Shown here in pieces: positions 1 to 64,000 of a DNA stretch of 64,000 nucleotides (within the stretch, counting starts at the first letter, position 1; every line of letters begins with the position of its first letter). Under the pieces are notes generated by a model. That model had not been told where the DNA came from and did no database searches. It worked only from the letters and a program-made list of their open reading frames with translations. This DNA comes from an uncultured Crocinitomix sp. Its GTDB lineage: Bacteria; Bacteroidota; Bacteroidia; Flavobacteriales_D; Crocinitomicaceae. The DNA lies in assembly GCA_937136425.1 (NCBI GenBank), contig CAKZON010000068.1, positions 62,001-126,000 on the forward strand, given 5' to 3'. The translations under genes were made by a program, and so were the position numbers.

Positions 1-419
1 GGATTCTTTAAATCCTTTTCGTCTTGCAATTGTTTTTTAGATTTCTCTATTAATTCACCAAGCTTAGTTAAACTTATCTCATCTCCTAATTGAAACATAA
101 AATCTGCTGCTTTGGTTCCTGGAGGCACTTCTAAAGTCACCTCTGCTGTTTGCTCCCATGCGCCTTGTGTTTGATTCCACTCTCCCATTTTCAATGATTC
201 TGGATCCTTTGTTACAGTAACCCCAATCATGTTTCCAATCGATTTATCGTAGATAATGCTTAAATCTGTAAAGTAGGCGTCATCACCAAATTCACTTTTA
301 ATTTCGTTTTCAATTTCAGTAAATCCTTCCGCAGTTGCCTCCTGATTTCCTGAACTTCCACCACAAGCAATTAATGTTGTAAGCATCAATCCTGCGACTG
401 TAAATCTTAGTTTTTTCAT
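1..419 (-). CDS. Putative lipoprotein, 3'-truncated by window edge (MKKLRFTVAGLMLTTLIACGGSSGN...)
   Basis: Open frame read by hand on the minus strand from ATG at 419; lipobox-like LIACG; runs off the left edge. Confidence 0.6.
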   Translation of the reverse strand, partial: MKKLRFTVAGLMLTTLIACGGSSGNQEATAEGFTEIENEIKSEFGDDAYFTDLSIIYDKSIGNMIGVTVTKDPESLKMGEWNQTQGAWEQTAEVTLEVPPGTKAADFMFQLGDEISLTKLGELIEKSKKQLQDEKDLKN

Positions 420-438
420 AGCTCTAATGTTTAAGTAA

Positions 439-651
439 TTATTCCTCATCATCTTTTCCAAGAAGAAAAAACAACGCACCTCCAACAACTATCAACGCAA
501 TCCTGATTATCCAACCTGCCGTGTCTCCCCACAAGTCTATCCAAGCAAGTAATTTTATGTTGTAGTTTATAAAAGATAGAACGATTGATACGACACCCAT
601 TAAGGCTAGAGCTAATCCTGCTTGCCCTATTTTTATTTTAATGCTTTCCAT
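439..651 (-). CDS. Small membrane protein, two predicted TM helices
   Basis: 70-aa ORF with hydrophobic segments. Confidence 0.55.
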   Translation of the reverse strand: MESIKIKIGQAGLALALMGVVSIVLSFINYNIKLLAWIDLWGDTAGWIIRIALIVVGGALFFLLGKDDEE

Positions 652-781
652 ACTTTGTTTTTTTAAGTTTTAACCAAAGTTAGGAGACAATAAAGGATTA
701 AAAAAGGGCTAATCTATTTCTGAGAGGCCCTAGTTAATATATGATAGATTTAAATCAATAACCGTATTTTTCTTAAAATGA

Positions 782-1522
782 CTAATCCTTGTTCCAATCA
801 AATAAATGTGTTAAAAACACATTTTTCTTGCGTGATGAAACAGGAATTTTTATGCCGTTTTTCAAGTATATTGTACCTGATTTATCATACCTATCAACGA
901 ATTTTAGATTCACAATAAAAGATTGATGCGGTCTAGTAAAATATTGATGGGTAAGTTGTTTTTCAAACTCCTTTAATGATTTTGAAGCCAAATGTTTTTT
1001 TCCATCACTCAAATAAAAAGTAGTATAACCTTTGTCTGATTCGCAATACATCAGCTCTTGCAAATCAATCACCTGAAAAGCATCTTGAAGAGAAAGGATT
1101 AACGTATCACTATTATTATTAAAAACTTTTTTTGCTGCTGAAAGCTGCTCTTCTTGCATTTCCGTAGGCAACGAATTTACTTTACGCACAGCTTCCTTAA
1201 GTTCATCAATATCTACTGGTTTCAAAAGATAATCTACAGCACCTATCTTTAAAGCGCGCAAGGCATACTCTTCATAAGCCGTTATGAATATAACTTTATA
1301 TTCTAGCTCTTCTGTCTGATCTAAAAAATCAAACCCTGTTCCGTCAGTTAAATTAACATCTAAAAAAATTAAATCTGGGTTACAGGCATTAGCAACTGTC
1401 ACGCCTTCCTGCACAGATCCGCATTCACCAATTACCATCAATTCCTCATCAAGAAGTTCAATTAGGTTAATTAACCCTTTTCGAATATAAGGCTCGTCTT
1501 CTATTAATAATGTTTTAATCAT
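782..1522 (-). CDS. LytTR-family response regulator
   Basis: REC domain (LLIEDEPYIRKG, LIFLDVNL, LLKPVD) plus LytTR C-terminus (FTRPHQSFIVNLKFVDRY). Confidence 0.92.
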   Translation of the reverse strand: MIKTLLIEDEPYIRKGLINLIELLDEELMVIGECGSVQEGVTVANACNPDLIFLDVNLTDGTGFDFLDQTEELEYKVIFITAYEEYALRALKIGAVDYLLKPVDIDELKEAVRKVNSLPTEMQEEQLSAAKKVFNNNSDTLILSLQDAFQVIDLQELMYCESDKGYTTFYLSDGKKHLASKSLKEFEKQLTHQYFTRPHQSFIVNLKFVDRYDKSGTIYLKNGIKIPVSSRKKNVFLTHLFDWNKD

Positions 1523-3185
1523 TTATACTCTGTTTGTATGGTAAGACAATATTTACAAGTGTCCCCGACTCATTATTTACTTTTCGATCAACGATTGAAA
1601 TGCTCGTTTTTACTTTAAATTCTTTGCCTAGCATCTCTAATCTTTCAGATGTTATTGTTGTGGCAAGCGAGTTTTTCTCTCTATTGTCTGCAACTTTTGC
1701 TTGGCTTAATCCAACTCCGTTATCCATTATGCTACAGGTTAAATTCTCACCATGAAATTTAATTTTTATTGAGATTTCTTGACTTTCTTGCTTAACTGGA
1801 AAAGCATGCTCAATTGCATTTTCTATAAACGGTTGGATCATCATTGGTGGAACCAATAATCTTTTTTGATCAATAGTCGGATCAATATCAATTACACATT
1901 TAAAAAGGTCCTCTGTTCCTAAGTTTTGTACCACAATATAATTTTCAATTGCCTTAATTTCATTTTCAAGCGTTACAATCTTATCTCTAGAATTTTCTAA
2001 AGTTATCCTTAATAATTTCGAGAATTTAGATAAATAATTAATTGATTTATTATACTCTTTATTCAATATTATACCCTGTAAAATTGCCAATGAATTAAAC
2101 ATAAAATGTGGTGTCATTTGAGAACGAAGTAGCTTTTGTTCAACTAGTATATTTTGATTTTGCGTTTTGATATTCCGAATCCACAAAAAGGTAATAACTG
2201 CACCTAAAACAAGTAATGATATTAAAAAGATAATGACACCCCAAAGGGTTACTTTTTGAGAGTAAGCCAATTCATCATTAATGGTCACAATGTTTTTCTT
2301 AAGCGTATGTTCACGGTCAAACGAAGTTTGCAAGGCAACCAATTCTTCATCAAGTTTCTGATTAAAAATCTTTTCATTTATAATTTCAATTGAATCTAAA
2401 TACCTTCTTGCTAGCGTTATTTCTCCAGTATTACTGTATAATCCATAATAACTTTCATAAATATATTTTTCACCTGAAAATGATGGGTATTTTCTGATTT
2501 CTAACGCCGAAGAATCTAAATATAATTTTGCTTCATCCCAGTTTTTCTGCAACATATAAACCAATGAAATATTACTATACTCATTAGAGGCAGAATAGCC
2601 ATCTCGCCTCTCCAGAGCAGCTGATTCGGTCAAATAAATAATTGCCTCATCAAATTCTCCAACTCCCATCAGCGCCAACGCATAATTTGTCTTAAAAAGA
2701 CTTATATCACGAAATTTTGCCATGGTAATCTCATTATATGTGTCATATGCTCCTTCATAATCCTCCAAATGAAACTGAATCATACCCAATTTAAAACACA
2801 AGAGCTGGAACTCTGCAGAATCCTGATCACGAAAATATTGGTTATTTGCTTCGCAAAACTCAAATCCTTCTTCGTACCTCCCAAGATCTACTAAGTTTTC
2901 TGTTTTTACATTGATAGCCTGAACTAAATGAAACGTGTCATTTGCTTCAATACTCCTTCTCAACAATTCTTCGGAATACATAATCCCATTTGAATATTCT
3001 CCTATTCTACCATGGGAACGAGCCAACCAAGTAAGCTCCTCTAAAGTAAGGCTCTTCTTTTTATTCAATAATTCAATAATCAGTTCATACTGATCATCTT
3101 CATAAAGATCGTTTAAGGTTGTTTCTGCAAATGAAGAAAAGTGCGTTAATAAGCACATTAAAATAAGAATCCTAAATTTCATCAT
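1515..3185 (-). CDS. LytS-like sensor histidine kinase with TPR ectodomain
   Basis: His-kinase motif QMTPHFMFNSLAIL; N-terminal TPR repeats and a TM; overlaps the RR gene. Confidence 0.9.
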   Translation of the reverse strand: MMKFRILILMCLLTHFSSFAETTLNDLYEDDQYELIIELLNKKKSLTLEELTWLARSHGRIGEYSNGIMYSEELLRRSIEANDTFHLVQAINVKTENLVDLGRYEEGFEFCEANNQYFRDQDSAEFQLLCFKLGMIQFHLEDYEGAYDTYNEITMAKFRDISLFKTNYALALMGVGEFDEAIIYLTESAALERRDGYSASNEYSNISLVYMLQKNWDEAKLYLDSSALEIRKYPSFSGEKYIYESYYGLYSNTGEITLARRYLDSIEIINEKIFNQKLDEELVALQTSFDREHTLKKNIVTINDELAYSQKVTLWGVIIFLISLLVLGAVITFLWIRNIKTQNQNILVEQKLLRSQMTPHFMFNSLAILQGIILNKEYNKSINYLSKFSKLLRITLENSRDKIVTLENEIKAIENYIVVQNLGTEDLFKCVIDIDPTIDQKRLLVPPMMIQPFIENAIEHAFPVKQESQEISIKIKFHGENLTCSIMDNGVGLSQAKVADNREKNSLATTITSERLEMLGKEFKVKTSISIVDRKVNNESGTLVNIVLPYKQSIND

Positions 3186-3389
3186 TGGACATATTATCTT
3201 CGTTCATAATTTCGTAAAAATAACGATTTAACAATTGCCTATTCTTTTTGTTATAAGGACTCTCTTATGAAAACCTTATCCAGTTTATTAAAAGACATGT
3301 AGGTTTAAACCTCACTCCCAAAGCTTAATTTTTTGTTAAAAATTTAAAATACAAGTTCTCAAAAGAATTATCGTTCTACATTTGTTCCA

Positions 3390-3809
3390 GTGAAAAGATG
3401 TTTTGCAATAGCAACTGTTTTTATTTTATCCCTAACCTTTGTTGGGAATATACTTCATATAAATGCATCTTTCTCTTTTCTTGATGCTATAGGTGACGGA
3501 AATATCGAGTTGTCTACAACTAACGAAACTTCTTCAAAAGACTTAAACAGCAAAACTCATTTCAATTCTAATGACATTTCTCAAATCTTCCAAATCTACG
3601 ATTTAGAGATAGAGGAAGAAGAGGAGGAGGAAGAAGGAAAAAAGAAATTACTACCAACAACAAATTGGGAACGAAATGCTGCATTGCTTAATGCAAACCT
3701 GTCGCTTTCATCAGTAGCCAATAATTATTATAGCTCCCCAAAAAACAATTCTACAATAGAGCGCGGTTCCCTTCGAACACATCTGCGCTATCGTGTACTT
3801 ATAATTTGA
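3390..3809 (+). CDS. Hypothetical protein upstream of RND operon
   Basis: 139-aa ORF, GTG start, signal-peptide-like N-terminus. Confidence 0.5.
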   Translation: MKRCFAIATVFILSLTFVGNILHINASFSFLDAIGDGNIELSTTNETSSKDLNSKTHFNSNDISQIFQIYDLEIEEEEEEEEGKKKLLPTTNWERNAALLNANLSLSSVANNYYSSPKNNSTIERGSLRTHLRYRVLII

Positions 3810-3924
3810 TTGATTACGAAGATTAATCTAATCTTCAAAATTTAGCTAGACCTCAGCTTATACTGAGGCAAATACGCTGTGTTTTATACACAAATTAATA
3901 ATCAAGTTTAAAGTACCATTAAAA

Positions 3925-5031
3925 GTGAAAACAAAATATAATTTTAGAAAAGCAATATATGTATTGCTCCTTATACTAACTGTAATAGGTGCTGTTAGTT
4001 GCAGTTCAGAAAAAGAAAGTGAAGAAGAACACCACACTAAATTCACAGTAACACAACCTATATATAAAGATACACTCATTACCAAAGAGTATGTTTGCCA
4101 AATCCACGCTATTAGCCATATTGAAGTAAGAGCACAGGAAAAAGGTTTCTTAGAAAAAATATATGTGGATGAAGGTGATTTTGTAAAAAAAGGAGATCAT
4201 TTATTTCAGATAATGCCCAATTTGTACGAAGCAGAGCTAGAGAAGGCTTTGGCAGAAATGCACTACGCTGAAACGGAATACAAAAACACAAAATTACTAG
4301 CAGATAGTAATATTGTTTCTCCAAATCAACTCGCCTTAATGCAAGCTAAATTAGATAAGGCAAAAGCCGAATTATCATTAGCGCAAGTGCACCTTGGATT
4401 TACAGATATTAAGGCCCCTTTTGATGGAATCATAGACCGTTTTCACATGCGACTTGGAAGCTTGGTTGATGAAGGTGAATTATTAACCAACCTTTCAGAC
4501 AACAGCCAAATGTGGGTATACTTTAATGTACCAGAAGCCGAGTATCTTGACTTTAAAATGAAGTTTAAAACCGATAGTTTGGCAGAAGTTAAGTTGAAAA
4601 TGGCCAACAATAAATTGTTTAATTATGTGGGCGTAGTTGAAACAATTGAAGCGGACTTTAATAATGAAACTGGGAATATTGCTTTCAGAGCAACTTTTCC
4701 TAATCCAGAAGGATTATTGAGACACGGTGAAACAGGGAATATTTTAATGACAACACCGCTAAAACATGCCCTTATCATTCCGCAAAAAGCCACTTTCGAA
4801 ATTTTAGATAAAAAATTCGTTTTTGTTGTAGATGAAAACAATACAATCGTCACAAGGCAAATCACCATTGCATCAGAATTGCCACACCTTTACGTTGTTT
4901 CTGAAGGTTTAAAGGTTACTGATAAAATTTTGTTAGATGGATTGAGAAAAGTGGAAGAAGGTGATAAAATCGAATATGACTTGGAGGCCCCTGAAACGGT
5001 ACTCAATAATTTAGAATTGTACGCCGAGTAA
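3925..5031 (+). CDS. RND efflux periplasmic adaptor subunit (HlyD/AcrA family)
   Basis: Lipobox AVSCSS, biotinyl-lipoyl-like and barrel motifs; directly followed by an RND pump. Confidence 0.92.
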   Translation: MKTKYNFRKAIYVLLLILTVIGAVSCSSEKESEEEHHTKFTVTQPIYKDTLITKEYVCQIHAISHIEVRAQEKGFLEKIYVDEGDFVKKGDHLFQIMPNLYEAELEKALAEMHYAETEYKNTKLLADSNIVSPNQLALMQAKLDKAKAELSLAQVHLGFTDIKAPFDGIIDRFHMRLGSLVDEGELLTNLSDNSQMWVYFNVPEAEYLDFKMKFKTDSLAEVKLKMANNKLFNYVGVVETIEADFNNETGNIAFRATFPNPEGLLRHGETGNILMTTPLKHALIIPQKATFEILDKKFVFVVDENNTIVTRQITIASELPHLYVVSEGLKVTDKILLDGLRKVEEGDKIEYDLEAPETVLNNLELYAE

Positions 5032-5058
5032 TCATTCACGCAAAAAAAATCTTAAATC

Positions 5059-8000
5059 ATGTTTAAAAATATAATACACAGGCCAGTATTGGCCATTGTA
5101 ATCTCGATTATAATGGTTTTTGTTGGAACTTTAGCCATTAAACAATTACCAACCTCTCAATTTCCTCAAATTGCGCCAACAACGGTAAATATTTTTATTG
5201 CTTATCCTGGTGCAAGTGCTGATGTTTTGGTGAAATCAACCTTAACTACGCTCGAAAATTCAATTAACGGCGTGCAAGGTATGCGTTATATTGCTTCTGA
5301 CGCCACAAGTGCGGGTGAAGCAACTATTCGAGTTGTATTTGAACCCGGCACAGACCCAAATGACGCTGTAATTCGAGTAAAAACTAGGGTGGATCGTGTA
5401 ATGCCTCTTTTGCCAGATTTGGTGCAACGTGAAGGAGTAATCATTATGCCAATTCAACCGAGTATGCTCATGTATGTCAACCTTTATAGTGACGATAATA
5501 CAATGGACGAAAAGTTCTTGTATAACTATGCAAACGTGCAAATGATTCCAGAAATTAATCGAATTGACGGGGTTGCAAGAGCTCAAATTTTAGGAAGTAG
5601 AAAATATGCCATGCGAGTTTGGTTGAACCCAGACCGAATGAGAGCTTACAAAATTTCTTCAGAGGAGGTTATGGAAGCACTAGCTGAGCAAAGTATTGTT
5701 GGGCGTCCTGGCAGATTAGGGCGTAGCTCAGGAATTGCAGCACAATCATTAGAGTATGTTTTAACCTATAAAGGGCGCTATAATGAAGCAGCCGAATATG
5801 AAGACATTATTATTCGTGCAAATTCTGAAGGAGAAACTATTCATTTAAGTGATATTGCAGAAGTAGAATTGGGAAGTGAGTTTTTTGATATTTACTCTAA
5901 CCTTGACGGACATCCGTCCGCATCAATTGTATTAAAGCAATCTTTTGGTTCAAACGCAACAGAAGTCATTGCTGATGTAAAAGCACAGCTAGAGGAAATG
6001 AAAAAAAGCTTTCCTCCAGGGGTTGATTATAAAATAAGTTATGATGTATCCAATTTCTTAGATGCATCTATCGAGCAAGTAACGCACACCTTGAGAGATG
6101 CCTTTATTTTGGTGGCTTTGGTTGTATTCTTATTCCTTGGCGATTTAAGATCAACGCTCATTCCTATTTTGGCGGTTCCTGTTTCGCTAATTGGTGCCTT
6201 TTTCATTATGCAGTTTTTTGGTTTATCCATTAACTTAATTACCCTTTTTGCTCTTGTTTTAGCTATTGGAATTGTGGTAGATGATGCCATTGTTGTGGTA
6301 GAGGCTGTGCATGCAAAAATGGAAGAAACAAATCTTTCTCCATACAAAGCTGTAAAAGCCGTAATGAGTGAAATTAGTGGTGCAATTATCGCCATAACAG
6401 CGGTTATGGTTTCTGTATTTGTCCCTATTGCTTTCATGTCTGGCCCAGTTGGTACTTTTTATAGACAATTCTCTATTACTATGGCGAGTTCAATTATTCT
6501 GTCAGCAATTATTGCCTTGACCTTAACACCTGTGCTTTGCGCTATATTGTTAAAAAATAATCACGGTAAGCCGAAACGCAAATCACCAATCAGATGGTTA
6601 CTAGACCGGTTTAATGGCGGATTTGATAAACTAACTGGAAGATATGTTAAGTTGCTCAAATTAATTGTCAATCGTAGATTAATTACAGCCATAGTTTTAA
6701 TTGCCTTTGGTGTGGGTATTTTTTTCCAAAACAAAATTTTGCCTTCAGGGTTTATTCCTAGTGAAGACCAAGGAACCATTTACGCTATTGTGCAAACTCC
6801 TCCAGGTGCAACACTTGAGCGAACAAATTTAGTATCGCATCAACTACAAGAAATATGTGAGGAGATTGATGGCGTTGAGTCTGTTTCTTCGTTGGCAGGT
6901 TATGAAATTATGACTGAGGGAAGGGGATCTAATGCTGGAACTTGCTTAATTAACCTTAAACCTTGGGATGAGCGCGAACATTCTGTCCATGAAATAATGG
7001 AAGAGTTAGAAGAGGAAACGCAAGATTTAGGTGCTATTGTTGAATTTTTCGAACCACCAGCTGTTCCTGGATTCGGATCTTCAAGTGGGTTTTCTATGCG
7101 TTTATTGGACAAAAACCCAACTACTGATTATCATGAATTTGATGAAATTAATCAGGAGTTCATGGCAAACTTAAAAGAGCGCGAAGAATTATCTGGATTG
7201 TTCACCTTTTTTGCCGCCAATTATCCGCAATACGAACTTGAGTTTGACAATGAAGCGGCCATGCAAAAAGGAGTATCAATTGGAAATGCCATGGATAATT
7301 TGAACATTTTAATTGGGAGTACTTACGAACAAGGATTTATTCGATTCGGACGCTTCTTCAAAGTCTATGTTCAATCCTCCCCTGAGTTCAGAAAAATGCC
7401 TACAGATGTGTTGAACATGTTTGTTAAAAATGAGCAAGGAGAAATGGTTCCATATTCCGCGTTTATGTCCTTGAAAAAAACACAAGGACCAAATGAGGTG
7501 ACAAGATATAACATGTATAATTCTGCTGCTATTAGAGGTTTACCTGCAGAAGGCTACACAACCGCAGATGCTATTCAGGCAATTCAAGAGGTTGCAGAAG
7601 CAACTTTGCCAACAGGTTATGACATTGCTTGGGAAGGTTTGTCTTATGATGAAGCTTCAAGAGGAAATGAATCATTATACATTTTTATTGTCGTTCTCAT
7701 CTTTGTTTATTTGGTACTAGCTGCTCAATATGAAAGTTTCTTGCTTCCACTTGTAGTTGTGCTTTCATTACCAATGGGTGTATTTGGTTCCTTTTTCATG
7801 CTTCAAATGATGGGCTTGGCAAATGATGTTTATGCTCAAGTGGGCTTAATTATGCTGGTTGGTTTATTAGGTAAAAATGCCGTACTAATTGTTGAGTTTG
7901 CCGTTCAAAAAAGGCATGAAGGAATGACAATTTTAGAGTCAGCAATTGAGGGTGCAAAGGTGCGATTCAGACCCATATTAATGACTTCATTTGCCTTTGT

Positions 8001-8226
8001 TGCCGGAATGATTCCGTTAGTACTTGCACATGGTGCCGGAGCAATTGGAAACAAAACAATTGGTGGATCTGCATTGGGTGGAATGCTATTTGGGACCTTG
8101 TTTGGGGTAATCATAATTCCAGGACTGTACTACATTTTTGCCAAACTCGGAGATAATAAAAAGTTGATTAAAGATGAAGATGATCAACCATTAACTGAAG
8201 ATATAATTCATTATGAAAAAGATTAG
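5059..8226 (+). CDS. RND efflux inner-membrane transporter (AcrB/HAE1 family)
   Basis: 1055 aa, canonical FKNIIHRPVLAIVISI start, VDDAIVVVEAV, GLLGKNAVLIVEFA. Confidence 0.96.
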   Translation: MFKNIIHRPVLAIVISIIMVFVGTLAIKQLPTSQFPQIAPTTVNIFIAYPGASADVLVKSTLTTLENSINGVQGMRYIASDATSAGEATIRVVFEPGTDPNDAVIRVKTRVDRVMPLLPDLVQREGVIIMPIQPSMLMYVNLYSDDNTMDEKFLYNYANVQMIPEINRIDGVARAQILGSRKYAMRVWLNPDRMRAYKISSEEVMEALAEQSIVGRPGRLGRSSGIAAQSLEYVLTYKGRYNEAAEYEDIIIRANSEGETIHLSDIAEVELGSEFFDIYSNLDGHPSASIVLKQSFGSNATEVIADVKAQLEEMKKSFPPGVDYKISYDVSNFLDASIEQVTHTLRDAFILVALVVFLFLGDLRSTLIPILAVPVSLIGAFFIMQFFGLSINLITLFALVLAIGIVVDDAIVVVEAVHAKMEETNLSPYKAVKAVMSEISGAIIAITAVMVSVFVPIAFMSGPVGTFYRQFSITMASSIILSAIIALTLTPVLCAILLKNNHGKPKRKSPIRWLLDRFNGGFDKLTGRYVKLLKLIVNRRLITAIVLIAFGVGIFFQNKILPSGFIPSEDQGTIYAIVQTPPGATLERTNLVSHQLQEICEEIDGVESVSSLAGYEIMTEGRGSNAGTCLINLKPWDEREHSVHEIMEELEEETQDLGAIVEFFEPPAVPGFGSSSGFSMRLLDKNPTTDYHEFDEINQEFMANLKEREELSGLFTFFAANYPQYELEFDNEAAMQKGVSIGNAMDNLNILIGSTYEQGFIRFGRFFKVYVQSSPEFRKMPTDVLNMFVKNEQGEMVPYSAFMSLKKTQGPNEVTRYNMYNSAAIRGLPAEGYTTADAIQAIQEVAEATLPTGYDIAWEGLSYDEASRGNESLYIFIVVLIFVYLVLAAQYESFLLPLVVVLSLPMGVFGSFFMLQMMGLANDVYAQVGLIMLVGLLGKNAVLIVEFAVQKRHEGMTILESAIEGAKVRFRPILMTSFAFVAGMIPLVLAHGAGAIGNKTIGGSALGGMLFGTLFGVIIIPGLYYIFAKLGDNKKLIKDEDDQPLTEDIIHYEKD

Positions 8227-9643
8227 ATATAAAATATACGTAGGAATTGTCTTGATTACTTTTCTTACCGCTTGTGGAATTCCAAAGTTGACTCAAAAAG
8301 TAGAGAATAAAACTGTTCCCGAAGCATTTATTAATGGCACTGATACAAACAGTGTTGCCAATCAAAATTGGAAGGACTTTTTCTCTGATCAATACTTAAC
8401 TGATTTGATTGATTCAGCTTTAGCGAATAACCAAGAGCTAAACATAATAATGCAAGAAATTTATATGTCAAACAATGAAATTTCTGCAAAAAAGGGAGAA
8501 CTACTGCCTTATGTTAATATTGGAGCAGAAGCCGGTTTTGATAAATCTGCAAAATACACAACTGACGGTGCTGTTGAGGAAAATGTAAACATAATTGAAG
8601 GGCAGGAAAACCCACGCCCAATTCAAGATTATGGCATTGCGTTTACAGCAAGTTGGGAGATTGATATTTGGCGGAAATTACGGAATTCTAGAGATGCTGC
8701 GGTTGCGCGATACTTGGCTTCAATTGAAGGACAAAATTTCATGAAAACTAAATTGGTTGAAGAAGTTGCATCTGCTTATTATGAGCTATTATCGTTAGAC
8801 AAGCAACTGGAAATTATTAAGGACTATATAGAGTTACAAACTAATGCTTTGAAAACTGTGCGGCTTCAAAAACAAGCAGGAGAGGCAACTGAATTAGCCG
8901 TGCAAAAATTCGAAGCCGAAGTACTTAATACCAAAAGCTATCAATTCGAAATTAAACAGCGTATTGTAGAAACAGAGAATGAAATCAACTTCCTATTAGG
9001 TCGTTATCCGCAACCCATACTTCGAAATTCAGTTTCATTTGAAAGTGATATGCCTGTAAACCTAAATGCTGGATTACCGTCGCAATTGCTTGAAAACCGT
9101 CCAGACATTAAAGCGGCTGAATTAGAAATAATTGCCTCAAATTTGGATATTAAAGTTGCTAAAGCGCAATTTTATCCCTCATTTGACATATCGGCCGGTG
9201 TTGGTTTGCGGGCTTTCAATCCTGCTTATTTTGTCAAGTCTCCTGAGTCAATATTATATTCAATGGCAGGTGATTTAGTAGCTCCATTAATTAATAGAAA
9301 AGCAATTAAAGCCAATTATTTAAATGCAAATTCAAGACAAATTCAAGCGGTATACGACTATGAACGGACAATTCTTAACGCATATGTTGAGACATATAAT
9401 CAGGTCTCTAAAATTGATAATCTGCAACAAACATATGATCTTAAAAAGCAAGAAGTGGATGTACTCTACAAAGCCATTTCAACAGCAAATGATTTGTTCC
9501 GATCTGCCAGAGCAGATTATATGGAAGTTTTATTAACACAACGAGATGCATTGGACTCTAGATTAGAACAAATTGAATACAAAAAAATGCAATTCTTATC
9601 TATGATAAGTTTATATAAAGCGTGTGGGGGTGGATGGAAGTAA
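8213..9643 (+). CDS. RND efflux outer-membrane lipoprotein (NodT/OprM family TolC-like)
   Basis: Lipobox LTACG; WEIDIWRKLRNSRDAAVARYLAS, LLENRPDIKAAE motifs. Confidence 0.93.
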   Translation: MKKIRYKIYVGIVLITFLTACGIPKLTQKVENKTVPEAFINGTDTNSVANQNWKDFFSDQYLTDLIDSALANNQELNIIMQEIYMSNNEISAKKGELLPYVNIGAEAGFDKSAKYTTDGAVEENVNIIEGQENPRPIQDYGIAFTASWEIDIWRKLRNSRDAAVARYLASIEGQNFMKTKLVEEVASAYYELLSLDKQLEIIKDYIELQTNALKTVRLQKQAGEATELAVQKFEAEVLNTKSYQFEIKQRIVETENEINFLLGRYPQPILRNSVSFESDMPVNLNAGLPSQLLENRPDIKAAELEIIASNLDIKVAKAQFYPSFDISAGVGLRAFNPAYFVKSPESILYSMAGDLVAPLINRKAIKANYLNANSRQIQAVYDYERTILNAYVETYNQVSKIDNLQQTYDLKKQEVDVLYKAISTANDLFRSARADYMEVLLTQRDALDSRLEQIEYKKMQFLSMISLYKACGGGWK

Positions 9644-9795
9644 ATTAAGGAATAATAGGTTTAAATTCCAGAGAGCAAAAATTTAAAAATAAATGATATT
9701 CAACAAATTTTTGATTTCATAAGCTTCTCCAAATTTTGGCTAGCGCCGGTATGGCCAAAAAAGGAGAAATTAATGCTCTCCTTCTATCCACGATT

Positions 9796-9828
9796 AGAAC
9801 CAAGTGCAATGCACTTGGTTCTTTTTTT
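9796..9828. terminator. Intrinsic terminator between convergent genes
   Basis: AGAACCAAGTGC-AAT-GCACTTGGTTCT followed by T7. Confidence 0.8.
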
Positions 9829-9832
9829 ATTT

Positions 9833-11428
9833 TTATTCTACAATCAATTTAGAGACAAATGCCTCCTCATTTTTACCGTTTTCTTTAAATGTCAATAAAT
9901 AAACACCTGACACCAATTGTTCTTTATTAATTTGAACACTTGCTCCAGCAATATTTTCTGTGCGATAGACTTCTTGTCCTAATAAATCGTAAATCACCAT
10001 ATAATTATTCCCTGTTAATACACGATCAAAATAAACTCTTGTAAACTCGTTAAACGGGTTCGGATAAACTGAAATATTTTGCTCGTCAGTAGTATATTCA
10101 TTCGTGCTTAATTCATAGTCAAATAGATATTGCACCAACGCAATGCGTGTATCCAAACCAGACACACCAGCCTCAGTTCCTACAACCAATATTTTCTCAT
10201 TGTCTATAATCGTAACACCATAGGCATAATCATCATTGGGAGAAAGCCCAGCTACCGCCATTCCATCTGTACCAAATGTTGGATCCAAATCACCATTAGC
10301 TGTATAACGCATCAGAACAAAATCCTTATTATATTCTTCAAATGAAGCATATCCTGCAATTACAATTTTATCATTTGCCTGAATAGATAATCCTGTACAT
10401 TCAGCCCAAGCAGACATTTCCGTATACATTACTCCATCCACTCCAAAGCTTTCGTCTAATACACCAGTTGCGGAATATCTTGCTAATGCAAAGGCTCCTT
10501 CCTCTTCATAAATCATACCTGCAACAATTATTTTCCCGTCTGATTGAAATGCTATATCAGCACCATAATCATTACTTGAAACGCCATCAGTTGTTTTGAT
10601 ATTTGTTAATACCTGTCCATCCGTTCCAAATGTTAAATCAAGAGCGCCATCTGTATCATATTTCACTATTGAAAAATTCGTGTGACTTTCACCAGAACCG
10701 TATGCAGAGCTTGCAACCAAAATATTTTCGTCTGCATCTAAAATCAAGTTTAATTCCTCACTTTCATCAGAATAATCTCCAATAATTGGTGTTACAATAC
10801 CTTCGTCACCAAAAGTATTGTCTAGCGTTCCATCTGTATTATATCTCAGCAATAAAAATTCTAATATTTCTTCATATTTAAAGCCTAAAACAATTAATTT
10901 CCCATCTGCCTGAACTCTTCCTCTCATGCCTCCATCAAAAACCTCCGAATCTTCAGAATTTGTAATCACAATTCCATCTGTACCATAACTTAAATCTAGT
11001 GTTCCGTCTGTATTATAACGAGCTAAAGCAATGTTAGCAGGTCCTCCTTCCTCAAGGATATAAATGCCAATCGCTATAATTTTTCCATCAGCTTGAAGTT
11101 GAATTGCATTGCAAATTGCTTCTCCTACACCTAAAGATGTTGTTGTTATTCCCCCTTCACCAAAAGTGTCATCTAGTGATCCATCTTCATTATACCTTAT
11201 CAGTAAAAAACTGTACGTTCCTATGTTTCCTGTATAACCTGCCGTAATAATTTTGCCGTCTGGCTGGTGCGCCACTGCCTGAGCTTCATCAATTAGACCA
11301 ACGTCCGTTAAAACTATTCCTCCAGTTCCAAAAGTAGGATCAAGGGTACCGTCTTGTGAAAAACCCGCAAATTGAAAAACTACAAAATGAAGCAATACCG
11401 CAAAACAATTTAATCTGTTAATTTTCAT
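9833..11428 (-). CDS. Delta-60 repeat (DUF5122-like beta-propeller) protein with T9SS C-terminal sorting domain
   Basis: Repeated LDxTFGTDGxVxT...QxDGKIIVAG; C-term VYPNPFNEF...VSGVYLLTF. Confidence 0.88.
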   Translation of the reverse strand: MKINRLNCFAVLLHFVVFQFAGFSQDGTLDPTFGTGGIVLTDVGLIDEAQAVAHQPDGKIITAGYTGNIGTYSFLLIRYNEDGSLDDTFGEGGITTTSLGVGEAICNAIQLQADGKIIAIGIYILEEGGPANIALARYNTDGTLDLSYGTDGIVITNSEDSEVFDGGMRGRVQADGKLIVLGFKYEEILEFLLLRYNTDGTLDNTFGDEGIVTPIIGDYSDESEELNLILDADENILVASSAYGSGESHTNFSIVKYDTDGALDLTFGTDGQVLTNIKTTDGVSSNDYGADIAFQSDGKIIVAGMIYEEEGAFALARYSATGVLDESFGVDGVMYTEMSAWAECTGLSIQANDKIVIAGYASFEEYNKDFVLMRYTANGDLDPTFGTDGMAVAGLSPNDDYAYGVTIIDNEKILVVGTEAGVSGLDTRIALVQYLFDYELSTNEYTTDEQNISVYPNPFNEFTRVYFDRVLTGNNYMVIYDLLGQEVYRTENIAGASVQINKEQLVSGVYLLTFKENGKNEEAFVSKLIVE

Positions 11429-11859
11429 AAGTTAAATTTTAGTTGGGCAAACGTAATATTTTCATCTTTAGTGTTAATCCTGATGTTTACTTGTTAAATA
11501 AAAGTATCTATCTGTATTTCAAACACCCACAATTCAACATGTATGAGAGCCAAACTCAAAATTGAAAAAATGACTTTATCATAAATGAGTTAGGGTTTGT
11601 GTTACTAAACGAATGGAAAATATGTTAAGAAATTCTAAATTAGATCAATATCAACCTTTTAAAGTAACCTATTGCAACAACAACTCGTTCTAACAATAAA
11701 AAGCATTCCCACCCGCAACCCACTTTATAATATTAGACCGTTATAATTTTGTATTAAACAGTCTGAACTTATTATACTTAACGGATCAAAATTAACGTTA
11801 TTCAGCTAGTGATAAAACTCACACGTTAGTATAGTATAGTTTTGTAAATTCATCACATT

Positions 11860-12585
11860 ATGAAGATATTCATTATAGAAGATAATGCGAGTCATCTTAA
11901 ATTGCTGAAAGCCAAAGTTAATTCATTGGGATATCAAGTAGTTGGATCAAGTCAAACAATAGAAGAAGTGTTACCCACAATTCAACAAACACTGCCAGAT
12001 GTTGCCTTGGTAGACATTAACATTCAAGGCGAAAATCATGGCATTCAATTGGCTAAAGAAATAAAAGAACACACAAATACTGCAGTCCTTTTTATTACAT
12101 CTCAAAGCGAGAGTCAAGTAATTTCAGATGCAGTGGCTGCCGCACCTGATGGTTATTTAGTTAAACCTGTTGATCCAGCAGATCTTAAAGCAAATATTGA
12201 ACTTGCAGTATTTAAAAATGTGAATAGCTCCACCGAATCTCAAATACAGGTTGAAGATGAGTTTTTAACCGTGCGAACAGGTGAAAAACTGCAACTTCTA
12301 CAATTTAAAAACATCAAATACATTAAAGTGGATACCAAAAACTATGTCACTTTATTGGATGTAAATGATAAACCTTTTGTAATTCGAGATTCCTTAAAAA
12401 ACGTTGTTGGCTCAATTTTACCCCAAGGGTTTATAAGAACTCACCATAGTTACGGGGTAAATATTGATTATATTTTATTTATTGATGAGCGCGAACAAAC
12501 GGTACATTTAAAAACAAATGATACAATTCCTATAGGAAAATCATTCAAAAAAGATGTTTATGAAAAAATGAATATTAAATCATAG
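11860..12585 (+). CDS. LytTR-family response regulator
   Basis: REC domain (FIIEDNASHLK, VALVDINIQ, LVKPVDPADL) plus LytTR (FIRTHHSYGVNIDYI). Confidence 0.92.
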   Translation: MKIFIIEDNASHLKLLKAKVNSLGYQVVGSSQTIEEVLPTIQQTLPDVALVDINIQGENHGIQLAKEIKEHTNTAVLFITSQSESQVISDAVAAAPDGYLVKPVDPADLKANIELAVFKNVNSSTESQIQVEDEFLTVRTGEKLQLLQFKNIKYIKVDTKNYVTLLDVNDKPFVIRDSLKNVVGSILPQGFIRTHHSYGVNIDYILFIDEREQTVHLKTNDTIPIGKSFKKDVYEKMNIKS

Positions 12586-12654
12586 ACTCACATATTAGAT
12601 TCAACAATTGATCCCCGTGTTTGAATTTTACCAAAACTTAATTCACACCCGATT

Positions 12655-14616
12655 ATGAAAATATTTTCACGCATTTTTTTCTTATTGCTCCCGTTTATAT
12701 TAATCTCTGCACAGGATAATAACATCCTTTCACAAGCAGATAAATACAACTTAAACTTAGAACGAAAGGTTGATAGTTTAAAACGTCTATCTTTTGAAAA
12801 TAAATATGATGAAATAAAAAACATTCGAGAAATCCTTCATGTTTATAGAGATTTAAATAATGACAGTGCCCTTTTCTATGGCTATAAAGAACTTGAAATT
12901 ACAAGACAATTAGGAGATCCTAATGAGCTAGCATTTGCCAGAATTAATCTGTCTGGAATGTTATATCAAGTTGGAAATTTTAACCTTGCAAGAGATTTAC
13001 TTTGCTTTAACCTTGCAGAAAGAGATCGAATTAATGACACCATAGTGGCGGCTACACAGTCGGTTTTAAGTAATGTCTATATAAGCACGGAAGAGTATGA
13101 TAAATCAATTGCGGAAGGGCTTGCTGCTGCTGAAGCCTTTGAGCGGTTGAAAGATAGCAGTAACGCAGGGTTTTCTTATATCTCAATTGCAGAGGTATAC
13201 TCATTGGCGTTGGACAATCAAGTTGAAGGAATCAAATACATTAAAAAGGCCATTGTTTTTTTAAGCGCTAAATCTGCGTTGAAGGAATATCTAATTGCCG
13301 CACTTTTAACTTACGGAGATTTAAGTATAGCTCAAAAAGATTATAAGAAAGCACTCAATGTAATTTTAGAAGCAGAGCAAATAGCAATTAAACATAATGA
13401 ATATTGGTACTATCCAGATATTATGTCAAAATTAGGTAAGGTTTATTATTATAAAAAAGAGCATGAAAAGTCAATCTATTATCTTCAAAAAGCAGCTGAT
13501 AGATTAGAAAGTAATGAAACAAGTCAAGCTGCTAGATATGAATATTTAGGGTTGAACTATAAGGATTTAAATCAACCGAAAAAAGCAATTTCATATTTCA
13601 AATTATGTTTAGATTATGAAGAAAATCCAAGATTACTGAACTTTTACAGAGAGTATTTGGTGGAATGCTACTTACAGATAGCAGATTATCAATCCGCATT
13701 CAATATTCAAAATGAGATAACTACCTATAAGGACCAGATTAATGAATCCAATCAAAAAGAAAAAGTAACTGAAATTATTGAAAAATATGGTAATGAGAAA
13801 AAGCAGCAAGAAATCAATCTTTTGAGTGTTGAAAAATCACTACAAGAAAATAAAATTAAACAACAACAATTTATCCTTTACGGCATAATCGGATTCTTTA
13901 CATTAATTATAGGTTTTGGCCTTTTTTGGTACCGTACAAGAATCAAATTAAAAGTAACACATCAAAATTTAGAAACCGCCCAATTACAACAACGGTTTTT
14001 ACGTACACAATTAAATCCACATTTTTTCTTTCATGCATTAACCTCTATCGAAAGTTATATTTATAGTAATGATAAAAATCAAGCTGCCTCATTCCTTCGC
14101 AACTTTAGCAAGCTTATGCGAAATATCTTAGAGTTTTCTGATGTCAATTTTATTACCCTACAAAAGGATATTGATTTTATTGAAAAATACATAGAACTAC
14201 AACGCCTTAGTCACGATTTTAAGTTTCAGTCTAAAATTAATGTCTCAACTTCGCTAGATCTTTCTCAAATTTATGTACCACCAATGCTTATTCAACCTGC
14301 TGTTGAAAATGCAATTTTGCACGGTGCTATTGAAGCAGAAAATGGAGTTATTACCATAGATTATATCCAAAATGGTTCGCACATTGAAATAAAGATTAGT
14401 GATAACGGCAACAGAAAAACTAAAAAATCTAATTCCGCCAGTAAACTCAATCGTTCAATGAGTACTGACATAACATTTAAACGAATAAAAAATATCCGTC
14501 ATGTACATGGAATTGACATCATATATAAAGCCTTTGAACCGGAAATAAATCAAGAAAAGTCAGTTGTCTTATTTCGTTTTCCTATTGATTTTAAACCAGC
14601 ACTTGCACTAAATTAA
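12655..14616 (+). CDS. LytS-like sensor histidine kinase with TPR ectodomain
   Basis: TPR repeats, TM, QLNPHFFFHALTSIESYI kinase motif, PPMLIQPAVENAILHG. Confidence 0.92.
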   Translation: MKIFSRIFFLLLPFILISAQDNNILSQADKYNLNLERKVDSLKRLSFENKYDEIKNIREILHVYRDLNNDSALFYGYKELEITRQLGDPNELAFARINLSGMLYQVGNFNLARDLLCFNLAERDRINDTIVAATQSVLSNVYISTEEYDKSIAEGLAAAEAFERLKDSSNAGFSYISIAEVYSLALDNQVEGIKYIKKAIVFLSAKSALKEYLIAALLTYGDLSIAQKDYKKALNVILEAEQIAIKHNEYWYYPDIMSKLGKVYYYKKEHEKSIYYLQKAADRLESNETSQAARYEYLGLNYKDLNQPKKAISYFKLCLDYEENPRLLNFYREYLVECYLQIADYQSAFNIQNEITTYKDQINESNQKEKVTEIIEKYGNEKKQQEINLLSVEKSLQENKIKQQQFILYGIIGFFTLIIGFGLFWYRTRIKLKVTHQNLETAQLQQRFLRTQLNPHFFFHALTSIESYIYSNDKNQAASFLRNFSKLMRNILEFSDVNFITLQKDIDFIEKYIELQRLSHDFKFQSKINVSTSLDLSQIYVPPMLIQPAVENAILHGAIEAENGVITIDYIQNGSHIEIKISDNGNRKTKKSNSASKLNRSMSTDITFKRIKNIRHVHGIDIIYKAFEPEINQEKSVVLFRFPIDFKPALALN

Positions 14617-14640
14617 CTTTCCTCTATAATTGCTGCTTTT

Positions 14641-14670
14641 TCCTCATGAAACAGCCACTTATCCTCATGA
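14641..14670 (+). promoter_or_regulatory. Candidate LytTR response-regulator site: direct repeat TCCTCATGA-N12-TCCTCATGA
   Basis: Two identical 9-mers with 21-bp period between a LytTR/LytS operon and a secreted-protein gene. Confidence 0.5.
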
Positions 14671-14860
14671 GCAAAAACTGCCTCTTAATTTCACCTAGAT
14701 TTGACTTTATAATAGCAAATCATTAACCCACTTACATGCAATTATATCGCGTACGCTCTGGCATTATCGCTATATAAACAGGCTTTATGGGTTGTGGAAA
14801 TTATATTGGAGGATGCCCAAAATCCATTAAAAGAGTAAGCAATTAAATAATACAAGACTT

Positions 14861-16834
14861 ATGAAAAAGATTAAAAATGACATCATTGAACCTGACACAA
14901 AAGCTTCCTATAAAACTTTAGGGTTTATGAAGCTGAAAAGCATTGTTTTCATGCTTATATTATCACTCTCTAGCGCAAGTTCAATGGCTCAAACAATGTG
15001 TCCTGGTGGCGGTTGGGAAAATGAACCAATTCAAGACCCTGATGGGTGTTGTATTCTATTTGACATGTTACCAAGTACACTCGATTTTCCTTGGGCATAT
15101 TGGTTTGTAGTTGCAGATGGCGAAACTTATAACAATTCAGATTATCCTACTGGTGATTTTGAAGTTTGTTATGAGGATGCGGGAATGGAAAATGTTGTAG
15201 TAACTTATGTAGATGCTTTCGGTGTTACATTGTGCGAAAACGACTGGACTGTTTTTGTTGAAAAGGGATGCGGTCCTGACATTATTTGTGAAGACTGTAT
15301 TGATTTTACGGGAATTACTGTTGAAACAGAAGACCTATGCACTTTTGACTTTGAAATGATTTACACTATAAATCCAGATTGTGGTGGTATTACTATTGTT
15401 TCTGAATCATGGGAATATGGTTATTTTGGTGGGCATGGCTCTGGAGCTACAGATAGTCATACTTTTCCGGGAGATGATACATATAGTGTCGTTGCAATAA
15501 TAGAGTACACGGTAGATGCAACTGGTGAAACTTGTAAACAAGAACAAATTGTTGATGTAAATGTAACGGGTTGCTCACCTGGAGGAGTTGATTGTACACC
15601 TTTTGAACTTATCAGTGCAACAGATGGTGAAATGACAATAGGACTTACAACAAAAGATCCATGCACAAGTCCAACTTATGAGATTAATATTACCGAATTT
15701 GGCAGTGGAGTTCCATTATCACCAGCGACTTACACTACTACTGAAGTTTCACCAGACGTTTGGGAAGCAACTATAACAGGATTAGATCCTTGTACACCTT
15801 ACCAAATTGAAGTTGTATTACTTTGTGATGGAGTTATTGTAGGTGCTTGCACAAATGGTACTGCATGGGAAACTGATTGCCCAACATTCCCATGCTCAGC
15901 AGGATGTTTGACTATTGATGACATAGTTATTGAAAAAATAGATGGTTGTGATTATACGCTATCTGTAGATTACGATATGACAGATGCTTGTGGAGACTTA
16001 GAAATTGAGTCAATTGATTGGGATTTCGGATTTGGTGGACCTGGTAGTATAGGAGAAGGCGAAGAAGTTGATGTAACATTTTTATGTGATGAACCTCAAA
16101 CGGTCAAGGTAACAATCACTTACACAACTTACAGTGGTCATGAATGTAAAAAAACATTCTCAGAGTTAATTAATCCTTTTGGATGTGAAGAAGAATGTAC
16201 TTCTTGCCTTTTAGATGAATGTTTAAGAGTTTCAAGAATTCTTGCAACGCCAAACGAGCATAATCCTTGTAAATACGAACTGTTTTTCGATTGGAGCAGC
16301 AGTATTTCATGTAACTCTTTTAGTGATATTTCAGTGGATTGGACGATTTTAGATGATATGGGAGCGATAATTGGTACAACTTCAGGCGAGCTTGTGAACT
16401 ACACATTCCCTGGAGACGGAACATATACAGTAAAAGGAGTTTTCAATTATACTGTTGATGAAATGAAAAAATCATGCGACATATTAATTGAAATAGATGT
16501 AGTGGGTTGCGGCGAAAAAGAGGGACATAAACGTGGGCAATTTTCGGGAGATTCAGGAAAAACACTTACTGGTGATGCGATCAAAGCATCAACCGTTCCA
16601 AACCCTGCGGATGAAAATGTAACTATTACTATTGTTGATCCTTCCAACTCTTCAGACTTTGATGAACTTCAGTTGGTAATCTTTGATATCAATGGTCGTG
16701 AAGTATACAGAGGAAATACAAGACTTGGAGCGCAAAAAATGATTGACGTAAGTCATTTTGAAAGTGGGCTTTATATCTATGAAGTAAGAGATGGAGAAAC
16801 TGTACTGCTAAAAGAAAAGCTATTGATTAAGTAA
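14861..16834 (+). CDS. Secreted protein with PKD/FN3-like domains and T9SS C-terminal sorting domain
   Basis: Signal peptide, Cys-rich repeats, C-term STVPNPADENVTI...FESGLYIYEVRDG. Confidence 0.8.
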   Translation: MKKIKNDIIEPDTKASYKTLGFMKLKSIVFMLILSLSSASSMAQTMCPGGGWENEPIQDPDGCCILFDMLPSTLDFPWAYWFVVADGETYNNSDYPTGDFEVCYEDAGMENVVVTYVDAFGVTLCENDWTVFVEKGCGPDIICEDCIDFTGITVETEDLCTFDFEMIYTINPDCGGITIVSESWEYGYFGGHGSGATDSHTFPGDDTYSVVAIIEYTVDATGETCKQEQIVDVNVTGCSPGGVDCTPFELISATDGEMTIGLTTKDPCTSPTYEINITEFGSGVPLSPATYTTTEVSPDVWEATITGLDPCTPYQIEVVLLCDGVIVGACTNGTAWETDCPTFPCSAGCLTIDDIVIEKIDGCDYTLSVDYDMTDACGDLEIESIDWDFGFGGPGSIGEGEEVDVTFLCDEPQTVKVTITYTTYSGHECKKTFSELINPFGCEEECTSCLLDECLRVSRILATPNEHNPCKYELFFDWSSSISCNSFSDISVDWTILDDMGAIIGTTSGELVNYTFPGDGTYTVKGVFNYTVDEMKKSCDILIEIDVVGCGEKEGHKRGQFSGDSGKTLTGDAIKASTVPNPADENVTITIVDPSNSSDFDELQLVIFDINGREVYRGNTRLGAQKMIDVSHFESGLYIYEVRDGETVLLKEKLLIK

Positions 16835-16869
16835 GATTTTCATTGAATTACAGTATTAATTATAGAACG

Positions 16870-16903
16870 AACCGCCGGGTAAAATTTACTCGGCGGTTTT
16901 TTT
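16870..16903 (+). terminator. Intrinsic terminator
   Basis: AACCGCCG-loop-CGGCGGTT followed by T-run. Confidence 0.85.
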
Positions 16904-16982
16904 CACATTATAAACACCTAACAAACAGCCAATTGCTATAAATATTCGATAATTTACAAAATAAATTTAAATCCTTTTTCAA

Positions 16983-17019
16983 CTACGCAACAAGACTGCG
17001 CAGTGCTACTCCACCTTTG
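16983..17019 (+). promoter_or_regulatory. Shared operator/promoter copy 1 (TROVE gene): CTACGCA-N7-TGCGCAG-N8-CACCTTTG
   Basis: Inverted repeat 16983-16989/16997-17003 and -7-like box 17012-17019; same layout as two other sites in the window. Confidence 0.75.
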
Positions 17020-17045
17020 TCATATCAATAATTAAAACGATAGAT

Positions 17046-18563
17046 ATGAAATTTAATTTAATCACACGAAAAAAGAGAGTAATTGAAAACTTTGCAAACG
17101 CAAAGGCTTATTCAATGACCCCTGAATACGAATTGTATGCTGCGGTTGTAACTACAGGGTTAAATGGTTCATACTATGAATCTGCTAATAGCCGTCTGGA
17201 TCGAATCATTAAATTGATTCAAAAATGTGATCCTGAATTTGTGGCTAAGCTTGCAATTTATGCACGTAACAACATGTATTTACGATCAATTCCCTTAGTA
17301 TTAACGGTTGAATTGGCAAAACGAACTACTGGAAATTCATTGGTAAGTTCAACAGTAAGCAAAGTTGTAAAACGAGCGGATGAAATTACTGAATTACTTG
17401 CTTACTACCAATTTGCGAATAAGCGAACAGGTACTAAAAAATTGAACAAATTGTCTAAACAAATACAAAAAGGTTTAGTGAAGTCGTTCAACAACTTTGA
17501 TGAGTATCAATTTGCGAAATACAATAAGTCTACTGAAATTAAATTGAAAGATGCCTTGTTTCTTGTTCATCCAAAAGCGAAAGATGAAATGCAGCAAGTG
17601 ATATTTAATAAAATTGCGAAAGACGAATTAGCAACACCATATACATGGGAAACGGAATTGTCCAAATTAGGTCAAACTCAATTTGTAAATAGCTTTGAAA
17701 AATCTCGCGCTATAAAGCGTAAATGGGAAGAATTAATAGCAAGCAAGCGACTTGGTTATATGGCATTAATGCGAAACCTACGCAACATTTTAGAAGCAAA
17801 TGTGTCTTCTTCAACAATTGAAATGGTATGTTTGAACTTGTCCAATGAAAATGCGGTAAAAAAAGCAAAACAAATGCCTTTCCGATTTTTGGCAGCCTAC
17901 CGTGAATTGCAACGAGTTAACTCGCAATACACAAGTGCGGTGCTAAATGCATTAGAAATTGCAACTATGCATAGTGCTAAAAACATCAAAGGTTTTAGTT
18001 ACTCCACGCGAGTAGTAATTGCATGTGATGTTTCAGGTTCAATGCAACAACCTATTTCTCCAAAAAGCAAAGTGCTTTTGTATGATATTGGTTTAATGTT
18101 GGGTATGTTAATGCACTCGCAATGCAAAAATGTAACAGCAGGTATGTTTGGTAATACATGGAAAACCATTAATATGCCACAACAAAGCGTATTGAGCAAT
18201 GTACAAGAGTTTTACCGCCGAGAAGGTGAAGTAGGTTATTCTACTAATGGTTATCGCGTAATTGAGAGTTTAATTGCAAAAAACCAAGTTATGGATAAAG
18301 TGATGCTTTTTACAGATGTTCAAATGTGGAACAGCAATAATACGCATCATACCTTCGCTAAATCATGGGCAAACTATAAGCGTATAGCGCCAAATGCTAA
18401 ATTGTATTTATTTGACTTGGCAGGTTATGGTCAACAACCAATAAATGTGCAAAAAAATGATGTGTATTTAATGGCTGGTTGGAGTGATAAAGTTTTTGAT
18501 ATGTTACACGCGTTGGAGCATTCAAATTCAGCAATCACAGAAATAAATAAAATAAATGTGTAA
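17046..18563 (+). CDS. rsr: TROVE-domain, vWA-domain protein (bacterial Ro60/Rsr-like Y-RNA-binding protein)
   Basis: N-terminal helical-repeat TROVE-like region (AKLAIYARNNMYLRSIPLVLTVELAK, LGYMALMRNLRNIL); C-terminal vWA MIDAS VVIACDVSGSM. Confidence 0.92.
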   Translation: MKFNLITRKKRVIENFANAKAYSMTPEYELYAAVVTTGLNGSYYESANSRLDRIIKLIQKCDPEFVAKLAIYARNNMYLRSIPLVLTVELAKRTTGNSLVSSTVSKVVKRADEITELLAYYQFANKRTGTKKLNKLSKQIQKGLVKSFNNFDEYQFAKYNKSTEIKLKDALFLVHPKAKDEMQQVIFNKIAKDELATPYTWETELSKLGQTQFVNSFEKSRAIKRKWEELIASKRLGYMALMRNLRNILEANVSSSTIEMVCLNLSNENAVKKAKQMPFRFLAAYRELQRVNSQYTSAVLNALEIATMHSAKNIKGFSYSTRVVIACDVSGSMQQPISPKSKVLLYDIGLMLGMLMHSQCKNVTAGMFGNTWKTINMPQQSVLSNVQEFYRREGEVGYSTNGYRVIESLIAKNQVMDKVMLFTDVQMWNSNNTHHTFAKSWANYKRIAPNAKLYLFDLAGYGQQPINVQKNDVYLMAGWSDKVFDMLHALEHSNSAITEINKINV

Positions 18564-18573
18564 AAAATACTAG

Positions 18574-18610
18574 CTGCGTAAAAACATTGCGCAGTTAGTA
18601 TTCACCTTTG
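18574..18610 (+). promoter_or_regulatory. Shared operator/promoter copy 2 (Y-RNA array): CTGCGTA-N7-TGCGCAG-N8-CACCTTTG
   Basis: Inverted repeat 18574-18580/18588-18594, -7-like box 18603-18610, right after the TROVE stop codon. Confidence 0.78.
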
Positions 18611-18647
18611 TAAACAACAAGATAATGATCTTGATAAAAAATTGAAA

Positions 18648-18794
18648 TTAAACAAGTGCCGTAGAAAAGAGATACTTCGATAGGTAACCTGAGGGTCGGA
18701 GGTTCAATTCCTCCCAGCGCGCGAAAATGTGCTGTAGCTCAGTTTGGTTAGAGCATCAGATAAAAAGCCTTTTTTCGGATTTTGCCTTGTTTAA
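18648..18794 (+). ncRNA. Y-RNA-like unit 1 with circularly permuted tRNA-like domain
   Basis: Lower stem UUAAACAAG/CUUGUUUAA, UGCCGU box, upper stem AGAAAAG/CUUUUUU, AUACUUCG, T-arm, capped acceptor and D-arm. Confidence 0.82.
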
Positions 18795-18853
18795 CTTTTT
18801 CGCCTTAAAACAATGTTTTGGGCGAAGCAAAAATAGTTCTTTAACATATTAAA

Positions 18854-18988
18854 TAGTAAGTGCCGTAGAATAGAGTTACTTCGATTCCAGACTGGAAATG
18901 GAGGTGTGAACCCTTCCAACCTGCCAAGCAGGTTGTCGTCTAAAACAGGACGCCAGAGACATGTCTCTTTTCGCAATTTGCCTTACTA
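18854..18988 (+). ncRNA. Y-RNA-like unit 2 with divergent permuted tRNA-like domain
   Basis: Lower stem UAGUAAG/CUUACUA (compensatory vs unit 1), UGCCGU, UUACUUCG; CTGG, T-arm-like, 7-bp capped stem, D-arm-like and CCAG in order. Confidence 0.78.
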
Positions 18989-18998
18989 ACTTATTAAT

Positions 18999-19138
18999 GT
19001 AGAATGTCGTAGAAAAGAAATACTTCGTCTCAAATGAAGGGGAGGAATCATATAGTTGTTAATGCAGCAAAATGGTCCAGTTCGACTCTGGCAAAGACAA
19101 TGCCCCAATTAAATATTCTTTTCGTCATTTACTTCTAC
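18999..19138 (+). ncRNA. Y-RNA-like unit 3
   Basis: Lower stem GUAGAA/UUCUAC, UGUCGU box with compensatory AUUUAC, upper stem GAAAAGAA/UUCUUUUC, AUACUUCG, T-loop CCAG-UUCGACU-CUGG. Confidence 0.75.
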
Positions 19139-19152
19139 TTTAAATATTGCAA

Positions 19153-19271
19153 AAACAAGTGCCGTAAAAAAGTCATACTTCGCTGGTTATGTTTGGTTCG
19201 AATCCAAATCGGATGATTTGAAATAATTCAACGTCCGAATTTAAACTGATTTTTTGCCTTTTGCCTTGTTT
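19153..19271 (+). ncRNA. Y-RNA-like unit 4 with T-arm and extended acceptor-like hairpin
   Basis: Lower stem AAACAAG/CUUGUUU, UGCCGU, AUACUUCG, perfect T-arm UUUGG-UUCGAAU-CCAAA, adjacent 12-bp hairpin. Confidence 0.78.
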
Positions 19272-19276
19272 CAATT

Positions 19277-19347
19277 ATTGAGATGCCGTTAGTTAAGTGA
19301 TACTTCGTCCAAAGAAACAAAAACACTTAGCAACTATTGCTCGCAAT
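19277..19347 (+). ncRNA. Y-RNA-like unit 5 (short, no tRNA-like domain)
   Basis: Lower stem AUUGAGA/UCGCAAU (1 mismatch), UGCCGU, upper stem UUAAGUG/CACUUAG, AUACUUCG. Confidence 0.7.
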
Positions 19348-19349
19348 TT

Positions 19350-19420
19350 AAAGAGTGCCGTCATGAAAAGCTACTTCGACTTTTAATCTAAATCTTTTCA
19401 TACTAATTGCCTCTTTTTTT
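19350..19420 (+). ncRNA. Y-RNA-like unit 6 (short, oligo-U 3' end)
   Basis: Lower stem AAAGAG/CUCUUU, UGCCGU, upper stem AUGAAAAG/CUUUUCAU, CUACUUCG; U-run at 19413-19420. Confidence 0.72.
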
Positions 19421-19516
19421 ATCTCTAATACGCTATTATTATAGAAAACGTGGAAGAATTCAATCGGATAATTATTATCTACAAAAGATAACTGAATACA
19501 AAATTTTGAAATTATT

Positions 19517-22500
19517 CTACCTAAATAAGGTCGTGTTTCCACTAATTCGGCCGGTTCTACCATCTACCAAATTATAATCTAATACCCACGTGAATACGCC
19601 TGGGTTTTCATCTTTATTATGGTAAGTTCCATCCCATCCAATATCTTGATCGGACGTTTCAAAAACACGTTCGCCATATTTATTATACACCTCTAAATGC
19701 ACTTCCTCTAGATTATATCCTTGTACAAATAGGATATCATTATTTCCATCTCCATTTGGAGAAAACCCAGATGCCACACCAATACCTTCAACAAAATTCA
19801 CCAATACAATAACGGTATCTGATGCGGTACAACCATTTTGATCTGTGAACAATACTATAAAAGTTTCATCATATCCAGGGCTTGCCGTTGTTATGTTACA
19901 AGTTGGACATTCAATTTCAAAATCCGGACTCCAAACGTAAGAACCTGTTGAAGTGCTATTCGCTATTAAATTTGCAGTGCCGCCGGTATTAATTATAGTA
20001 TCTAGTTCTGCGGTTAAATCTGGCTCTGGAATCACAACTAGATCAACAGTAACTGAACGTTGGCAACCATCAGCAGATACTCCAATAACCGTGTACGTGA
20101 TAAGACCATCCGTATCTGGAGTATGTGGTTCTCCATTTACAACATCATGATCCCAAATATAAGTTGCTGCACCGCTACCTGTAAATACAGCTGATTCACC
20201 GAAACATATTTCTGATGGTTCAACTGTTGCAGTAACCTCAGGCAATTCATAAACTGTTACTGTTACTGAATTAGAATTTTCACAAGAAATTGGACCTAAA
20301 TAACCAATAACAGTAAAGGTAAATGTCCCAGGGGCAGTTGGGAAAAATGGTGTCCCGTCAACTACTCCCATATCCCAAGCATATGTGTCTGCCCCACCTC
20401 CAGTAAAAACTATTGATTCTCCCATACAAACCTCTGTAGGAGTTGCTGTTGCTGTAACAACTGGATTTGCATAAACTGTAATATCTATGGTTTCGGTATT
20501 TTCACAACCTGTTGCAGCAGTTGTACCTGTAACTGTATATGTAAAGGTTCCTGTAACTGCAGGAGTAAACGCCACCCCATCAACCACTCCTCCATCCCAT
20601 ACATAAATATCCGCTCCACCTCCTGTAAAGGTGATTGATTCTCCCAAACAAATTTCAGTTGGCGCAGCAGTTGCTGTAACCACTGGCAAAGGATTAACCA
20701 ATAAATCTACAGTAGCAGTATTATCGCATCCTTCTGCAGAAGTGCCTGTAACAGTATAAGTAGCAGTTCCAGGAGCAGCTGGAGTAAATGGCACACCATC
20801 TATAACACCAGTATCCCAAGAATATGATGCGGCTCCACCGCCTGTAAAGGTTGCTGTTTCACCCAAACAAATTTCAATTGGACTCACCGCGGCCGTAACA
20901 ACTGGTAGCGCGTGTACAGTAACATCAGTAGTTGCAGTGCTCGAACATCCCGTTGCAGTTATTGTACCTATAACAGTATGTGTAAAAGTTCCGGCTGTCG
21001 CAGGAAAAAATGCAACTCCATTTACAACTCCTAAGTCCCAAACGTAAGTATCAGCTCCTCCTCCATTAAAAACAATTGATTCTCCTAAACAAATTTCATG
21101 CGGCAATGCATTTGCAGTTACTGGCGGTAAATCATTTACTGTTACATCAACTGTTGCAGTACTCTCACAACCTGTTGCTGTGTTTGTTCCAGTAACGGTA
21201 TATGTAAATGTTCCAGCAGCACCTGGTGCAAATGCAACACCGTCTAGTATTCCACCATCCCATACATATGTATCAGCTCCACCACCAGTAAATGTAATTG
21301 TTTCTCCAAGGCAAATTTCAGTTGGTGCGGCAGTAGCTGTAACCGTTGGTAAAGGATTCACTGTTAAATCAGCAGTAGCTGTATTAACACAACCTTCCGC
21401 CGAAGTTCCAGTAACGGTATAAGTAACTGTTCCAGGAGCAGCTGGAATAAATGGCACACCATCTGTTACTCCAAGATCCCAAACATAAGTTGCTGCACCG
21501 CCACCAGTGAATGTTGCTGATTCTCCTAAACATATTTCAGTAGGAGTAACTGTTGCTGTTACAATTGGTAAGTCATATACGGTTAAATCAACAGTTGCCG
21601 TATTTGTACATCCTGTTGCAGTAATAGTTCCAATAACAGTATGTGTAAACGTTCCACTTGTTGCTGGAAAAAAGGCAACTCCGTCGGTTACACCTAAATC
21701 CCAAGCATAAGTATCTGCTCCTCCACCTGTAAAAGTAGCGGACTGTCCAAGGCATAATTCATCAGGTGTAGCAGTTGCAGTAACTGCTGGATTATCATTT
21801 ACAATAACATCAACCGTTGCGGTATTTTCGCAGGTAGTAACGGTGTTTGTACCTATTACCGTAAAAGTAAACGTTCCGGCAGCAGCTGGTGTAAACGCAA
21901 CACCATCTATAGCACCTCCATCCCAAACATAGGAATTAGCACCTCCACCTGTAAATGTAATAGATTCGCCCAAGCATATTTCACTCGGTGTTGCAGTTGC
22001 AGTAACCACTGGAAGCGGATTTACTATTAAATCTGCAGTTGCAGTATTTGTACAGCCTGTAGCTGCATCTGTACCCGTAACTGTATAAGTAACTGTCCCG
22101 TCAGCCGCAGGCGTAAATGCAACACCATCTGTTACTCCTAAATCCCAACTATAAGAATCAGCACCGCCACCTGTAAAGGTTGCAGATTCTCCGATACAAA
22201 TTTCAGTTGGAGCAACAGTTGCTGTAACTACCGGCAATTCTAACACTGTTACTTCAACGGTTAAAGGACAATCACTAGGAGATACAGACGTTGCTGTATA
22301 TGTAATTACTCCTGTAGAAGCTGGAAAAAATGGAACTCCGTTTGTCACTCCCATATCCCAGTTAACAGCAGCACCAATTGCTGATGTTGCATCTAAGGTT
22401 AAAGGTTGATCAAAACATAAAGTTGTATCTGAAAATGGAGTAATTAACGAATCACAATCGAATCGAAATAAACGAACATGGCCAGCTGAAGTTCCCGTAC

Positions 22501-23689
22501 CATCATTCACATAAGCTGCATCAGCCAAAATATTACCGACATCATCTAGCCCTACAGACCATCCTGAACGGTCATAAATCATTTCGCCAACAACATTTGT
22601 TCCTTTCGGCGTCCAAACGCCACCAATATTTTCAAAAACACGCACATGACCAGACTCAGCCGTTGACTCATCATTCTTGGGTCCACCAATAGCTAAGGTT
22701 GTTCCAGTTTCATCTAAACTTACAGACCATCCAAATTCATCATCAGCTGCTGCGCCATCTAAATCCCCACCAATTTGTGTCCAAACTCCTCCAATATTTT
22801 CAAATACACGGGCGTGTCCTGCATTTGCACCAACGGCATCATTCTTTGCTCCGCCAACTGCCACCACATTTCCATCTCCGCTTAAGCTAATACTTCTTCC
22901 AAATTCATCACCGGCTGCCTCTCCATCCATATCAACCCCTATTTGTGACCATGTTCCTCCACTAAATTCATAAACTCTGGCATGACCAGAAAATGAACCC
23001 ATTCCATCATTTTTATAGGCTCCTACTCCTACAATAGTTGCATCTGAGCTTAAGCTTACAGCACAACCACTCCAATCATAAGCAGCCTCACCATCAATAT
23101 CGGCTCCTACTTGGGTCCAAACTCCCCCAACATTTTCATAAACTCTTACATGACCAGATTGTGGACCTGAGCCAGTGTTAATTGTTGCCCCAATTGCCAC
23201 AAATGACCCGTCATTATTTAAACTTACAGAGGTTCCTGATTTATCTCCAGCTGCTTCGCCATCAATATCTGTTCCTATTTGAGTCCAAACGCCTCCTGTA
23301 AATTGATAAACACGTGAATGACCAGCATCAACTCCTGCGCCGTCATTATTTGGTGCTCCAACAGCAACAATATCTCCAGTTGAATTAATGCTCACAGATG
23401 TACCAAAAGCATCACCTGCCCCTTCACCATCAATGTCTCCCCCAACTTGGGTCCAAACGTCTAAAATATTTTGATATACTCTTACATGACCAATGCCTCC
23501 ATTTTCAGGTGCACCAATTGCAATAAAATTGCCGCTTCCACTAAGGCTTACTGATGTTCCACTTCGATCTCCTGCAGCCTCACCATCAATGTCTAAACCT
23601 ATTTGTGTCCAATCTTGAGCAACGGCAGATGATCCTATAATGAATAGGAATGCCATGATGATGCTCTTAAAAAAAGGAGTTGTTTTCAT
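19517..23689 (-). CDS. Giant T9SS-secreted protein: N-terminal FG-GAP-like repeats, many PKD/Ig-like repeats, type-B (gliding/CHU_C) sorting domain
   Basis: Repeated GDxDGExxGDxFGxSVSLxxxGxxxAVGAxxNDG; repeated EICLGESxTFTGGGADxYVWDxGVxDGVxFxP; C-term FSPNGDGNNDILFVQG...GVFTWVLDY. Confidence 0.88.
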   Translation of the reverse strand: MKTTPFFKSIIMAFLFIIGSSAVAQDWTQIGLDIDGEAAGDRSGTSVSLSGSGNFIAIGAPENGGIGHVRVYQNILDVWTQVGGDIDGEGAGDAFGTSVSINSTGDIVAVGAPNNDGAGVDAGHSRVYQFTGGVWTQIGTDIDGEAAGDKSGTSVSLNNDGSFVAIGATINTGSGPQSGHVRVYENVGGVWTQVGADIDGEAAYDWSGCAVSLSSDATIVGVGAYKNDGMGSFSGHARVYEFSGGTWSQIGVDMDGEAAGDEFGRSISLSGDGNVVAVGGAKNDAVGANAGHARVFENIGGVWTQIGGDLDGAAADDEFGWSVSLDETGTTLAIGGPKNDESTAESGHVRVFENIGGVWTPKGTNVVGEMIYDRSGWSVGLDDVGNILADAAYVNDGTGTSAGHVRLFRFDCDSLITPFSDTTLCFDQPLTLDATSAIGAAVNWDMGVTNGVPFFPASTGVITYTATSVSPSDCPLTVEVTVLELPVVTATVAPTEICIGESATFTGGGADSYSWDLGVTDGVAFTPAADGTVTYTVTGTDAATGCTNTATADLIVNPLPVVTATATPSEICLGESITFTGGGANSYVWDGGAIDGVAFTPAAAGTFTFTVIGTNTVTTCENTATVDVIVNDNPAVTATATPDELCLGQSATFTGGGADTYAWDLGVTDGVAFFPATSGTFTHTVIGTITATGCTNTATVDLTVYDLPIVTATVTPTEICLGESATFTGGGAATYVWDLGVTDGVPFIPAAPGTVTYTVTGTSAEGCVNTATADLTVNPLPTVTATAAPTEICLGETITFTGGGADTYVWDGGILDGVAFAPGAAGTFTYTVTGTNTATGCESTATVDVTVNDLPPVTANALPHEICLGESIVFNGGGADTYVWDLGVVNGVAFFPATAGTFTHTVIGTITATGCSSTATTDVTVHALPVVTAAVSPIEICLGETATFTGGGAASYSWDTGVIDGVPFTPAAPGTATYTVTGTSAEGCDNTATVDLLVNPLPVVTATAAPTEICLGESITFTGGGADIYVWDGGVVDGVAFTPAVTGTFTYTVTGTTAATGCENTETIDITVYANPVVTATATPTEVCMGESIVFTGGGADTYAWDMGVVDGTPFFPTAPGTFTFTVIGYLGPISCENSNSVTVTVYELPEVTATVEPSEICFGESAVFTGSGAATYIWDHDVVNGEPHTPDTDGLITYTVIGVSADGCQRSVTVDLVVIPEPDLTAELDTIINTGGTANLIANSTSTGSYVWSPDFEIECPTCNITTASPGYDETFIVLFTDQNGCTASDTVIVLVNFVEGIGVASGFSPNGDGNNDILFVQGYNLEEVHLEVYNKYGERVFETSDQDIGWDGTYHNKDENPGVFTWVLDYNLVDGRTGRISGNTTLFR

Positions 23690-24197
23690 TTTCGCAGTAG
23701 TAGACTTAACAAAGACCCTTTTGGGTTTTTATAAAACGCTTAGAATTTCAAGTAGTTGTCTAAAACGTTTTACAATTCACAATATAATGTATTATTACTG
23801 GTTGCATAATAAAAAATTACTTTTTATTGCTCTCCTTATTAACAATTTAAGTATCAGCTTCCCCTAATTAGCAATACTGAAAAAAATAAAATTATTGTTT
23901 TCAATTGTGTATTGTAATATTGGTTTGATAAATCCAAATTCACGGGATAAAGTTGATCGACCTTTTATCTACTCACATATTATTTTAAAACCGTTTCCAA
24001 GTTGGTAAAGCTTATGTGAGAATAGTATTTGTTAGTACTAATTTATATCGCGTTTATTGTTATTCATGCACTTCCAGCCTATGTGAACAGACTAAATTCA
24101 GCGATTTCTTTTTCACACTATATATCAGGCGGCTAAAACTTACGAATTGTAAAAAGGAATATAATATATACTTGTATAAAAAATCTTGGAAACAAAA

Positions 24198-24222
24198 AAA
24201 AGACACCGAATTGGTGTCTTTT
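24198..24222. terminator. Intrinsic terminator
   Basis: AAAAGACACC-GAATT-GGTGTCTTTT. Confidence 0.75.
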
Positions 24223-24241
24223 CATAAAATATATATTTTTT

Positions 24242-24556
24242 TTAGTCTTCGTCGTTTCCTTCTCCTGAACGATCGTCGATCAATTCATCATCATCTTCAT
24301 CCATCTCGTCATCATTGTCTTCATCATCAACAATTGCGTCGTTGTCTTCATCCATTTCGTCGTCACCATCTTCATCATCAATAACTCCTCCGCTTTCATT
24401 TCCATCAAGCATACCGCGAGAATTAGAATTCTCGTCAAAATATTCTAATGCAAAAGGATCTTGACTGTCTTCGCAAGTAACCACCTCTTCTTTTGTACAA
24501 GAGTCAAACAACAAAATTGCTGTTAAAACTGATAATATGTATAAAAATTTCTTCAT
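24242..24556 (-). CDS. Small acidic lipoprotein with Asp/Glu-rich tandem repeat C-terminus
   Basis: Lipobox LFDSC; repeats VIDDEDGDDEMDEDNDA / IVDDEDNDDEMDEDDDE. Confidence 0.7.
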   Translation of the reverse strand: MKKFLYILSVLTAILLFDSCTKEEVVTCEDSQDPFALEYFDENSNSRGMLDGNESGGVIDDEDGDDEMDEDNDAIVDDEDNDDEMDEDDDELIDDRSGEGNDED

Positions 24557-24634
24557 CTTATTAATGCATAATTCGCATAGAGTTAAATCAAAGATACAAA
24601 CAAATTACTGTTAATGCAAATTTTTTTTTCATTT

Positions 24635-27595
24635 TTATTCTTGAAACTTCTCAGCACCACCTAATTTAAGGATAACTTTTGTCCCTAAACACTCCTCATT
24701 TTCATCATTCATTTGGAATGGTCCAACGATCAACAAGTTCTCTCCTGTTAAGCGCCGTAGGATTTCAATTCGTCTATTGGTGATCTCCACCCCTTTAGAT
24801 TCATGGTCTCCAGCAATTTGCTCCGTTTTTAATGCTAAACTATTATCAATCCCCACACCATTGTCTGTTACTTCAAATACAACCTCTCCAAATTCTTGAT
24901 AAACTTTAACGGATATTTCACCACCTTCTTCTTTGGATAAAACGCCATGAATTATACTATTCTCTACAAAAGGTTGCAAAATCATTGATGGAATTTCAAT
25001 AGATTCTGTGTCTAGCGAAGAAGAAACCTCTACCGTATATTCAAACTTATCAGAAAAACGCATTTTCTCTAATCCGAGATATAATTCTATTCGTTCAACC
25101 TCTTCTTGCAACGTAACAATAAAATTATTGGCTGCAGAACTGTCTAAATTTTTACGAATTAGTTTCGCAAAATTGGAAAGAAACCTGTTCGCCGAGCGTT
25201 TATCTGAACTATTAATGAAGTATTGAATGGAGTTTAACGAATTAAAAATAAAATGTCTGTTCATACTTGCATTTAGTGAACGTTGCTCTAAAAACAACAA
25301 TCTATTTTTTAAATCTAGCTTCTCATTATCCTGTTTTTGTTTTAAAGCACTAATCCGTGATTGAAATACATAGACTATAATTAAAAACCCGGCCAGAACC
25401 ATCAATAAAATAAACCACCATGATTTCCAAAAAGGAGGATGAATAACCAAATTCACTTCTTGAATAGTTGACCAATTTTTACTCTTATTCATTGCTCTTA
25501 CCTGAAAAGTATATTCTCCAGGTTGCAAAAATGAATAAGTGGCATAGTTTGATTGCGAAACTGGAGACCATAAATCATTTACTCCAATGAGGCGGTATTC
25601 ATACTGCACAGCACTTGGATTTTTAAGATTGATTCCAATAAAATCAAATGTTAAATGGTTTTTATTGTAGGGTAATTCAATTGAAGTGGGCACATTAAAA
25701 ATAGAATCAATTTCATGTTCAAAATCATCATAATTAAACTTCTCCATGAAAAGTCGAATGCCCGTAATATGTAAAACTGGTAGTTCATAATCAAATACAT
25801 TCTCGCTTGCAGATGGATCAATTTTAGCTAAACCTCTAGCAGTACCTATCCAAATATTCCCTTCAGTATCTTCATATAACGCATTAATGTTTGCCTCTTC
25901 ATCAATCAACCCTTCTGCTGTTCCATAATTATTAATAGTATACTTTTTTTGATCCAAGCTGTCATAAGCAATCTGATACACACCTTTCATTCCAGAAACC
26001 CAAACACTCCCATCACTACTTGTAATTAATCCTAAAATGCTTTTAGATCGATAATTTCTTTCACTCAATTGAAAACGATAAACCTCTCCATTAGAATTCA
26101 TGACAAATAAGCCATTTTCCGTACCTATCCATAAATTGTTTTGATAATCGGATGTTAGGGTATTAACCTTGGTTTCTGGCAATTCAATTTTTACGTATGA
26201 TTGAAAATCACTATCCACATTAAACTCAAATAGCCCAATATCTGTTCCGCAATAAATTTTTCCGCCCAACTTATAAAGCTTATTAATGTCTAATTCTGAA
26301 TGACATATTAGAACACTGTCTTCACGCATAATTAACAAACCTTCATCACCACCTAACACCATGGTTTGCTTATCAGCCATTACAATTGATCGTATTTTTG
26401 TTTTTGGAAATGTTTCTAATAGAGGATCTTCTACAGCATTACTGTTTTCATCTAATATTGTTAATCCTCTCGTTGTCCCAATCCAGGTACGATTCAATGA
26501 ATCTTGATAGGTGACCCAAACCGTATTGTCAAAAATAACCCCATCACTTCTTATATATTCAACTCCAGACTTACGAAATAGTGTAACACCAAAATCATAT
26601 GTTCCAAAAATAAATGCCCCACTCGTATCTTGTGTGACTGACAAAATAATATCACTACCTAAACCATCCTTTGTTGTATAATAGACTATAGAAGTTCCAG
26701 AAAACTTTAATAAACCACTACCGGCAGTACCCATCCAAATGTTTCCTTCATTATCCTTAAAAAGACACTCTAAACTACGGTCCATTAAACCATTCTCACT
26801 ATTAAAGTATAATGTGTCCGATTCACTTATTAGAAAAGCCCCTGAATTTGTACTAATACCAAAAATGGAATTTTTATCTACCACAATTTCTGACGCAGTT
26901 GAAAAATCAAGGCTATAATTAACAATTTCACCCGTAATTAAATCGTAAGAAAACAAACCTACATGTCTTGCAGAAACATAAAGCTCATTATTATAAATTC
27001 TTAATGATCTAACGCTTAAATTTTCATAACCGGGTATGGATAATGAATTATATGATTTACCATTCCAAACATATAATCCTTCTTTAGAACCACATATTAA
27101 AATTGAATCACGATAAGAAACAACTGATCTAAAAAGATAATTCTGCTCGACTGAATCTCCAACTTGAGTAAATTCGGAATCTTTAAAATGTACAAGACCA
27201 GTTCTACTAGCAAAATACATTTCTCCTTTTAACTCTGCAATATCACTGATTCGATACGGTTCGACAAAATTATAGGTCTTTACCGTTTTTTGTTTAAAAA
27301 CGGCCACCCCTTTTGCCGTTGCCACCCACAATGCACCATCATCTGCCACATATAGTTTACGAACCATATTATCTGGTAGCCCATCATCAACAAAATAGTT
27401 TTCAAATTCTATTCCATTATAACGACTCAAGCCAGAGGATGTACCGACCCACAAATAACCTTGTTGATCTTGACAAATATCTCTGACCTGCGATTGTGCT
27501 AACCCCTCTTCAACGGTATAACTTTTAACATTATACTGCTGCGCAAATGAAAAAATGGTGACTAGAGTTGCTAGTGCAACGAGAAGTATTTTCAC
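24635..27595 (-). CDS. Sensor protein: reg_prop beta-propeller + Y_Y_Y domain + TM + LytS-type histidine kinase
   Basis: GNIWIGTxxGLxxxD-type propeller motifs, QPGEYTFQVRAMN, NRHFIFNSLNSIQYFI kinase motif. Confidence 0.92.
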   Translation of the reverse strand: MKILLVALATLVTIFSFAQQYNVKSYTVEEGLAQSQVRDICQDQQGYLWVGTSSGLSRYNGIEFENYFVDDGLPDNMVRKLYVADDGALWVATAKGVAVFKQKTVKTYNFVEPYRISDIAELKGEMYFASRTGLVHFKDSEFTQVGDSVEQNYLFRSVVSYRDSILICGSKEGLYVWNGKSYNSLSIPGYENLSVRSLRIYNNELYVSARHVGLFSYDLITGEIVNYSLDFSTASEIVVDKNSIFGISTNSGAFLISESDTLYFNSENGLMDRSLECLFKDNEGNIWMGTAGSGLLKFSGTSIVYYTTKDGLGSDIILSVTQDTSGAFIFGTYDFGVTLFRKSGVEYIRSDGVIFDNTVWVTYQDSLNRTWIGTTRGLTILDENSNAVEDPLLETFPKTKIRSIVMADKQTMVLGGDEGLLIMREDSVLICHSELDINKLYKLGGKIYCGTDIGLFEFNVDSDFQSYVKIELPETKVNTLTSDYQNNLWIGTENGLFVMNSNGEVYRFQLSERNYRSKSILGLITSSDGSVWVSGMKGVYQIAYDSLDQKKYTINNYGTAEGLIDEEANINALYEDTEGNIWIGTARGLAKIDPSASENVFDYELPVLHITGIRLFMEKFNYDDFEHEIDSIFNVPTSIELPYNKNHLTFDFIGINLKNPSAVQYEYRLIGVNDLWSPVSQSNYATYSFLQPGEYTFQVRAMNKSKNWSTIQEVNLVIHPPFWKSWWFILLMVLAGFLIIVYVFQSRISALKQKQDNEKLDLKNRLLFLEQRSLNASMNRHFIFNSLNSIQYFINSSDKRSANRFLSNFAKLIRKNLDSSAANNFIVTLQEEVERIELYLGLEKMRFSDKFEYTVEVSSSLDTESIEIPSMILQPFVENSIIHGVLSKEEGGEISVKVYQEFGEVVFEVTDNGVGIDNSLALKTEQIAGDHESKGVEITNRRIEILRRLTGENLLIVGPFQMNDENEECLGTKVILKLGGAEKFQE

Positions 27596-27598
27596 CTA

Positions 27599-28375
27599 TT
27601 ATAAGGATTTAAGCGTTTTAACAAAACTAGACACTCTATTTCGTGCAACAGAAAGCAGTTTACCATTCTTTAAAATAGCGAAGTGACCATCCTCATTCAA
27701 ATACTCTTTTAAATAATCCATATTTACAATATGTGACTTATGAATACGATAAAAAATAGCAGGAGTTAAAATTCCCTCATATATTTTTAGGGTTCTTGTA
27801 TCCAAATAACGCGTTCCGTCAGCAAAATATAATACGGTACAATTACCAGAGGCTTCTAAGTACATGATATCATTAATATCAATTAACTTAATTCCTTTTG
27901 TGTGGCTAATGGCAACCTTATTTCCATAACCTTGAGACTCCATTGATGAAGAAAGGTTTTTGATCGATTCAAAATAGGTATCAAAATTACCTGGGTTTTC
28001 GCTAAAGGTAGATCGAGACTCTTTAATTTTATTTACCGCACGAACTAAATCATCAATATCAACAGGTTTTAAAACATAGTGAATTGCATTTGCGTTAAAA
28101 GCACGCAAGGCATAGTCTTTAAATGCTGTTACAAAAACAACTAAAAAGTCTCTGTTTTCAATATTATCCAACAAATCAAATCCTTCTGACCCGCTTGGCA
28201 TTCTGATGTCTAGAAAAACAACATCTGGTTTAAGTTCTTCAATTTTTTCTTTGGCTGTACCAATATTCCCTGCATCACCAATTACTTCAACATCTTCACA
28301 GTACTCATGCAGTAACATGGTTAGATTTTTTCTTGCCAAATCCTCATCATCTACTACTATCGCTTTAAGTTTCAT
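27599..28375 (-). CDS. LytTR-family response regulator
   Basis: VDDEDLARKNL, VVFLDIRMP, VLKPVDIDDL, FYRIHKSHIVNMDYL. Confidence 0.93.
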   Translation of the reverse strand: MKLKAIVVDDEDLARKNLTMLLHEYCEDVEVIGDAGNIGTAKEKIEELKPDVVFLDIRMPSGSEGFDLLDNIENRDFLVVFVTAFKDYALRAFNANAIHYVLKPVDIDDLVRAVNKIKESRSTFSENPGNFDTYFESIKNLSSSMESQGYGNKVAISHTKGIKLIDINDIMYLEASGNCTVLYFADGTRYLDTRTLKIYEGILTPAIFYRIHKSHIVNMDYLKEYLNEDGHFAILKNGKLLSVARNRVSSFVKTLKSL

Positions 28376-28619
28376 TTCCTAAATGTGTTGTGGTTTCACG
28401 ATTTGAATAGTTTCTACTAATCAATTCATTTCAGCCGATTTCTTCATGGTTCTAGCTTATTTCATTACATCCTTAAAAGGTGTACTTCAATAAGTTTCTC
28501 CTAAAAATACAAATTAGATTGGAAAACCATTAAATCTGTTTTTAATACATTTTAATAAAAAGATACAACTCTACGCCTAATATATTTCCTTTGATTGGCT
28601 TTTTTGCTTTAGATTGCAA

Positions 28620-28709
28620 ATGAAAACATCTAAAAACACGCTTATGATCAACACTTTACACTATGACGAATTAAAACGAATTTGGATTTTTAATGACAAC
28701 GGTAACTAG
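28620..28709 (+). CDS. Tiny ORF MKTSKNTLMINTLHYDELKRIWIFNDNGN, possibly a truncated gene
   Basis: 29 codons read by hand, preceded by CCTTTG box and followed by own terminator. Confidence 0.35.
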   Translation: MKTSKNTLMINTLHYDELKRIWIFNDNGN

Positions 28710-28726
28710 TTTACCAAATTCGAAAA

Positions 28727-28762
28727 AAAAGACCAGCTAAAAATTTAGCTGGTCTTTTTTTT
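28727..28762. terminator. Bidirectional intrinsic terminator
   Basis: A-run GACCAGCTAA..TTAGCTGGTC T-run. Confidence 0.85.
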
Positions 28763-28778
28763 ATCAATAAAATGTGAC

Positions 28779-31700
28779 TTAACCACGTTTCATTCCACCA
28801 CCATTGTTATTATTGGTAGGTGCACCTAGTTGTTTTTTATCGTCCTTTTTATCATCAGAAGGTTTCATTGATCCACCGCTTGCAACAAACTTAATGGTAT
28901 AAGTAGTCGTTGCTACCTGATTTCCATTTTTAGCTGTAATACGGATTGTATTTGAACCACCTTTCAGTTTTAAAGTTGAAACTAATTCTCCAGAAGCAGG
29001 ATTAAATGAATAACTCGTCATTTTTACACCGTTTACTGTAAGCGTAATTCCTGATTTACTTTTTACGTTTGAAATTTTAGTTTTAAGTACAAATGTTGGT
29101 GTATTTACCGTTTTGGTTGAAGTTGCAGGGTTCACATTTTTGAACACTGGTTTTTTAGCCATTTGTTGGCCTCCACCACCATTATTATTTTGTTGTTGAC
29201 CTGTACCTACGTTTTGTGCAGGTTTTTTATAAGTAATAACGTATGAAATGCTCGCCTTTTTATCCCCATTTTTAGCATCCACTTTAATTGTGTTTGCTCC
29301 TTCTCGCAATCTAACTGTAGCAGTCATAATTTTTGACCCTGAGCTAAATGTAAAGTTGGTTGTTTTGGTACCATTAATTGTTAATGTCAAATCAGATTTA
29401 GACATTACATTAATTGCTCGTGTTTTCACAACATGCGTTGGCTTATTTGTTTTTGAAGTACTGATGCTTGGAGACACTCTAGTCAACTTAGGTGTTAAAC
29501 TAGTACCTTGTTGTTGCCCAAAAGTTCCACCACCGCCGGTTCCTCCACTGCCCATTTGCTGCGCTGCCTGCTTTTCATACGTGATATAATATGTAATAGC
29601 CGCTTTCTTGCCATTGTTAGCTTCAACTTTAATCGCATTTACACCTTGGTTTAAGCGAACCACGGCTGCCATTTGTTTTGTGTTACTGTTATAGTTAAAA
29701 GCACTTGTTTTAACACCATTAACATACAAGTTAATCTCTGCTTTGCTTTTTACGTTTGTTACTTTCGTTTTTAACGTTAGCGTTTTAGACTTTACCGTAG
29801 TTTTAGTTGTGATTGGACTCACAGGTGTAATTTTAGGAACTAACACTTGTTGTACTTTAGTTCCACCGCCACCATCAGTTCCAGTTCCTTGAGTACCTAA
29901 TCCGTTTGTTTTCCCACCATCATCTTCGCCTGGTGCAACACCACCTGGAATAGTTAATGAAATTGTATAGGTAACTGTTTCTGTACTACAATCATTACTC
30001 AATGTAAACTGAACTGTATTCGATCCTGCAGCCAGCGTAATTCCAGATAAAGTAACACGTGAACCATCAAAACTAATTGGTTTACTCACTCCATTTACTA
30101 AAGCTGTAACATCTCCAGCATCTTCAACGTTTGTAGTTCCTAAAACAATCGTATAAGGGTTAAGCGTTGTAGCTGTACTTAATCGGTTTGGAGTAATTAA
30201 TGTGTGCGATACAGGTGAGCAAGGCTCTTCACAAACACCGTCCCAACCTGGATTTGCAACATAATCTCCGAATGGTTCTCCAGCCGCACTTAAATTACAA
30301 CCAGATCGAATCCAAACACCAACAATACATCTTCCAGCTTTATCTCCTGTTGCTGAGAATGTTCCTGTCATTCCTGTTACATCAGTAATTATTTGAGTTG
30401 TTCCGTCATCTAAGTTCAAGATAACGTTCATCAAATCTTTGTCAGAAAATGCCGTTGCTGATTTATTATCAGCAGAGAAGGTTGCAGAAACTGTAGGCAC
30501 ACAATTCTCTTCCTCTAACACATAAGTTACAACATATGTTGCACGTGCTGTTCCACAATCATTTGTTAAGGTAACAACTGCTGTATTTGTTGGAATAGAA
30601 ATATAAGGCATTTCAAAAATCACTGTTCCTGAAGAATAAGTGAAATCAATAGCCGCACCATTTAAAGTAATTGCAATTTGCTCTTCTGTTACATTTTCAA
30701 CTGTTAATGAAACCGTATAAGTATCTCCTTCAATTGTTACTTCAGATTCTGTTGGAGAAACCATAGTATAAGTTGGAGGTGCACAAGGTGCATCATAAAC
30801 AACATTCACTCCACCGGTTACTCGCTCACATCCGTTGATAACAATTTCAATTGAATTAGATCCGTCTAACAATGTTAAAGGAGCCTCCAACTGATTCATA
30901 GCCATGTCAAACTCGAATGGTACAGCAACTCCGTTGAATCTTAAAAGAATATCTCCTGGATCTTCAATGTTGAAGATAGTTGCAAAGAACACAAGTTCTT
31001 GCTCAACCAGCACCATTCCATCTGTCAATCCGTTGATAATTATCTCAGGAATATCACAATGAGCATGATCAATAGTATACGTTACTGTTTCAGTACTACA
31101 GTCATTACCAAAAGTGATTGCTACTGTATTAGAACCTTCAACTAACGGAATACTTGCAATTGAAATTACACCACCTGCAAATGTATGCGCGATTGTACTT
31201 CCATTCAAGGTTGCGTTAATTGTTCCTGATGAAACATTAGTAGTATTCAAACTCAAAGCAATTGACTCCTCTTCTGTTTCAGATACTAAAGTACCTGGAG
31301 AAACCAAACTATAAGTTACAGGCGAACAAGGGACAGAATATCTAACTTGAATTTTGTTCGTTGCCGTTTCGCAACCATTAGCTGTTAATTGAATTGTATT
31401 AACGCCTACTGTTAAGTTAAGGTTTGCTGTAACTGTTCCACTCCCTGCATCATAAGCAAATGGCGCTGCAACTCCATTTAGGGTTAGCTCCAATTGTTCT
31501 GCTGATTCAATATTTGTAACTAATCCAATAAAGCTGTAAAGTGACGATACACTTGTTAATCGGTTAGTAGATAAATTTACACTTGGTGTATTACAATCAT
31601 CATGTGTAATTGTATAAGTAATAAATTCACTGCTGCAAGGATTGTTCATTCCTACAACGATTGTATTTGCCCCATCTTTTAAAGAAATTCCGTTAACCGT

Positions 31701-34700
31701 AAGGATATTACCACTTAAAGTAAATGGAATTGGCAATCCAGCATTTGTTACGTTGATGCTACCCGCATTAACATGTTGTACTACTAAGTTAATGTTATAA
31801 GTATCATCAGCACTTTCAGCCGTTAATGAAGAAGGGCTTCCTAATGTATACGAAATCGGATCACAAGGAATTGTATAATTTACAGTATATGCCTTGCTTT
31901 TCGTTTCGCATCCGTTTGCAACTACTCTTATTGAATTGCTACCCTCAGCTAAAGTTAAACTTGCATTTAATCCACCTGAAACAAGATCAAATACAAACGG
32001 CACAGGTGCATCATTTAAGAAGACTTGTATCGCTCCTGCATTTGGAACATTTGTAACGTTTGCTTGGAAGTTATATAATGACTCAGTTACTGCATTTGGA
32101 TTTGCACCCAATGTAATTACTGGTGCCGCACATCCAGAATAGTTGATTGAATAATTTACAACATCTGAACTACAATCATTTGCCATGCTCACAATCACTG
32201 TGTTTGTTCCATCAATCAAATCAATACCTGTAATAGTAATAATTTTAGATTCAGTATTAAACATGAATGGAATAGATGATCCGTTCAATTTAACGCTGAT
32301 TTGACCAGCATTATCAACACCAAATGTGCTTAATGTAATTTCATATTCACTTTCAACAGAAACTGTTGGTGTAACATTTGGCATCATTAACGTATGCGAA
32401 ATTTTGTCGCAAGGCGGCTCATAAGTTAAGCTTGCCTCTGCACTTACAGATTCACATCCGTTTGCTTGGATATTCACCATATTACTTCCATCTAATAATG
32501 GGAATTCAGCAGTTAATAAATGTGTTGTTGGATCAAAATCAAAATCTGCTGGTGATCCATTAATCAATAAAACAATATCAGAAGCATCAGACACATTTGT
32601 AACAATCACCGCCAAGTGGAAGATACCCTCTGTCACAACCATACCTGGATAGATACTGTTAATGATAATTACAGGTGGCTCACAACCCTCATAATTAATC
32701 GTATAAGTTACTGTACTTTCACTACACTCGTTAGACATTGCAACTACTACAGTGTTTTCACCATCAACTAAGCTCAAGCCATTCAATTGTATATTTCCAG
32801 AAATTGGATCAAACAAAGGAGTAACTGAAGCCCCATTTAATGTTGCCGTAACTTGGTCAACACTTACAATTCCGCTTGCATGTAATGTAACATCATACGA
32901 ATCTGTTGGTGAAGTTACTGTGTTTGTTGCTGGAGATAATAAACTCGTAACAATTGTTTCACAAGGCACCTCACGCGTAACAGTCATTCTATGCGTATCA
33001 GATCCACAAGCATTTTCAACTCTAATTTCAATTGCGTTTGAACCTACATTAAGTGTTAATGCCTCTGTTAAGATATCCGTTCCCTCGTTATAAGAGAATT
33101 CATGCGAAACACCGTTTAACAATAAAATAATGTCAGCAGTTTCAGCATTTGAAATAGTTGCATTCACTATGATTGATTCGCTTTCAGTGCTTGCTCCAGT
33201 TAATGGGCTTACTCCTGAAATTACTGGTACTTTACATTCTTCACGAATGATATTATAAACTAGTACAGCACCACCACAGTCAGTGTTAGCAGTAATTGAA
33301 ATTGCATTACTTCCAATTAGTAGGTTGATTCCAGAAATAGTTATCGTTCCTGTTCCAGCATCAAACGCAAATGGTATGTCACTTCCGTTCAGTTTAACTG
33401 TTAATTCACCTGCATTAGCAACATGCGTTGCAGTAGCAACTACTGAAACCACCTCATCCAATGTTGAGAAAGAAGTTTCTCCAGTAGCAGTTAATGTAGG
33501 GTCATAACAAGGAGCATCAGGCGCCTCATAAATCAATGTAAATGTTGCTTGGTTTGTTCCACACTCATTTGTTACAATAACATTTACAGCGTTAGAACCT
33601 TCTAATAAAGTAATTGCTTTAGACGCAATTGACGTTTCACCGTTATAAGTCATATATCCTTGACTTACGCCGTTCAATCTCAATTCAACCGTAGTTCCTG
33701 GCGAATGATTATTGATTTGTGCATCAATTGTTACGTTTGGCTCTTCTACAGTAGAATAAGGTACAGGTGATATATATCCAACCGTTGGAATAATACACGG
33801 TTCATCATCTTTTTCAAAATTAATTACTGCCAAGTCAGAATCTGACCCATCTGCATTTTCAACTGACACCTCAAAGATATTACTACCCGGAATCAATGTT
33901 GCATTGTATACAATTTGGTTTCCACCAATGAATGCATAAGCAGCATCTGAAATTAACACCCCATTTTGCTTGAATACAATTTGACTCTTAGAATCAATAT
34001 GCGTTGTGTTTGCAGTTACAGTGAACGGCGCCACATCAGACAAGTGCGGTGAAGTTGGCGGATTAATAAAGTTTACAGTTGGAGGACATGGAACAACAGG
34101 TTTTTTATACTTGATGATTCTCATATCCGAATCTGTTCCAGCAACGTTAGTTCCAGAAATTGAAACTATGTTACTTCCTTCATTCATTACGATTGGCAAG
34201 TTCAACACCTTAGTGTAAGTATTATAAGTAAAGGCAGCCGTTGGAATACCATTTACACTAACATTAATATCTGCAGCGCTTGCTACATTTAATACACTTG
34301 CAACAACAGTAATGTTTGGCGATTCAAACTCAATATTATCAACCGCAGTATAAGTAATATCTACAATTGGTGGAGCTTGAGGAATTGTTCTTCTGTAAAT
34401 GATTGTTGTTGTTTCAACATCCATTCCATCTTCGTTCACACCTTTAATTTCAATTACGTTTGAACCTTCAACCAAACTTGTTGTAAAGTTCATCATGTCA
34501 GAAGACACACTATAAGAGAAAAGAGTAGAAACAACACCATTAATCTTTAATGTAATATTAGATGCAGATGAAACATGCTCAACTTTTGCTGTTACATTAT
34601 AAGAAGCTGTATAAACCGTTATAGGATCTGCAGCAGGATCAATAAATGTTACAATTGGTGGTTGTGGTGCATCAGGTCTACTATAAATGATAGTAGTTGA

Positions 34701-36491
34701 CGCAAAATCAGAACCTGCCTCATTAACACCTGTAATCTCTACAATATTGGCCCCTACAATTAATCCGGTGCTGAAATAAATTTCTTTCGTAGTTGTGTTG
34801 AAAGAATAAGATCCAACAGGATTTCCGTTTACTTTAATAGTTAACCCGGCTTTTGAAGCCACATGCAATGCTGTCGCTCGAATGTTAATAGATGATGTAT
34901 TGGTATAATAAGGATCTACTCCAGGGTTTACAAAATCCACAATTGGTGGTTGTTGTGCTTCTGGTTTTTTGTAAATAATTTGTACCGTTTTACTATCACT
35001 ACCTACTTCGTTAGTGGCAGTTACTGTAACTGTATTTGTTCCTTCATTTAAGTTTAGAGAGGCATTTACAACTTTCGCTGCACCATCATAACTAAATGCG
35101 TTTAAGTTAACTCCATTTAAGTATACTCTAATTTGCGACTTACGATCAACATTTAATACTGTTGATACTAATCCAAATATATTGGAAGAAGTATAGTAAG
35201 GCGTGTAAGGCGGATTAGTAATTGTTACAATCGGTGGATTTTTTGGTTCCTCCTCTTCTTTATAAATTATAATCACAGACTCATAATCAGACCCGGCTTC
35301 ATTTGTACCTGTTATCTCAAACAAGTTTTGCCCTGGGTGTAAAATCACTCGGCTTTCAAACTGATCTGTATAAGGGTTGAAAGTAAAGTTTGTATTGATG
35401 TTTCCATCTTGCTTAAATGTTACCTTTTCCTTACTGTCAACATAATAGATATTCGCTTTAATTTTAAACGAATTCTCCATTGTAGTATGTGGGCTTGAAT
35501 TCGGATCATAAATATCTACAATAGGTAGTTTTTTAGTTACCGGATCAATAATAGGATCTGTAGGTTCGTCCGTATCAAAATCATCAATATCTGGATCATC
35601 AACTATAGGATCATCTTCATATTTTCCATTAAACAAATGGAATTTAAAAGTTAATGCCGTATAGTGGTATATATCATTATCAAACGAAGGTGTTCCGTTA
35701 AATTCATTTGGCATTCCGTCAAACAAATTATTACGTGTCCATGTCATTTTATGCTCTAGTCCAATAGCAACTGCAGGATGAACCTGTTTGCTAATTCCAA
35801 AACCAAAACTTGGTGCCCAATCCACTTCATATTCAAAAGCGTCTCCTACTAAAGAAGTTTCGTAATCATCATCTTGTAAATTCAAGATATTGGATTGCGA
35901 AGGGTTAGCAGGCAATTGATCATAGTCGTATGTAGGTTCATTCAAGAATATATCATCATCAACCAAGTTTGTTGCTGTATGATACCCTTTAACACCAATT
36001 CCTCCAAACACGGAAAGATTCCACCCCGTATTTTGGCGTAATCGATTGGTATTTAAAACCAACTCTAATGAACCACTTAACAAGTTGGTTCTATAATTTG
36101 GAATAAAATAACCTAACGAATCTTGATACGTCTGCAACACAGGTTGACCATAAAGGTTTAACCCAACAGAAGACGCACTATCTAGTGCATATCGGTCAGT
36201 TGCTTGTCCTTGAAATTGCGCATGCAAAAAACGTGCACGCAAATCCCATGAAAAGATCTTATCTGGATTCATGCCAAATGACTTACCGAAAGTAAGCCCA
36301 TAACCACCACGCACACGATAATCTACTTCGGTTTGTGTTGACCATGTTCCACCAACATTCAGTCCTATAAACCATCTGGTGTCTCGGTCGTAATTAACAT
36401 GATACTGTGCAAACCCCTGACTTATTGTAAGTACCGTGAATGCTAATAGTGTAAAAATTCTAATCATACGCCTAAATAAAATGTTTCGCAA
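28779..36491 (-). CDS. Giant (2570 aa) Ig-like/PKD-like repeat protein with N-terminal porin-like region
   Basis: Over 20 repeats of [KxxLNGxxxxFxYxxxxxxxxxxxLxEGSNxIxIxxxNxxGxxxxxxxIxY]; signal peptide; Gly/Gln/Asn-rich C-terminal linkers. Confidence 0.8.
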   Translation of the reverse strand: MRNILFRRMIRIFTLLAFTVLTISQGFAQYHVNYDRDTRWFIGLNVGGTWSTQTEVDYRVRGGYGLTFGKSFGMNPDKIFSWDLRARFLHAQFQGQATDRYALDSASSVGLNLYGQPVLQTYQDSLGYFIPNYRTNLLSGSLELVLNTNRLRQNTGWNLSVFGGIGVKGYHTATNLVDDDIFLNEPTYDYDQLPANPSQSNILNLQDDDYETSLVGDAFEYEVDWAPSFGFGISKQVHPAVAIGLEHKMTWTRNNLFDGMPNEFNGTPSFDNDIYHYTALTFKFHLFNGKYEDDPIVDDPDIDDFDTDEPTDPIIDPVTKKLPIVDIYDPNSSPHTTMENSFKIKANIYYVDSKEKVTFKQDGNINTNFTFNPYTDQFESRVILHPGQNLFEITGTNEAGSDYESVIIIYKEEEEPKNPPIVTITNPPYTPYYTSSNIFGLVSTVLNVDRKSQIRVYLNGVNLNAFSYDGAAKVVNASLNLNEGTNTVTVTATNEVGSDSKTVQIIYKKPEAQQPPIVDFVNPGVDPYYTNTSSINIRATALHVASKAGLTIKVNGNPVGSYSFNTTTKEIYFSTGLIVGANIVEITGVNEAGSDFASTTIIYSRPDAPQPPIVTFIDPAADPITVYTASYNVTAKVEHVSSASNITLKINGVVSTLFSYSVSSDMMNFTTSLVEGSNVIEIKGVNEDGMDVETTTIIYRRTIPQAPPIVDITYTAVDNIEFESPNITVVASVLNVASAADINVSVNGIPTAAFTYNTYTKVLNLPIVMNEGSNIVSISGTNVAGTDSDMRIIKYKKPVVPCPPTVNFINPPTSPHLSDVAPFTVTANTTHIDSKSQIVFKQNGVLISDAAYAFIGGNQIVYNATLIPGSNIFEVSVENADGSDSDLAVINFEKDDEPCIIPTVGYISPVPYSTVEEPNVTIDAQINNHSPGTTVELRLNGVSQGYMTYNGETSIASKAITLLEGSNAVNVIVTNECGTNQATFTLIYEAPDAPCYDPTLTATGETSFSTLDEVVSVVATATHVANAGELTVKLNGSDIPFAFDAGTGTITISGINLLIGSNAISITANTDCGGAVLVYNIIREECKVPVISGVSPLTGASTESESIIVNATISNAETADIILLLNGVSHEFSYNEGTDILTEALTLNVGSNAIEIRVENACGSDTHRMTVTREVPCETIVTSLLSPATNTVTSPTDSYDVTLHASGIVSVDQVTATLNGASVTPLFDPISGNIQLNGLSLVDGENTVVVAMSNECSESTVTYTINYEGCEPPVIIINSIYPGMVVTEGIFHLAVIVTNVSDASDIVLLINGSPADFDFDPTTHLLTAEFPLLDGSNMVNIQANGCESVSAEASLTYEPPCDKISHTLMMPNVTPTVSVESEYEITLSTFGVDNAGQISVKLNGSSIPFMFNTESKIITITGIDLIDGTNTVIVSMANDCSSDVVNYSINYSGCAAPVITLGANPNAVTESLYNFQANVTNVPNAGAIQVFLNDAPVPFVFDLVSGGLNASLTLAEGSNSIRVVANGCETKSKAYTVNYTIPCDPISYTLGSPSSLTAESADDTYNINLVVQHVNAGSINVTNAGLPIPFTLSGNILTVNGISLKDGANTIVVGMNNPCSSEFITYTITHDDCNTPSVNLSTNRLTSVSSLYSFIGLVTNIESAEQLELTLNGVAAPFAYDAGSGTVTANLNLTVGVNTIQLTANGCETATNKIQVRYSVPCSPVTYSLVSPGTLVSETEEESIALSLNTTNVSSGTINATLNGSTIAHTFAGGVISIASIPLVEGSNTVAITFGNDCSTETVTYTIDHAHCDIPEIIINGLTDGMVLVEQELVFFATIFNIEDPGDILLRFNGVAVPFEFDMAMNQLEAPLTLLDGSNSIEIVINGCERVTGGVNVVYDAPCAPPTYTMVSPTESEVTIEGDTYTVSLTVENVTEEQIAITLNGAAIDFTYSSGTVIFEMPYISIPTNTAVVTLTNDCGTARATYVVTYVLEEENCVPTVSATFSADNKSATAFSDKDLMNVILNLDDGTTQIITDVTGMTGTFSATGDKAGRCIVGVWIRSGCNLSAAGEPFGDYVANPGWDGVCEEPCSPVSHTLITPNRLSTATTLNPYTIVLGTTNVEDAGDVTALVNGVSKPISFDGSRVTLSGITLAAGSNTVQFTLSNDCSTETVTYTISLTIPGGVAPGEDDGGKTNGLGTQGTGTDGGGGTKVQQVLVPKITPVSPITTKTTVKSKTLTLKTKVTNVKSKAEINLYVNGVKTSAFNYNSNTKQMAAVVRLNQGVNAIKVEANNGKKAAITYYITYEKQAAQQMGSGGTGGGGTFGQQQGTSLTPKLTRVSPSISTSKTNKPTHVVKTRAINVMSKSDLTLTINGTKTTNFTFSSGSKIMTATVRLREGANTIKVDAKNGDKKASISYVITYKKPAQNVGTGQQQNNNGGGGQQMAKKPVFKNVNPATSTKTVNTPTFVLKTKISNVKSKSGITLTVNGVKMTSYSFNPASGELVSTLKLKGGSNTIRITAKNGNQVATTTYTIKFVASGGSMKPSDDKKDDKKQLGAPTNNNNGGGMKRG

Positions 36492-36903
36492 GGTAAGGAT
36501 TTTGTTCGAAAAGGTTTTGGCCTCCCTTGATTAAAAGGTGTTATACACTTTTCGTACCAAAGTTATAAAACTGACCGATAAGTGGTTGTTTTTTTCGGAC
36601 GAAATACGTTTGGTTTTGTTTACTAAATCGTTTAGGAATAGGCAATAAAGTCGAATTTATGGAATTTTACGGCTAGATCGTGTTATTGAGCTTTAATGCG
36701 AATAAAAATAAATAATCCAAAAAACAATGTCTCTATAAAATTAGATCTTTCATAAACCTAAATTTTTCATACAGTAAAAACACCCAATAATTCGAAATTT
36801 AACCATGTATACAAGATATGATACCATCCAATAAAAATTCATTTTTTTCGCCTTAAAGGTTCTAAACATGTATTTATTTTCGCCTCATATTTAACCTTTC
36901 TTT

Positions 36904-38178
36904 ATGGCCAAAAAAGGTGATAAAGATTTAATTTATTCAAGTACTATGCGTTCAACAAACGTTCACAACACACGTAAAGGTTTTTTTGCCTTTTTGGTTT
37001 TATTTTTTGCCCTCAATCATGCTGGATTTGCTCAATATGGATATTATTATGAGCACGGAGCTTCAAAAACAAACGAGCACTTAGGTAATCAAAGAGGTTC
37101 TCGTTATGTAACTCAAATCACCCATTTCAATTTCGATTATGTCTACTCTCGGGTTCATTCCTTTCTTACTTACTCTATGGATAAAGTTGCTATGGAGGAA
37201 ATGCAGGAAAAAAAATCTGGAAAATACACAACTTATTCAAGACGTTATAAAAGTGAATTCTCAGATGAGATTAACACCATTTTTACGATAACAACAGAAT
37301 ATAAAACCGCCGTTGTTGGAGGAGAGCGTGTCATTGTTTCAGCCAAAATATTTGGGTATGAATCATATGTAGGAAAGTTTTTGGAGGAGTTTTGGAAACC
37401 TACTATGAATGCCTCCGATAAGAAAAGCGGGGAAGTAATGAAATTCAACTTTATGGATGACCATGTAAGTGTGAACCTTTTCACAGATAAAGATTCTTAT
37501 CTTGATATGGCATCACTAGTTATTACGAATACAAGCACAGCTAGTTTTTCAGACTTCAAGAAAAAACTTGAACCCTATTTAGCAGATTTCAAGCAAAAGC
37601 GAGCGGAAAAAACCTACCAAATTGCAAATGAGGATGAGGCAATGTATTTAGAAAATAAAAAAACAATTTTAACGCTTGTAAAAGAGCACTTATTGAGAAT
37701 TGGAGATAATCAAACTTATACTGGAAAACTTGAGGTTAGCTTAAAAGTAGATACGAGTGGAAATACATTAGTTACCATTCCATCAGACTTTCCTGGTTCA
37801 CTTGAATTATCCGAACGTCTTAACAAATCTTACTATAACAAATACACTGTTCGCGATTTTTATCTTAGAACGGATGATACATACTCATTTGACATTAACT
37901 TTTTCAGCGAAGTAGGAAATATTTTTGCAACTAATAAATCAATCAATTTTAAAGAAGGCTCAAAATCTTTCGAAGAAAAGGTAGATGCCAAGTTCCGCGA
38001 AGTTGATGAGGGAAGAGGAAATTATACAATTCAAGCAAGAGATTTGACGATTGATAATACAGAAATCAAGTCAGACCTTGTGGTTAAAGAATTCGACAAG
38101 AAAATGGGACCTTTAGGTTATGCCGCAGGAGCAGGTGTTGTTGCTGCAGGTATTCTCTATTTTTTCGTCCTTAATTAA
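36904..38178 (+). CDS. Hypothetical protein with C-terminal TM segment
   Basis: 424-aa ORF; true start may be the internal ATG at 36946. Confidence 0.65.
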   Translation: MAKKGDKDLIYSSTMRSTNVHNTRKGFFAFLVLFFALNHAGFAQYGYYYEHGASKTNEHLGNQRGSRYVTQITHFNFDYVYSRVHSFLTYSMDKVAMEEMQEKKSGKYTTYSRRYKSEFSDEINTIFTITTEYKTAVVGGERVIVSAKIFGYESYVGKFLEEFWKPTMNASDKKSGEVMKFNFMDDHVSVNLFTDKDSYLDMASLVITNTSTASFSDFKKKLEPYLADFKQKRAEKTYQIANEDEAMYLENKKTILTLVKEHLLRIGDNQTYTGKLEVSLKVDTSGNTLVTIPSDFPGSLELSERLNKSYYNKYTVRDFYLRTDDTYSFDINFFSEVGNIFATNKSINFKEGSKSFEEKVDAKFREVDEGRGNYTIQARDLTIDNTEIKSDLVVKEFDKKMGPLGYAAGAGVVAAGILYFFVLN

Positions 38179-38200
38179 GAAATAAAACACTTTTAAGAAG

Positions 38201-38241
38201 GTCCTTGATTTTTGATTATGCTCAAAGATCAAGGACTTTTT
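38201..38241 (+). terminator. Intrinsic terminator
   Basis: GTCCTTGAT...ATCAAGGAC followed by T-run. Confidence 0.75.
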
Positions 38242-38305
38242 AATTTACATAAAAAATGATTCTTTTTTTTAATCGACTAGAAACCATAATAGGATGATAT
38301 AAAAG

Positions 38306-38731
38306 CTAGTTCACTCTTGTCCAGGTTTTAGTATCAAACAACCAACCTAAATATCCACGCACTTTTAATTTTCCATCTTCAATCCAAAACTTACATTCGT
38401 AAACTTCTCCATCTTTTGGGTCATAGATAAATCCCCCACTCCATTCCCCATCATCATAAGTAAAATCTGTAAGAATGTCAATTCCCATAATTGGCCGTTT
38501 ATTTAGCTTTTCATTTGGGTTATTTTCATCAATTTTCGGATTTCCATCTTCATCATTAGGCTCTGCAATCCAAACTACACGTCCGTAAAACTTACCTTGC
38601 TTTTGGTAAATTTCAACTTTAGCATCTTCAATTTCTGTGAGCCATGTGCCTAGCACGGCGGTTGAACCAGTTTGGCAAAAGCTGGTGAATGATAATAATG
38701 TAAGTGCTATTAATATAGTGGATTTAATCAT
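38306..38731 (-). CDS. DUF2147 family protein
   Basis: GTWLTEIEDAKVEIYQKQGKFYGRVVW... GYLGWLFDTKTWTRV. Confidence 0.85.
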   Translation of the reverse strand: MIKSTILIALTLLSFTSFCQTGSTAVLGTWLTEIEDAKVEIYQKQGKFYGRVVWIAEPNDEDGNPKIDENNPNEKLNKRPIMGIDILTDFTYDDGEWSGGFIYDPKDGEVYECKFWIEDGKLKVRGYLGWLFDTKTWTRVN

Positions 38732-38744
38732 GCAGCAATATTAC

Positions 38745-40256
38745 TTATAATTTAAATGTTCCCGCAAAATAGAGGTATTTACTGGATGGAAGTATTCTTG
38801 ATTTATTTTTAATCTGTCGAATCCCATAATGTAGGAAAGTTCTATCGTACAAATAAATTATTTTAGAATTGGAAAACTTTATTTTATCTTTTGGGTGATA
38901 TTTTAAGATTACCCTATTAGAATTCCGTTGAAAAACTTTCCCTTCTTCATTTAATTCATGAAAAAATAATTTTGAATTTCGGTAATTTAAGATTCCTGTG
39001 TATGCAGCTGAATCTATGTCAGCATAAACAATATTCAAATGATTATCATTGAATTTCTTATCACTTTTTACTAGAGGTATTTGTATTTGTCGATCCCAAA
39101 CAACGCTTCCATTTTCATTCAAATTAATCACAATTTGATAAAGCCTTCCTTTGTAATCTGATGGAGGCAAACGATATGTTGAAGGGTCAAAGAACACATA
39201 TCCAATCAAAAGACTATGACCGTTTGGTCGCACGATCAATTTACCATCCGAAATGCCAGGAATAACCGAAGTTCGATATCCACCATTGGTTATGATACCT
39301 TTCAATGGTATCCCTTTTAAAAGTTCACTATAATTTTCAAAAGAAATTGTTGTATGTTTTTTCTCACGATTTAGCCTTCCATTTCTAAATCGTTTATAAA
39401 CAAAGCCCATTTGTTGTCGATATATAATTGGCATGTTTCGATAAATCACACCTTTAGTATTTGAGATTAAAATAACATCATCCCCATCAAATTTGCAATC
39501 AACATAGGGATAGGCGATTGCATCATTGGAATCGTCCTCAGTCAACTCGATCAATTCTTGAGAGCTACTTCCGATAAATTTCCTCATAAGGTAGATATCA
39601 CATTTCGAGTCATTCATCCCTTTAAAAAGAATCAAGAATTTTTTACCACTTTTGTCAATCTTACAATCAATAATATTCATGGGTTTGCTCACTTCACACA
39701 CATCAAAGTTTTGTGTCGTAAAAATTTTCGATTCCAAATCAAATTGTGTGATCGCATAATGACAACCCGTATGCTTTCGAATTATATAAGGATTGTCAAG
39801 TGAGAGATCTGAAAAAACTAAATCTCCTGTTTCTTGTAAACTCAGCATGAATTGAGACCTAATTGCACTAATTAAATCGATTTTTTCAAATAAACAATCA
39901 CCTTTATTATTTGTAAAAAATAAAACTGCAACTCCTGAATCAACCTTTATACCATTATAATAAACTTGAGAATCATAAACTAAATCTGACTGACTTCTCA
40001 CATTCAAGTCATTATCCAATAGCGTATAACTAACAATCGTTTCATCTTTCGGCAATGACGGGGTCGAAACCATGATCAACACTCCTTGTCCTTCTAGCGA
40101 AATTGCTTTGTATTGAAATTCGTTTGAAGTTTTAATTTCCAGATAATCATCATATACAATTTGTGCAAAGTTTGTTTGTGTTTGTAACAATAAAACCAAT
40201 AAAACAATTCGGTTCGAATAAACGTTAAGAAACTTCCAATTAACCATATCAATCAC
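38745..40256 (-). CDS. Hypothetical secreted protein
   Basis: 503-aa ORF with signal-peptide-like N-terminus. Confidence 0.65.
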   Translation of the reverse strand: MIDMVNWKFLNVYSNRIVLLVLLLQTQTNFAQIVYDDYLEIKTSNEFQYKAISLEGQGVLIMVSTPSLPKDETIVSYTLLDNDLNVRSQSDLVYDSQVYYNGIKVDSGVAVLFFTNNKGDCLFEKIDLISAIRSQFMLSLQETGDLVFSDLSLDNPYIIRKHTGCHYAITQFDLESKIFTTQNFDVCEVSKPMNIIDCKIDKSGKKFLILFKGMNDSKCDIYLMRKFIGSSSQELIELTEDDSNDAIAYPYVDCKFDGDDVILISNTKGVIYRNMPIIYRQQMGFVYKRFRNGRLNREKKHTTISFENYSELLKGIPLKGIITNGGYRTSVIPGISDGKLIVRPNGHSLLIGYVFFDPSTYRLPPSDYKGRLYQIVINLNENGSVVWDRQIQIPLVKSDKKFNDNHLNIVYADIDSAAYTGILNYRNSKLFFHELNEEGKVFQRNSNRVILKYHPKDKIKFSNSKIIYLYDRTFLHYGIRQIKNKSRILPSSKYLYFAGTFKL

Positions 40257-40411
40257 AATTCACTCTCTTCTGCCAACTTCATCATGTAGGGCTCAGAAAA
40301 CCCCTTCACTTCACAAGATAGTTCATACATAATCTCACCCTGAAAAAGACAATCTCTAGCAGAGAAAAAAATAGGTATCAAAAAAATAGCTTGGAATAAT
40401 AAAATTTTCAT
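40253..40411 (-). CDS. Unlisted 52-aa ORF MKILLFQAIFLIPIFFSARDCLFQGEIMYELSCEVKGFSEPYMMKLAEESEL
   Basis: ATG at 40411, signal-peptide-like start; TGA overlaps GTG start of next gene. Confidence 0.4.
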   Translation of the reverse strand: MKILLFQAIFLIPIFFSARDCLFQGEIMYELSCEVKGFSEPYMMKLAEESEL

Positions 40412-40601
40412 AGCAACACTATTTTCACTTTGGCAGAATTTGACTTCAAAAGTTAGTTATACGAATATAAGTTATTTGCTTGAATAGGTAACCAAACTAA
40501 ATGCGGTGAGTTTATGAAGGATTGTAAATCCTACTTAGCAGTTTCCAATGTAGAACTTTAGAAGGTAAATACAAAATGAGCAAAAAAAACTTTAACAAAA
40601 A

Positions 40602-40627
40602 AAAAGCAACACCTAGGTGTTGCTTTT
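40602..40627. terminator. Terminator downstream of tRNA-Asn
   Basis: Perfect palindrome AAAAGCAACACCTAGGTGTTGCTTTT. Confidence 0.8.
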
Positions 40628-40631
40628 AATG

Positions 40632-40705
40632 CTCCTCCTCTTGGGCTCGAACCAAGGACCCTCTGATTAACAGTCAGATGCTCTAACCAACTGAGCTAAG
40701 GAGGA
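40632..40705 (-). tRNA. tRNA-Asn(GTT)
   Basis: Minus strand tcctccttagctcagttggttagagcatctgactgttaatcagagggtccttggttcgagcccaagaggagga; canonical cloverleaf, anticodon GTT. Confidence 0.96.
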
Positions 40706-40787
40706 AGGTTTTAAAATTTCGCTTAAAAAAAGCCATTGCTTTTTCGTTTAGCGAGGGCAAATATACATAAATTAAATTGATCAAAAC

Positions 40788-40819
40788 AAAAAAAGCGAGA
40801 AAAATTTCTCGCTTTTTTT
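40788..40819. terminator. Terminator downstream of ssb
   Basis: AAAAAAAGCGAGAAA..TTTCTCGCTTTTTTT. Confidence 0.8.
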
Positions 40820-40833
40820 GTTTTTTTTGAATC

Positions 40834-41259
40834 TCAATAAATTCCATCTGCCATTGCGATCTCTGCATTCTCAAAACTTTCTTCCTCATTATAGTCTTTA
40901 TAGAGACTTGTACTTTCTGAACTGGCTTTCAAAATGTTTGTTTTTGAGACATTTAGCCTAATTTCAGATTTGATACTTTGGTCGTCTTGCAGGTAACCCT
41001 TTGCGAATGGCGTGCCGATAACTTCAACGAGGCTGCCTTTCTTTAAAAAATCTAATATTCTTAGGTTTGTACCATCTTTTTTCCAAATTGTACAATTTAC
41101 CCAGGTTGTTTTGGTGCGTTGTTCACCAGTTCTTTTATCACGCCAGTTTTTATTATGAGCAACTGGGAAGTTGAGCGCTAATACCCCTTTCTCCATCTTT
41201 CTCACCACTGCGTCTTTTCCTATATTACCAATTAATCTTGTTTCAAATACTGTCGCCAT
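40834..41259 (-). CDS. ssb: Single-stranded DNA-binding protein
   Basis: OB-fold: NRLIGNIGKDAVVR-like start, WVNCTIW, LVEVIGTPFAKGY. Confidence 0.88.
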   Translation of the reverse strand: MATVFETRLIGNIGKDAVVRKMEKGVLALNFPVAHNKNWRDKRTGEQRTKTTWVNCTIWKKDGTNLRILDFLKKGSLVEVIGTPFAKGYLQDDQSIKSEIRLNVSKTNILKASSESTSLYKDYNEEESFENAEIAMADGIY

Positions 41260-41423
41260 AGTCTGTCAATTTCTAGTAACCCCATAAATTATAGATATGC
41301 CTTAACTTCTGTTTTTTGAGTTGGAACAAGAGGTATAAATGTGATATCCGGGATATTCTATTCCCAATTTAAGCTATTTAAATTGAAAATCAAAACTATT
41401 AATCCCTAAAAAATATAGATTAA

Positions 41424-42335
41424 CTATTCAAAATAGACGATAAAGGCATCTTTATACCCGTTTGACTGAACAGATTTTTGTGCTTTTTTGGCTTCCTTTT
41501 TTGTATCAAATGGCCCTACATAGTATTTGTATTTATACATACTTGAGCTTTCTACTAATACACGCTCCACATCATAACCAAGCTTTGTAAATTCACGAAT
41601 ATCTGTCGCTATTTCGTCAATTGAAGCCATTATCTGAACTTTATAATGGGGTTGATCTGGTTGGTCTGCAAGGTCTTTTGGTGGGCTAAAATCAATATTA
41701 GAATGTTTGCTCTTTATAAATTCGCGTGTTGCTCTAAATACGGCCGAAGCAATAATTTCTTGCCCATATGCCGAGTTTAAATATCGACCCTCAGACGTAT
41801 TTGTAATAAAACCACACTCCACTAAAACAGTTGGCATTTTTGTATGCTTAAGTACTTGTAATGAATGTCCTATATCTGCAGCTGTTTTTACACCTCGGCT
41901 TTTACGGCCTGCTCTTGTGGTAAATTGTTTTTCAATTAATTGCGCCCATTTATAAGATGATTTTGCATCATAATTATGGATATGTGTTTCTGTTCCAGAT
42001 ACAGCAGAATTTGGGCTTCCATTAATATGAATACTCAACATATAATCCACATTATTATTATTCGCCATATCAACCCGCTCATCCAAAGTTGGATAAACAT
42101 CTGATTTTCGAGTATACATAACATTTACGTTAGACAAGTTGTAGGTTAGATATCCTCCAATTTTCAAGGCGATTTCTAAGGCAATATCTTTTTCTTGCAT
42201 TAAAGTATCCGTTAATGGCAAATGTCCCGGATCTTTTCCTCCATGACCTGGATCAATCAAAATAGTGACACTGGTTTTAGCGGCAAAACTTATACTTGCA
42301 ATAAAAAGTATTAATATGGAGAAAATATGCTTCAT
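41424..42335 (-). CDS. N-acetylmuramoyl-L-alanine amidase (Amidase_3) with C-terminal SPOR-like domain
   Basis: ILIDPGHGGKDPGH, SIHINGSP, VLVECGFITN; C-term YYVGPFDTKKEAKKA. Confidence 0.93.
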   Translation of the reverse strand: MKHIFSILILFIASISFAAKTSVTILIDPGHGGKDPGHLPLTDTLMQEKDIALEIALKIGGYLTYNLSNVNVMYTRKSDVYPTLDERVDMANNNNVDYMLSIHINGSPNSAVSGTETHIHNYDAKSSYKWAQLIEKQFTTRAGRKSRGVKTAADIGHSLQVLKHTKMPTVLVECGFITNTSEGRYLNSAYGQEIIASAVFRATREFIKSKHSNIDFSPPKDLADQPDQPHYKVQIMASIDEIATDIREFTKLGYDVERVLVESSSMYKYKYYVGPFDTKKEAKKAQKSVQSNGYKDAFIVYFE

Positions 42336-42438
42336 TCTATTCTTAGGTGGTTATCAACGCTCTAAAATTATAATTTGTTTTCAAGCGATTTATCGTCATC
42401 TTTACGTTTAATTCAACTCTTGTTGTTTATAACTAGTT

Positions 42439-42843
42439 ATGATAGGTGAGATCAAGTATCAGGCCATTTGGGCTAAAGGCTACATTTTATTAGGTGTTTT
42501 ATTCGGTTTGCTTTTCATTTTTGGTGGAATCATTTTAGAGGATTACACGGTTATGTTAAACATAATTGCCGCCGCAATAGTAATTTATTATGGCTACACC
42601 ATGTTAAAACAACCTTATGCTAAATACAACGATAAGGAAATTAAGGTTTTTGGCTTTTTAGGATCTGTTCGTAAACACTATCAATTCGAAAATACTGATG
42701 CTGTTGAAATTAAAGAGAATCGACTATACTTGGCAGGAAAAAAACTGCAAATAAACCCTTGGATGGTGGACAAACAAGATTGGCAGCGTTTATTGGTGTT
42801 TTTTAATGAGGATGAAGCCTTTTTAAACGAATTGGAAGGGTAA
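42439..42843 (+). CDS. Hypothetical membrane protein
   Basis: Two TM helices. Confidence 0.6.
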   Translation: MIGEIKYQAIWAKGYILLGVLFGLLFIFGGIILEDYTVMLNIIAAAIVIYYGYTMLKQPYAKYNDKEIKVFGFLGSVRKHYQFENTDAVEIKENRLYLAGKKLQINPWMVDKQDWQRLLVFFNEDEAFLNELEG

Positions 42844-42940
42844 AAGATCAAGATTTGTACAAATGAATCACCTGACAACTTCCATTTCAAAAAGTTTTTA
42901 TAACTTGAAATTGGTTCAGTATTAATTAATTCAGATTAAA

Positions 42941-43963
42941 ATGAAGAAGCTATTATTCCTTGTTGTATTTACCGCTCCCTTTTTATTAAATGCCCAGCAT
43001 ACGTTCTCTATTGTGGCAGTAGATTCCATTACGGGTGAAATAGGAAGCGCTGGCGCTACATGTGGAGATAGTATTATATGGCCGGGTACACCAGGCGCCT
43101 ATATCATTAGTGATGTTTTACCCGGAATAGGTGCCATTCACACGCAATCATATCATCACAATACTAATCAGGCCAATGCGCGGCTAAGAATGGAAGCTGG
43201 TGATTCTCCTGATGAAATTATATCGTGGCTAGAAGCAAATGACGTTGCGGGGGAACCTGAGATTAGACAATATGGTGTGGTGGACTTCAATGGTGGCAGC
43301 CCGCGTTCTGCAGGCTATACAGGAGTAAGTTGTTTTGCTTATAAAAATCATGTTTTAGGTCCAAATTATGCTATTCAAGGAAATATTTTATTAGGCCAAG
43401 AAATTTTAGATTCAATGGAAGCTCGTTTTAATCGAGAAGAAGGTTGTCTGTCGGATAAACTAATGGCATCCATGCAAGGTGCAAATGTTGTTGGTGCCGA
43501 CACCCGTTGTACATCAGAAGGAACAAGTTCATTATCCGCTTTTTTGAGAGTAGCTAAGCCAGATGATACAGATGATGATATATTTATTGACATAAATGTA
43601 GCTGGAACGGCAGATGGCGTTGAGCCTATAGATGAATTACAAGGAAAATATGATGCATGGAAGGCTGCAAATGATCATGATTGTGGATTTTCTGAAATTG
43701 AAACAATTGAAAATGACGAAACAGAATATAAGGTATTTCCAAATCCTGTAAACGGTGAGTTAACCATTGCTTTATACTCAGATCAGATATCTGAGGTGAT
43801 GATTACAGATCTTATTGGGAATGTTATTTTCAGAACTCAGTTAGTATCAAATGAAACCATACAAATAGCAACAGAGAATTGGAGTAATGGCCTTTATTCT
43901 GTTGTGTTTTTCCAAGCAGATGGAGCAACATTATCAGAGAAGGTTCTTGTGGCAAATGACTAG
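42941..43963 (+). CDS. DUF1028 family (Ntn-hydrolase-like) protein with T9SS sorting domain
   Basis: HTFSIVAVDSITGEIGSAGATCG, AIQGNILLG, C-term VFPNPVNGELTI. Confidence 0.88.
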   Translation: MKKLLFLVVFTAPFLLNAQHTFSIVAVDSITGEIGSAGATCGDSIIWPGTPGAYIISDVLPGIGAIHTQSYHHNTNQANARLRMEAGDSPDEIISWLEANDVAGEPEIRQYGVVDFNGGSPRSAGYTGVSCFAYKNHVLGPNYAIQGNILLGQEILDSMEARFNREEGCLSDKLMASMQGANVVGADTRCTSEGTSSLSAFLRVAKPDDTDDDIFIDINVAGTADGVEPIDELQGKYDAWKAANDHDCGFSEIETIENDETEYKVFPNPVNGELTIALYSDQISEVMITDLIGNVIFRTQLVSNETIQIATENWSNGLYSVVFFQADGATLSEKVLVAND

Positions 43964-44015
43964 AGAATAGCTTTTTAATCTGATAACGTCTTTTTTTATC
44001 AAAGTTTAGAATAAA

Positions 44016-44573
44016 ATGTCGAAAGTAAAGAATTGGATAAAACTTGAAGATTGGCAAAAAGTCAACTTTCCTCAAGTTTGTCCTTTTACTGGATTAAAAC
44101 CTGATACAAATAAGGAGTATTATATCGAGAATACTTCTGTGCTATGGATATTACTCAGGCTTTTAAGATTAACTCAATACATTACAATTGAGGTACCATT
44201 TAATCTTGCAGGTACAAATGAAATAAAAAAGCGAAGAAATAAAGCCATTTTAAAAGGACTAACTATTGGATTTGCTATTGCCATTTTAGCACTAATTATT
44301 GGAGTTTATTTAGCTGTCGAAGCAAAATCTAAACAAGGTTATAATTTAGCGATAATGATTAGTGGATGTACTTTTGTTGCAAGTTTAGTATTGGGGCCTG
44401 TCATATTAGCAACTAAAGAGCACAATCAATCTTCTCCTTTATATTTCAAAAAGAAAGGAAAAAGCTTATGGATTAGCGCTAGAAATAGTGATTACCGAAA
44501 AAAATTCATTCTACTTAACGAACTAAATATAATGGAGGCCACCAGTACGAGTGATGAGATTCTAGACGACTAA
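44016..44573 (+). CDS. Hypothetical membrane protein
   Basis: 185-aa ORF with two TM segments. Confidence 0.6.
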   Translation: MSKVKNWIKLEDWQKVNFPQVCPFTGLKPDTNKEYYIENTSVLWILLRLLRLTQYITIEVPFNLAGTNEIKKRRNKAILKGLTIGFAIAILALIIGVYLAVEAKSKQGYNLAIMISGCTFVASLVLGPVILATKEHNQSSPLYFKKKGKSLWISARNSDYRKKFILLNELNIMEATSTSDEILDD

Positions 44574-46120
44574 TTTGTTGCTCGATCTCGGTAAAGTGCC
44601 AAACCATAAAACAACCCAAATATTGTTACTCCTGCTTGGGTTTCAATAAAATCTTGAAAAAGGCATGAAATTATCAAGCTTAACAACACCATTATCATAA
44701 AATAATCTTTGGTCTTTATTTCGAAAAATGGCCAAACTAATAGAAGTACAAACAAGATAAGCCCCACAATTCCCAAACCTACCCAAATGGTTAAAAATTG
44801 ATTGTGCGAACGGTGCTGATGCTCTTCCGTTAATCTTGAATTCATTTGTGCATATTGATTAGTGAATGCTTGCGGCACATCACCTGCTCCAACTCCAGCA
44901 ATCCAATGATTTTCAATTATTCCAACTGCAGCTTTTAAATGCTCAATTCTCTGAATCAATGAGTGTCCGTTAGGATCTCCGCCTTCTGTATAAATACGAT
45001 ACTCCATTAAAAAAGCATTCAACCTAGTAATAACGCCTTTATTCATTTGAACACTTGTTTGTCCATTTTCAATGCTTTGAATTTCATCATCAGACAATGC
45101 TGCTAACCCCATAGAATCTTTTCGCAAATGTTTTGAAGTTAAAAAGCGAATTAATGTGCCATACATAGGTTGGCCTTTATTGTCTAGAGAATCGTATGGA
45201 ATAGCAGAACGTTTTCCCCACTCTTGCATTAACTCTTCTTGGCTAACATAAAGCCAAACAAATTCTCCATTTTCAATTTGTGTATTAAGTGTGTCGTGAT
45301 AATAAGGGTTGTTATTTACGGTGTATAAATCAAGCTCACTAAAAGGAATATGTTTGCAAGTGTTGAGTTGCTGTATGGTATTATAACCCAAAACACCAAC
45401 GGATACACCTCCCAAAATAACAACAGTTAAAACCGTAACTTTTAATTTTTTCGACTTCATTTTAAAAACAAAGAAGAAAACAATAAAAATACTTAGTGCA
45501 AGGAATAAGATGTATCCATTAATTATTTGCGACTTGTATAAATAGAACACATACCATCCTAATAAAACAAGCCATAACACTGCTTTAAACTTCTTTTTAT
45601 AAATTAAAAAAATGCATACAAAAACAGCAAAATTAATGAGTACAGAAAACCGCACATGTGATATGAACACTGACATCTCTCGTATGTCATGGACATTTTC
45701 CAGCACATAATTATAGCGGATAAAATTGTAAACACTGGTGTACAGAACAATTCCTAAAAACACATATAGTAAAAAATAGAAATGCTTTTTTTGCAGAGGC
45801 TCAGAAGTTGCCATCACTAAAGGAATAACGATAAATGGAAGCTTTACTCTAAGGTCTTTAAATCCATAACCCACATCATCACTCCACAAAAGTGAAATAG
45901 CAAGAAAAAAATAAATAGCAACAACTAGCCAAACGGTTTTCTTTTCTTTAAATTTTTGCCAATAGGAGTTAAAGTCGGCTTGAATAAGCCAATTCGAAAT
46001 GATCCAAATTGCTCCGATACTCATTAAAACGTTGGAAAGGGCGATTCCGACGGTAAGAATAGTTAAAGCAGTGATTCTAAGGTATAAATGGGCTGGTAAG
46101 CGAAGCCATTTATCGAACAT
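44570..46120 (-). CDS. O-antigen ligase/polymerase family (Wzy_C) membrane protein
   Basis: Multi-TM; WIAGVGAGDVPQAF...EEHQHRSHNQFLTIWVGLGIVGL. Confidence 0.82.
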   Translation of the reverse strand: MFDKWLRLPAHLYLRITALTILTVGIALSNVLMSIGAIWIISNWLIQADFNSYWQKFKEKKTVWLVVAIYFFLAISLLWSDDVGYGFKDLRVKLPFIVIPLVMATSEPLQKKHFYFLLYVFLGIVLYTSVYNFIRYNYVLENVHDIREMSVFISHVRFSVLINFAVFVCIFLIYKKKFKAVLWLVLLGWYVFYLYKSQIINGYILFLALSIFIVFFFVFKMKSKKLKVTVLTVVILGGVSVGVLGYNTIQQLNTCKHIPFSELDLYTVNNNPYYHDTLNTQIENGEFVWLYVSQEELMQEWGKRSAIPYDSLDNKGQPMYGTLIRFLTSKHLRKDSMGLAALSDDEIQSIENGQTSVQMNKGVITRLNAFLMEYRIYTEGGDPNGHSLIQRIEHLKAAVGIIENHWIAGVGAGDVPQAFTNQYAQMNSRLTEEHQHRSHNQFLTIWVGLGIVGLILFVLLLVWPFFEIKTKDYFMIMVLLSLIISCLFQDFIETQAGVTIFGLFYGLALYRDRATN

Positions 46121-46123
46121 TGG

Positions 46124-47785
46124 TTAGTTTTCTAGATTCAACACTTTTTTATAACGCGGTAAATCGTTTAATATTTCAATTCCTTCAAGAATAAATTCAT
46201 CTTCGACTAATCCATGTTTTAATCTCCCTTTTTGGTAAAAATAACGACCAATTAATTCATCCTCTAAAAGTGGAATTAATTCGCTTTTATATTTAATCAA
46301 ATCATTCTTTTTTGAAGGCTTTAATTTATCCATTAATGCTTGAAATTCTGCTTGCGCTTCACTGTATGAATCTTCATCTTGCGCAGCTTCTTCTAATTTT
46401 TCCATCAACTGTAATGATACTGTTGTATATTCAAAATCTTGCGCTAGCACGAAGTTTGAAAAGTCCTGATAAATTTCATCCGTTACTTTAAAAGCCTGAG
46501 GTTCGGCAATTTTATCATGCGTACGCTGGAATTTTGTAGCGTAATTAAAAAGAATATTTCTTAATACAATTGTTCCTGTCAATACTGAATACTCTTTATC
46601 CGGAATGCGCACATCTGGTTCAACCCCTCTTCCATCAATCACCTCACGCCCATTTAATGTTTTAAACTTGTTCAATAAAGAATCAGAAATTTCGTCAACA
46701 TTATCTCCAGCTTCACGATTTGAATAATCTAATTTTTGGATACAACGACCGCTTGGAGTATAGTACTTGGCAATTGTCACTTTTAGTTTTGCGTTATATT
46801 TTAAATCAAGTGGACGTTGAACTAACCCTTTACCAAATGAAGTTTGTCCAATAATTACTGCACGGTCCAAATCTTGCAAGGCGCCCGACACAATTTCACT
46901 CGCAGATGCTGAGTTTTCATCCACCAAAACTACCAATGGAATTTTTAAGGCCATTGGGCGCTCACGCGCTGTATAAGTTTTATTCACTTCAGTATCTCTC
47001 CCTCTTATCGAAACAATTTCTGTTCCTTGCTCAACAAACATATTCACGATTTTAACCGCCTCAACAACCAATCCACCTCCGTTGCCACGCAAATCAAAAA
47101 TAAGTTTTTTCATTCCTTGTTTATTCTCCAAGTCTTGATAAGCGCCCTTTACATCCTGCCCAGCAGTTTTTGTAAATGAGCTTAATTTAATATAACCAAC
47201 ATCCTCACTTACCATTCCGTAATAAGGAACTGGGCTAAATTTAATTTCTTCGCGAACTAGCTTGGCTGTAATTGTATTTCCATCTCTATCAACCTTTACC
47301 GTTAACTCAGTCCCTGGTTTTCCTTTCAGTTTATCAGACACCTCGCTTGAGGTTAAATTTTCAACACTCTTCCCATTAATTTCAAGAAATACATCTCCAG
47401 CTAATAAACCTGCCTTTTGCGCTGGAAACCCTTCATGTGGATCAACAACCATCACAACCTCATCTTGCTGACGAATGATTGCCCCAATACCACCATATTG
47501 TCCAGTAGACATCAATTTGTAATCCTCAATGCGAGATTCTGGAATGTAGGTTGTATACGGGTCTAATTCATACAACATAGCATCAATTGCCGCTTTCATT
47601 AAAGCTCCTGGGTTTGGCTCATCAACGTAGTTTAAATCTACTTGTTTATAAACCAACTCAAACAATTCTAAATTTTTTAGAATTTCAAAATCAGCGTTTT
47701 GTTGCTCCTCCAGCTCAGGTTGCGCTTGTAAATTGAAAGCGAAAAAGCACCCTAATATTATTAATGTATACCTCAATTTTTTCAT
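46124..47785 (-). CDS. S41 family C-terminal processing peptidase with PDZ domain
   Basis: LDPYTTYIP, GGIGAIIR, RGNGGGLVVEAV, VDENSASASEIVSGALQD. Confidence 0.95.
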   Translation of the reverse strand: MKKLRYTLIILGCFFAFNLQAQPELEEQQNADFEILKNLELFELVYKQVDLNYVDEPNPGALMKAAIDAMLYELDPYTTYIPESRIEDYKLMSTGQYGGIGAIIRQQDEVVMVVDPHEGFPAQKAGLLAGDVFLEINGKSVENLTSSEVSDKLKGKPGTELTVKVDRDGNTITAKLVREEIKFSPVPYYGMVSEDVGYIKLSSFTKTAGQDVKGAYQDLENKQGMKKLIFDLRGNGGGLVVEAVKIVNMFVEQGTEIVSIRGRDTEVNKTYTARERPMALKIPLVVLVDENSASASEIVSGALQDLDRAVIIGQTSFGKGLVQRPLDLKYNAKLKVTIAKYYTPSGRCIQKLDYSNREAGDNVDEISDSLLNKFKTLNGREVIDGRGVEPDVRIPDKEYSVLTGTIVLRNILFNYATKFQRTHDKIAEPQAFKVTDEIYQDFSNFVLAQDFEYTTVSLQLMEKLEEAAQDEDSYSEAQAEFQALMDKLKPSKKNDLIKYKSELIPLLEDELIGRYFYQKGRLKHGLVEDEFILEGIEILNDLPRYKKVLNLEN

Positions 47786-48183
47786 AATTCTTCTTTCGTC
47801 TCGGTGCTCATCACACGGCTCAATTCCTTTAAAATTAGTTTTATTTTCTCTTCGATTGTTGCGAAATCGGGGTTTTCTTTTCCATTATAGATAAAAAATA
47901 ATGCCAAACTTTTTCCCTCGGCTTTCATCTTTTCCTTAAATGGCATTCTGTTTTGTCGATATGCCTCACGCATTAACCTTTTAATGCGATTGCGATCACT
48001 TGCTTTTTTAATGCGTCGCTTTGGAACGGACATCACTATTTTAAGTGGCTCTTCATCTCTAAATTCTACCGCAATATATTTTAATAGAATAGGGTACTTT
48101 TTGAGCATATTTCCTTCAGCAAAAATCTTATCAATGATTTTTCGGCTAGTTAATCTTTCCGCTTTTTTGAAGGTTAATTTCAC
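47782..48183 (-). CDS. rnpA: Ribonuclease P protein component
   Basis: SVPKRRIKKASDRNRIKRLMREAYR signature. Confidence 0.95.
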   Translation of the reverse strand: MKLTFKKAERLTSRKIIDKIFAEGNMLKKYPILLKYIAVEFRDEEPLKIVMSVPKRRIKKASDRNRIKRLMREAYRQNRMPFKEKMKAEGKSLALFFIYNGKENPDFATIEEKIKLILKELSRVMSTETKEEL

Positions 48184-48244
48184 TTTTAATATTTAGTTAC
48201 GAGACGCCAATTTGCTAATGAAGTTGGGTAAGTTGTAAAACCAA

Positions 48245-48832
48245 TTATTGATCTTTCTTTTTTAATTCAGCCGCCGCTTTTTCCAATTCGGTATAAAAAT
48301 CTGCACCATAAACGCGCGTTAAAGGTTCTTTTAAAAATTGATATACCGGAACACCTAATTCCTCTCCTAAAGTACACGCATCTTTGCAAATAGTCCAACG
48401 GTCATAATTAAGTGCCGTGAATGATTTAAATTTTCTGGCTCTTATTGGATACAAATGACAAGAAATAGGTTTGTTAAAGCTTATTTTCTCATCACGATAA
48501 GCCTGCTCAACAGAACATTTCGTAATTCCTTCGTCATCATAAAACACAAAAGCACACTCGGCGCCTTTTACCAAAGTTGTAACAGGTTCGTTCTCTTGAT
48601 CCATATAAAAAACGCCTAGTCTTTCTACACTGTCCAACCCTTCTGGAGTCATGTATGGTTTAATAGCGTCAATATTATCTTCAAGTAAACTTACCTCTTC
48701 AGCTTTTAATGGCGCGCCATCATCTCCTTCAATGCAGCAAGCACCTTTACAAGCGCCCAAATTACAAACGAATTCTTTTTCAAAAATTTCCTCTGAAACC
48801 AATTTATCTCCAATTTCTATAATCATGCCCAT
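48245..48832 (-). CDS. DUF3109 family Cys-rich protein
   Basis: CNLGACKGACCIEGDDGAPL, CSVEQAY, CHLYPIR. Confidence 0.9.
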   Translation of the reverse strand: MGMIIEIGDKLVSEEIFEKEFVCNLGACKGACCIEGDDGAPLKAEEVSLLEDNIDAIKPYMTPEGLDSVERLGVFYMDQENEPVTTLVKGAECAFVFYDDEGITKCSVEQAYRDEKISFNKPISCHLYPIRARKFKSFTALNYDRWTICKDACTLGEELGVPVYQFLKEPLTRVYGADFYTELEKAAAELKKKDQ

Positions 48833-48957
48833 CTGTAATTTAGGATTGTATTTGACTAAACTATATTCAACCGATACAAAGATGGTAAGAAAGTTGGTTT
48901 AACCCGAATTATGCATTAGAAAATAAATTCACATCAAACGATTTCTAATGTCCTCTC

Positions 48958-50247
48958 TCACATTTTTTTTCTATACAATTTATGAAATCCATTATTCGAT
49001 ATTAAATAATAAATCCATCCGTTAAAAATCTGAATGTTTTCAGCAAATGGTATATCATTTAGCTGGAAAGAATCTTCCAAACGTCCATTTGTAAGGTTTA
49101 TGTGACTCACAGAATAAATTCCTTTATAAAAATGTAATTGATAAAAGTTGTTCTGCATCTTATCCATAATGACTGTTCTTTCTCCCTTCTTTACTTTATT
49201 TTCCAAATTGGTTTGAAATAATTGATTTCCATCTTTATTGAAGATATGGAGTGAATCAAAACATAAATCAAACGCAAGAACATGATCATTAACTTGGAAT
49301 GATTGAACGGCTATTTCTTTCCCAATAATACTCTCATAAAAACCAATTCTTAACAAAAGTTCATAATTCAAAGCCAATTCTCGCATATTTTTCCCATCCC
49401 ACATTTTATTTGTAATGATGTTGGATATAGTGTCAGATGAAGCCATGTATAATGCAACAATTTCCCAATAAAGCGCATTAGCTGCCACCTCTTCTTCGTG
49501 ATCCCAAGAATTAAAAAACGGTGTAAATTGTTTTTCCTGATTTTTCTTAATTGCAAGGCTATATTTTTTTTGATGATTAGAATAGCTAGCAATGACAAAA
49601 TTAGAATCAATTGAGGCAATACACGGAGCTAGTATTTCATTAAACATTTCAAGATCAACATTTGAAATAAAACTCAATTCATCATCAATCCAGATTTGGT
49701 AAGCCCGGTCTTTTGTTAAAATATGGACATTGCCATAACAATCTTCAAAAAGTGATTTTGCTTTTAATTTACCTAAAGAAAAATTTCTGGGTTGCCCACC
49801 ATTATTTTCAAGCGACAAAAATTTTCCTGATTTATATGCGTATAACGTCAGCACAAATTCTTCATAAACGATATAATCCAAAACATTAACTTCAGATTTA
49901 TCAAGAACTGGTAATGTTGCCCTAGAGTTTATCTCAACACTATTTAGAACGCGTGATTCTGAATAAATTTGAATCGTGTCAAGATTAACCAATGAATTGT
50001 AATAACGTTTCTCGTATCCGCTTTTAGAAATTTCAAATACACCGTTTATTTCACGCCTAATAGTGAAATAACCATCTATACTTGAAAAAGCAGAAATATT
50101 GTTTACTGTATCTCTAATTTGAACATTTGCAAGCACTTGGTTTTGATCATCTACAATAACTCCAGAAAAGGATTGTGCAAAAGAAGATGAACTATACACC
50201 AACAAAAGAAACAGCAACCCAAAAAGATTTGTTGAAATTAAAGTCAT
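48958..50247 (-). CDS. Hypothetical protein with N-terminal carboxypeptidase-regulatory-like domain
   Basis: FSGVIVDDQNQVLANVQIRDT...ISKSGYEKRYYN. Confidence 0.65.
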   Translation of the reverse strand: MTLISTNLFGLLFLLLVYSSSSFAQSFSGVIVDDQNQVLANVQIRDTVNNISAFSSIDGYFTIRREINGVFEISKSGYEKRYYNSLVNLDTIQIYSESRVLNSVEINSRATLPVLDKSEVNVLDYIVYEEFVLTLYAYKSGKFLSLENNGGQPRNFSLGKLKAKSLFEDCYGNVHILTKDRAYQIWIDDELSFISNVDLEMFNEILAPCIASIDSNFVIASYSNHQKKYSLAIKKNQEKQFTPFFNSWDHEEEVAANALYWEIVALYMASSDTISNIITNKMWDGKNMRELALNYELLLRIGFYESIIGKEIAVQSFQVNDHVLAFDLCFDSLHIFNKDGNQLFQTNLENKVKKGERTVIMDKMQNNFYQLHFYKGIYSVSHINLTNGRLEDSFQLNDIPFAENIQIFNGWIYYLISNNGFHKLYRKKM

Positions 50248-50306
50248 TATTTTAAAGATAACTTCAGCAATAAGTAATCTTGAATTTTTCTTCTCTGCTG
50301 TAGGTT

Positions 50307-53033
50307 TTATTTATTCAAATTGTAATACTTATACTCCTCTATTTCCAATTCACCGTCTATGAACCAATATTCATCTTCTGAAACGGGTTTATAGCGCACG
50401 GCCTTTATTCTGTCACCTTCCAATAAAAACTCATCCCAATCGGCAGAGGTTATCATACTCCCCTCATTGTCTAACAAAAAGCAGCCATTATCTAAACACA
50501 CTTGCACACCAATTGGATGAGCAAAAACATTTGCAAAGTCATAAAAATCTAAGTAAGATATTGCCTTAAAATCAGCCCCTAAAATTAAATACCTTGCCGG
50601 TTTTTCTTTTTCAATATAATTTTGAGGGTCTACTATTTCCTGCTCATATCCTGTACTTACAATATAACCAAAAGGAATGCTTTCAATAAATGCATAATAA
50701 GGAGTTACTTTTTTCCACACGCCGTTTTCTAATTGACAGATATAGGATGTTTCAGTATTGAATTTTTTAAACCTTTTGACTCCATCTGGCTCTACTTCCC
50801 AAAATCCATCCAATAAAATCATGTTTGGAGTAATGTTGTCATAGAATTGAGGCTCATTGATGAATAAAAGATCATCATTAAGATAAAAGCTAGCTGTGGT
50901 ATAAGTTGAAGCATCATCATCAAACAAGTAGGAAGAATGTGTTAACGTGTCATTTCCTGAAATTAAATGAATTCGCCATTCTTCACCATCTTCTGTGTCA
51001 TTTATATCCAAGTCAATTTTGCCACTATTGCTTGCTGCAGCATATAAACCTGCACCTATTTCTAAATAGAGTGAATCTTGATCCATCCAAAAATAATAGT
51101 CGTAAGATGGGTTATAATGTACAAAATCTGCAGGTTTTGTGATTGGATGCATATTGACATCATTATTCCATTTAATCGGCTGCTGAATCTGCCACTGTCC
51201 AGATTCTAAAATAACTGCATAATATTCTCCTGTATAACGGTAAACCGCTCCATCATATCCATAATTTTCACGATAAATAGATTTTTCTGGATATTCAATA
51301 TATTCTATGGGTGATTTTTCTCCAAACAACGCCTCAATATGAGGTTTTACATCCTGAGATTTTTCATCACTTGTTAGATCTTTAAAAAGGTAGGAACCAT
51401 CTAACTGTAATAGGCTATAACTTTCCTTACTATACAAACCATAGTCTGCACGTTTAACATTTTGTAAAAGCAAACCATTTGAACGGTTTTGAATCATTTT
51501 AGAATCATCCGCAACAAACCATTGCTTTTTGCGCACATTGTAAACCCCACTTCTTTCATATCCAGGGTCAGGTTGCGGATAGGCAGACATCAACTCTCCA
51601 TCTTCATTTATATAAACAGAATCTTCGTGCGGATAAAGAACACTATGCAGAGGCATTACAAAAAGATCTTCCTGATCATTCTCAAAATTCAAGACGTAAA
51701 GTAAACTATCATTAAAAAATTGCAAACCACAACTTTTAGAATATCCTGCGGGAAAGCTATTATGTTCAATTGTTTTTTGTGGTTTATCTGGAGATTCAAA
51801 TCCAGGAGTTTTAATTAATTCGGGCCAATAATAAAAGTGCCCATCTACTAATACCTGCTCCTCTTGCCGGTTAGTAGTTGCATAAATTAACTCCTTATTT
51901 GCGCTTACAATTTTTTTAAGTTCTTTAGAATCTCCATAAGGTCCTTTGATGGTTTCCCAACTATAAAGAGATAATTTTTCTGCCGCATTTGAATCATAAG
52001 TGCATATTTTTCCGCCATTAATATCGTTTAAAACAAAATCAAAACTTGGTGGAAAAAGTATGGAGTAATCATAATCACTCTGATCAAGTTCATCAAATAA
52101 TTGAAATTGCACCAAACCTTGTTTTCCATTTTTATGGGTGATAAATTCATTGCTCTTAGCTTCTAATCCAAAATATCTATTTTCAACACTATCAACCCCA
52201 ATAAAACGCGCCAAATCAATTTCATTATTTTCTGTAATGTTTTCTTGCACCAAGTTAAATTGAGCATCCTTCAATTCATAAAAATCATACGAATGTGTAA
52301 TTCTTGTTCCAGCGTCACCTTCCATGGTCAGGATTGGAATAACAGTGTCCTGTTTTAAACATAACAAACCATCCTCATACAACTCTACCCATTCATAAAC
52401 AGGTGGAACAAGCCATTTATTTTGGGCCATATCATAAACTCCTGAAGCAGTAATTCCTGGTTCATCTATAAATACACCCTCAAATTCTAACAGCTCATTT
52501 AATCGTTCAAATAATTCCGGCTTTTTTGTGTGATTAATCAATAATAAATCATCTGGTAAGCGGTTAATCATATATCGGGCGCCAAAAGGAAGTTTAATCC
52601 ATTCATCATAGAACGGTTCTTGCTCGCCTGTCTTAAAATTCCATATCAAACCACCTATTCGCATTAAACTATCTAATGATTTATAATGCTCTTGCGAAAA
52701 TTCTGCCTGGACAATATTTGGGTTTTCACTGACTACACAGGCTGACTTTGTACCTTCATTCAAGTAAACAAAATCAATCCCCTTTTTTTTAACCTGAACC
52801 AATAAATCTTGCTCATTTAAATAGAACACTGCATCCTTGGTTGGTTTGAACAAAAATTTACTTAAGTCTTTATCAAAAACTGCGATTTTATTTTTCCGAT
52901 AAATCAATGCTCGAGAAGTATCTTGCATGACCAAAAAAGAATCACACCTTACTTTACCAAAATAGGTTTGAGCAGTTGATTGATTGGCAGAAAAACATGA
53001 AATTAAAAGGATTAAAAATTTAAGGGCTTGCAT
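50307..53033 (-). CDS. Hypothetical secreted protein, 908 aa
   Basis: Signal peptide; WG/KWG-like repeats (GVYNMAQ/RKKQWFV..). Confidence 0.6.
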   Translation of the reverse strand: MQALKFLILLISCFSANQSTAQTYFGKVRCDSFLVMQDTSRALIYRKNKIAVFDKDLSKFLFKPTKDAVFYLNEQDLLVQVKKKGIDFVYLNEGTKSACVVSENPNIVQAEFSQEHYKSLDSLMRIGGLIWNFKTGEQEPFYDEWIKLPFGARYMINRLPDDLLLINHTKKPELFERLNELLEFEGVFIDEPGITASGVYDMAQNKWLVPPVYEWVELYEDGLLCLKQDTVIPILTMEGDAGTRITHSYDFYELKDAQFNLVQENITENNEIDLARFIGVDSVENRYFGLEAKSNEFITHKNGKQGLVQFQLFDELDQSDYDYSILFPPSFDFVLNDINGGKICTYDSNAAEKLSLYSWETIKGPYGDSKELKKIVSANKELIYATTNRQEEQVLVDGHFYYWPELIKTPGFESPDKPQKTIEHNSFPAGYSKSCGLQFFNDSLLYVLNFENDQEDLFVMPLHSVLYPHEDSVYINEDGELMSAYPQPDPGYERSGVYNVRKKQWFVADDSKMIQNRSNGLLLQNVKRADYGLYSKESYSLLQLDGSYLFKDLTSDEKSQDVKPHIEALFGEKSPIEYIEYPEKSIYRENYGYDGAVYRYTGEYYAVILESGQWQIQQPIKWNNDVNMHPITKPADFVHYNPSYDYYFWMDQDSLYLEIGAGLYAAASNSGKIDLDINDTEDGEEWRIHLISGNDTLTHSSYLFDDDASTYTTASFYLNDDLLFINEPQFYDNITPNMILLDGFWEVEPDGVKRFKKFNTETSYICQLENGVWKKVTPYYAFIESIPFGYIVSTGYEQEIVDPQNYIEKEKPARYLILGADFKAISYLDFYDFANVFAHPIGVQVCLDNGCFLLDNEGSMITSADWDEFLLEGDRIKAVRYKPVSEDEYWFIDGELEIEEYKYYNLNK

Positions 53034-53075
53034 GTTATCGGTTCTTTATTGTAAAATACAAAATTCAAAGAAACG

Positions 53076-53726
53076 TTACGCTTTTAGCTCGGTTAAAATT
53101 GCTTTTGAAACTTCTGCGTGTTGATCTAAAAGCATAAGATGTGTCCCTTTTTCAATGATCACATTATAACTTGCTTTTTTCTGTTTTGGCAAAATCATAT
53201 CACTTGTGCCATGTATTCTATGTAAGTATTCAGGTTTACTTTTGTTTTCCCAGGTTAATACAGCGTTTAATGCCCAATACAAAAAATCTTTCTCCAAATT
53301 CACAAATACCTGATTCAAAATTTCACGATCATCCTTTTGCTTTACTCCAAAAATCCATTGCGTAAATCGGTTTCCTTTTGAGAAAAAATAAATGGGCAAT
53401 ATTTTTTGCAGCCTTAACCAACCTGCTAGCTTAAAATAAAATGGTAACTCAGCATATTCCGTAATTGATGATAAAGAGATTACCTTTTGAGTTGGAATAA
53501 GTTGACCTACTTCAACGGCCAGCATTCCGCCCAAAGACAAACCTAAAACAATAGGGTTTTCTTCTTTAATTTGTGGTAATAAGCGCCTTGCATATTCTTT
53601 TAAGCTCTCTCCTTTAATCGTTTCAATCCATTTTACATGAACCAAAGAATAACCTGGCAAGTCTAACTTGCAAAAAACAGTATGATCAGCACCAAGGCCG
53701 CTAATTACGTATACATTTTGGCTCAT
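53076..53726 (-). CDS. Alpha/beta hydrolase
   Basis: LGLSLGGMLAVEVGQ nucleophile elbow; terminal KGTHLMLLDQH. Confidence 0.85.
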   Translation of the reverse strand: MSQNVYVISGLGADHTVFCKLDLPGYSLVHVKWIETIKGESLKEYARRLLPQIKEENPIVLGLSLGGMLAVEVGQLIPTQKVISLSSITEYAELPFYFKLAGWLRLQKILPIYFFSKGNRFTQWIFGVKQKDDREILNQVFVNLEKDFLYWALNAVLTWENKSKPEYLHRIHGTSDMILPKQKKASYNVIIEKGTHLMLLDQHAEVSKAILTELKA

Positions 53727-53788
53727 TCAAACACAAATTTACGCAATTACAAATAATACTTCTGCTAAACATTTCGTATACTTAAACT

Positions 53789-54424
53789 GTGAAGTTTATT
53801 CTTATAACCACCATTAGCCTTTTACTATCTATTCAGCTGTATTCCCAGTCTTTAAATTTAGATACTATACAGTTTGATAAACTCATAGAGTCAGAAAAGG
53901 AGATTCGTAATATTGGTTTCATTAATCTATATCATTATAATGGTGAACTATATACTGGCGTTGCTGTAGAAAAAAGACTTACAAATAACACTTTCTATCA
54001 ATTTAAAAAAGGAAGAAAACATGGAGGGACAATTACTTATAGTAAAACCAAACGAAAAAAACTGGAATGGGAATATCATAAGGGAATGTTACGCGCTAAA
54101 CGCGAATGGTATATGGATGGATCGCTTAAATTAGAGGTTTTATTCAACCGAAAAAGCCGCGTAAAAAAAGAAACATTTTGGTATAGAAATGGCGAAGTAA
54201 AAGAAAGAATACTACATAACAGTCATTCCGAAAACAGAAAAGTTAAGCGTTATTCAAAAAAAGGAAAAACAACTGAAAAAGGACGAGAAACTTCTCTAGA
54301 ATCTGGAAAAAAAGTTGAAACAAAAAAAGTTGGTAAATGGCTATACTTCGATCGTAAAGGCAAACGAAAAAAAATTGAGATTTACGACCAAGAAGGCCAC
54401 TTAATCTCTTCAGAAAAAGTTTAA
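53789..54424 (+). CDS. Hypothetical protein with MORN/YwqK-like repeats
   Basis: YNGELYTGVAVEKR..., WYMDGSLKLEVLF, FWYRNGEVKE. Confidence 0.65.
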   Translation: MKFILITTISLLLSIQLYSQSLNLDTIQFDKLIESEKEIRNIGFINLYHYNGELYTGVAVEKRLTNNTFYQFKKGRKHGGTITYSKTKRKKLEWEYHKGMLRAKREWYMDGSLKLEVLFNRKSRVKKETFWYRNGEVKERILHNSHSENRKVKRYSKKGKTTEKGRETSLESGKKVETKKVGKWLYFDRKGKRKKIEIYDQEGHLISSEKV

Positions 54425-54557
54425 GCAATTCAACCAAATAGAGACTAAAACGAATAAACTCTACCCCCCTACAATTAATTGATTGTTGATTACAAAAAAT
54501 AAGCTGTGAAAAACTTTAGCACAACTTTTGATTTATACCCTATAGAAGGAATTAACT

Positions 54558-56270
54558 TTGTTAGTTATGCATTATCGTTTATTGGTTATATTATTAGTAC
54601 TCTTTTCAGGAGTTGGATTGGCACAAGTGGACACAATTAAAGTTGGTCTGGACACTTATCTTATTTTAGAAGATGGCAAGCAACTCAATATTGATTCTTT
54701 ATTAAAAGAGGATCCAAGAATAGCCTTAACTTATGATTTTTACAAAAAAAGGTATGTAGAAACAGACCTGATGTACAAAATCACCGATAATAAAGGAAAT
54801 GGATTTGACAGTTTGTATGGAACAAGAAATATGCGCCCAATTTTGCACGGCGTTGCATATAGAGGTGGAGCAAACAACTATTATCATAAAACAGATAAAC
54901 GTAATAATCATAACCCTATTCCCCTAGATGGAATGCATGGTTTATGTCAAGAGGGGTTTTCTAAAGGAATTTATTTATACCGCGAAAACTTTGAAGAATC
55001 ACCTATAGGAGATACTTGTAATTGCATTGATTCAACATTGAACAAGCTTGAATATGAACAGCGAGATTATTACGATTCTTTACATGTTTATGACATGCTA
55101 AAATCAACCTATGAATCAGCAACTATGGCTGATGTTGGCCCGGTTTATTTACACTGCTGGAATGGCTGGCATGCATCAGGATTTATTGGTGCTGTAATTT
55201 TAAAACAGTTTTGCGATTATTCAGATTGGGATGCAGTTAATTATTGGGATTTAGGAACTGATGGTGCCAATACAAGTCCGCGCTACCAAACACAACGTGA
55301 ACGCATTAAAAATTTTAAATCATATCCTGAATTTGAAATTTCTGATTCTTTAAAAGGTTGCTTATGCCCTCCTCTTCCGGAAAATATTGACAGTACACAA
55401 TTGCACATTGAAATGGAACATTTAGTTGTTGTTCCAGAAGCGATTCCTGCTGGATTTCAAATAGTGTTGTACAATGTAAAATTTGGGTCAGGAAAAACTA
55501 CTTTTTCTAACATTTCAAAAAATCCGGACATAGTTTATTTGAAAACTGCATTAGACAATGACCCGAATTTAGTAATTGAGGTTGGTGGATACACTGACAA
55601 TTCTGGTAGCCATGCAAAAAATGTAACGATCTCTAGACAACGAGCGAAATTTGTTTACGATCATTTAATTGAGTCTGGTTATTCACCAGATCGCATTACT
55701 TATCAAGGATATGGACCAGCTAAACCAATTTACAGCAATCGTTATAAATCAACCCGAGAAGGAAACCGCCGAATTGAAATTAAAATCATTAATAAGACTA
55801 CCCACAGCTCCGACAAATTGGTAGATGAAAAAGGCTATGATAAGGATGTAAAAACAGAAGAGGAATTAAAGACTTCTTATCTGTCCTACTTTTTTAATCA
55901 CCAAGATGAAACTGGATTAGGAAGCACTTTTATTATCGATTCTTTAGCATTTGCATCTAGTAGTTTTGAGCTACCTACAAGCGGTTATGGGTTTGAGAAT
56001 TTAAACCAATTAGTGCAGTATTTAAAAGACAAAAAAGGACTAAAGGTTAACATCAATGGTTATACTGATTCTTCAGGAATTGAGGAAAAGAACCAGGCTT
56101 TATCTGAAAGTCGCGCTAAAGCGGTGTATGACTATTTAATTGCACAAGGCATTGGTGCGGAAAGGCTAATATACAAGGGCTATGGATCTGCCAAACCAAT
56201 CGCTCCAAACCGTTACATGTGGGGACGCGATATCAACCGAAGAATTGAGGTTGAATTTATGCGTGACTAA
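54558..56270 (+). CDS. Phosphatase-like domain fused to two OmpA-C domains
   Basis: PVYLHCWNGWHASG P-loop-like motif; two OmpA blocks (GGYTDNSGSHAKNVTISRQRAKFVYDHL; NGYTDSSGIEEKNQALSESRAKAVYDYL). Confidence 0.82.
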   Translation: MLVMHYRLLVILLVLFSGVGLAQVDTIKVGLDTYLILEDGKQLNIDSLLKEDPRIALTYDFYKKRYVETDLMYKITDNKGNGFDSLYGTRNMRPILHGVAYRGGANNYYHKTDKRNNHNPIPLDGMHGLCQEGFSKGIYLYRENFEESPIGDTCNCIDSTLNKLEYEQRDYYDSLHVYDMLKSTYESATMADVGPVYLHCWNGWHASGFIGAVILKQFCDYSDWDAVNYWDLGTDGANTSPRYQTQRERIKNFKSYPEFEISDSLKGCLCPPLPENIDSTQLHIEMEHLVVVPEAIPAGFQIVLYNVKFGSGKTTFSNISKNPDIVYLKTALDNDPNLVIEVGGYTDNSGSHAKNVTISRQRAKFVYDHLIESGYSPDRITYQGYGPAKPIYSNRYKSTREGNRRIEIKIINKTTHSSDKLVDEKGYDKDVKTEEELKTSYLSYFFNHQDETGLGSTFIIDSLAFASSSFELPTSGYGFENLNQLVQYLKDKKGLKVNINGYTDSSGIEEKNQALSESRAKAVYDYLIAQGIGAERLIYKGYGSAKPIAPNRYMWGRDINRRIEVEFMRD

Positions 56271-56336
56271 CATCTGTTACAGTTAAATTCTGTAACGAAA
56301 ACTTGCGACATCTGTTATGTTTATAAATGTCGCCTT

Positions 56337-57089
56337 ATGAAACGTATCTTATTAATCGCTTTAATTAGCTTGGGTATTCAGCCCGCAATTTCTCAATCTG
56401 TATTGTTTGAATGCGGACAAAATTCTGGTCAAAATTTCAACGGATGGCACATGAGTCCTTACACTGTTTTTGACGCTATTGAATTTGATGAGCAAAGTGT
56501 TATGTTTTTTGCAGAGCACGGAGGAAACTTACCTGTTACATTAACTAGAAAGGTTGAAGAATTGATGAGTTACGAATCATTAAGTATCCTCTTTAATTTT
56601 GATGTCATTAACAATTGCATTATTGAAAATGTAATGTACTATACTTCCATAGATGGAAAGACATGGAACCCCATAAACACAAGTAAAAACAACAGCTCAA
56701 TAACGATTACAAACAGTGATTTTAATATTGCCTATGTTCGCGCTACAGCCAATGTTCAATTTTTTGACAATGGAAAAATTGCCTGCAACTATGTAAAAAT
56801 TGAAGGCGATTACAATAAAGATGAAACAAGTTTAGCACTGGAAGAAATAACCGAAGATCCTATGGATAAGCAATTCTTTATTTTCAGTCATAACCATAAT
56901 TTAAACATTGAAACCGCCGTGGAAGGATTATACGAAGTACTTATTACCTCAATAACAGGACAAATTGTTTATAGAGAACAACTGGAAGGAAGCCAGCGCA
57001 TTGAATTGCCAAGTGACATGAACGGCGTATTTATTGTTTCCGTAATTCAGCAAAACGCATTTCAAGCATCAAAGAAAGTAGCATTATAA
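56337..57089 (+). CDS. Hypothetical secreted protein with T9SS-like C-terminus
   Basis: Signal peptide; ...GLYEVLITSITGQIVYREQL...VFIVSVIQQ. Confidence 0.6.
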   Translation: MKRILLIALISLGIQPAISQSVLFECGQNSGQNFNGWHMSPYTVFDAIEFDEQSVMFFAEHGGNLPVTLTRKVEELMSYESLSILFNFDVINNCIIENVMYYTSIDGKTWNPINTSKNNSSITITNSDFNIAYVRATANVQFFDNGKIACNYVKIEGDYNKDETSLALEEITEDPMDKQFFIFSHNHNLNIETAVEGLYEVLITSITGQIVYREQLEGSQRIELPSDMNGVFIVSVIQQNAFQASKKVAL

Positions 57090-57100
57090 TGCCTTAAAAA

Positions 57101-57134
57101 GTAAAAGGGAAACGCTATTTCGTTTCCCTTTTAC
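57101..57134. terminator. Bidirectional terminator between convergent genes
   Basis: GTAAAAGGGAAACG-CTATTT-CGTTTCCCTTTTAC. Confidence 0.8.
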
Positions 57135-57148
57135 AAATTTTACATTAT

Positions 57149-58900
57149 TTAACCAAACATTGTCAAAAAGCTATCTTTTTGCAATTTATCTAACGACAAA
57201 TCAAAGTCTGCTTTCTTTGGATTTGCTTCAATTTCGGCACCTAATTCGGTGATCAACATTTTAAACGAAAATGGATTACTCCATTGTTGATATAACGCTT
57301 TTGTGGCTATATTCGAAACTTCAGAATTTCCAGAAACACGACTAGCGCCGGCACCAAAATTCAAAAGAACAAAACACTGTCGATCCTTCTCAGGTATTAA
57401 CATACCTAAAATTGATTGTCGTTGAACTGATTTACACTTCGTTTCAAGAAACAAATTATTCGGATTCATCATATACTTATAGTCTACATTTCCTCCTTTA
57501 CCTACAATTATTTTATAATCACAATTTGCTTCACCTGAATACACATTATTTTTAACCAAAGTTGGTTCTTTTAAACCATGTTTGGCGTACAAATATTCAA
57601 CTGCGCCATTTGGAGCATCTGTTATATCTCCAGAATACATTAACTCACCATTACCTTGTTTATATTTAGCGTTCCATCCAATTTTACCACCAATATTTAA
57701 ACCCGACAAATCTAAATCATGCGCTCTCCATCTGTTTTCCCAGTAAACACCAACAGCTAAAGATTTACCATAAAACTTAGTTCCTGTTGGGATATTACCA
57801 ACAAACATTTTTTCAGAAGTTGGCATGGCAAACTCAACGTCGTACGGCAAAAAAAACTTCTTTCCTGTTAAGTCAAATCTCTTTTTACAGTAATCAATAA
57901 GAAAACTATAGTTTGGCCATACAACACCTGACACTTGGCTTGTTTTAACGAATGATTTACCATTTCTAATTCGATAAGCAAATGCATATTGACCTTTCAT
58001 TCTTGCATAGCACGCAGAGATTGCTTTAAACAAAGCAAACGGTGTCGCATTATCTAACCAGTGGATGTCCTTATCTGTCAATTCAATAGTAGTCGCATTA
58101 TTCAAAGGGTTCTCAACCAAAGGTTTATGGTGTATTTTCGATAATTTAGAAATTTTATTAATCGTTTTTGGACATCTCCCTTTATAAGCTAAAAACAAGG
58201 GTTTGAAACGGTTAAATATTTCGGCCATTTTCTCTAGACCAAACTTTTCAAATTGTGCTGCAGGATTAAAGTTTGATTTTTTAATTCCTTCAATAACCTC
58301 TTCACTTTTAATTAAAAGCGAATCATCAATTGTACGGTAAATGATATATCTAAAAAATGCTAGATTATCTGTTGGTAAGACTCCATACATGTCCGCAATT
58401 TTAACAATTGCTTCTTTATTTTTAATGTTTTCGTTTCCTGTAAATTGGTACGAAAGCTCATCCACTAAAACAGATAATAAATCATTTATAGTTTCTTCTT
58501 TCAAAGCCAAACCAGACTGTAAAAGATTCAAACATTTCGCAATCATTTCCTCTTTAGAGTAAGCCTTTACAATTTTAAATTGCAATTTAGCATTGGGTAC
58601 ATCAAGCACTTCATTTGGAATGTAAATTTCATCTTGAAATTGACTGCCGTAAGTGGATACATAATGTCTGATTTGCTCTAGATACAACTCTTCTCTTGAT
58701 GATTTTAGGATTTTTTTCCAAGACTTATGAAACGTTTTGTTTAATCCGTAACCATCTAAATTCTCATTTTTGAAGAATCGAGCAATGTCCTTTTTTGCCC
58801 AAACCGCGCCAGCTTCAATAATATAACCTAAGTCAGAAATAAATAATTCCTGATTGCTTTCTTTCTGAAGCACGGCATTAAATAATTTTAAAGTTTTCAT
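57149..58900 (-). CDS. Large uncharacterised protein with TerD-like C-terminal region
   Basis: AVGVYWENRWRAHDLDLSGLNIGGKIGWNAKYKQGNGELMYSGDITDAPNGAVEYLYA resembles TerD-type [DLDxS...GxV.xSGD] cores; N-terminal alpha-helical region. Confidence 0.6.
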   Translation of the reverse strand: MKTLKLFNAVLQKESNQELFISDLGYIIEAGAVWAKKDIARFFKNENLDGYGLNKTFHKSWKKILKSSREELYLEQIRHYVSTYGSQFQDEIYIPNEVLDVPNAKLQFKIVKAYSKEEMIAKCLNLLQSGLALKEETINDLLSVLVDELSYQFTGNENIKNKEAIVKIADMYGVLPTDNLAFFRYIIYRTIDDSLLIKSEEVIEGIKKSNFNPAAQFEKFGLEKMAEIFNRFKPLFLAYKGRCPKTINKISKLSKIHHKPLVENPLNNATTIELTDKDIHWLDNATPFALFKAISACYARMKGQYAFAYRIRNGKSFVKTSQVSGVVWPNYSFLIDYCKKRFDLTGKKFFLPYDVEFAMPTSEKMFVGNIPTGTKFYGKSLAVGVYWENRWRAHDLDLSGLNIGGKIGWNAKYKQGNGELMYSGDITDAPNGAVEYLYAKHGLKEPTLVKNNVYSGEANCDYKIIVGKGGNVDYKYMMNPNNLFLETKCKSVQRQSILGMLIPEKDRQCFVLLNFGAGASRVSGNSEVSNIATKALYQQWSNPFSFKMLITELGAEIEANPKKADFDLSLDKLQKDSFLTMFG

Positions 58901-58938
58901 TTTTATTATAAAATAAGTGAGGAGTAAATTTTAGGGAA

Positions 58939-59025
58939 ATATAGGAACTCCTTTTACCTATTGTTGTCTTTAAAAATGCAGCGAGAAGTATATTTTTCCA
59001 AAAAGATATAGGAACTTCTTTTGCC
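58939..59025 (-). repeat. Two 20-nt direct repeats (18/20 identical) in the 5' UTR of the TerD-like gene
   Basis: atataggaactccttttacc (58939-58958) and atataggaacttcttttgcc (59006-59025), plus-strand reading. Confidence 0.8.
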
Positions 59026-59043
59026 AAATCCTTAATGACATAA

Positions 59044-59080
59044 CAAAAGTAAATTGCCTGTGCGCAACCATTCTGCGCAG
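59044..59080 (-). promoter_or_regulatory. Shared operator/promoter copy 3 (TerD-like gene): CTGCGCA-N7-TGCGCAC-N8-TACTTTTG
   Basis: Minus strand: arms 59080-59074 and 59066-59060, -7 box 59051-59044. Confidence 0.78.
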
Positions 59081-59153
59081 TAACTATTTTTTATAATTAA
59101 CTTGAAAAAAACACGTTAAACCACGTGCTTTTCTCAAATAAATAGCCACAAAA

Positions 59154-59179
59154 AAAGGTGTTCAACAATGAACACCTTT
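59154..59179. terminator. Terminator downstream of M48 peptidase
   Basis: AAAGGTGTTCA-ACAA-TGAACACCTTT. Confidence 0.8.
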
Positions 59180-59202
59180 CTAATTATAAAAGATTTACCT
59201 TC

Positions 59203-60009
59203 TTAGAATAACTTCTGAAATTCTTTATAAGACATTACGCCGTTATCGGAACCTGAGCAGCCTTTTTCTTCTGCCCATGTATGATAGTTTTCAATTCTAT
59301 TTTCTGGACTTGGGTGCGTGCTAATGAACTCAGGTGTTCTACTTCCACCTTGTGCTTCAATTTTCTCGAAAAATCCAGCGCCACCGTCTGCAGGCCATTT
59401 TGTTCCGCATAAGTAATGAACTGAAATCTCATCCGCTTCAGTTTCATGCGAGCGGCTAAATTTAAGACCAATTAATCCTGTAGTAATTTGCTTTAACGCC
59501 TCTCTCTCACCTAAAACAGCACTCAATAGAAGTTGTATTCCGTAAGTTTTTGTCATTTGTCGAGTTGAGTGTCTCAAATCAGCGTGTCCCATTTCATGCC
59601 CCATAACTCCAGCAAGTTCTGCTTCATTTTCTAAATACTTAATAATTCCAGTATAGAAATAAATATATCCACCTGGCGTACAAAATGCATTTAGTGTAGT
59701 ATCATTATCAATGATTCTAACCTGCCATTTAAAGTCATCTTTATGTTCAACTTTACCTGTCGCTAAAATTGCATCTCTAATTCCATAAATATATCTGTAA
59801 GCAGCCACGTTAGAAGCTGAATCTAAAATATTAAACTGCGCTTTATCCGCTTCAATTTCAGCAGCAACCTGTGCACCCAATTCAATGTCTTGCTCTACCG
59901 TGAACAAATTAACTCCTTTTTTAGGGCCATCATCTCCATCTTTACCCAAACCACAAGCAGTTAATGCTAAAGCTGCTCCGGCAATCATTATTATATTTTT
60001 AATTCTCAT
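59203..60009 (-). CDS. M48 family metallopeptidase lipoprotein
   Basis: Lipobox LTACG; HEMGHADLRH zinc motif; SRSHETEADEISVHYL. Confidence 0.94.
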   Translation of the reverse strand: MRIKNIIMIAGAALALTACGLGKDGDDGPKKGVNLFTVEQDIELGAQVAAEIEADKAQFNILDSASNVAAYRYIYGIRDAILATGKVEHKDDFKWQVRIIDNDTTLNAFCTPGGYIYFYTGIIKYLENEAELAGVMGHEMGHADLRHSTRQMTKTYGIQLLLSAVLGEREALKQITTGLIGLKFSRSHETEADEISVHYLCGTKWPADGGAGFFEKIEAQGGSRTPEFISTHPSPENRIENYHTWAEEKGCSGSDNGVMSYKEFQKLF

Positions 60010-60180
60010 TTGATAAAATTTTATAAGCGTTCATCAATGCCTTAGGCAAAGATGGATACAAATTTAATATGATTATGTATTTTCAAAAATAATGCCGCAA
60101 TTAAAATGTAATAAATCTTTGAGTTACATTATTTAAGGGTTAATTGGTTACGATCTATAAAGATATCGCATATCTTATAA

Positions 60181-60582
60181 TTACCTTTCAACCTTCTCGA
60201 CCACGCCTTGAACCTTACAACTTAGCTTAACAGTATTATAAATTGTTCCAAATTTTTCGATATTCTTTTGAAGTAATTTAATGTTCAATTTTGGATCATT
60301 TGAATATATCTTGAGTACATATTTGATTTCGTCCATTCGAGGTGGTTTTTCCAATCGCACGGCACTTACATCTAAACTAGCAGATGTGTACTCAAATTTC
60401 ATCATTATAGAAAATCGTTCTACGTTTTTCAAAATGCAAGCAGCAAATGAACCCAAAAACAATTCGGCTGGACTTGCCAACAATTCATTCATTTCAGGCG
60501 TAATTCCAAAACTAAACTCAGATTCTTTTACATGAACTGATGCTTTATTTTTAGAGACAGAATTTGCTTTGACCGAATACAT
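60181..60582 (-). CDS. OsmC family protein
   Basis: FGITPEMNELLASPAELFLGSFAACILKNVERFS. Confidence 0.85.
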   Translation of the reverse strand: MYSVKANSVSKNKASVHVKESEFSFGITPEMNELLASPAELFLGSFAACILKNVERFSIMMKFEYTSASLDVSAVRLEKPPRMDEIKYVLKIYSNDPKLNIKLLQKNIEKFGTIYNTVKLSCKVQGVVEKVER

Positions 60583-60609
60583 TCAAGAATAAATAAAATT
60601 AGATTTAAG

Positions 60610-61290
60610 TTATAAATACAAACCGTACTTAACAACTACATACATTACAAAAAAGCCTAGTGCTGAACCTAACAAAATTTCAGTTAAACTATGTGCCTTT
60701 AAAAATAAGCGTGCGCCGGCAACAAGCCCTGCAATAAACAAAAAGTAAAGGATAATATAAAGATTGGTTGGGCCTCCTTCTACTAAACTTGAAAGTTGTG
60801 TTTGGCTATAACCCAACAGCATTCCCGCAACACCAAAAATAGCTGCTGCATGCAAACTAATTTTAACGTAAAAATTAACGATAAAACTAATTACAAAAAC
60901 CAACAATACACCAAACAAAAAACCAACTAAAGCAGGGTGCTGTAATTCCAATGGCACTTTGGTTCTAACATAGATATACGCCAGTAAATAATAAAAAGAA
61001 ACCAATATAAAAGGGTAAACTCGCTCTTCCTTTTTTTCTAAGGTAAGGCTAGAAACCATTTTATTATAGTACATGATTAGCAAACTGAGTAACGGCGCCA
61101 AAATGGTTAAAATTCCTACAATAATGTAAAGGAACTTCTTTGCCTCTGTTGGAAAATAAAACAGCGCATCTAACTTATGTAAAGAAAGCGGCCTAGTTTC
61201 TAACGAAAAAAGAAAATAAAGCCCCAAAAGCGGCATGAAAATGGGGTGAAATATGTAAGAAAGAGAAAGAAAAAACTGTCTGGCGATCAT
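60610..61290 (-). CDS. PAP2-related multi-TM membrane protein
   Basis: LFLKAHSLTEILLGSALGFFVMY; multiple TM helices. Confidence 0.65.
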   Translation of the reverse strand: MIARQFFLSLSYIFHPIFMPLLGLYFLFSLETRPLSLHKLDALFYFPTEAKKFLYIIVGILTILAPLLSLLIMYYNKMVSSLTLEKKEERVYPFILVSFYYLLAYIYVRTKVPLELQHPALVGFLFGVLLVFVISFIVNFYVKISLHAAAIFGVAGMLLGYSQTQLSSLVEGGPTNLYIILYFLFIAGLVAGARLFLKAHSLTEILLGSALGFFVMYVVVKYGLYL

Positions 61291-62729
61291 AATTCTTTTC
61301 TTAATCTCGCTACTGGAATATCCAATTGCTCGCGGTATTTTGCTACTGTTCTACGTGCAATATTATATCCTTTTTCTTTTAATAAATCAGTTAATTTTTG
61401 ATCCGTTAATGGTTTCTTCTTTAACTCCGCGTCAACAGCGTCTTGCAAAATCTTTTTTACCTCTCGTGTCGAAACCTCTTCCCCAGAAGAAGTTGAAAGA
61501 GACTCGGAAAAAAAGTATTTTAAGGACATGATGCCATATGGTGTTTGAATATACTTTGAGTTGGCTACCCTAGAAATAGTTGAAATATCCATTTCTACAA
61601 TATCAGCAATGTCTTTTAAGATCATTGGGCGCAAATTCGTATCATCACCTGTTAAAAAATACTCCTTTTGATAATCTAAAATTGCTTTCATGGTGTACAA
61701 AAGCGTTTGCTGGCGTTGCTGAATAGCATCAATAAACCATTTGGCAGAATCTAATTTTTGTCGAACAAATTGCACAGCTTCTTTGTCAGACTTAGAACTT
61801 TTAGCACCTTCAGAATAACTTCGCAACATATTCTCATATGTTTTACTCACTTTTAATTGAGGAGCATTTCTTCCATTCAATGATAAGCTCAATTCTCCTT
61901 CATCATCTGTTAAGATAAAATCTGGAATAATTTGTTGAATGTTTTTTGAGTTTGTTGATTCCTTTAATGAATTACCTGGCTTAGGATTTAATCGAACAAT
62001 CTCTTCAATTGCATCCTTTAAATCTTCGTCATTAATTTCAAATTTAGTCTTAATCTTTTCGTAGTGCTTTTTAGTAAATTCTTCGAAAGATTTTTCTAAA
62101 ATCTTTTTTGCCGTATAAATTGCAATATCACCGTGATGTCTTCTCTCTAATTGTAATAACAAGCATTCTCTTAAATCCCTTGCACCTACTCCTGCAGGTT
62201 CAAAATCTTGAATGATGAAAAGTACATCCTCTACATCCTCTTCAGTAGTTTCAACATTTGCTGTAAAAGCCAAGTCATCTACAATGGCTTCGATTTCTCT
62301 TCTTAAATAACCATCATCATCAATGTTTCCAATGATATTCTCTGCTATTAATTTTTCATTTGTTGTTAATTTACGGAGCATTAATTGGCTCTCTAAAATT
62401 TCATGGAAAGACTTTCCTCCAGAAATTGGAACGGCCTTTTCATCTTGATCTTTACCGGAGTTTGAAACAGATGTTTTGTACTGCGGTAAGTCATCATCCA
62501 AATAATCATTGATATCAAATTCCTCATTTGAATCTGATACTTCGTCATATTCATCATAGTCATCCTCACTTGTTTCCTCTTTCCCTTCTTCCAACGCAGG
62601 ATTCTCTTCAATTTCTTCCTTAATTCTTTGCTCAAGCTCCATAGTAGGAACCTGTAGCAATTTCATCAACTGGATTTGTTGAGGAGAAAGCTTTTGAAGC
62701 AACTTTTGACTTAATGTTTGTTTTAACAT
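61287..62729 (-). CDS. rpoN: RNA polymerase sigma-54 factor
   Basis: MLKQTLSQKLLQKLSPQQIQLMKLLQVP N-terminus; C-terminal RpoN box ARRTVAKYREQL. Confidence 0.96.
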   Translation of the reverse strand: MLKQTLSQKLLQKLSPQQIQLMKLLQVPTMELEQRIKEEIEENPALEEGKEETSEDDYDEYDEVSDSNEEFDINDYLDDDLPQYKTSVSNSGKDQDEKAVPISGGKSFHEILESQLMLRKLTTNEKLIAENIIGNIDDDGYLRREIEAIVDDLAFTANVETTEEDVEDVLFIIQDFEPAGVGARDLRECLLLQLERRHHGDIAIYTAKKILEKSFEEFTKKHYEKIKTKFEINDEDLKDAIEEIVRLNPKPGNSLKESTNSKNIQQIIPDFILTDDEGELSLSLNGRNAPQLKVSKTYENMLRSYSEGAKSSKSDKEAVQFVRQKLDSAKWFIDAIQQRQQTLLYTMKAILDYQKEYFLTGDDTNLRPMILKDIADIVEMDISTISRVANSKYIQTPYGIMSLKYFFSESLSTSSGEEVSTREVKKILQDAVDAELKKKPLTDQKLTDLLKEKGYNIARRTVAKYREQLDIPVARLRKEL

Positions 62730-62903
62730 TCGCGGATTATCTGTTTATCTACCAAAAATACGAAAATTTCCCGAAAAAAATCATGCCAAACTTTATTAAC
62801 ATTGTAAATTAACACTAAAAACAAGGGGTACAGCTAATCGCTAAAGAATTAAATAATCGTCATTTTTTTGATTATAATTTCGCCAAAAATTGTATTTTTG
62901 AGT

Positions 62904-64000
62904 GTGGAAGAGAATATTTATAAAATAGCCGTATCTATTTTACAAGGGATTGGAATCGTTAATACCAAAACCCTTCTTGCTTATATTGGCGGACCAAAAG
63001 CTGTATTTGAATTTAGCGAAAAAGAAATTGCAGAACGCTGCGATATCTCGATTCAAAAAGTAAAAAAATTTAACCGAAAGGCCGCTTTAAAACGTGCGGA
63101 GGACGAAATTGCATTTATGGAGGCCAATAATATTCAACTCCATTATTATCAAGACGAAAACTATCCGGCTGCTTTAAAATTTTGCGAAGACAGTCCAATT
63201 GTGCTTTTCTCGAAAGGGAACGTCAACTTTAATCAACAAAACATATCCATAGTTGGCACTAGAAAAGCATCTTCGTACGGTATTAAAATTACCAAACAGT
63301 TTGTGAAAGACTTGGCACCAAGAGGTGTGCAAATTATTAGCGGTTTAGCACATGGAATAGATAAAACAGCGCACGAAGCAGCTTTAACCAATGGCTTATC
63401 TACCATAGCAGTTTTAGGACATGGACTTGATTTAATTTACCCGGCGGCCAACAAACAATTGGCTCACTTACTGCAAGACACGGGAGGACTAGTGACTGAA
63501 TACCTTAGTAAAACGCCAGGTGATCCAGGTAATTTTCCACAAAGAAATAGAATTGTTGCAGGATTATCAGAAGCAACGGTAGTAATTGAAAGTGCCATTA
63601 CAGGTGGATCACTAATTACAGGTAATTTAGCATTTGGTTATAACCGCGAAGTATTTGCTTTTCCAGGAAATATTGACAGAATAAACTCTGCAGGTTGCAA
63701 TAATTTAATTCAACGAAATACTGCTAAATTAATTACCACTGCGGAGGATATGATAGCCGCACTTGGTTGGGAGGAAATTGACACGGAAAATTCTGAAAAT
63801 CAAACTGATTTATTTGAAGCCCACACTGTTGATGAAGACAAAATAATTACTGCCTTAAAAACAGAAAACAAAGCTACTCATATTGACTTTTTAACCAAAG
63901 CAACCACCATGAGCGCAAGTGAAATTTCATTGCATTTATTCAATTTAGAAATGCGAGGAAGCATACAGTCATTGCCAGGAAAAATGTATCAACTAGCCTA
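62904..64000 (+). CDS. dprA: DNA-processing protein DprA; stop codon cut by window edge
   Basis: Hand-translated from GTG 62904: ISIVGTRKASSYG, IISGLAHGIDKTAHEAAL, PQRNRIVAGLSEATVVIESAITGGSLITGNLA. Confidence 0.93.
   Translation, partial: MEENIYKIAVSILQGIGIVNTKTLLAYIGGPKAVFEFSEKEIAERCDISIQKVKKFNRKAALKRAEDEIAFMEANNIQLHYYQDENYPAALKFCEDSPIVLFSKGNVNFNQQNISIVGTRKASSYGIKITKQFVKDLAPRGVQIISGLAHGIDKTAHEAALTNGLSTIAVLGHGLDLIYPAANKQLAHLLQDTGGLVTEYLSKTPGDPGNFPQRNRIVAGLSEATVVIESAITGGSLITGNLAFGYNREVFAFPGNIDRINSAGCNNLIQRNTAKLITTAEDMIAALGWEEIDTENSENQTDLFEAHTVDEDKIITALKTENKATHIDFLTKATTMSASEISLHLFNLEMRGSIQSLPGKMYQLA

What the first reader, a model, noticed from the sequence alone, without database searches (positions are those of the whole stretch)
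18648..19420. Tandem array of six Y-RNA-like ncRNAs directly downstream of a Ro60/TROVE gene
Seen in sequence: the ~770 bp after the TROVE gene has no convincing CDS but repeats one RNA architecture six times. Each unit has a 6-9 bp lower stem, a bulged U, a 2-bp GC/GC step, UGCCGU on the 5' side, an upper A/U-rich stem, AUACUUCG, a variable insert, and AUU(U)GC on the 3' side. Lower stems differ in sequence but keep pairing: UUAAACAAG/CUUGUUUAA; UAGUAAG/CUUACUA; GUAGAA/UUCUAC; AAACAAG/CUUGUUU; AUUGAGA/UCGCAAU (1 mismatch); AAAGAG/CUCUUU. In unit 3 the box changes UGCC to UGUC and its 3' partner changes UUGC to UUAC (C:G to U:A), a compensatory change. Upper stems also covary: AGAAAAG/CUUUUUU, GAAAAGAA/UUCUUUUC, UUAAGUG/CACUUAG, AUGAAAAG/CUUUUCAU. 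Established: bacterial Ro60 (Rsr) proteins bind Y RNAs, usually one or two encoded nearby, often with tRNA-like modules. A six-member array with diversified inserts goes beyond the classic D. radiodurans and Salmonella arrangement.
Basis: partly seen in the sequence, partly recalled or inferred. Interest (0 to 1): 0.93.

Follow-up and report, generated by a model that had tools for sequence, protein, structure and literature searches.

The report
Bacteroidota Y RNA arrays beside Ro60
Next to its Ro60-like ring-protein gene this bacterium carries six small structured RNAs in a row that share one protein-binding handle but bear different heads, several of them shuffled copies of tRNA; the arrangement recurs across the Bacteroidota and appears to belong to a switchable RNA-damage response.

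Summary
Window 18647-19420 holds six tandem units downstream of, and on the same strand as, a TROVE/Ro60 gene (17046-18563). In each, a lower stem, a bulged U, a GC/GC step, CGU, an upper stem and an invariant UACUUCG frame a variable insert. It is not a local oddity: the handle was found 256 times at 66 TROVE loci, all but one in Bacteroidota genomes (1-7 copies each). Genome-wide it occurs only at TROVE loci: 19 of 22 TROVE-bearing genomes, 0 of 24 without. Covariation is very strong under controls that avoid circular selection.

Inserts of units 1 and 2, probably 4, are circularly permuted tRNA mimics opened at the anticodon stem, as in YrlA. Unit 3 carries a different, unpermuted module conserved once per array in about 36 arrays. 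Units 5 and 6 are minimal.

I read them as Y RNAs of a Bacteroidota-specific family not covered by Rfam 15. A palindromic operator precedes the TROVE gene, the array, rtcB, a WYL regulator and a tRNA array, suggesting an RNA-damage regulon. Ro60 binding and expression were not tested. Bacterial Y RNAs, small tandem sets and a Bacteroides Y RNA were known, so this is a new variant of a known kind.

The parts
17046..18563 (+). TROVE/Ro60-like protein (505 aa) with a vWA domain and DxSGS motif (DVSGSM)
   Evidence: PF05731 E 3e-28, vWA_Ro60 E 7e-6; matches solved TROVE proteins 9l5y/9kop over residues 15-497, E 2.5e-27
16983..17003 (+). Palindromic operator CTACGCA-N7-TGCGCAG upstream of the TROVE gene, followed by a CACCTTTG promoter-like box at about 17012-17020
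   Evidence: <=2 mismatches upstream of 57 of 65 TROVE genes; shuffled best 3 mismatches in 1 of 65; genome-wide sites
18574..18594 (+). Second copy of the operator, between the TROVE gene and unit 1, with CACCTTTG at about 18603-18610: a likely own promoter for the array
18647..18795 (+). Unit 1: handle plus permuted tRNA-like insert
   Evidence: R1 50.8 bits; 7/7 acceptor-like pairs
18677..18781 (+). YrlA-like tRNA-mimic domain inside unit 1 (T-arm, acceptor with cap, D-arm)
   Evidence: RF02553 37 bits, E 3e-6, below gathering score 69
18835..18850 (+). boxA-like element AGTTCTTTAACATATT between units 1 and 2
   Evidence: Two 1-mismatch copies elsewhere in the genome, one of them in the 16S rRNA leader
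18851..18991 (+). Unit 2: handle plus permuted tRNA-like insert (T-arm 18900-18916, 7-bp acceptor, Glu/Gln-type D-arm)
   Evidence: R1 48.6 bits
18995..19142 (+). Unit 3: handle with UGUC/UUAC variant
   Evidence: R1 finds only its 5' part (17.1 bits)
19024..19110 (+). 'Class B' module in unit 3: GGGG/CCCC closing stem, long hairpin, canonical T-arm-like hairpin in unpermuted order
   Evidence: R2 87.7 bits, E 5e-22; one per array in about 36 arrays
19150..19274 (+). Unit 4: handle plus T-arm (19192-19208) and 7-bp acceptor-like stem; D-arm weak
   Evidence: R1 37-47 bits
19274..19350 (+). Unit 5: minimal unit (about 31-nt loop)
   Evidence: R1 67.3 bits; a sequence in A1
19346..19420 (+). Unit 6: minimal unit; 3' stem runs into U7 (terminator-like end)
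   Evidence: R1 69.9 bits; a sequence in A1

Best explanation
The region encodes six tandem noncoding Y RNAs that are partners of the adjacent Ro60/TROVE ring protein. The shared handle (lower stem, bulged U, GC step, CGU, upper stem, UACUUCG) is the Ro60-binding part, and the inserts are interchangeable heads. Units 1 and 2, and probably 4, present a circularly permuted tRNA body whose anticodon stem is replaced by the handle's upper stem. Unit 3 presents a second conserved head. Units 5 and 6 have no head and may only gate the ring. On RNA damage a WYL-type regulator acting at the palindromic operator would turn on the TROVE gene, the array, rtcB and related genes. The loaded rings would then bind defective RNA, while the heads recruit or compete for tRNA-processing, repair or decay enzymes. 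Shown here: the architecture, the covariation, the exclusive link to TROVE genes, the tRNA permutation and the shared operator. Inferred: binding to Ro60, induction by damage, the regulator's identity, and what the heads recruit.
For: Handle at 66 TROVE loci, 256 copies. Model R1: 246 hits in 614 kb, essentially all beside TROVE genes and on the same strand; genome-wide 49 hits, all at TROVE loci, in 19 of 22 TROVE+ and 0 of 24 TROVE- genomes. Covariation: 15 of 16 pairs change on both sides, 93% of cells paired against 63% shuffled and 39-52% slid, with selection-free controls. Permuted tRNA: acceptor 7+7 pairing 0.90 against 0.51 swapped; full architecture in 68 of 212 long inserts against 0-2 in shuffles; sub-threshold YrlA match. 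The same overall plan is seen in Salmonella YrlA/YrlB and in Rhizobium beside their TROVE and RtcB genes. Operator at TROVE, array, RtcB, WYL regulator and tRNA array.
Against: No expression or binding data could be examined. The handle sequence differs from that of the proteobacterial Y RNAs (GAAUGC...CUACA...UUGUCG), R1 does not find those, and the Rfam YrlA score is below the curated cut-off. Five of 28 TROVE-bearing Bacteroidota genomes, mostly with the weakest TROVE matches, show no handle. That the WYL protein binds the operator rests only on adjacency and on an operator in front of its own gene.
Confidence: 0.82

Rival explanations
1. The array is a cis-acting leader or attenuator that regulates the neighbouring TROVE gene or other genes, not a set of separate RNAs.
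For: It is tightly linked to the TROVE gene and is upstream of it in Bacteroidales such as L050, L052, L056 and L065.
Against: It is downstream of the TROVE gene in most lineages, including the window, sometimes with its own operator. Unit number and heads vary while the handle stays. Known Y RNAs have the same layout.
Confidence: 0.05
2. The units are tRNA decoys or tRNA-repair substrates induced on tRNA damage; the Ro60 link is secondary and the tRNA-like heads are the functional core.
For: Permuted tRNA bodies with intact T- and D-arms and 7-bp acceptors. The operator is shared with rtcB, and with a 17-gene tRNA array beside an RNA ligase and an HD/kinase gene.
Against: Units 5 and 6 and many others have no tRNA part, yet keep the handle exactly. 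The permutation removes the anticodon loop, the usual target of tRNA-cleaving toxins. The handle was not found in genomes without a TROVE gene. In Salmonella, YrlA was reported not to be cut by the damage-induced nuclease (PMC7790460).
Confidence: 0.1
3. The region is a decayed tRNA cluster or repeat with no RNA product.
For: Tandem tRNA genes lie near TROVE genes in several loci.
Against: Compensatory changes throughout the handle, the acceptor stems and the class B T-arm; conserved order of head types in Flavobacterium.
Confidence: 0.02

Closest known systems
YrlA / YrlB Y RNAs of Salmonella and other Proteobacteria (Rfam RF02553, RF02565)
   Same: Encoded beside the Ro60/Rsr gene; 5' and 3' ends form a long stem with an internal-loop protein site; a permuted tRNA-like domain in at least one unit; tandem sets of 3-4 visible in L213, L215 and L216; rtcB close by
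   Different: Different handle consensus (UG[C/U]CGUA...UACUUCG...UU[G/A]C instead of GAAUGC...CUACA...UUGUCG), neither model finding the other's handle; larger arrays; additional class B head; WYL-type operator (inferred) instead of RtcR/sigma-54 control
Deinococcus radiodurans Rsr-Y RNA-PNPase complex (RYPER)
   Same: Ro60-like ring with a Y RNA that tethers a partner through its tRNA-like end (as summarised in PMC7790460 and PMC8394870)
   Different: The partner of the Bacteroidota heads is unknown; the handle model finds nothing at the Deinococcota TROVE loci searched
Bacteroides thetaiotaomicron Y RNA (Greiling et al. 2018, as reported in PMC11277228)
   Same: Same phylum; reported to co-precipitate with the bacterial Ro60
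   Different: The original paper was not available, so it could not be checked whether that RNA carries this handle or forms an array
Vertebrate Y RNAs
   Same: Terminal stem with a bulged, protein-bound helix and a variable loop
   Different: No tRNA-like domain, no arrays of this kind; likeness of the bulged helix is from memory, not tested

Membership tests
Bacterial Y RNA (functional class) | Gene lies beside a Ro60/Rsr (TROVE) gene | tested here: met
   66 loci; only at TROVE loci genome-wide
Bacterial Y RNA (functional class) | Ends of the RNA pair to form the basal stem with a conserved internal-loop or bulge site | tested here: met
Bacterial Y RNA (functional class) | At least one RNA of the locus has a permuted tRNA-like domain | tested here: met
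   Unit 1: 7/7 acceptor pairs, T- and D-arm; strict detector finds it in 49 of 66 arrays
Bacterial Y RNA (functional class) | Binds the Ro60/Rsr protein | not testable with these tools
   No binding data; inferred from exclusive linkage
Bacterial Y RNA (functional class) | Expressed as a stable small RNA | not testable with these tools
   No transcript data
Rfam YrlA (RF02553) | Reaches the curated score of 69 bits | tested here: not met
   Unit 1 insert 37 bits, E 3e-6; other units no match; no YrlA hit at gathering score in 14 relatives
Rfam YrlA (RF02553) | Handle GAAUGC...CUACA / UUGUCG | tested here: not met
   against 43
TROVE/Ro60 protein | TROVE domain plus vWA-like domain | tested here: met
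   PF05731 well over cut-off; vWA_Ro60 26.5 bits, just under its cut-off of 27.7; solved homologues
RtcR-controlled RNA repair operon | RtcR gene divergent from rsr/rtcB | tested here: not met
   No RtcR-like ORF beside the window's TROVE gene; a WYL-domain ORF with the shared operator upstream is on another contig, and a WYL gene is near the TROVE gene or rtcB in some relatives

The most novel reading that the evidence does not exclude
Bacteroidota Ro60 works as a ring with a programmed set of Y RNA adaptors: each array position carries a different conserved head (permuted tRNA mimics of several tRNA types, an undescribed unpermuted head found once per array, and headless gates). The whole set is switched on with rtcB, a tRNA array and associated repair genes by a WYL-domain sensor of RNA damage, an analogue of RtcR control built from unrelated parts.
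Probability: 0.45. Interest if true: 0.8.

Novelty: new variant of a known kind. Interest (0 to 1): 0.66.

Why it matters
What bacterial Ro60 and its Y RNAs do is largely open. A phylum-wide family with several distinct heads on one handle allows head-by-head tests in tractable Flavobacterium species. The shared operator gives a concrete hypothesis for how Ro60, Y RNAs, rtcB and spare tRNA genes are induced together outside the RtcR system. Human gut and mouth Bacteroidota carry Ro60 and Y RNAs that lupus sera can precipitate (as reported in PMC11277228), so a working model to find their Y RNAs is useful; Rfam 15 gave no Y RNA match above cut-off at the loci searched.

Tried and rejected
Protein-coding reading: rejected (frame-breaking indels, short ORFs). 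Known Rfam family: no Y RNA match above cut-off. Handle outside Bacteroidota: model R1 finds nothing convincing at TROVE loci of haloarchaea, Deinococcota, Proteobacteria, Actinomycetota or most phages; weak hits lie just downstream of the TROVE gene of phage crAss001 (L141:4339-4428, 25 bits) and of a Bifidobacterium plasmid (L217:4025-4102, 18 bits). First operator search with a 6-base spacer was wrong and repeated with 7. boxA elements before units: only modest enrichment (0.24 against 0.13 per kb) though well placed, so not claimed as general. Alignment A1 was built from units picked by pairing score, so its figures are biased upward; the unbiased test is. The key papers (Chen 2014, Sim and Wolin 2018, Sim 2020, Burroughs and Aravind 2016, the YrlA structure paper) are not held and Greiling 2018 was known only through a review, so how much of this they already list is unknown.

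Full report
What is there. The window lies in a 6.09-Mb Bacteroidota genome (G000, contig C68), very close to an uncultured Crocinitomix (97-98% protein identity to L057/L061). The TROVE ORF at 17046-18563 matches PF05731 and solved TROVE proteins. Between it and a convergent ORF lie six units (18647-19420), each folding into the same two-helix handle. No ORF longer than 71 aa lies there, and comparison with L061 shows about 30 substitutions and internal indels of 2, 2 and 1 bases, which argues against coding.

Not chance. The handle pattern occurs six times in the whole genome, all at this place. A scan of TROVE relatives (67 genome loci; one viral contig) gave 256 handles at 66 loci (1-7 per locus by a strict pattern, window included), downstream of the TROVE gene in most lineages and upstream in several Bacteroidales. 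Two selection-free tests: choosing the 3' partner by the lower stem alone gives C:G 91, U:A 89, U:G 18, C:A 3; choosing it by the upper stem alone gives 85% lower-stem pairing against 58% with swapped partners. On 21 minimal units, 15 of 16 pairs show changes on both sides, with a covariation score of 0.87 against 0.26 shuffled and 0.11-0.24 slid (these units had been picked by pairing score, so the figures lean upward). Model R1 gave 246 hits in 68 loci, essentially all adjacent to and on the strand of the TROVE gene. Across whole genomes it gave 49 hits, all at TROVE loci, in 19 of 22 TROVE-bearing genomes and 0 of 24 without. The three misses carry the handle by pattern. In an even draw of 396 Bacteroidota genomes 28 have TROVE matches; 23 of these show handles beside the gene by pattern or model.

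The heads. Unit 1 contains T-arm, 7-bp acceptor with a short cap, then D-arm: a tRNA cut at the anticodon and joined at the acceptor, whose anticodon stem is the handle's upper stem. RF02553 (YrlA) matches it at 37 bits, below its cut-off of 69. Over 63 such units the 7+7 acceptor positions pair at 0.90 against 0.51 for swapped partners. A stricter detector finds the full architecture in 68 of 212 long inserts against 0-2 in shuffles, including window units 1 and 2 and, with a weak D-arm, unit 4. Unit 3 has a different head ('class B'): a GGGG/CCCC closing stem, a hairpin and a canonical T-arm-like hairpin, in unpermuted order. Model R2 finds it once per array in about 36 arrays (Crocinitomix, Flavobacterium, Pedobacter and others). 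In ten TROVE-bearing and ten other genomes it was found only in the arrays, apart from one marginal hit elsewhere (E 0.004). Rfam does not know it. In Flavobacterium the order of head types is largely conserved, which argues for non-redundant roles. Units 5 and 6 are headless.

Known relatives. A Salmonella fragment carries YrlB, YrlA and a third unit; Rhizobium and Methylosinus plasmids carry 3-4 units between TROVE and RtcB genes. Their handle (GAAUGC...CUACA...UUGUCG) has the same plan and a recognisable likeness (AUGC, UAC), but R1 does not find them. So these are the same kind of RNA, in a distinct Bacteroidota family.

Control. A palindrome CTRCGYA-N7-TGCGYAG lies upstream of 57 of 65 TROVE genes at up to 2 mismatches (shuffles: best is 3 mismatches, once), and again in front of the array in the window and several Flavobacterium species. 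In the window's genome other copies lie upstream of an RtcB gene (C20), a WYL-domain regulator (C85) and a 17-gene tRNA array (C119) that sits beside an RNA ligase and an HD/AAA kinase gene, and upstream of a 583-aa ORF of unknown family in the window (57149-58900); the reversed control pattern gives none. In Flavobacterium and other relatives the same operator precedes rtcB, and the WYL gene is near the TROVE gene or rtcB. I infer a WYL-controlled RNA-damage regulon, an analogue of the RtcR system of Proteobacteria (PMC7790460, PMC4012209). A boxA-like element between units 1 and 2 resembles the 16S rRNA leader of the same genome, which would fit antitermination of a long noncoding transcript.

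How it most likely works. On RNA damage, TROVE protein and Y RNAs are made together. The handle docks on the ring; heads recruit or mimic substrates for tRNA-handling enzymes or a nuclease; headless units may occupy the ring. Docking and recruitment are inferred from the Deinococcus and Salmonella systems as summarised in PMC7790460 and PMC8394870.

Novelty. Bacterial Y RNAs near Ro60 in more than 250 species, at least one per species being tRNA-like, were reported by Chen et al. 2014 (from memory; paper not held). A Bacteroides thetaiotaomicron Y RNA is mentioned in PMC11277228. New here, as far as could be checked, are the Bacteroidota handle model, the class B head, the exclusive genome-wide linkage and the shared operator.

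Noticed in passing
window 59060-59080 and 57149-58900 (-): One-mismatch copy of the operator about 160 bp upstream of a 583-aa ORF without any Pfam match: a candidate unknown member of the RNA-damage regulon.
   Followed up: partly
L197:17-2513 (G000:C119): A 17-gene tRNA array on one strand directly downstream of an operator copy, next to RNA ligase (PF09414) and HD+AAA_33 genes; may restock tRNAs after damage.
   Followed up: partly
L200:496-2262 (G000:C85): WYL-WCX regulator ORF that reads on into a PhyH (phytanoyl-CoA dioxygenase) domain, with the operator 38 bp upstream; relatives have WYL-WCX alone.
   Followed up: no
L199:2408 and L199:2453-3940 (G000:C40): Operator copy between uncharacterised ORFs (495 and 238 aa, no Pfam match); the following 458-aa ORF resembles one at L202:8149-9519 near a Flavobacterium TROVE locus, judging by their first residues.
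   Followed up: no
L141:4339-4428 (phage crAss001): Weak handle-like match (25 bits, E 0.001) directly downstream of the phage TROVE gene; a possible phage Y RNA with a diverged handle.
   Followed up: partly
L146, L151, L152, L182, L202, L217: tRNA gene arrays surround or neighbour TROVE genes in haloarchaeal and Bifidobacterium plasmids, phages and Bacteroidota.
   Followed up: no
window 18799-18829: Strong hairpin (TTCGCCTTAAAAC...GTTTTGGGCGAA) between units 1 and 2, terminator- or processing-site-like.
   Followed up: no
L050:5715-5930, L052:5644-5850: Units with a long (about 167-nt) head of unknown kind, conserved between two Bacteroidales genomes.
   Followed up: no
window 14806-14841: Rfam DUF805b RNA match (38.6 bits, cut-off 35.6) upstream of the 657-aa ORF.
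   Followed up: no
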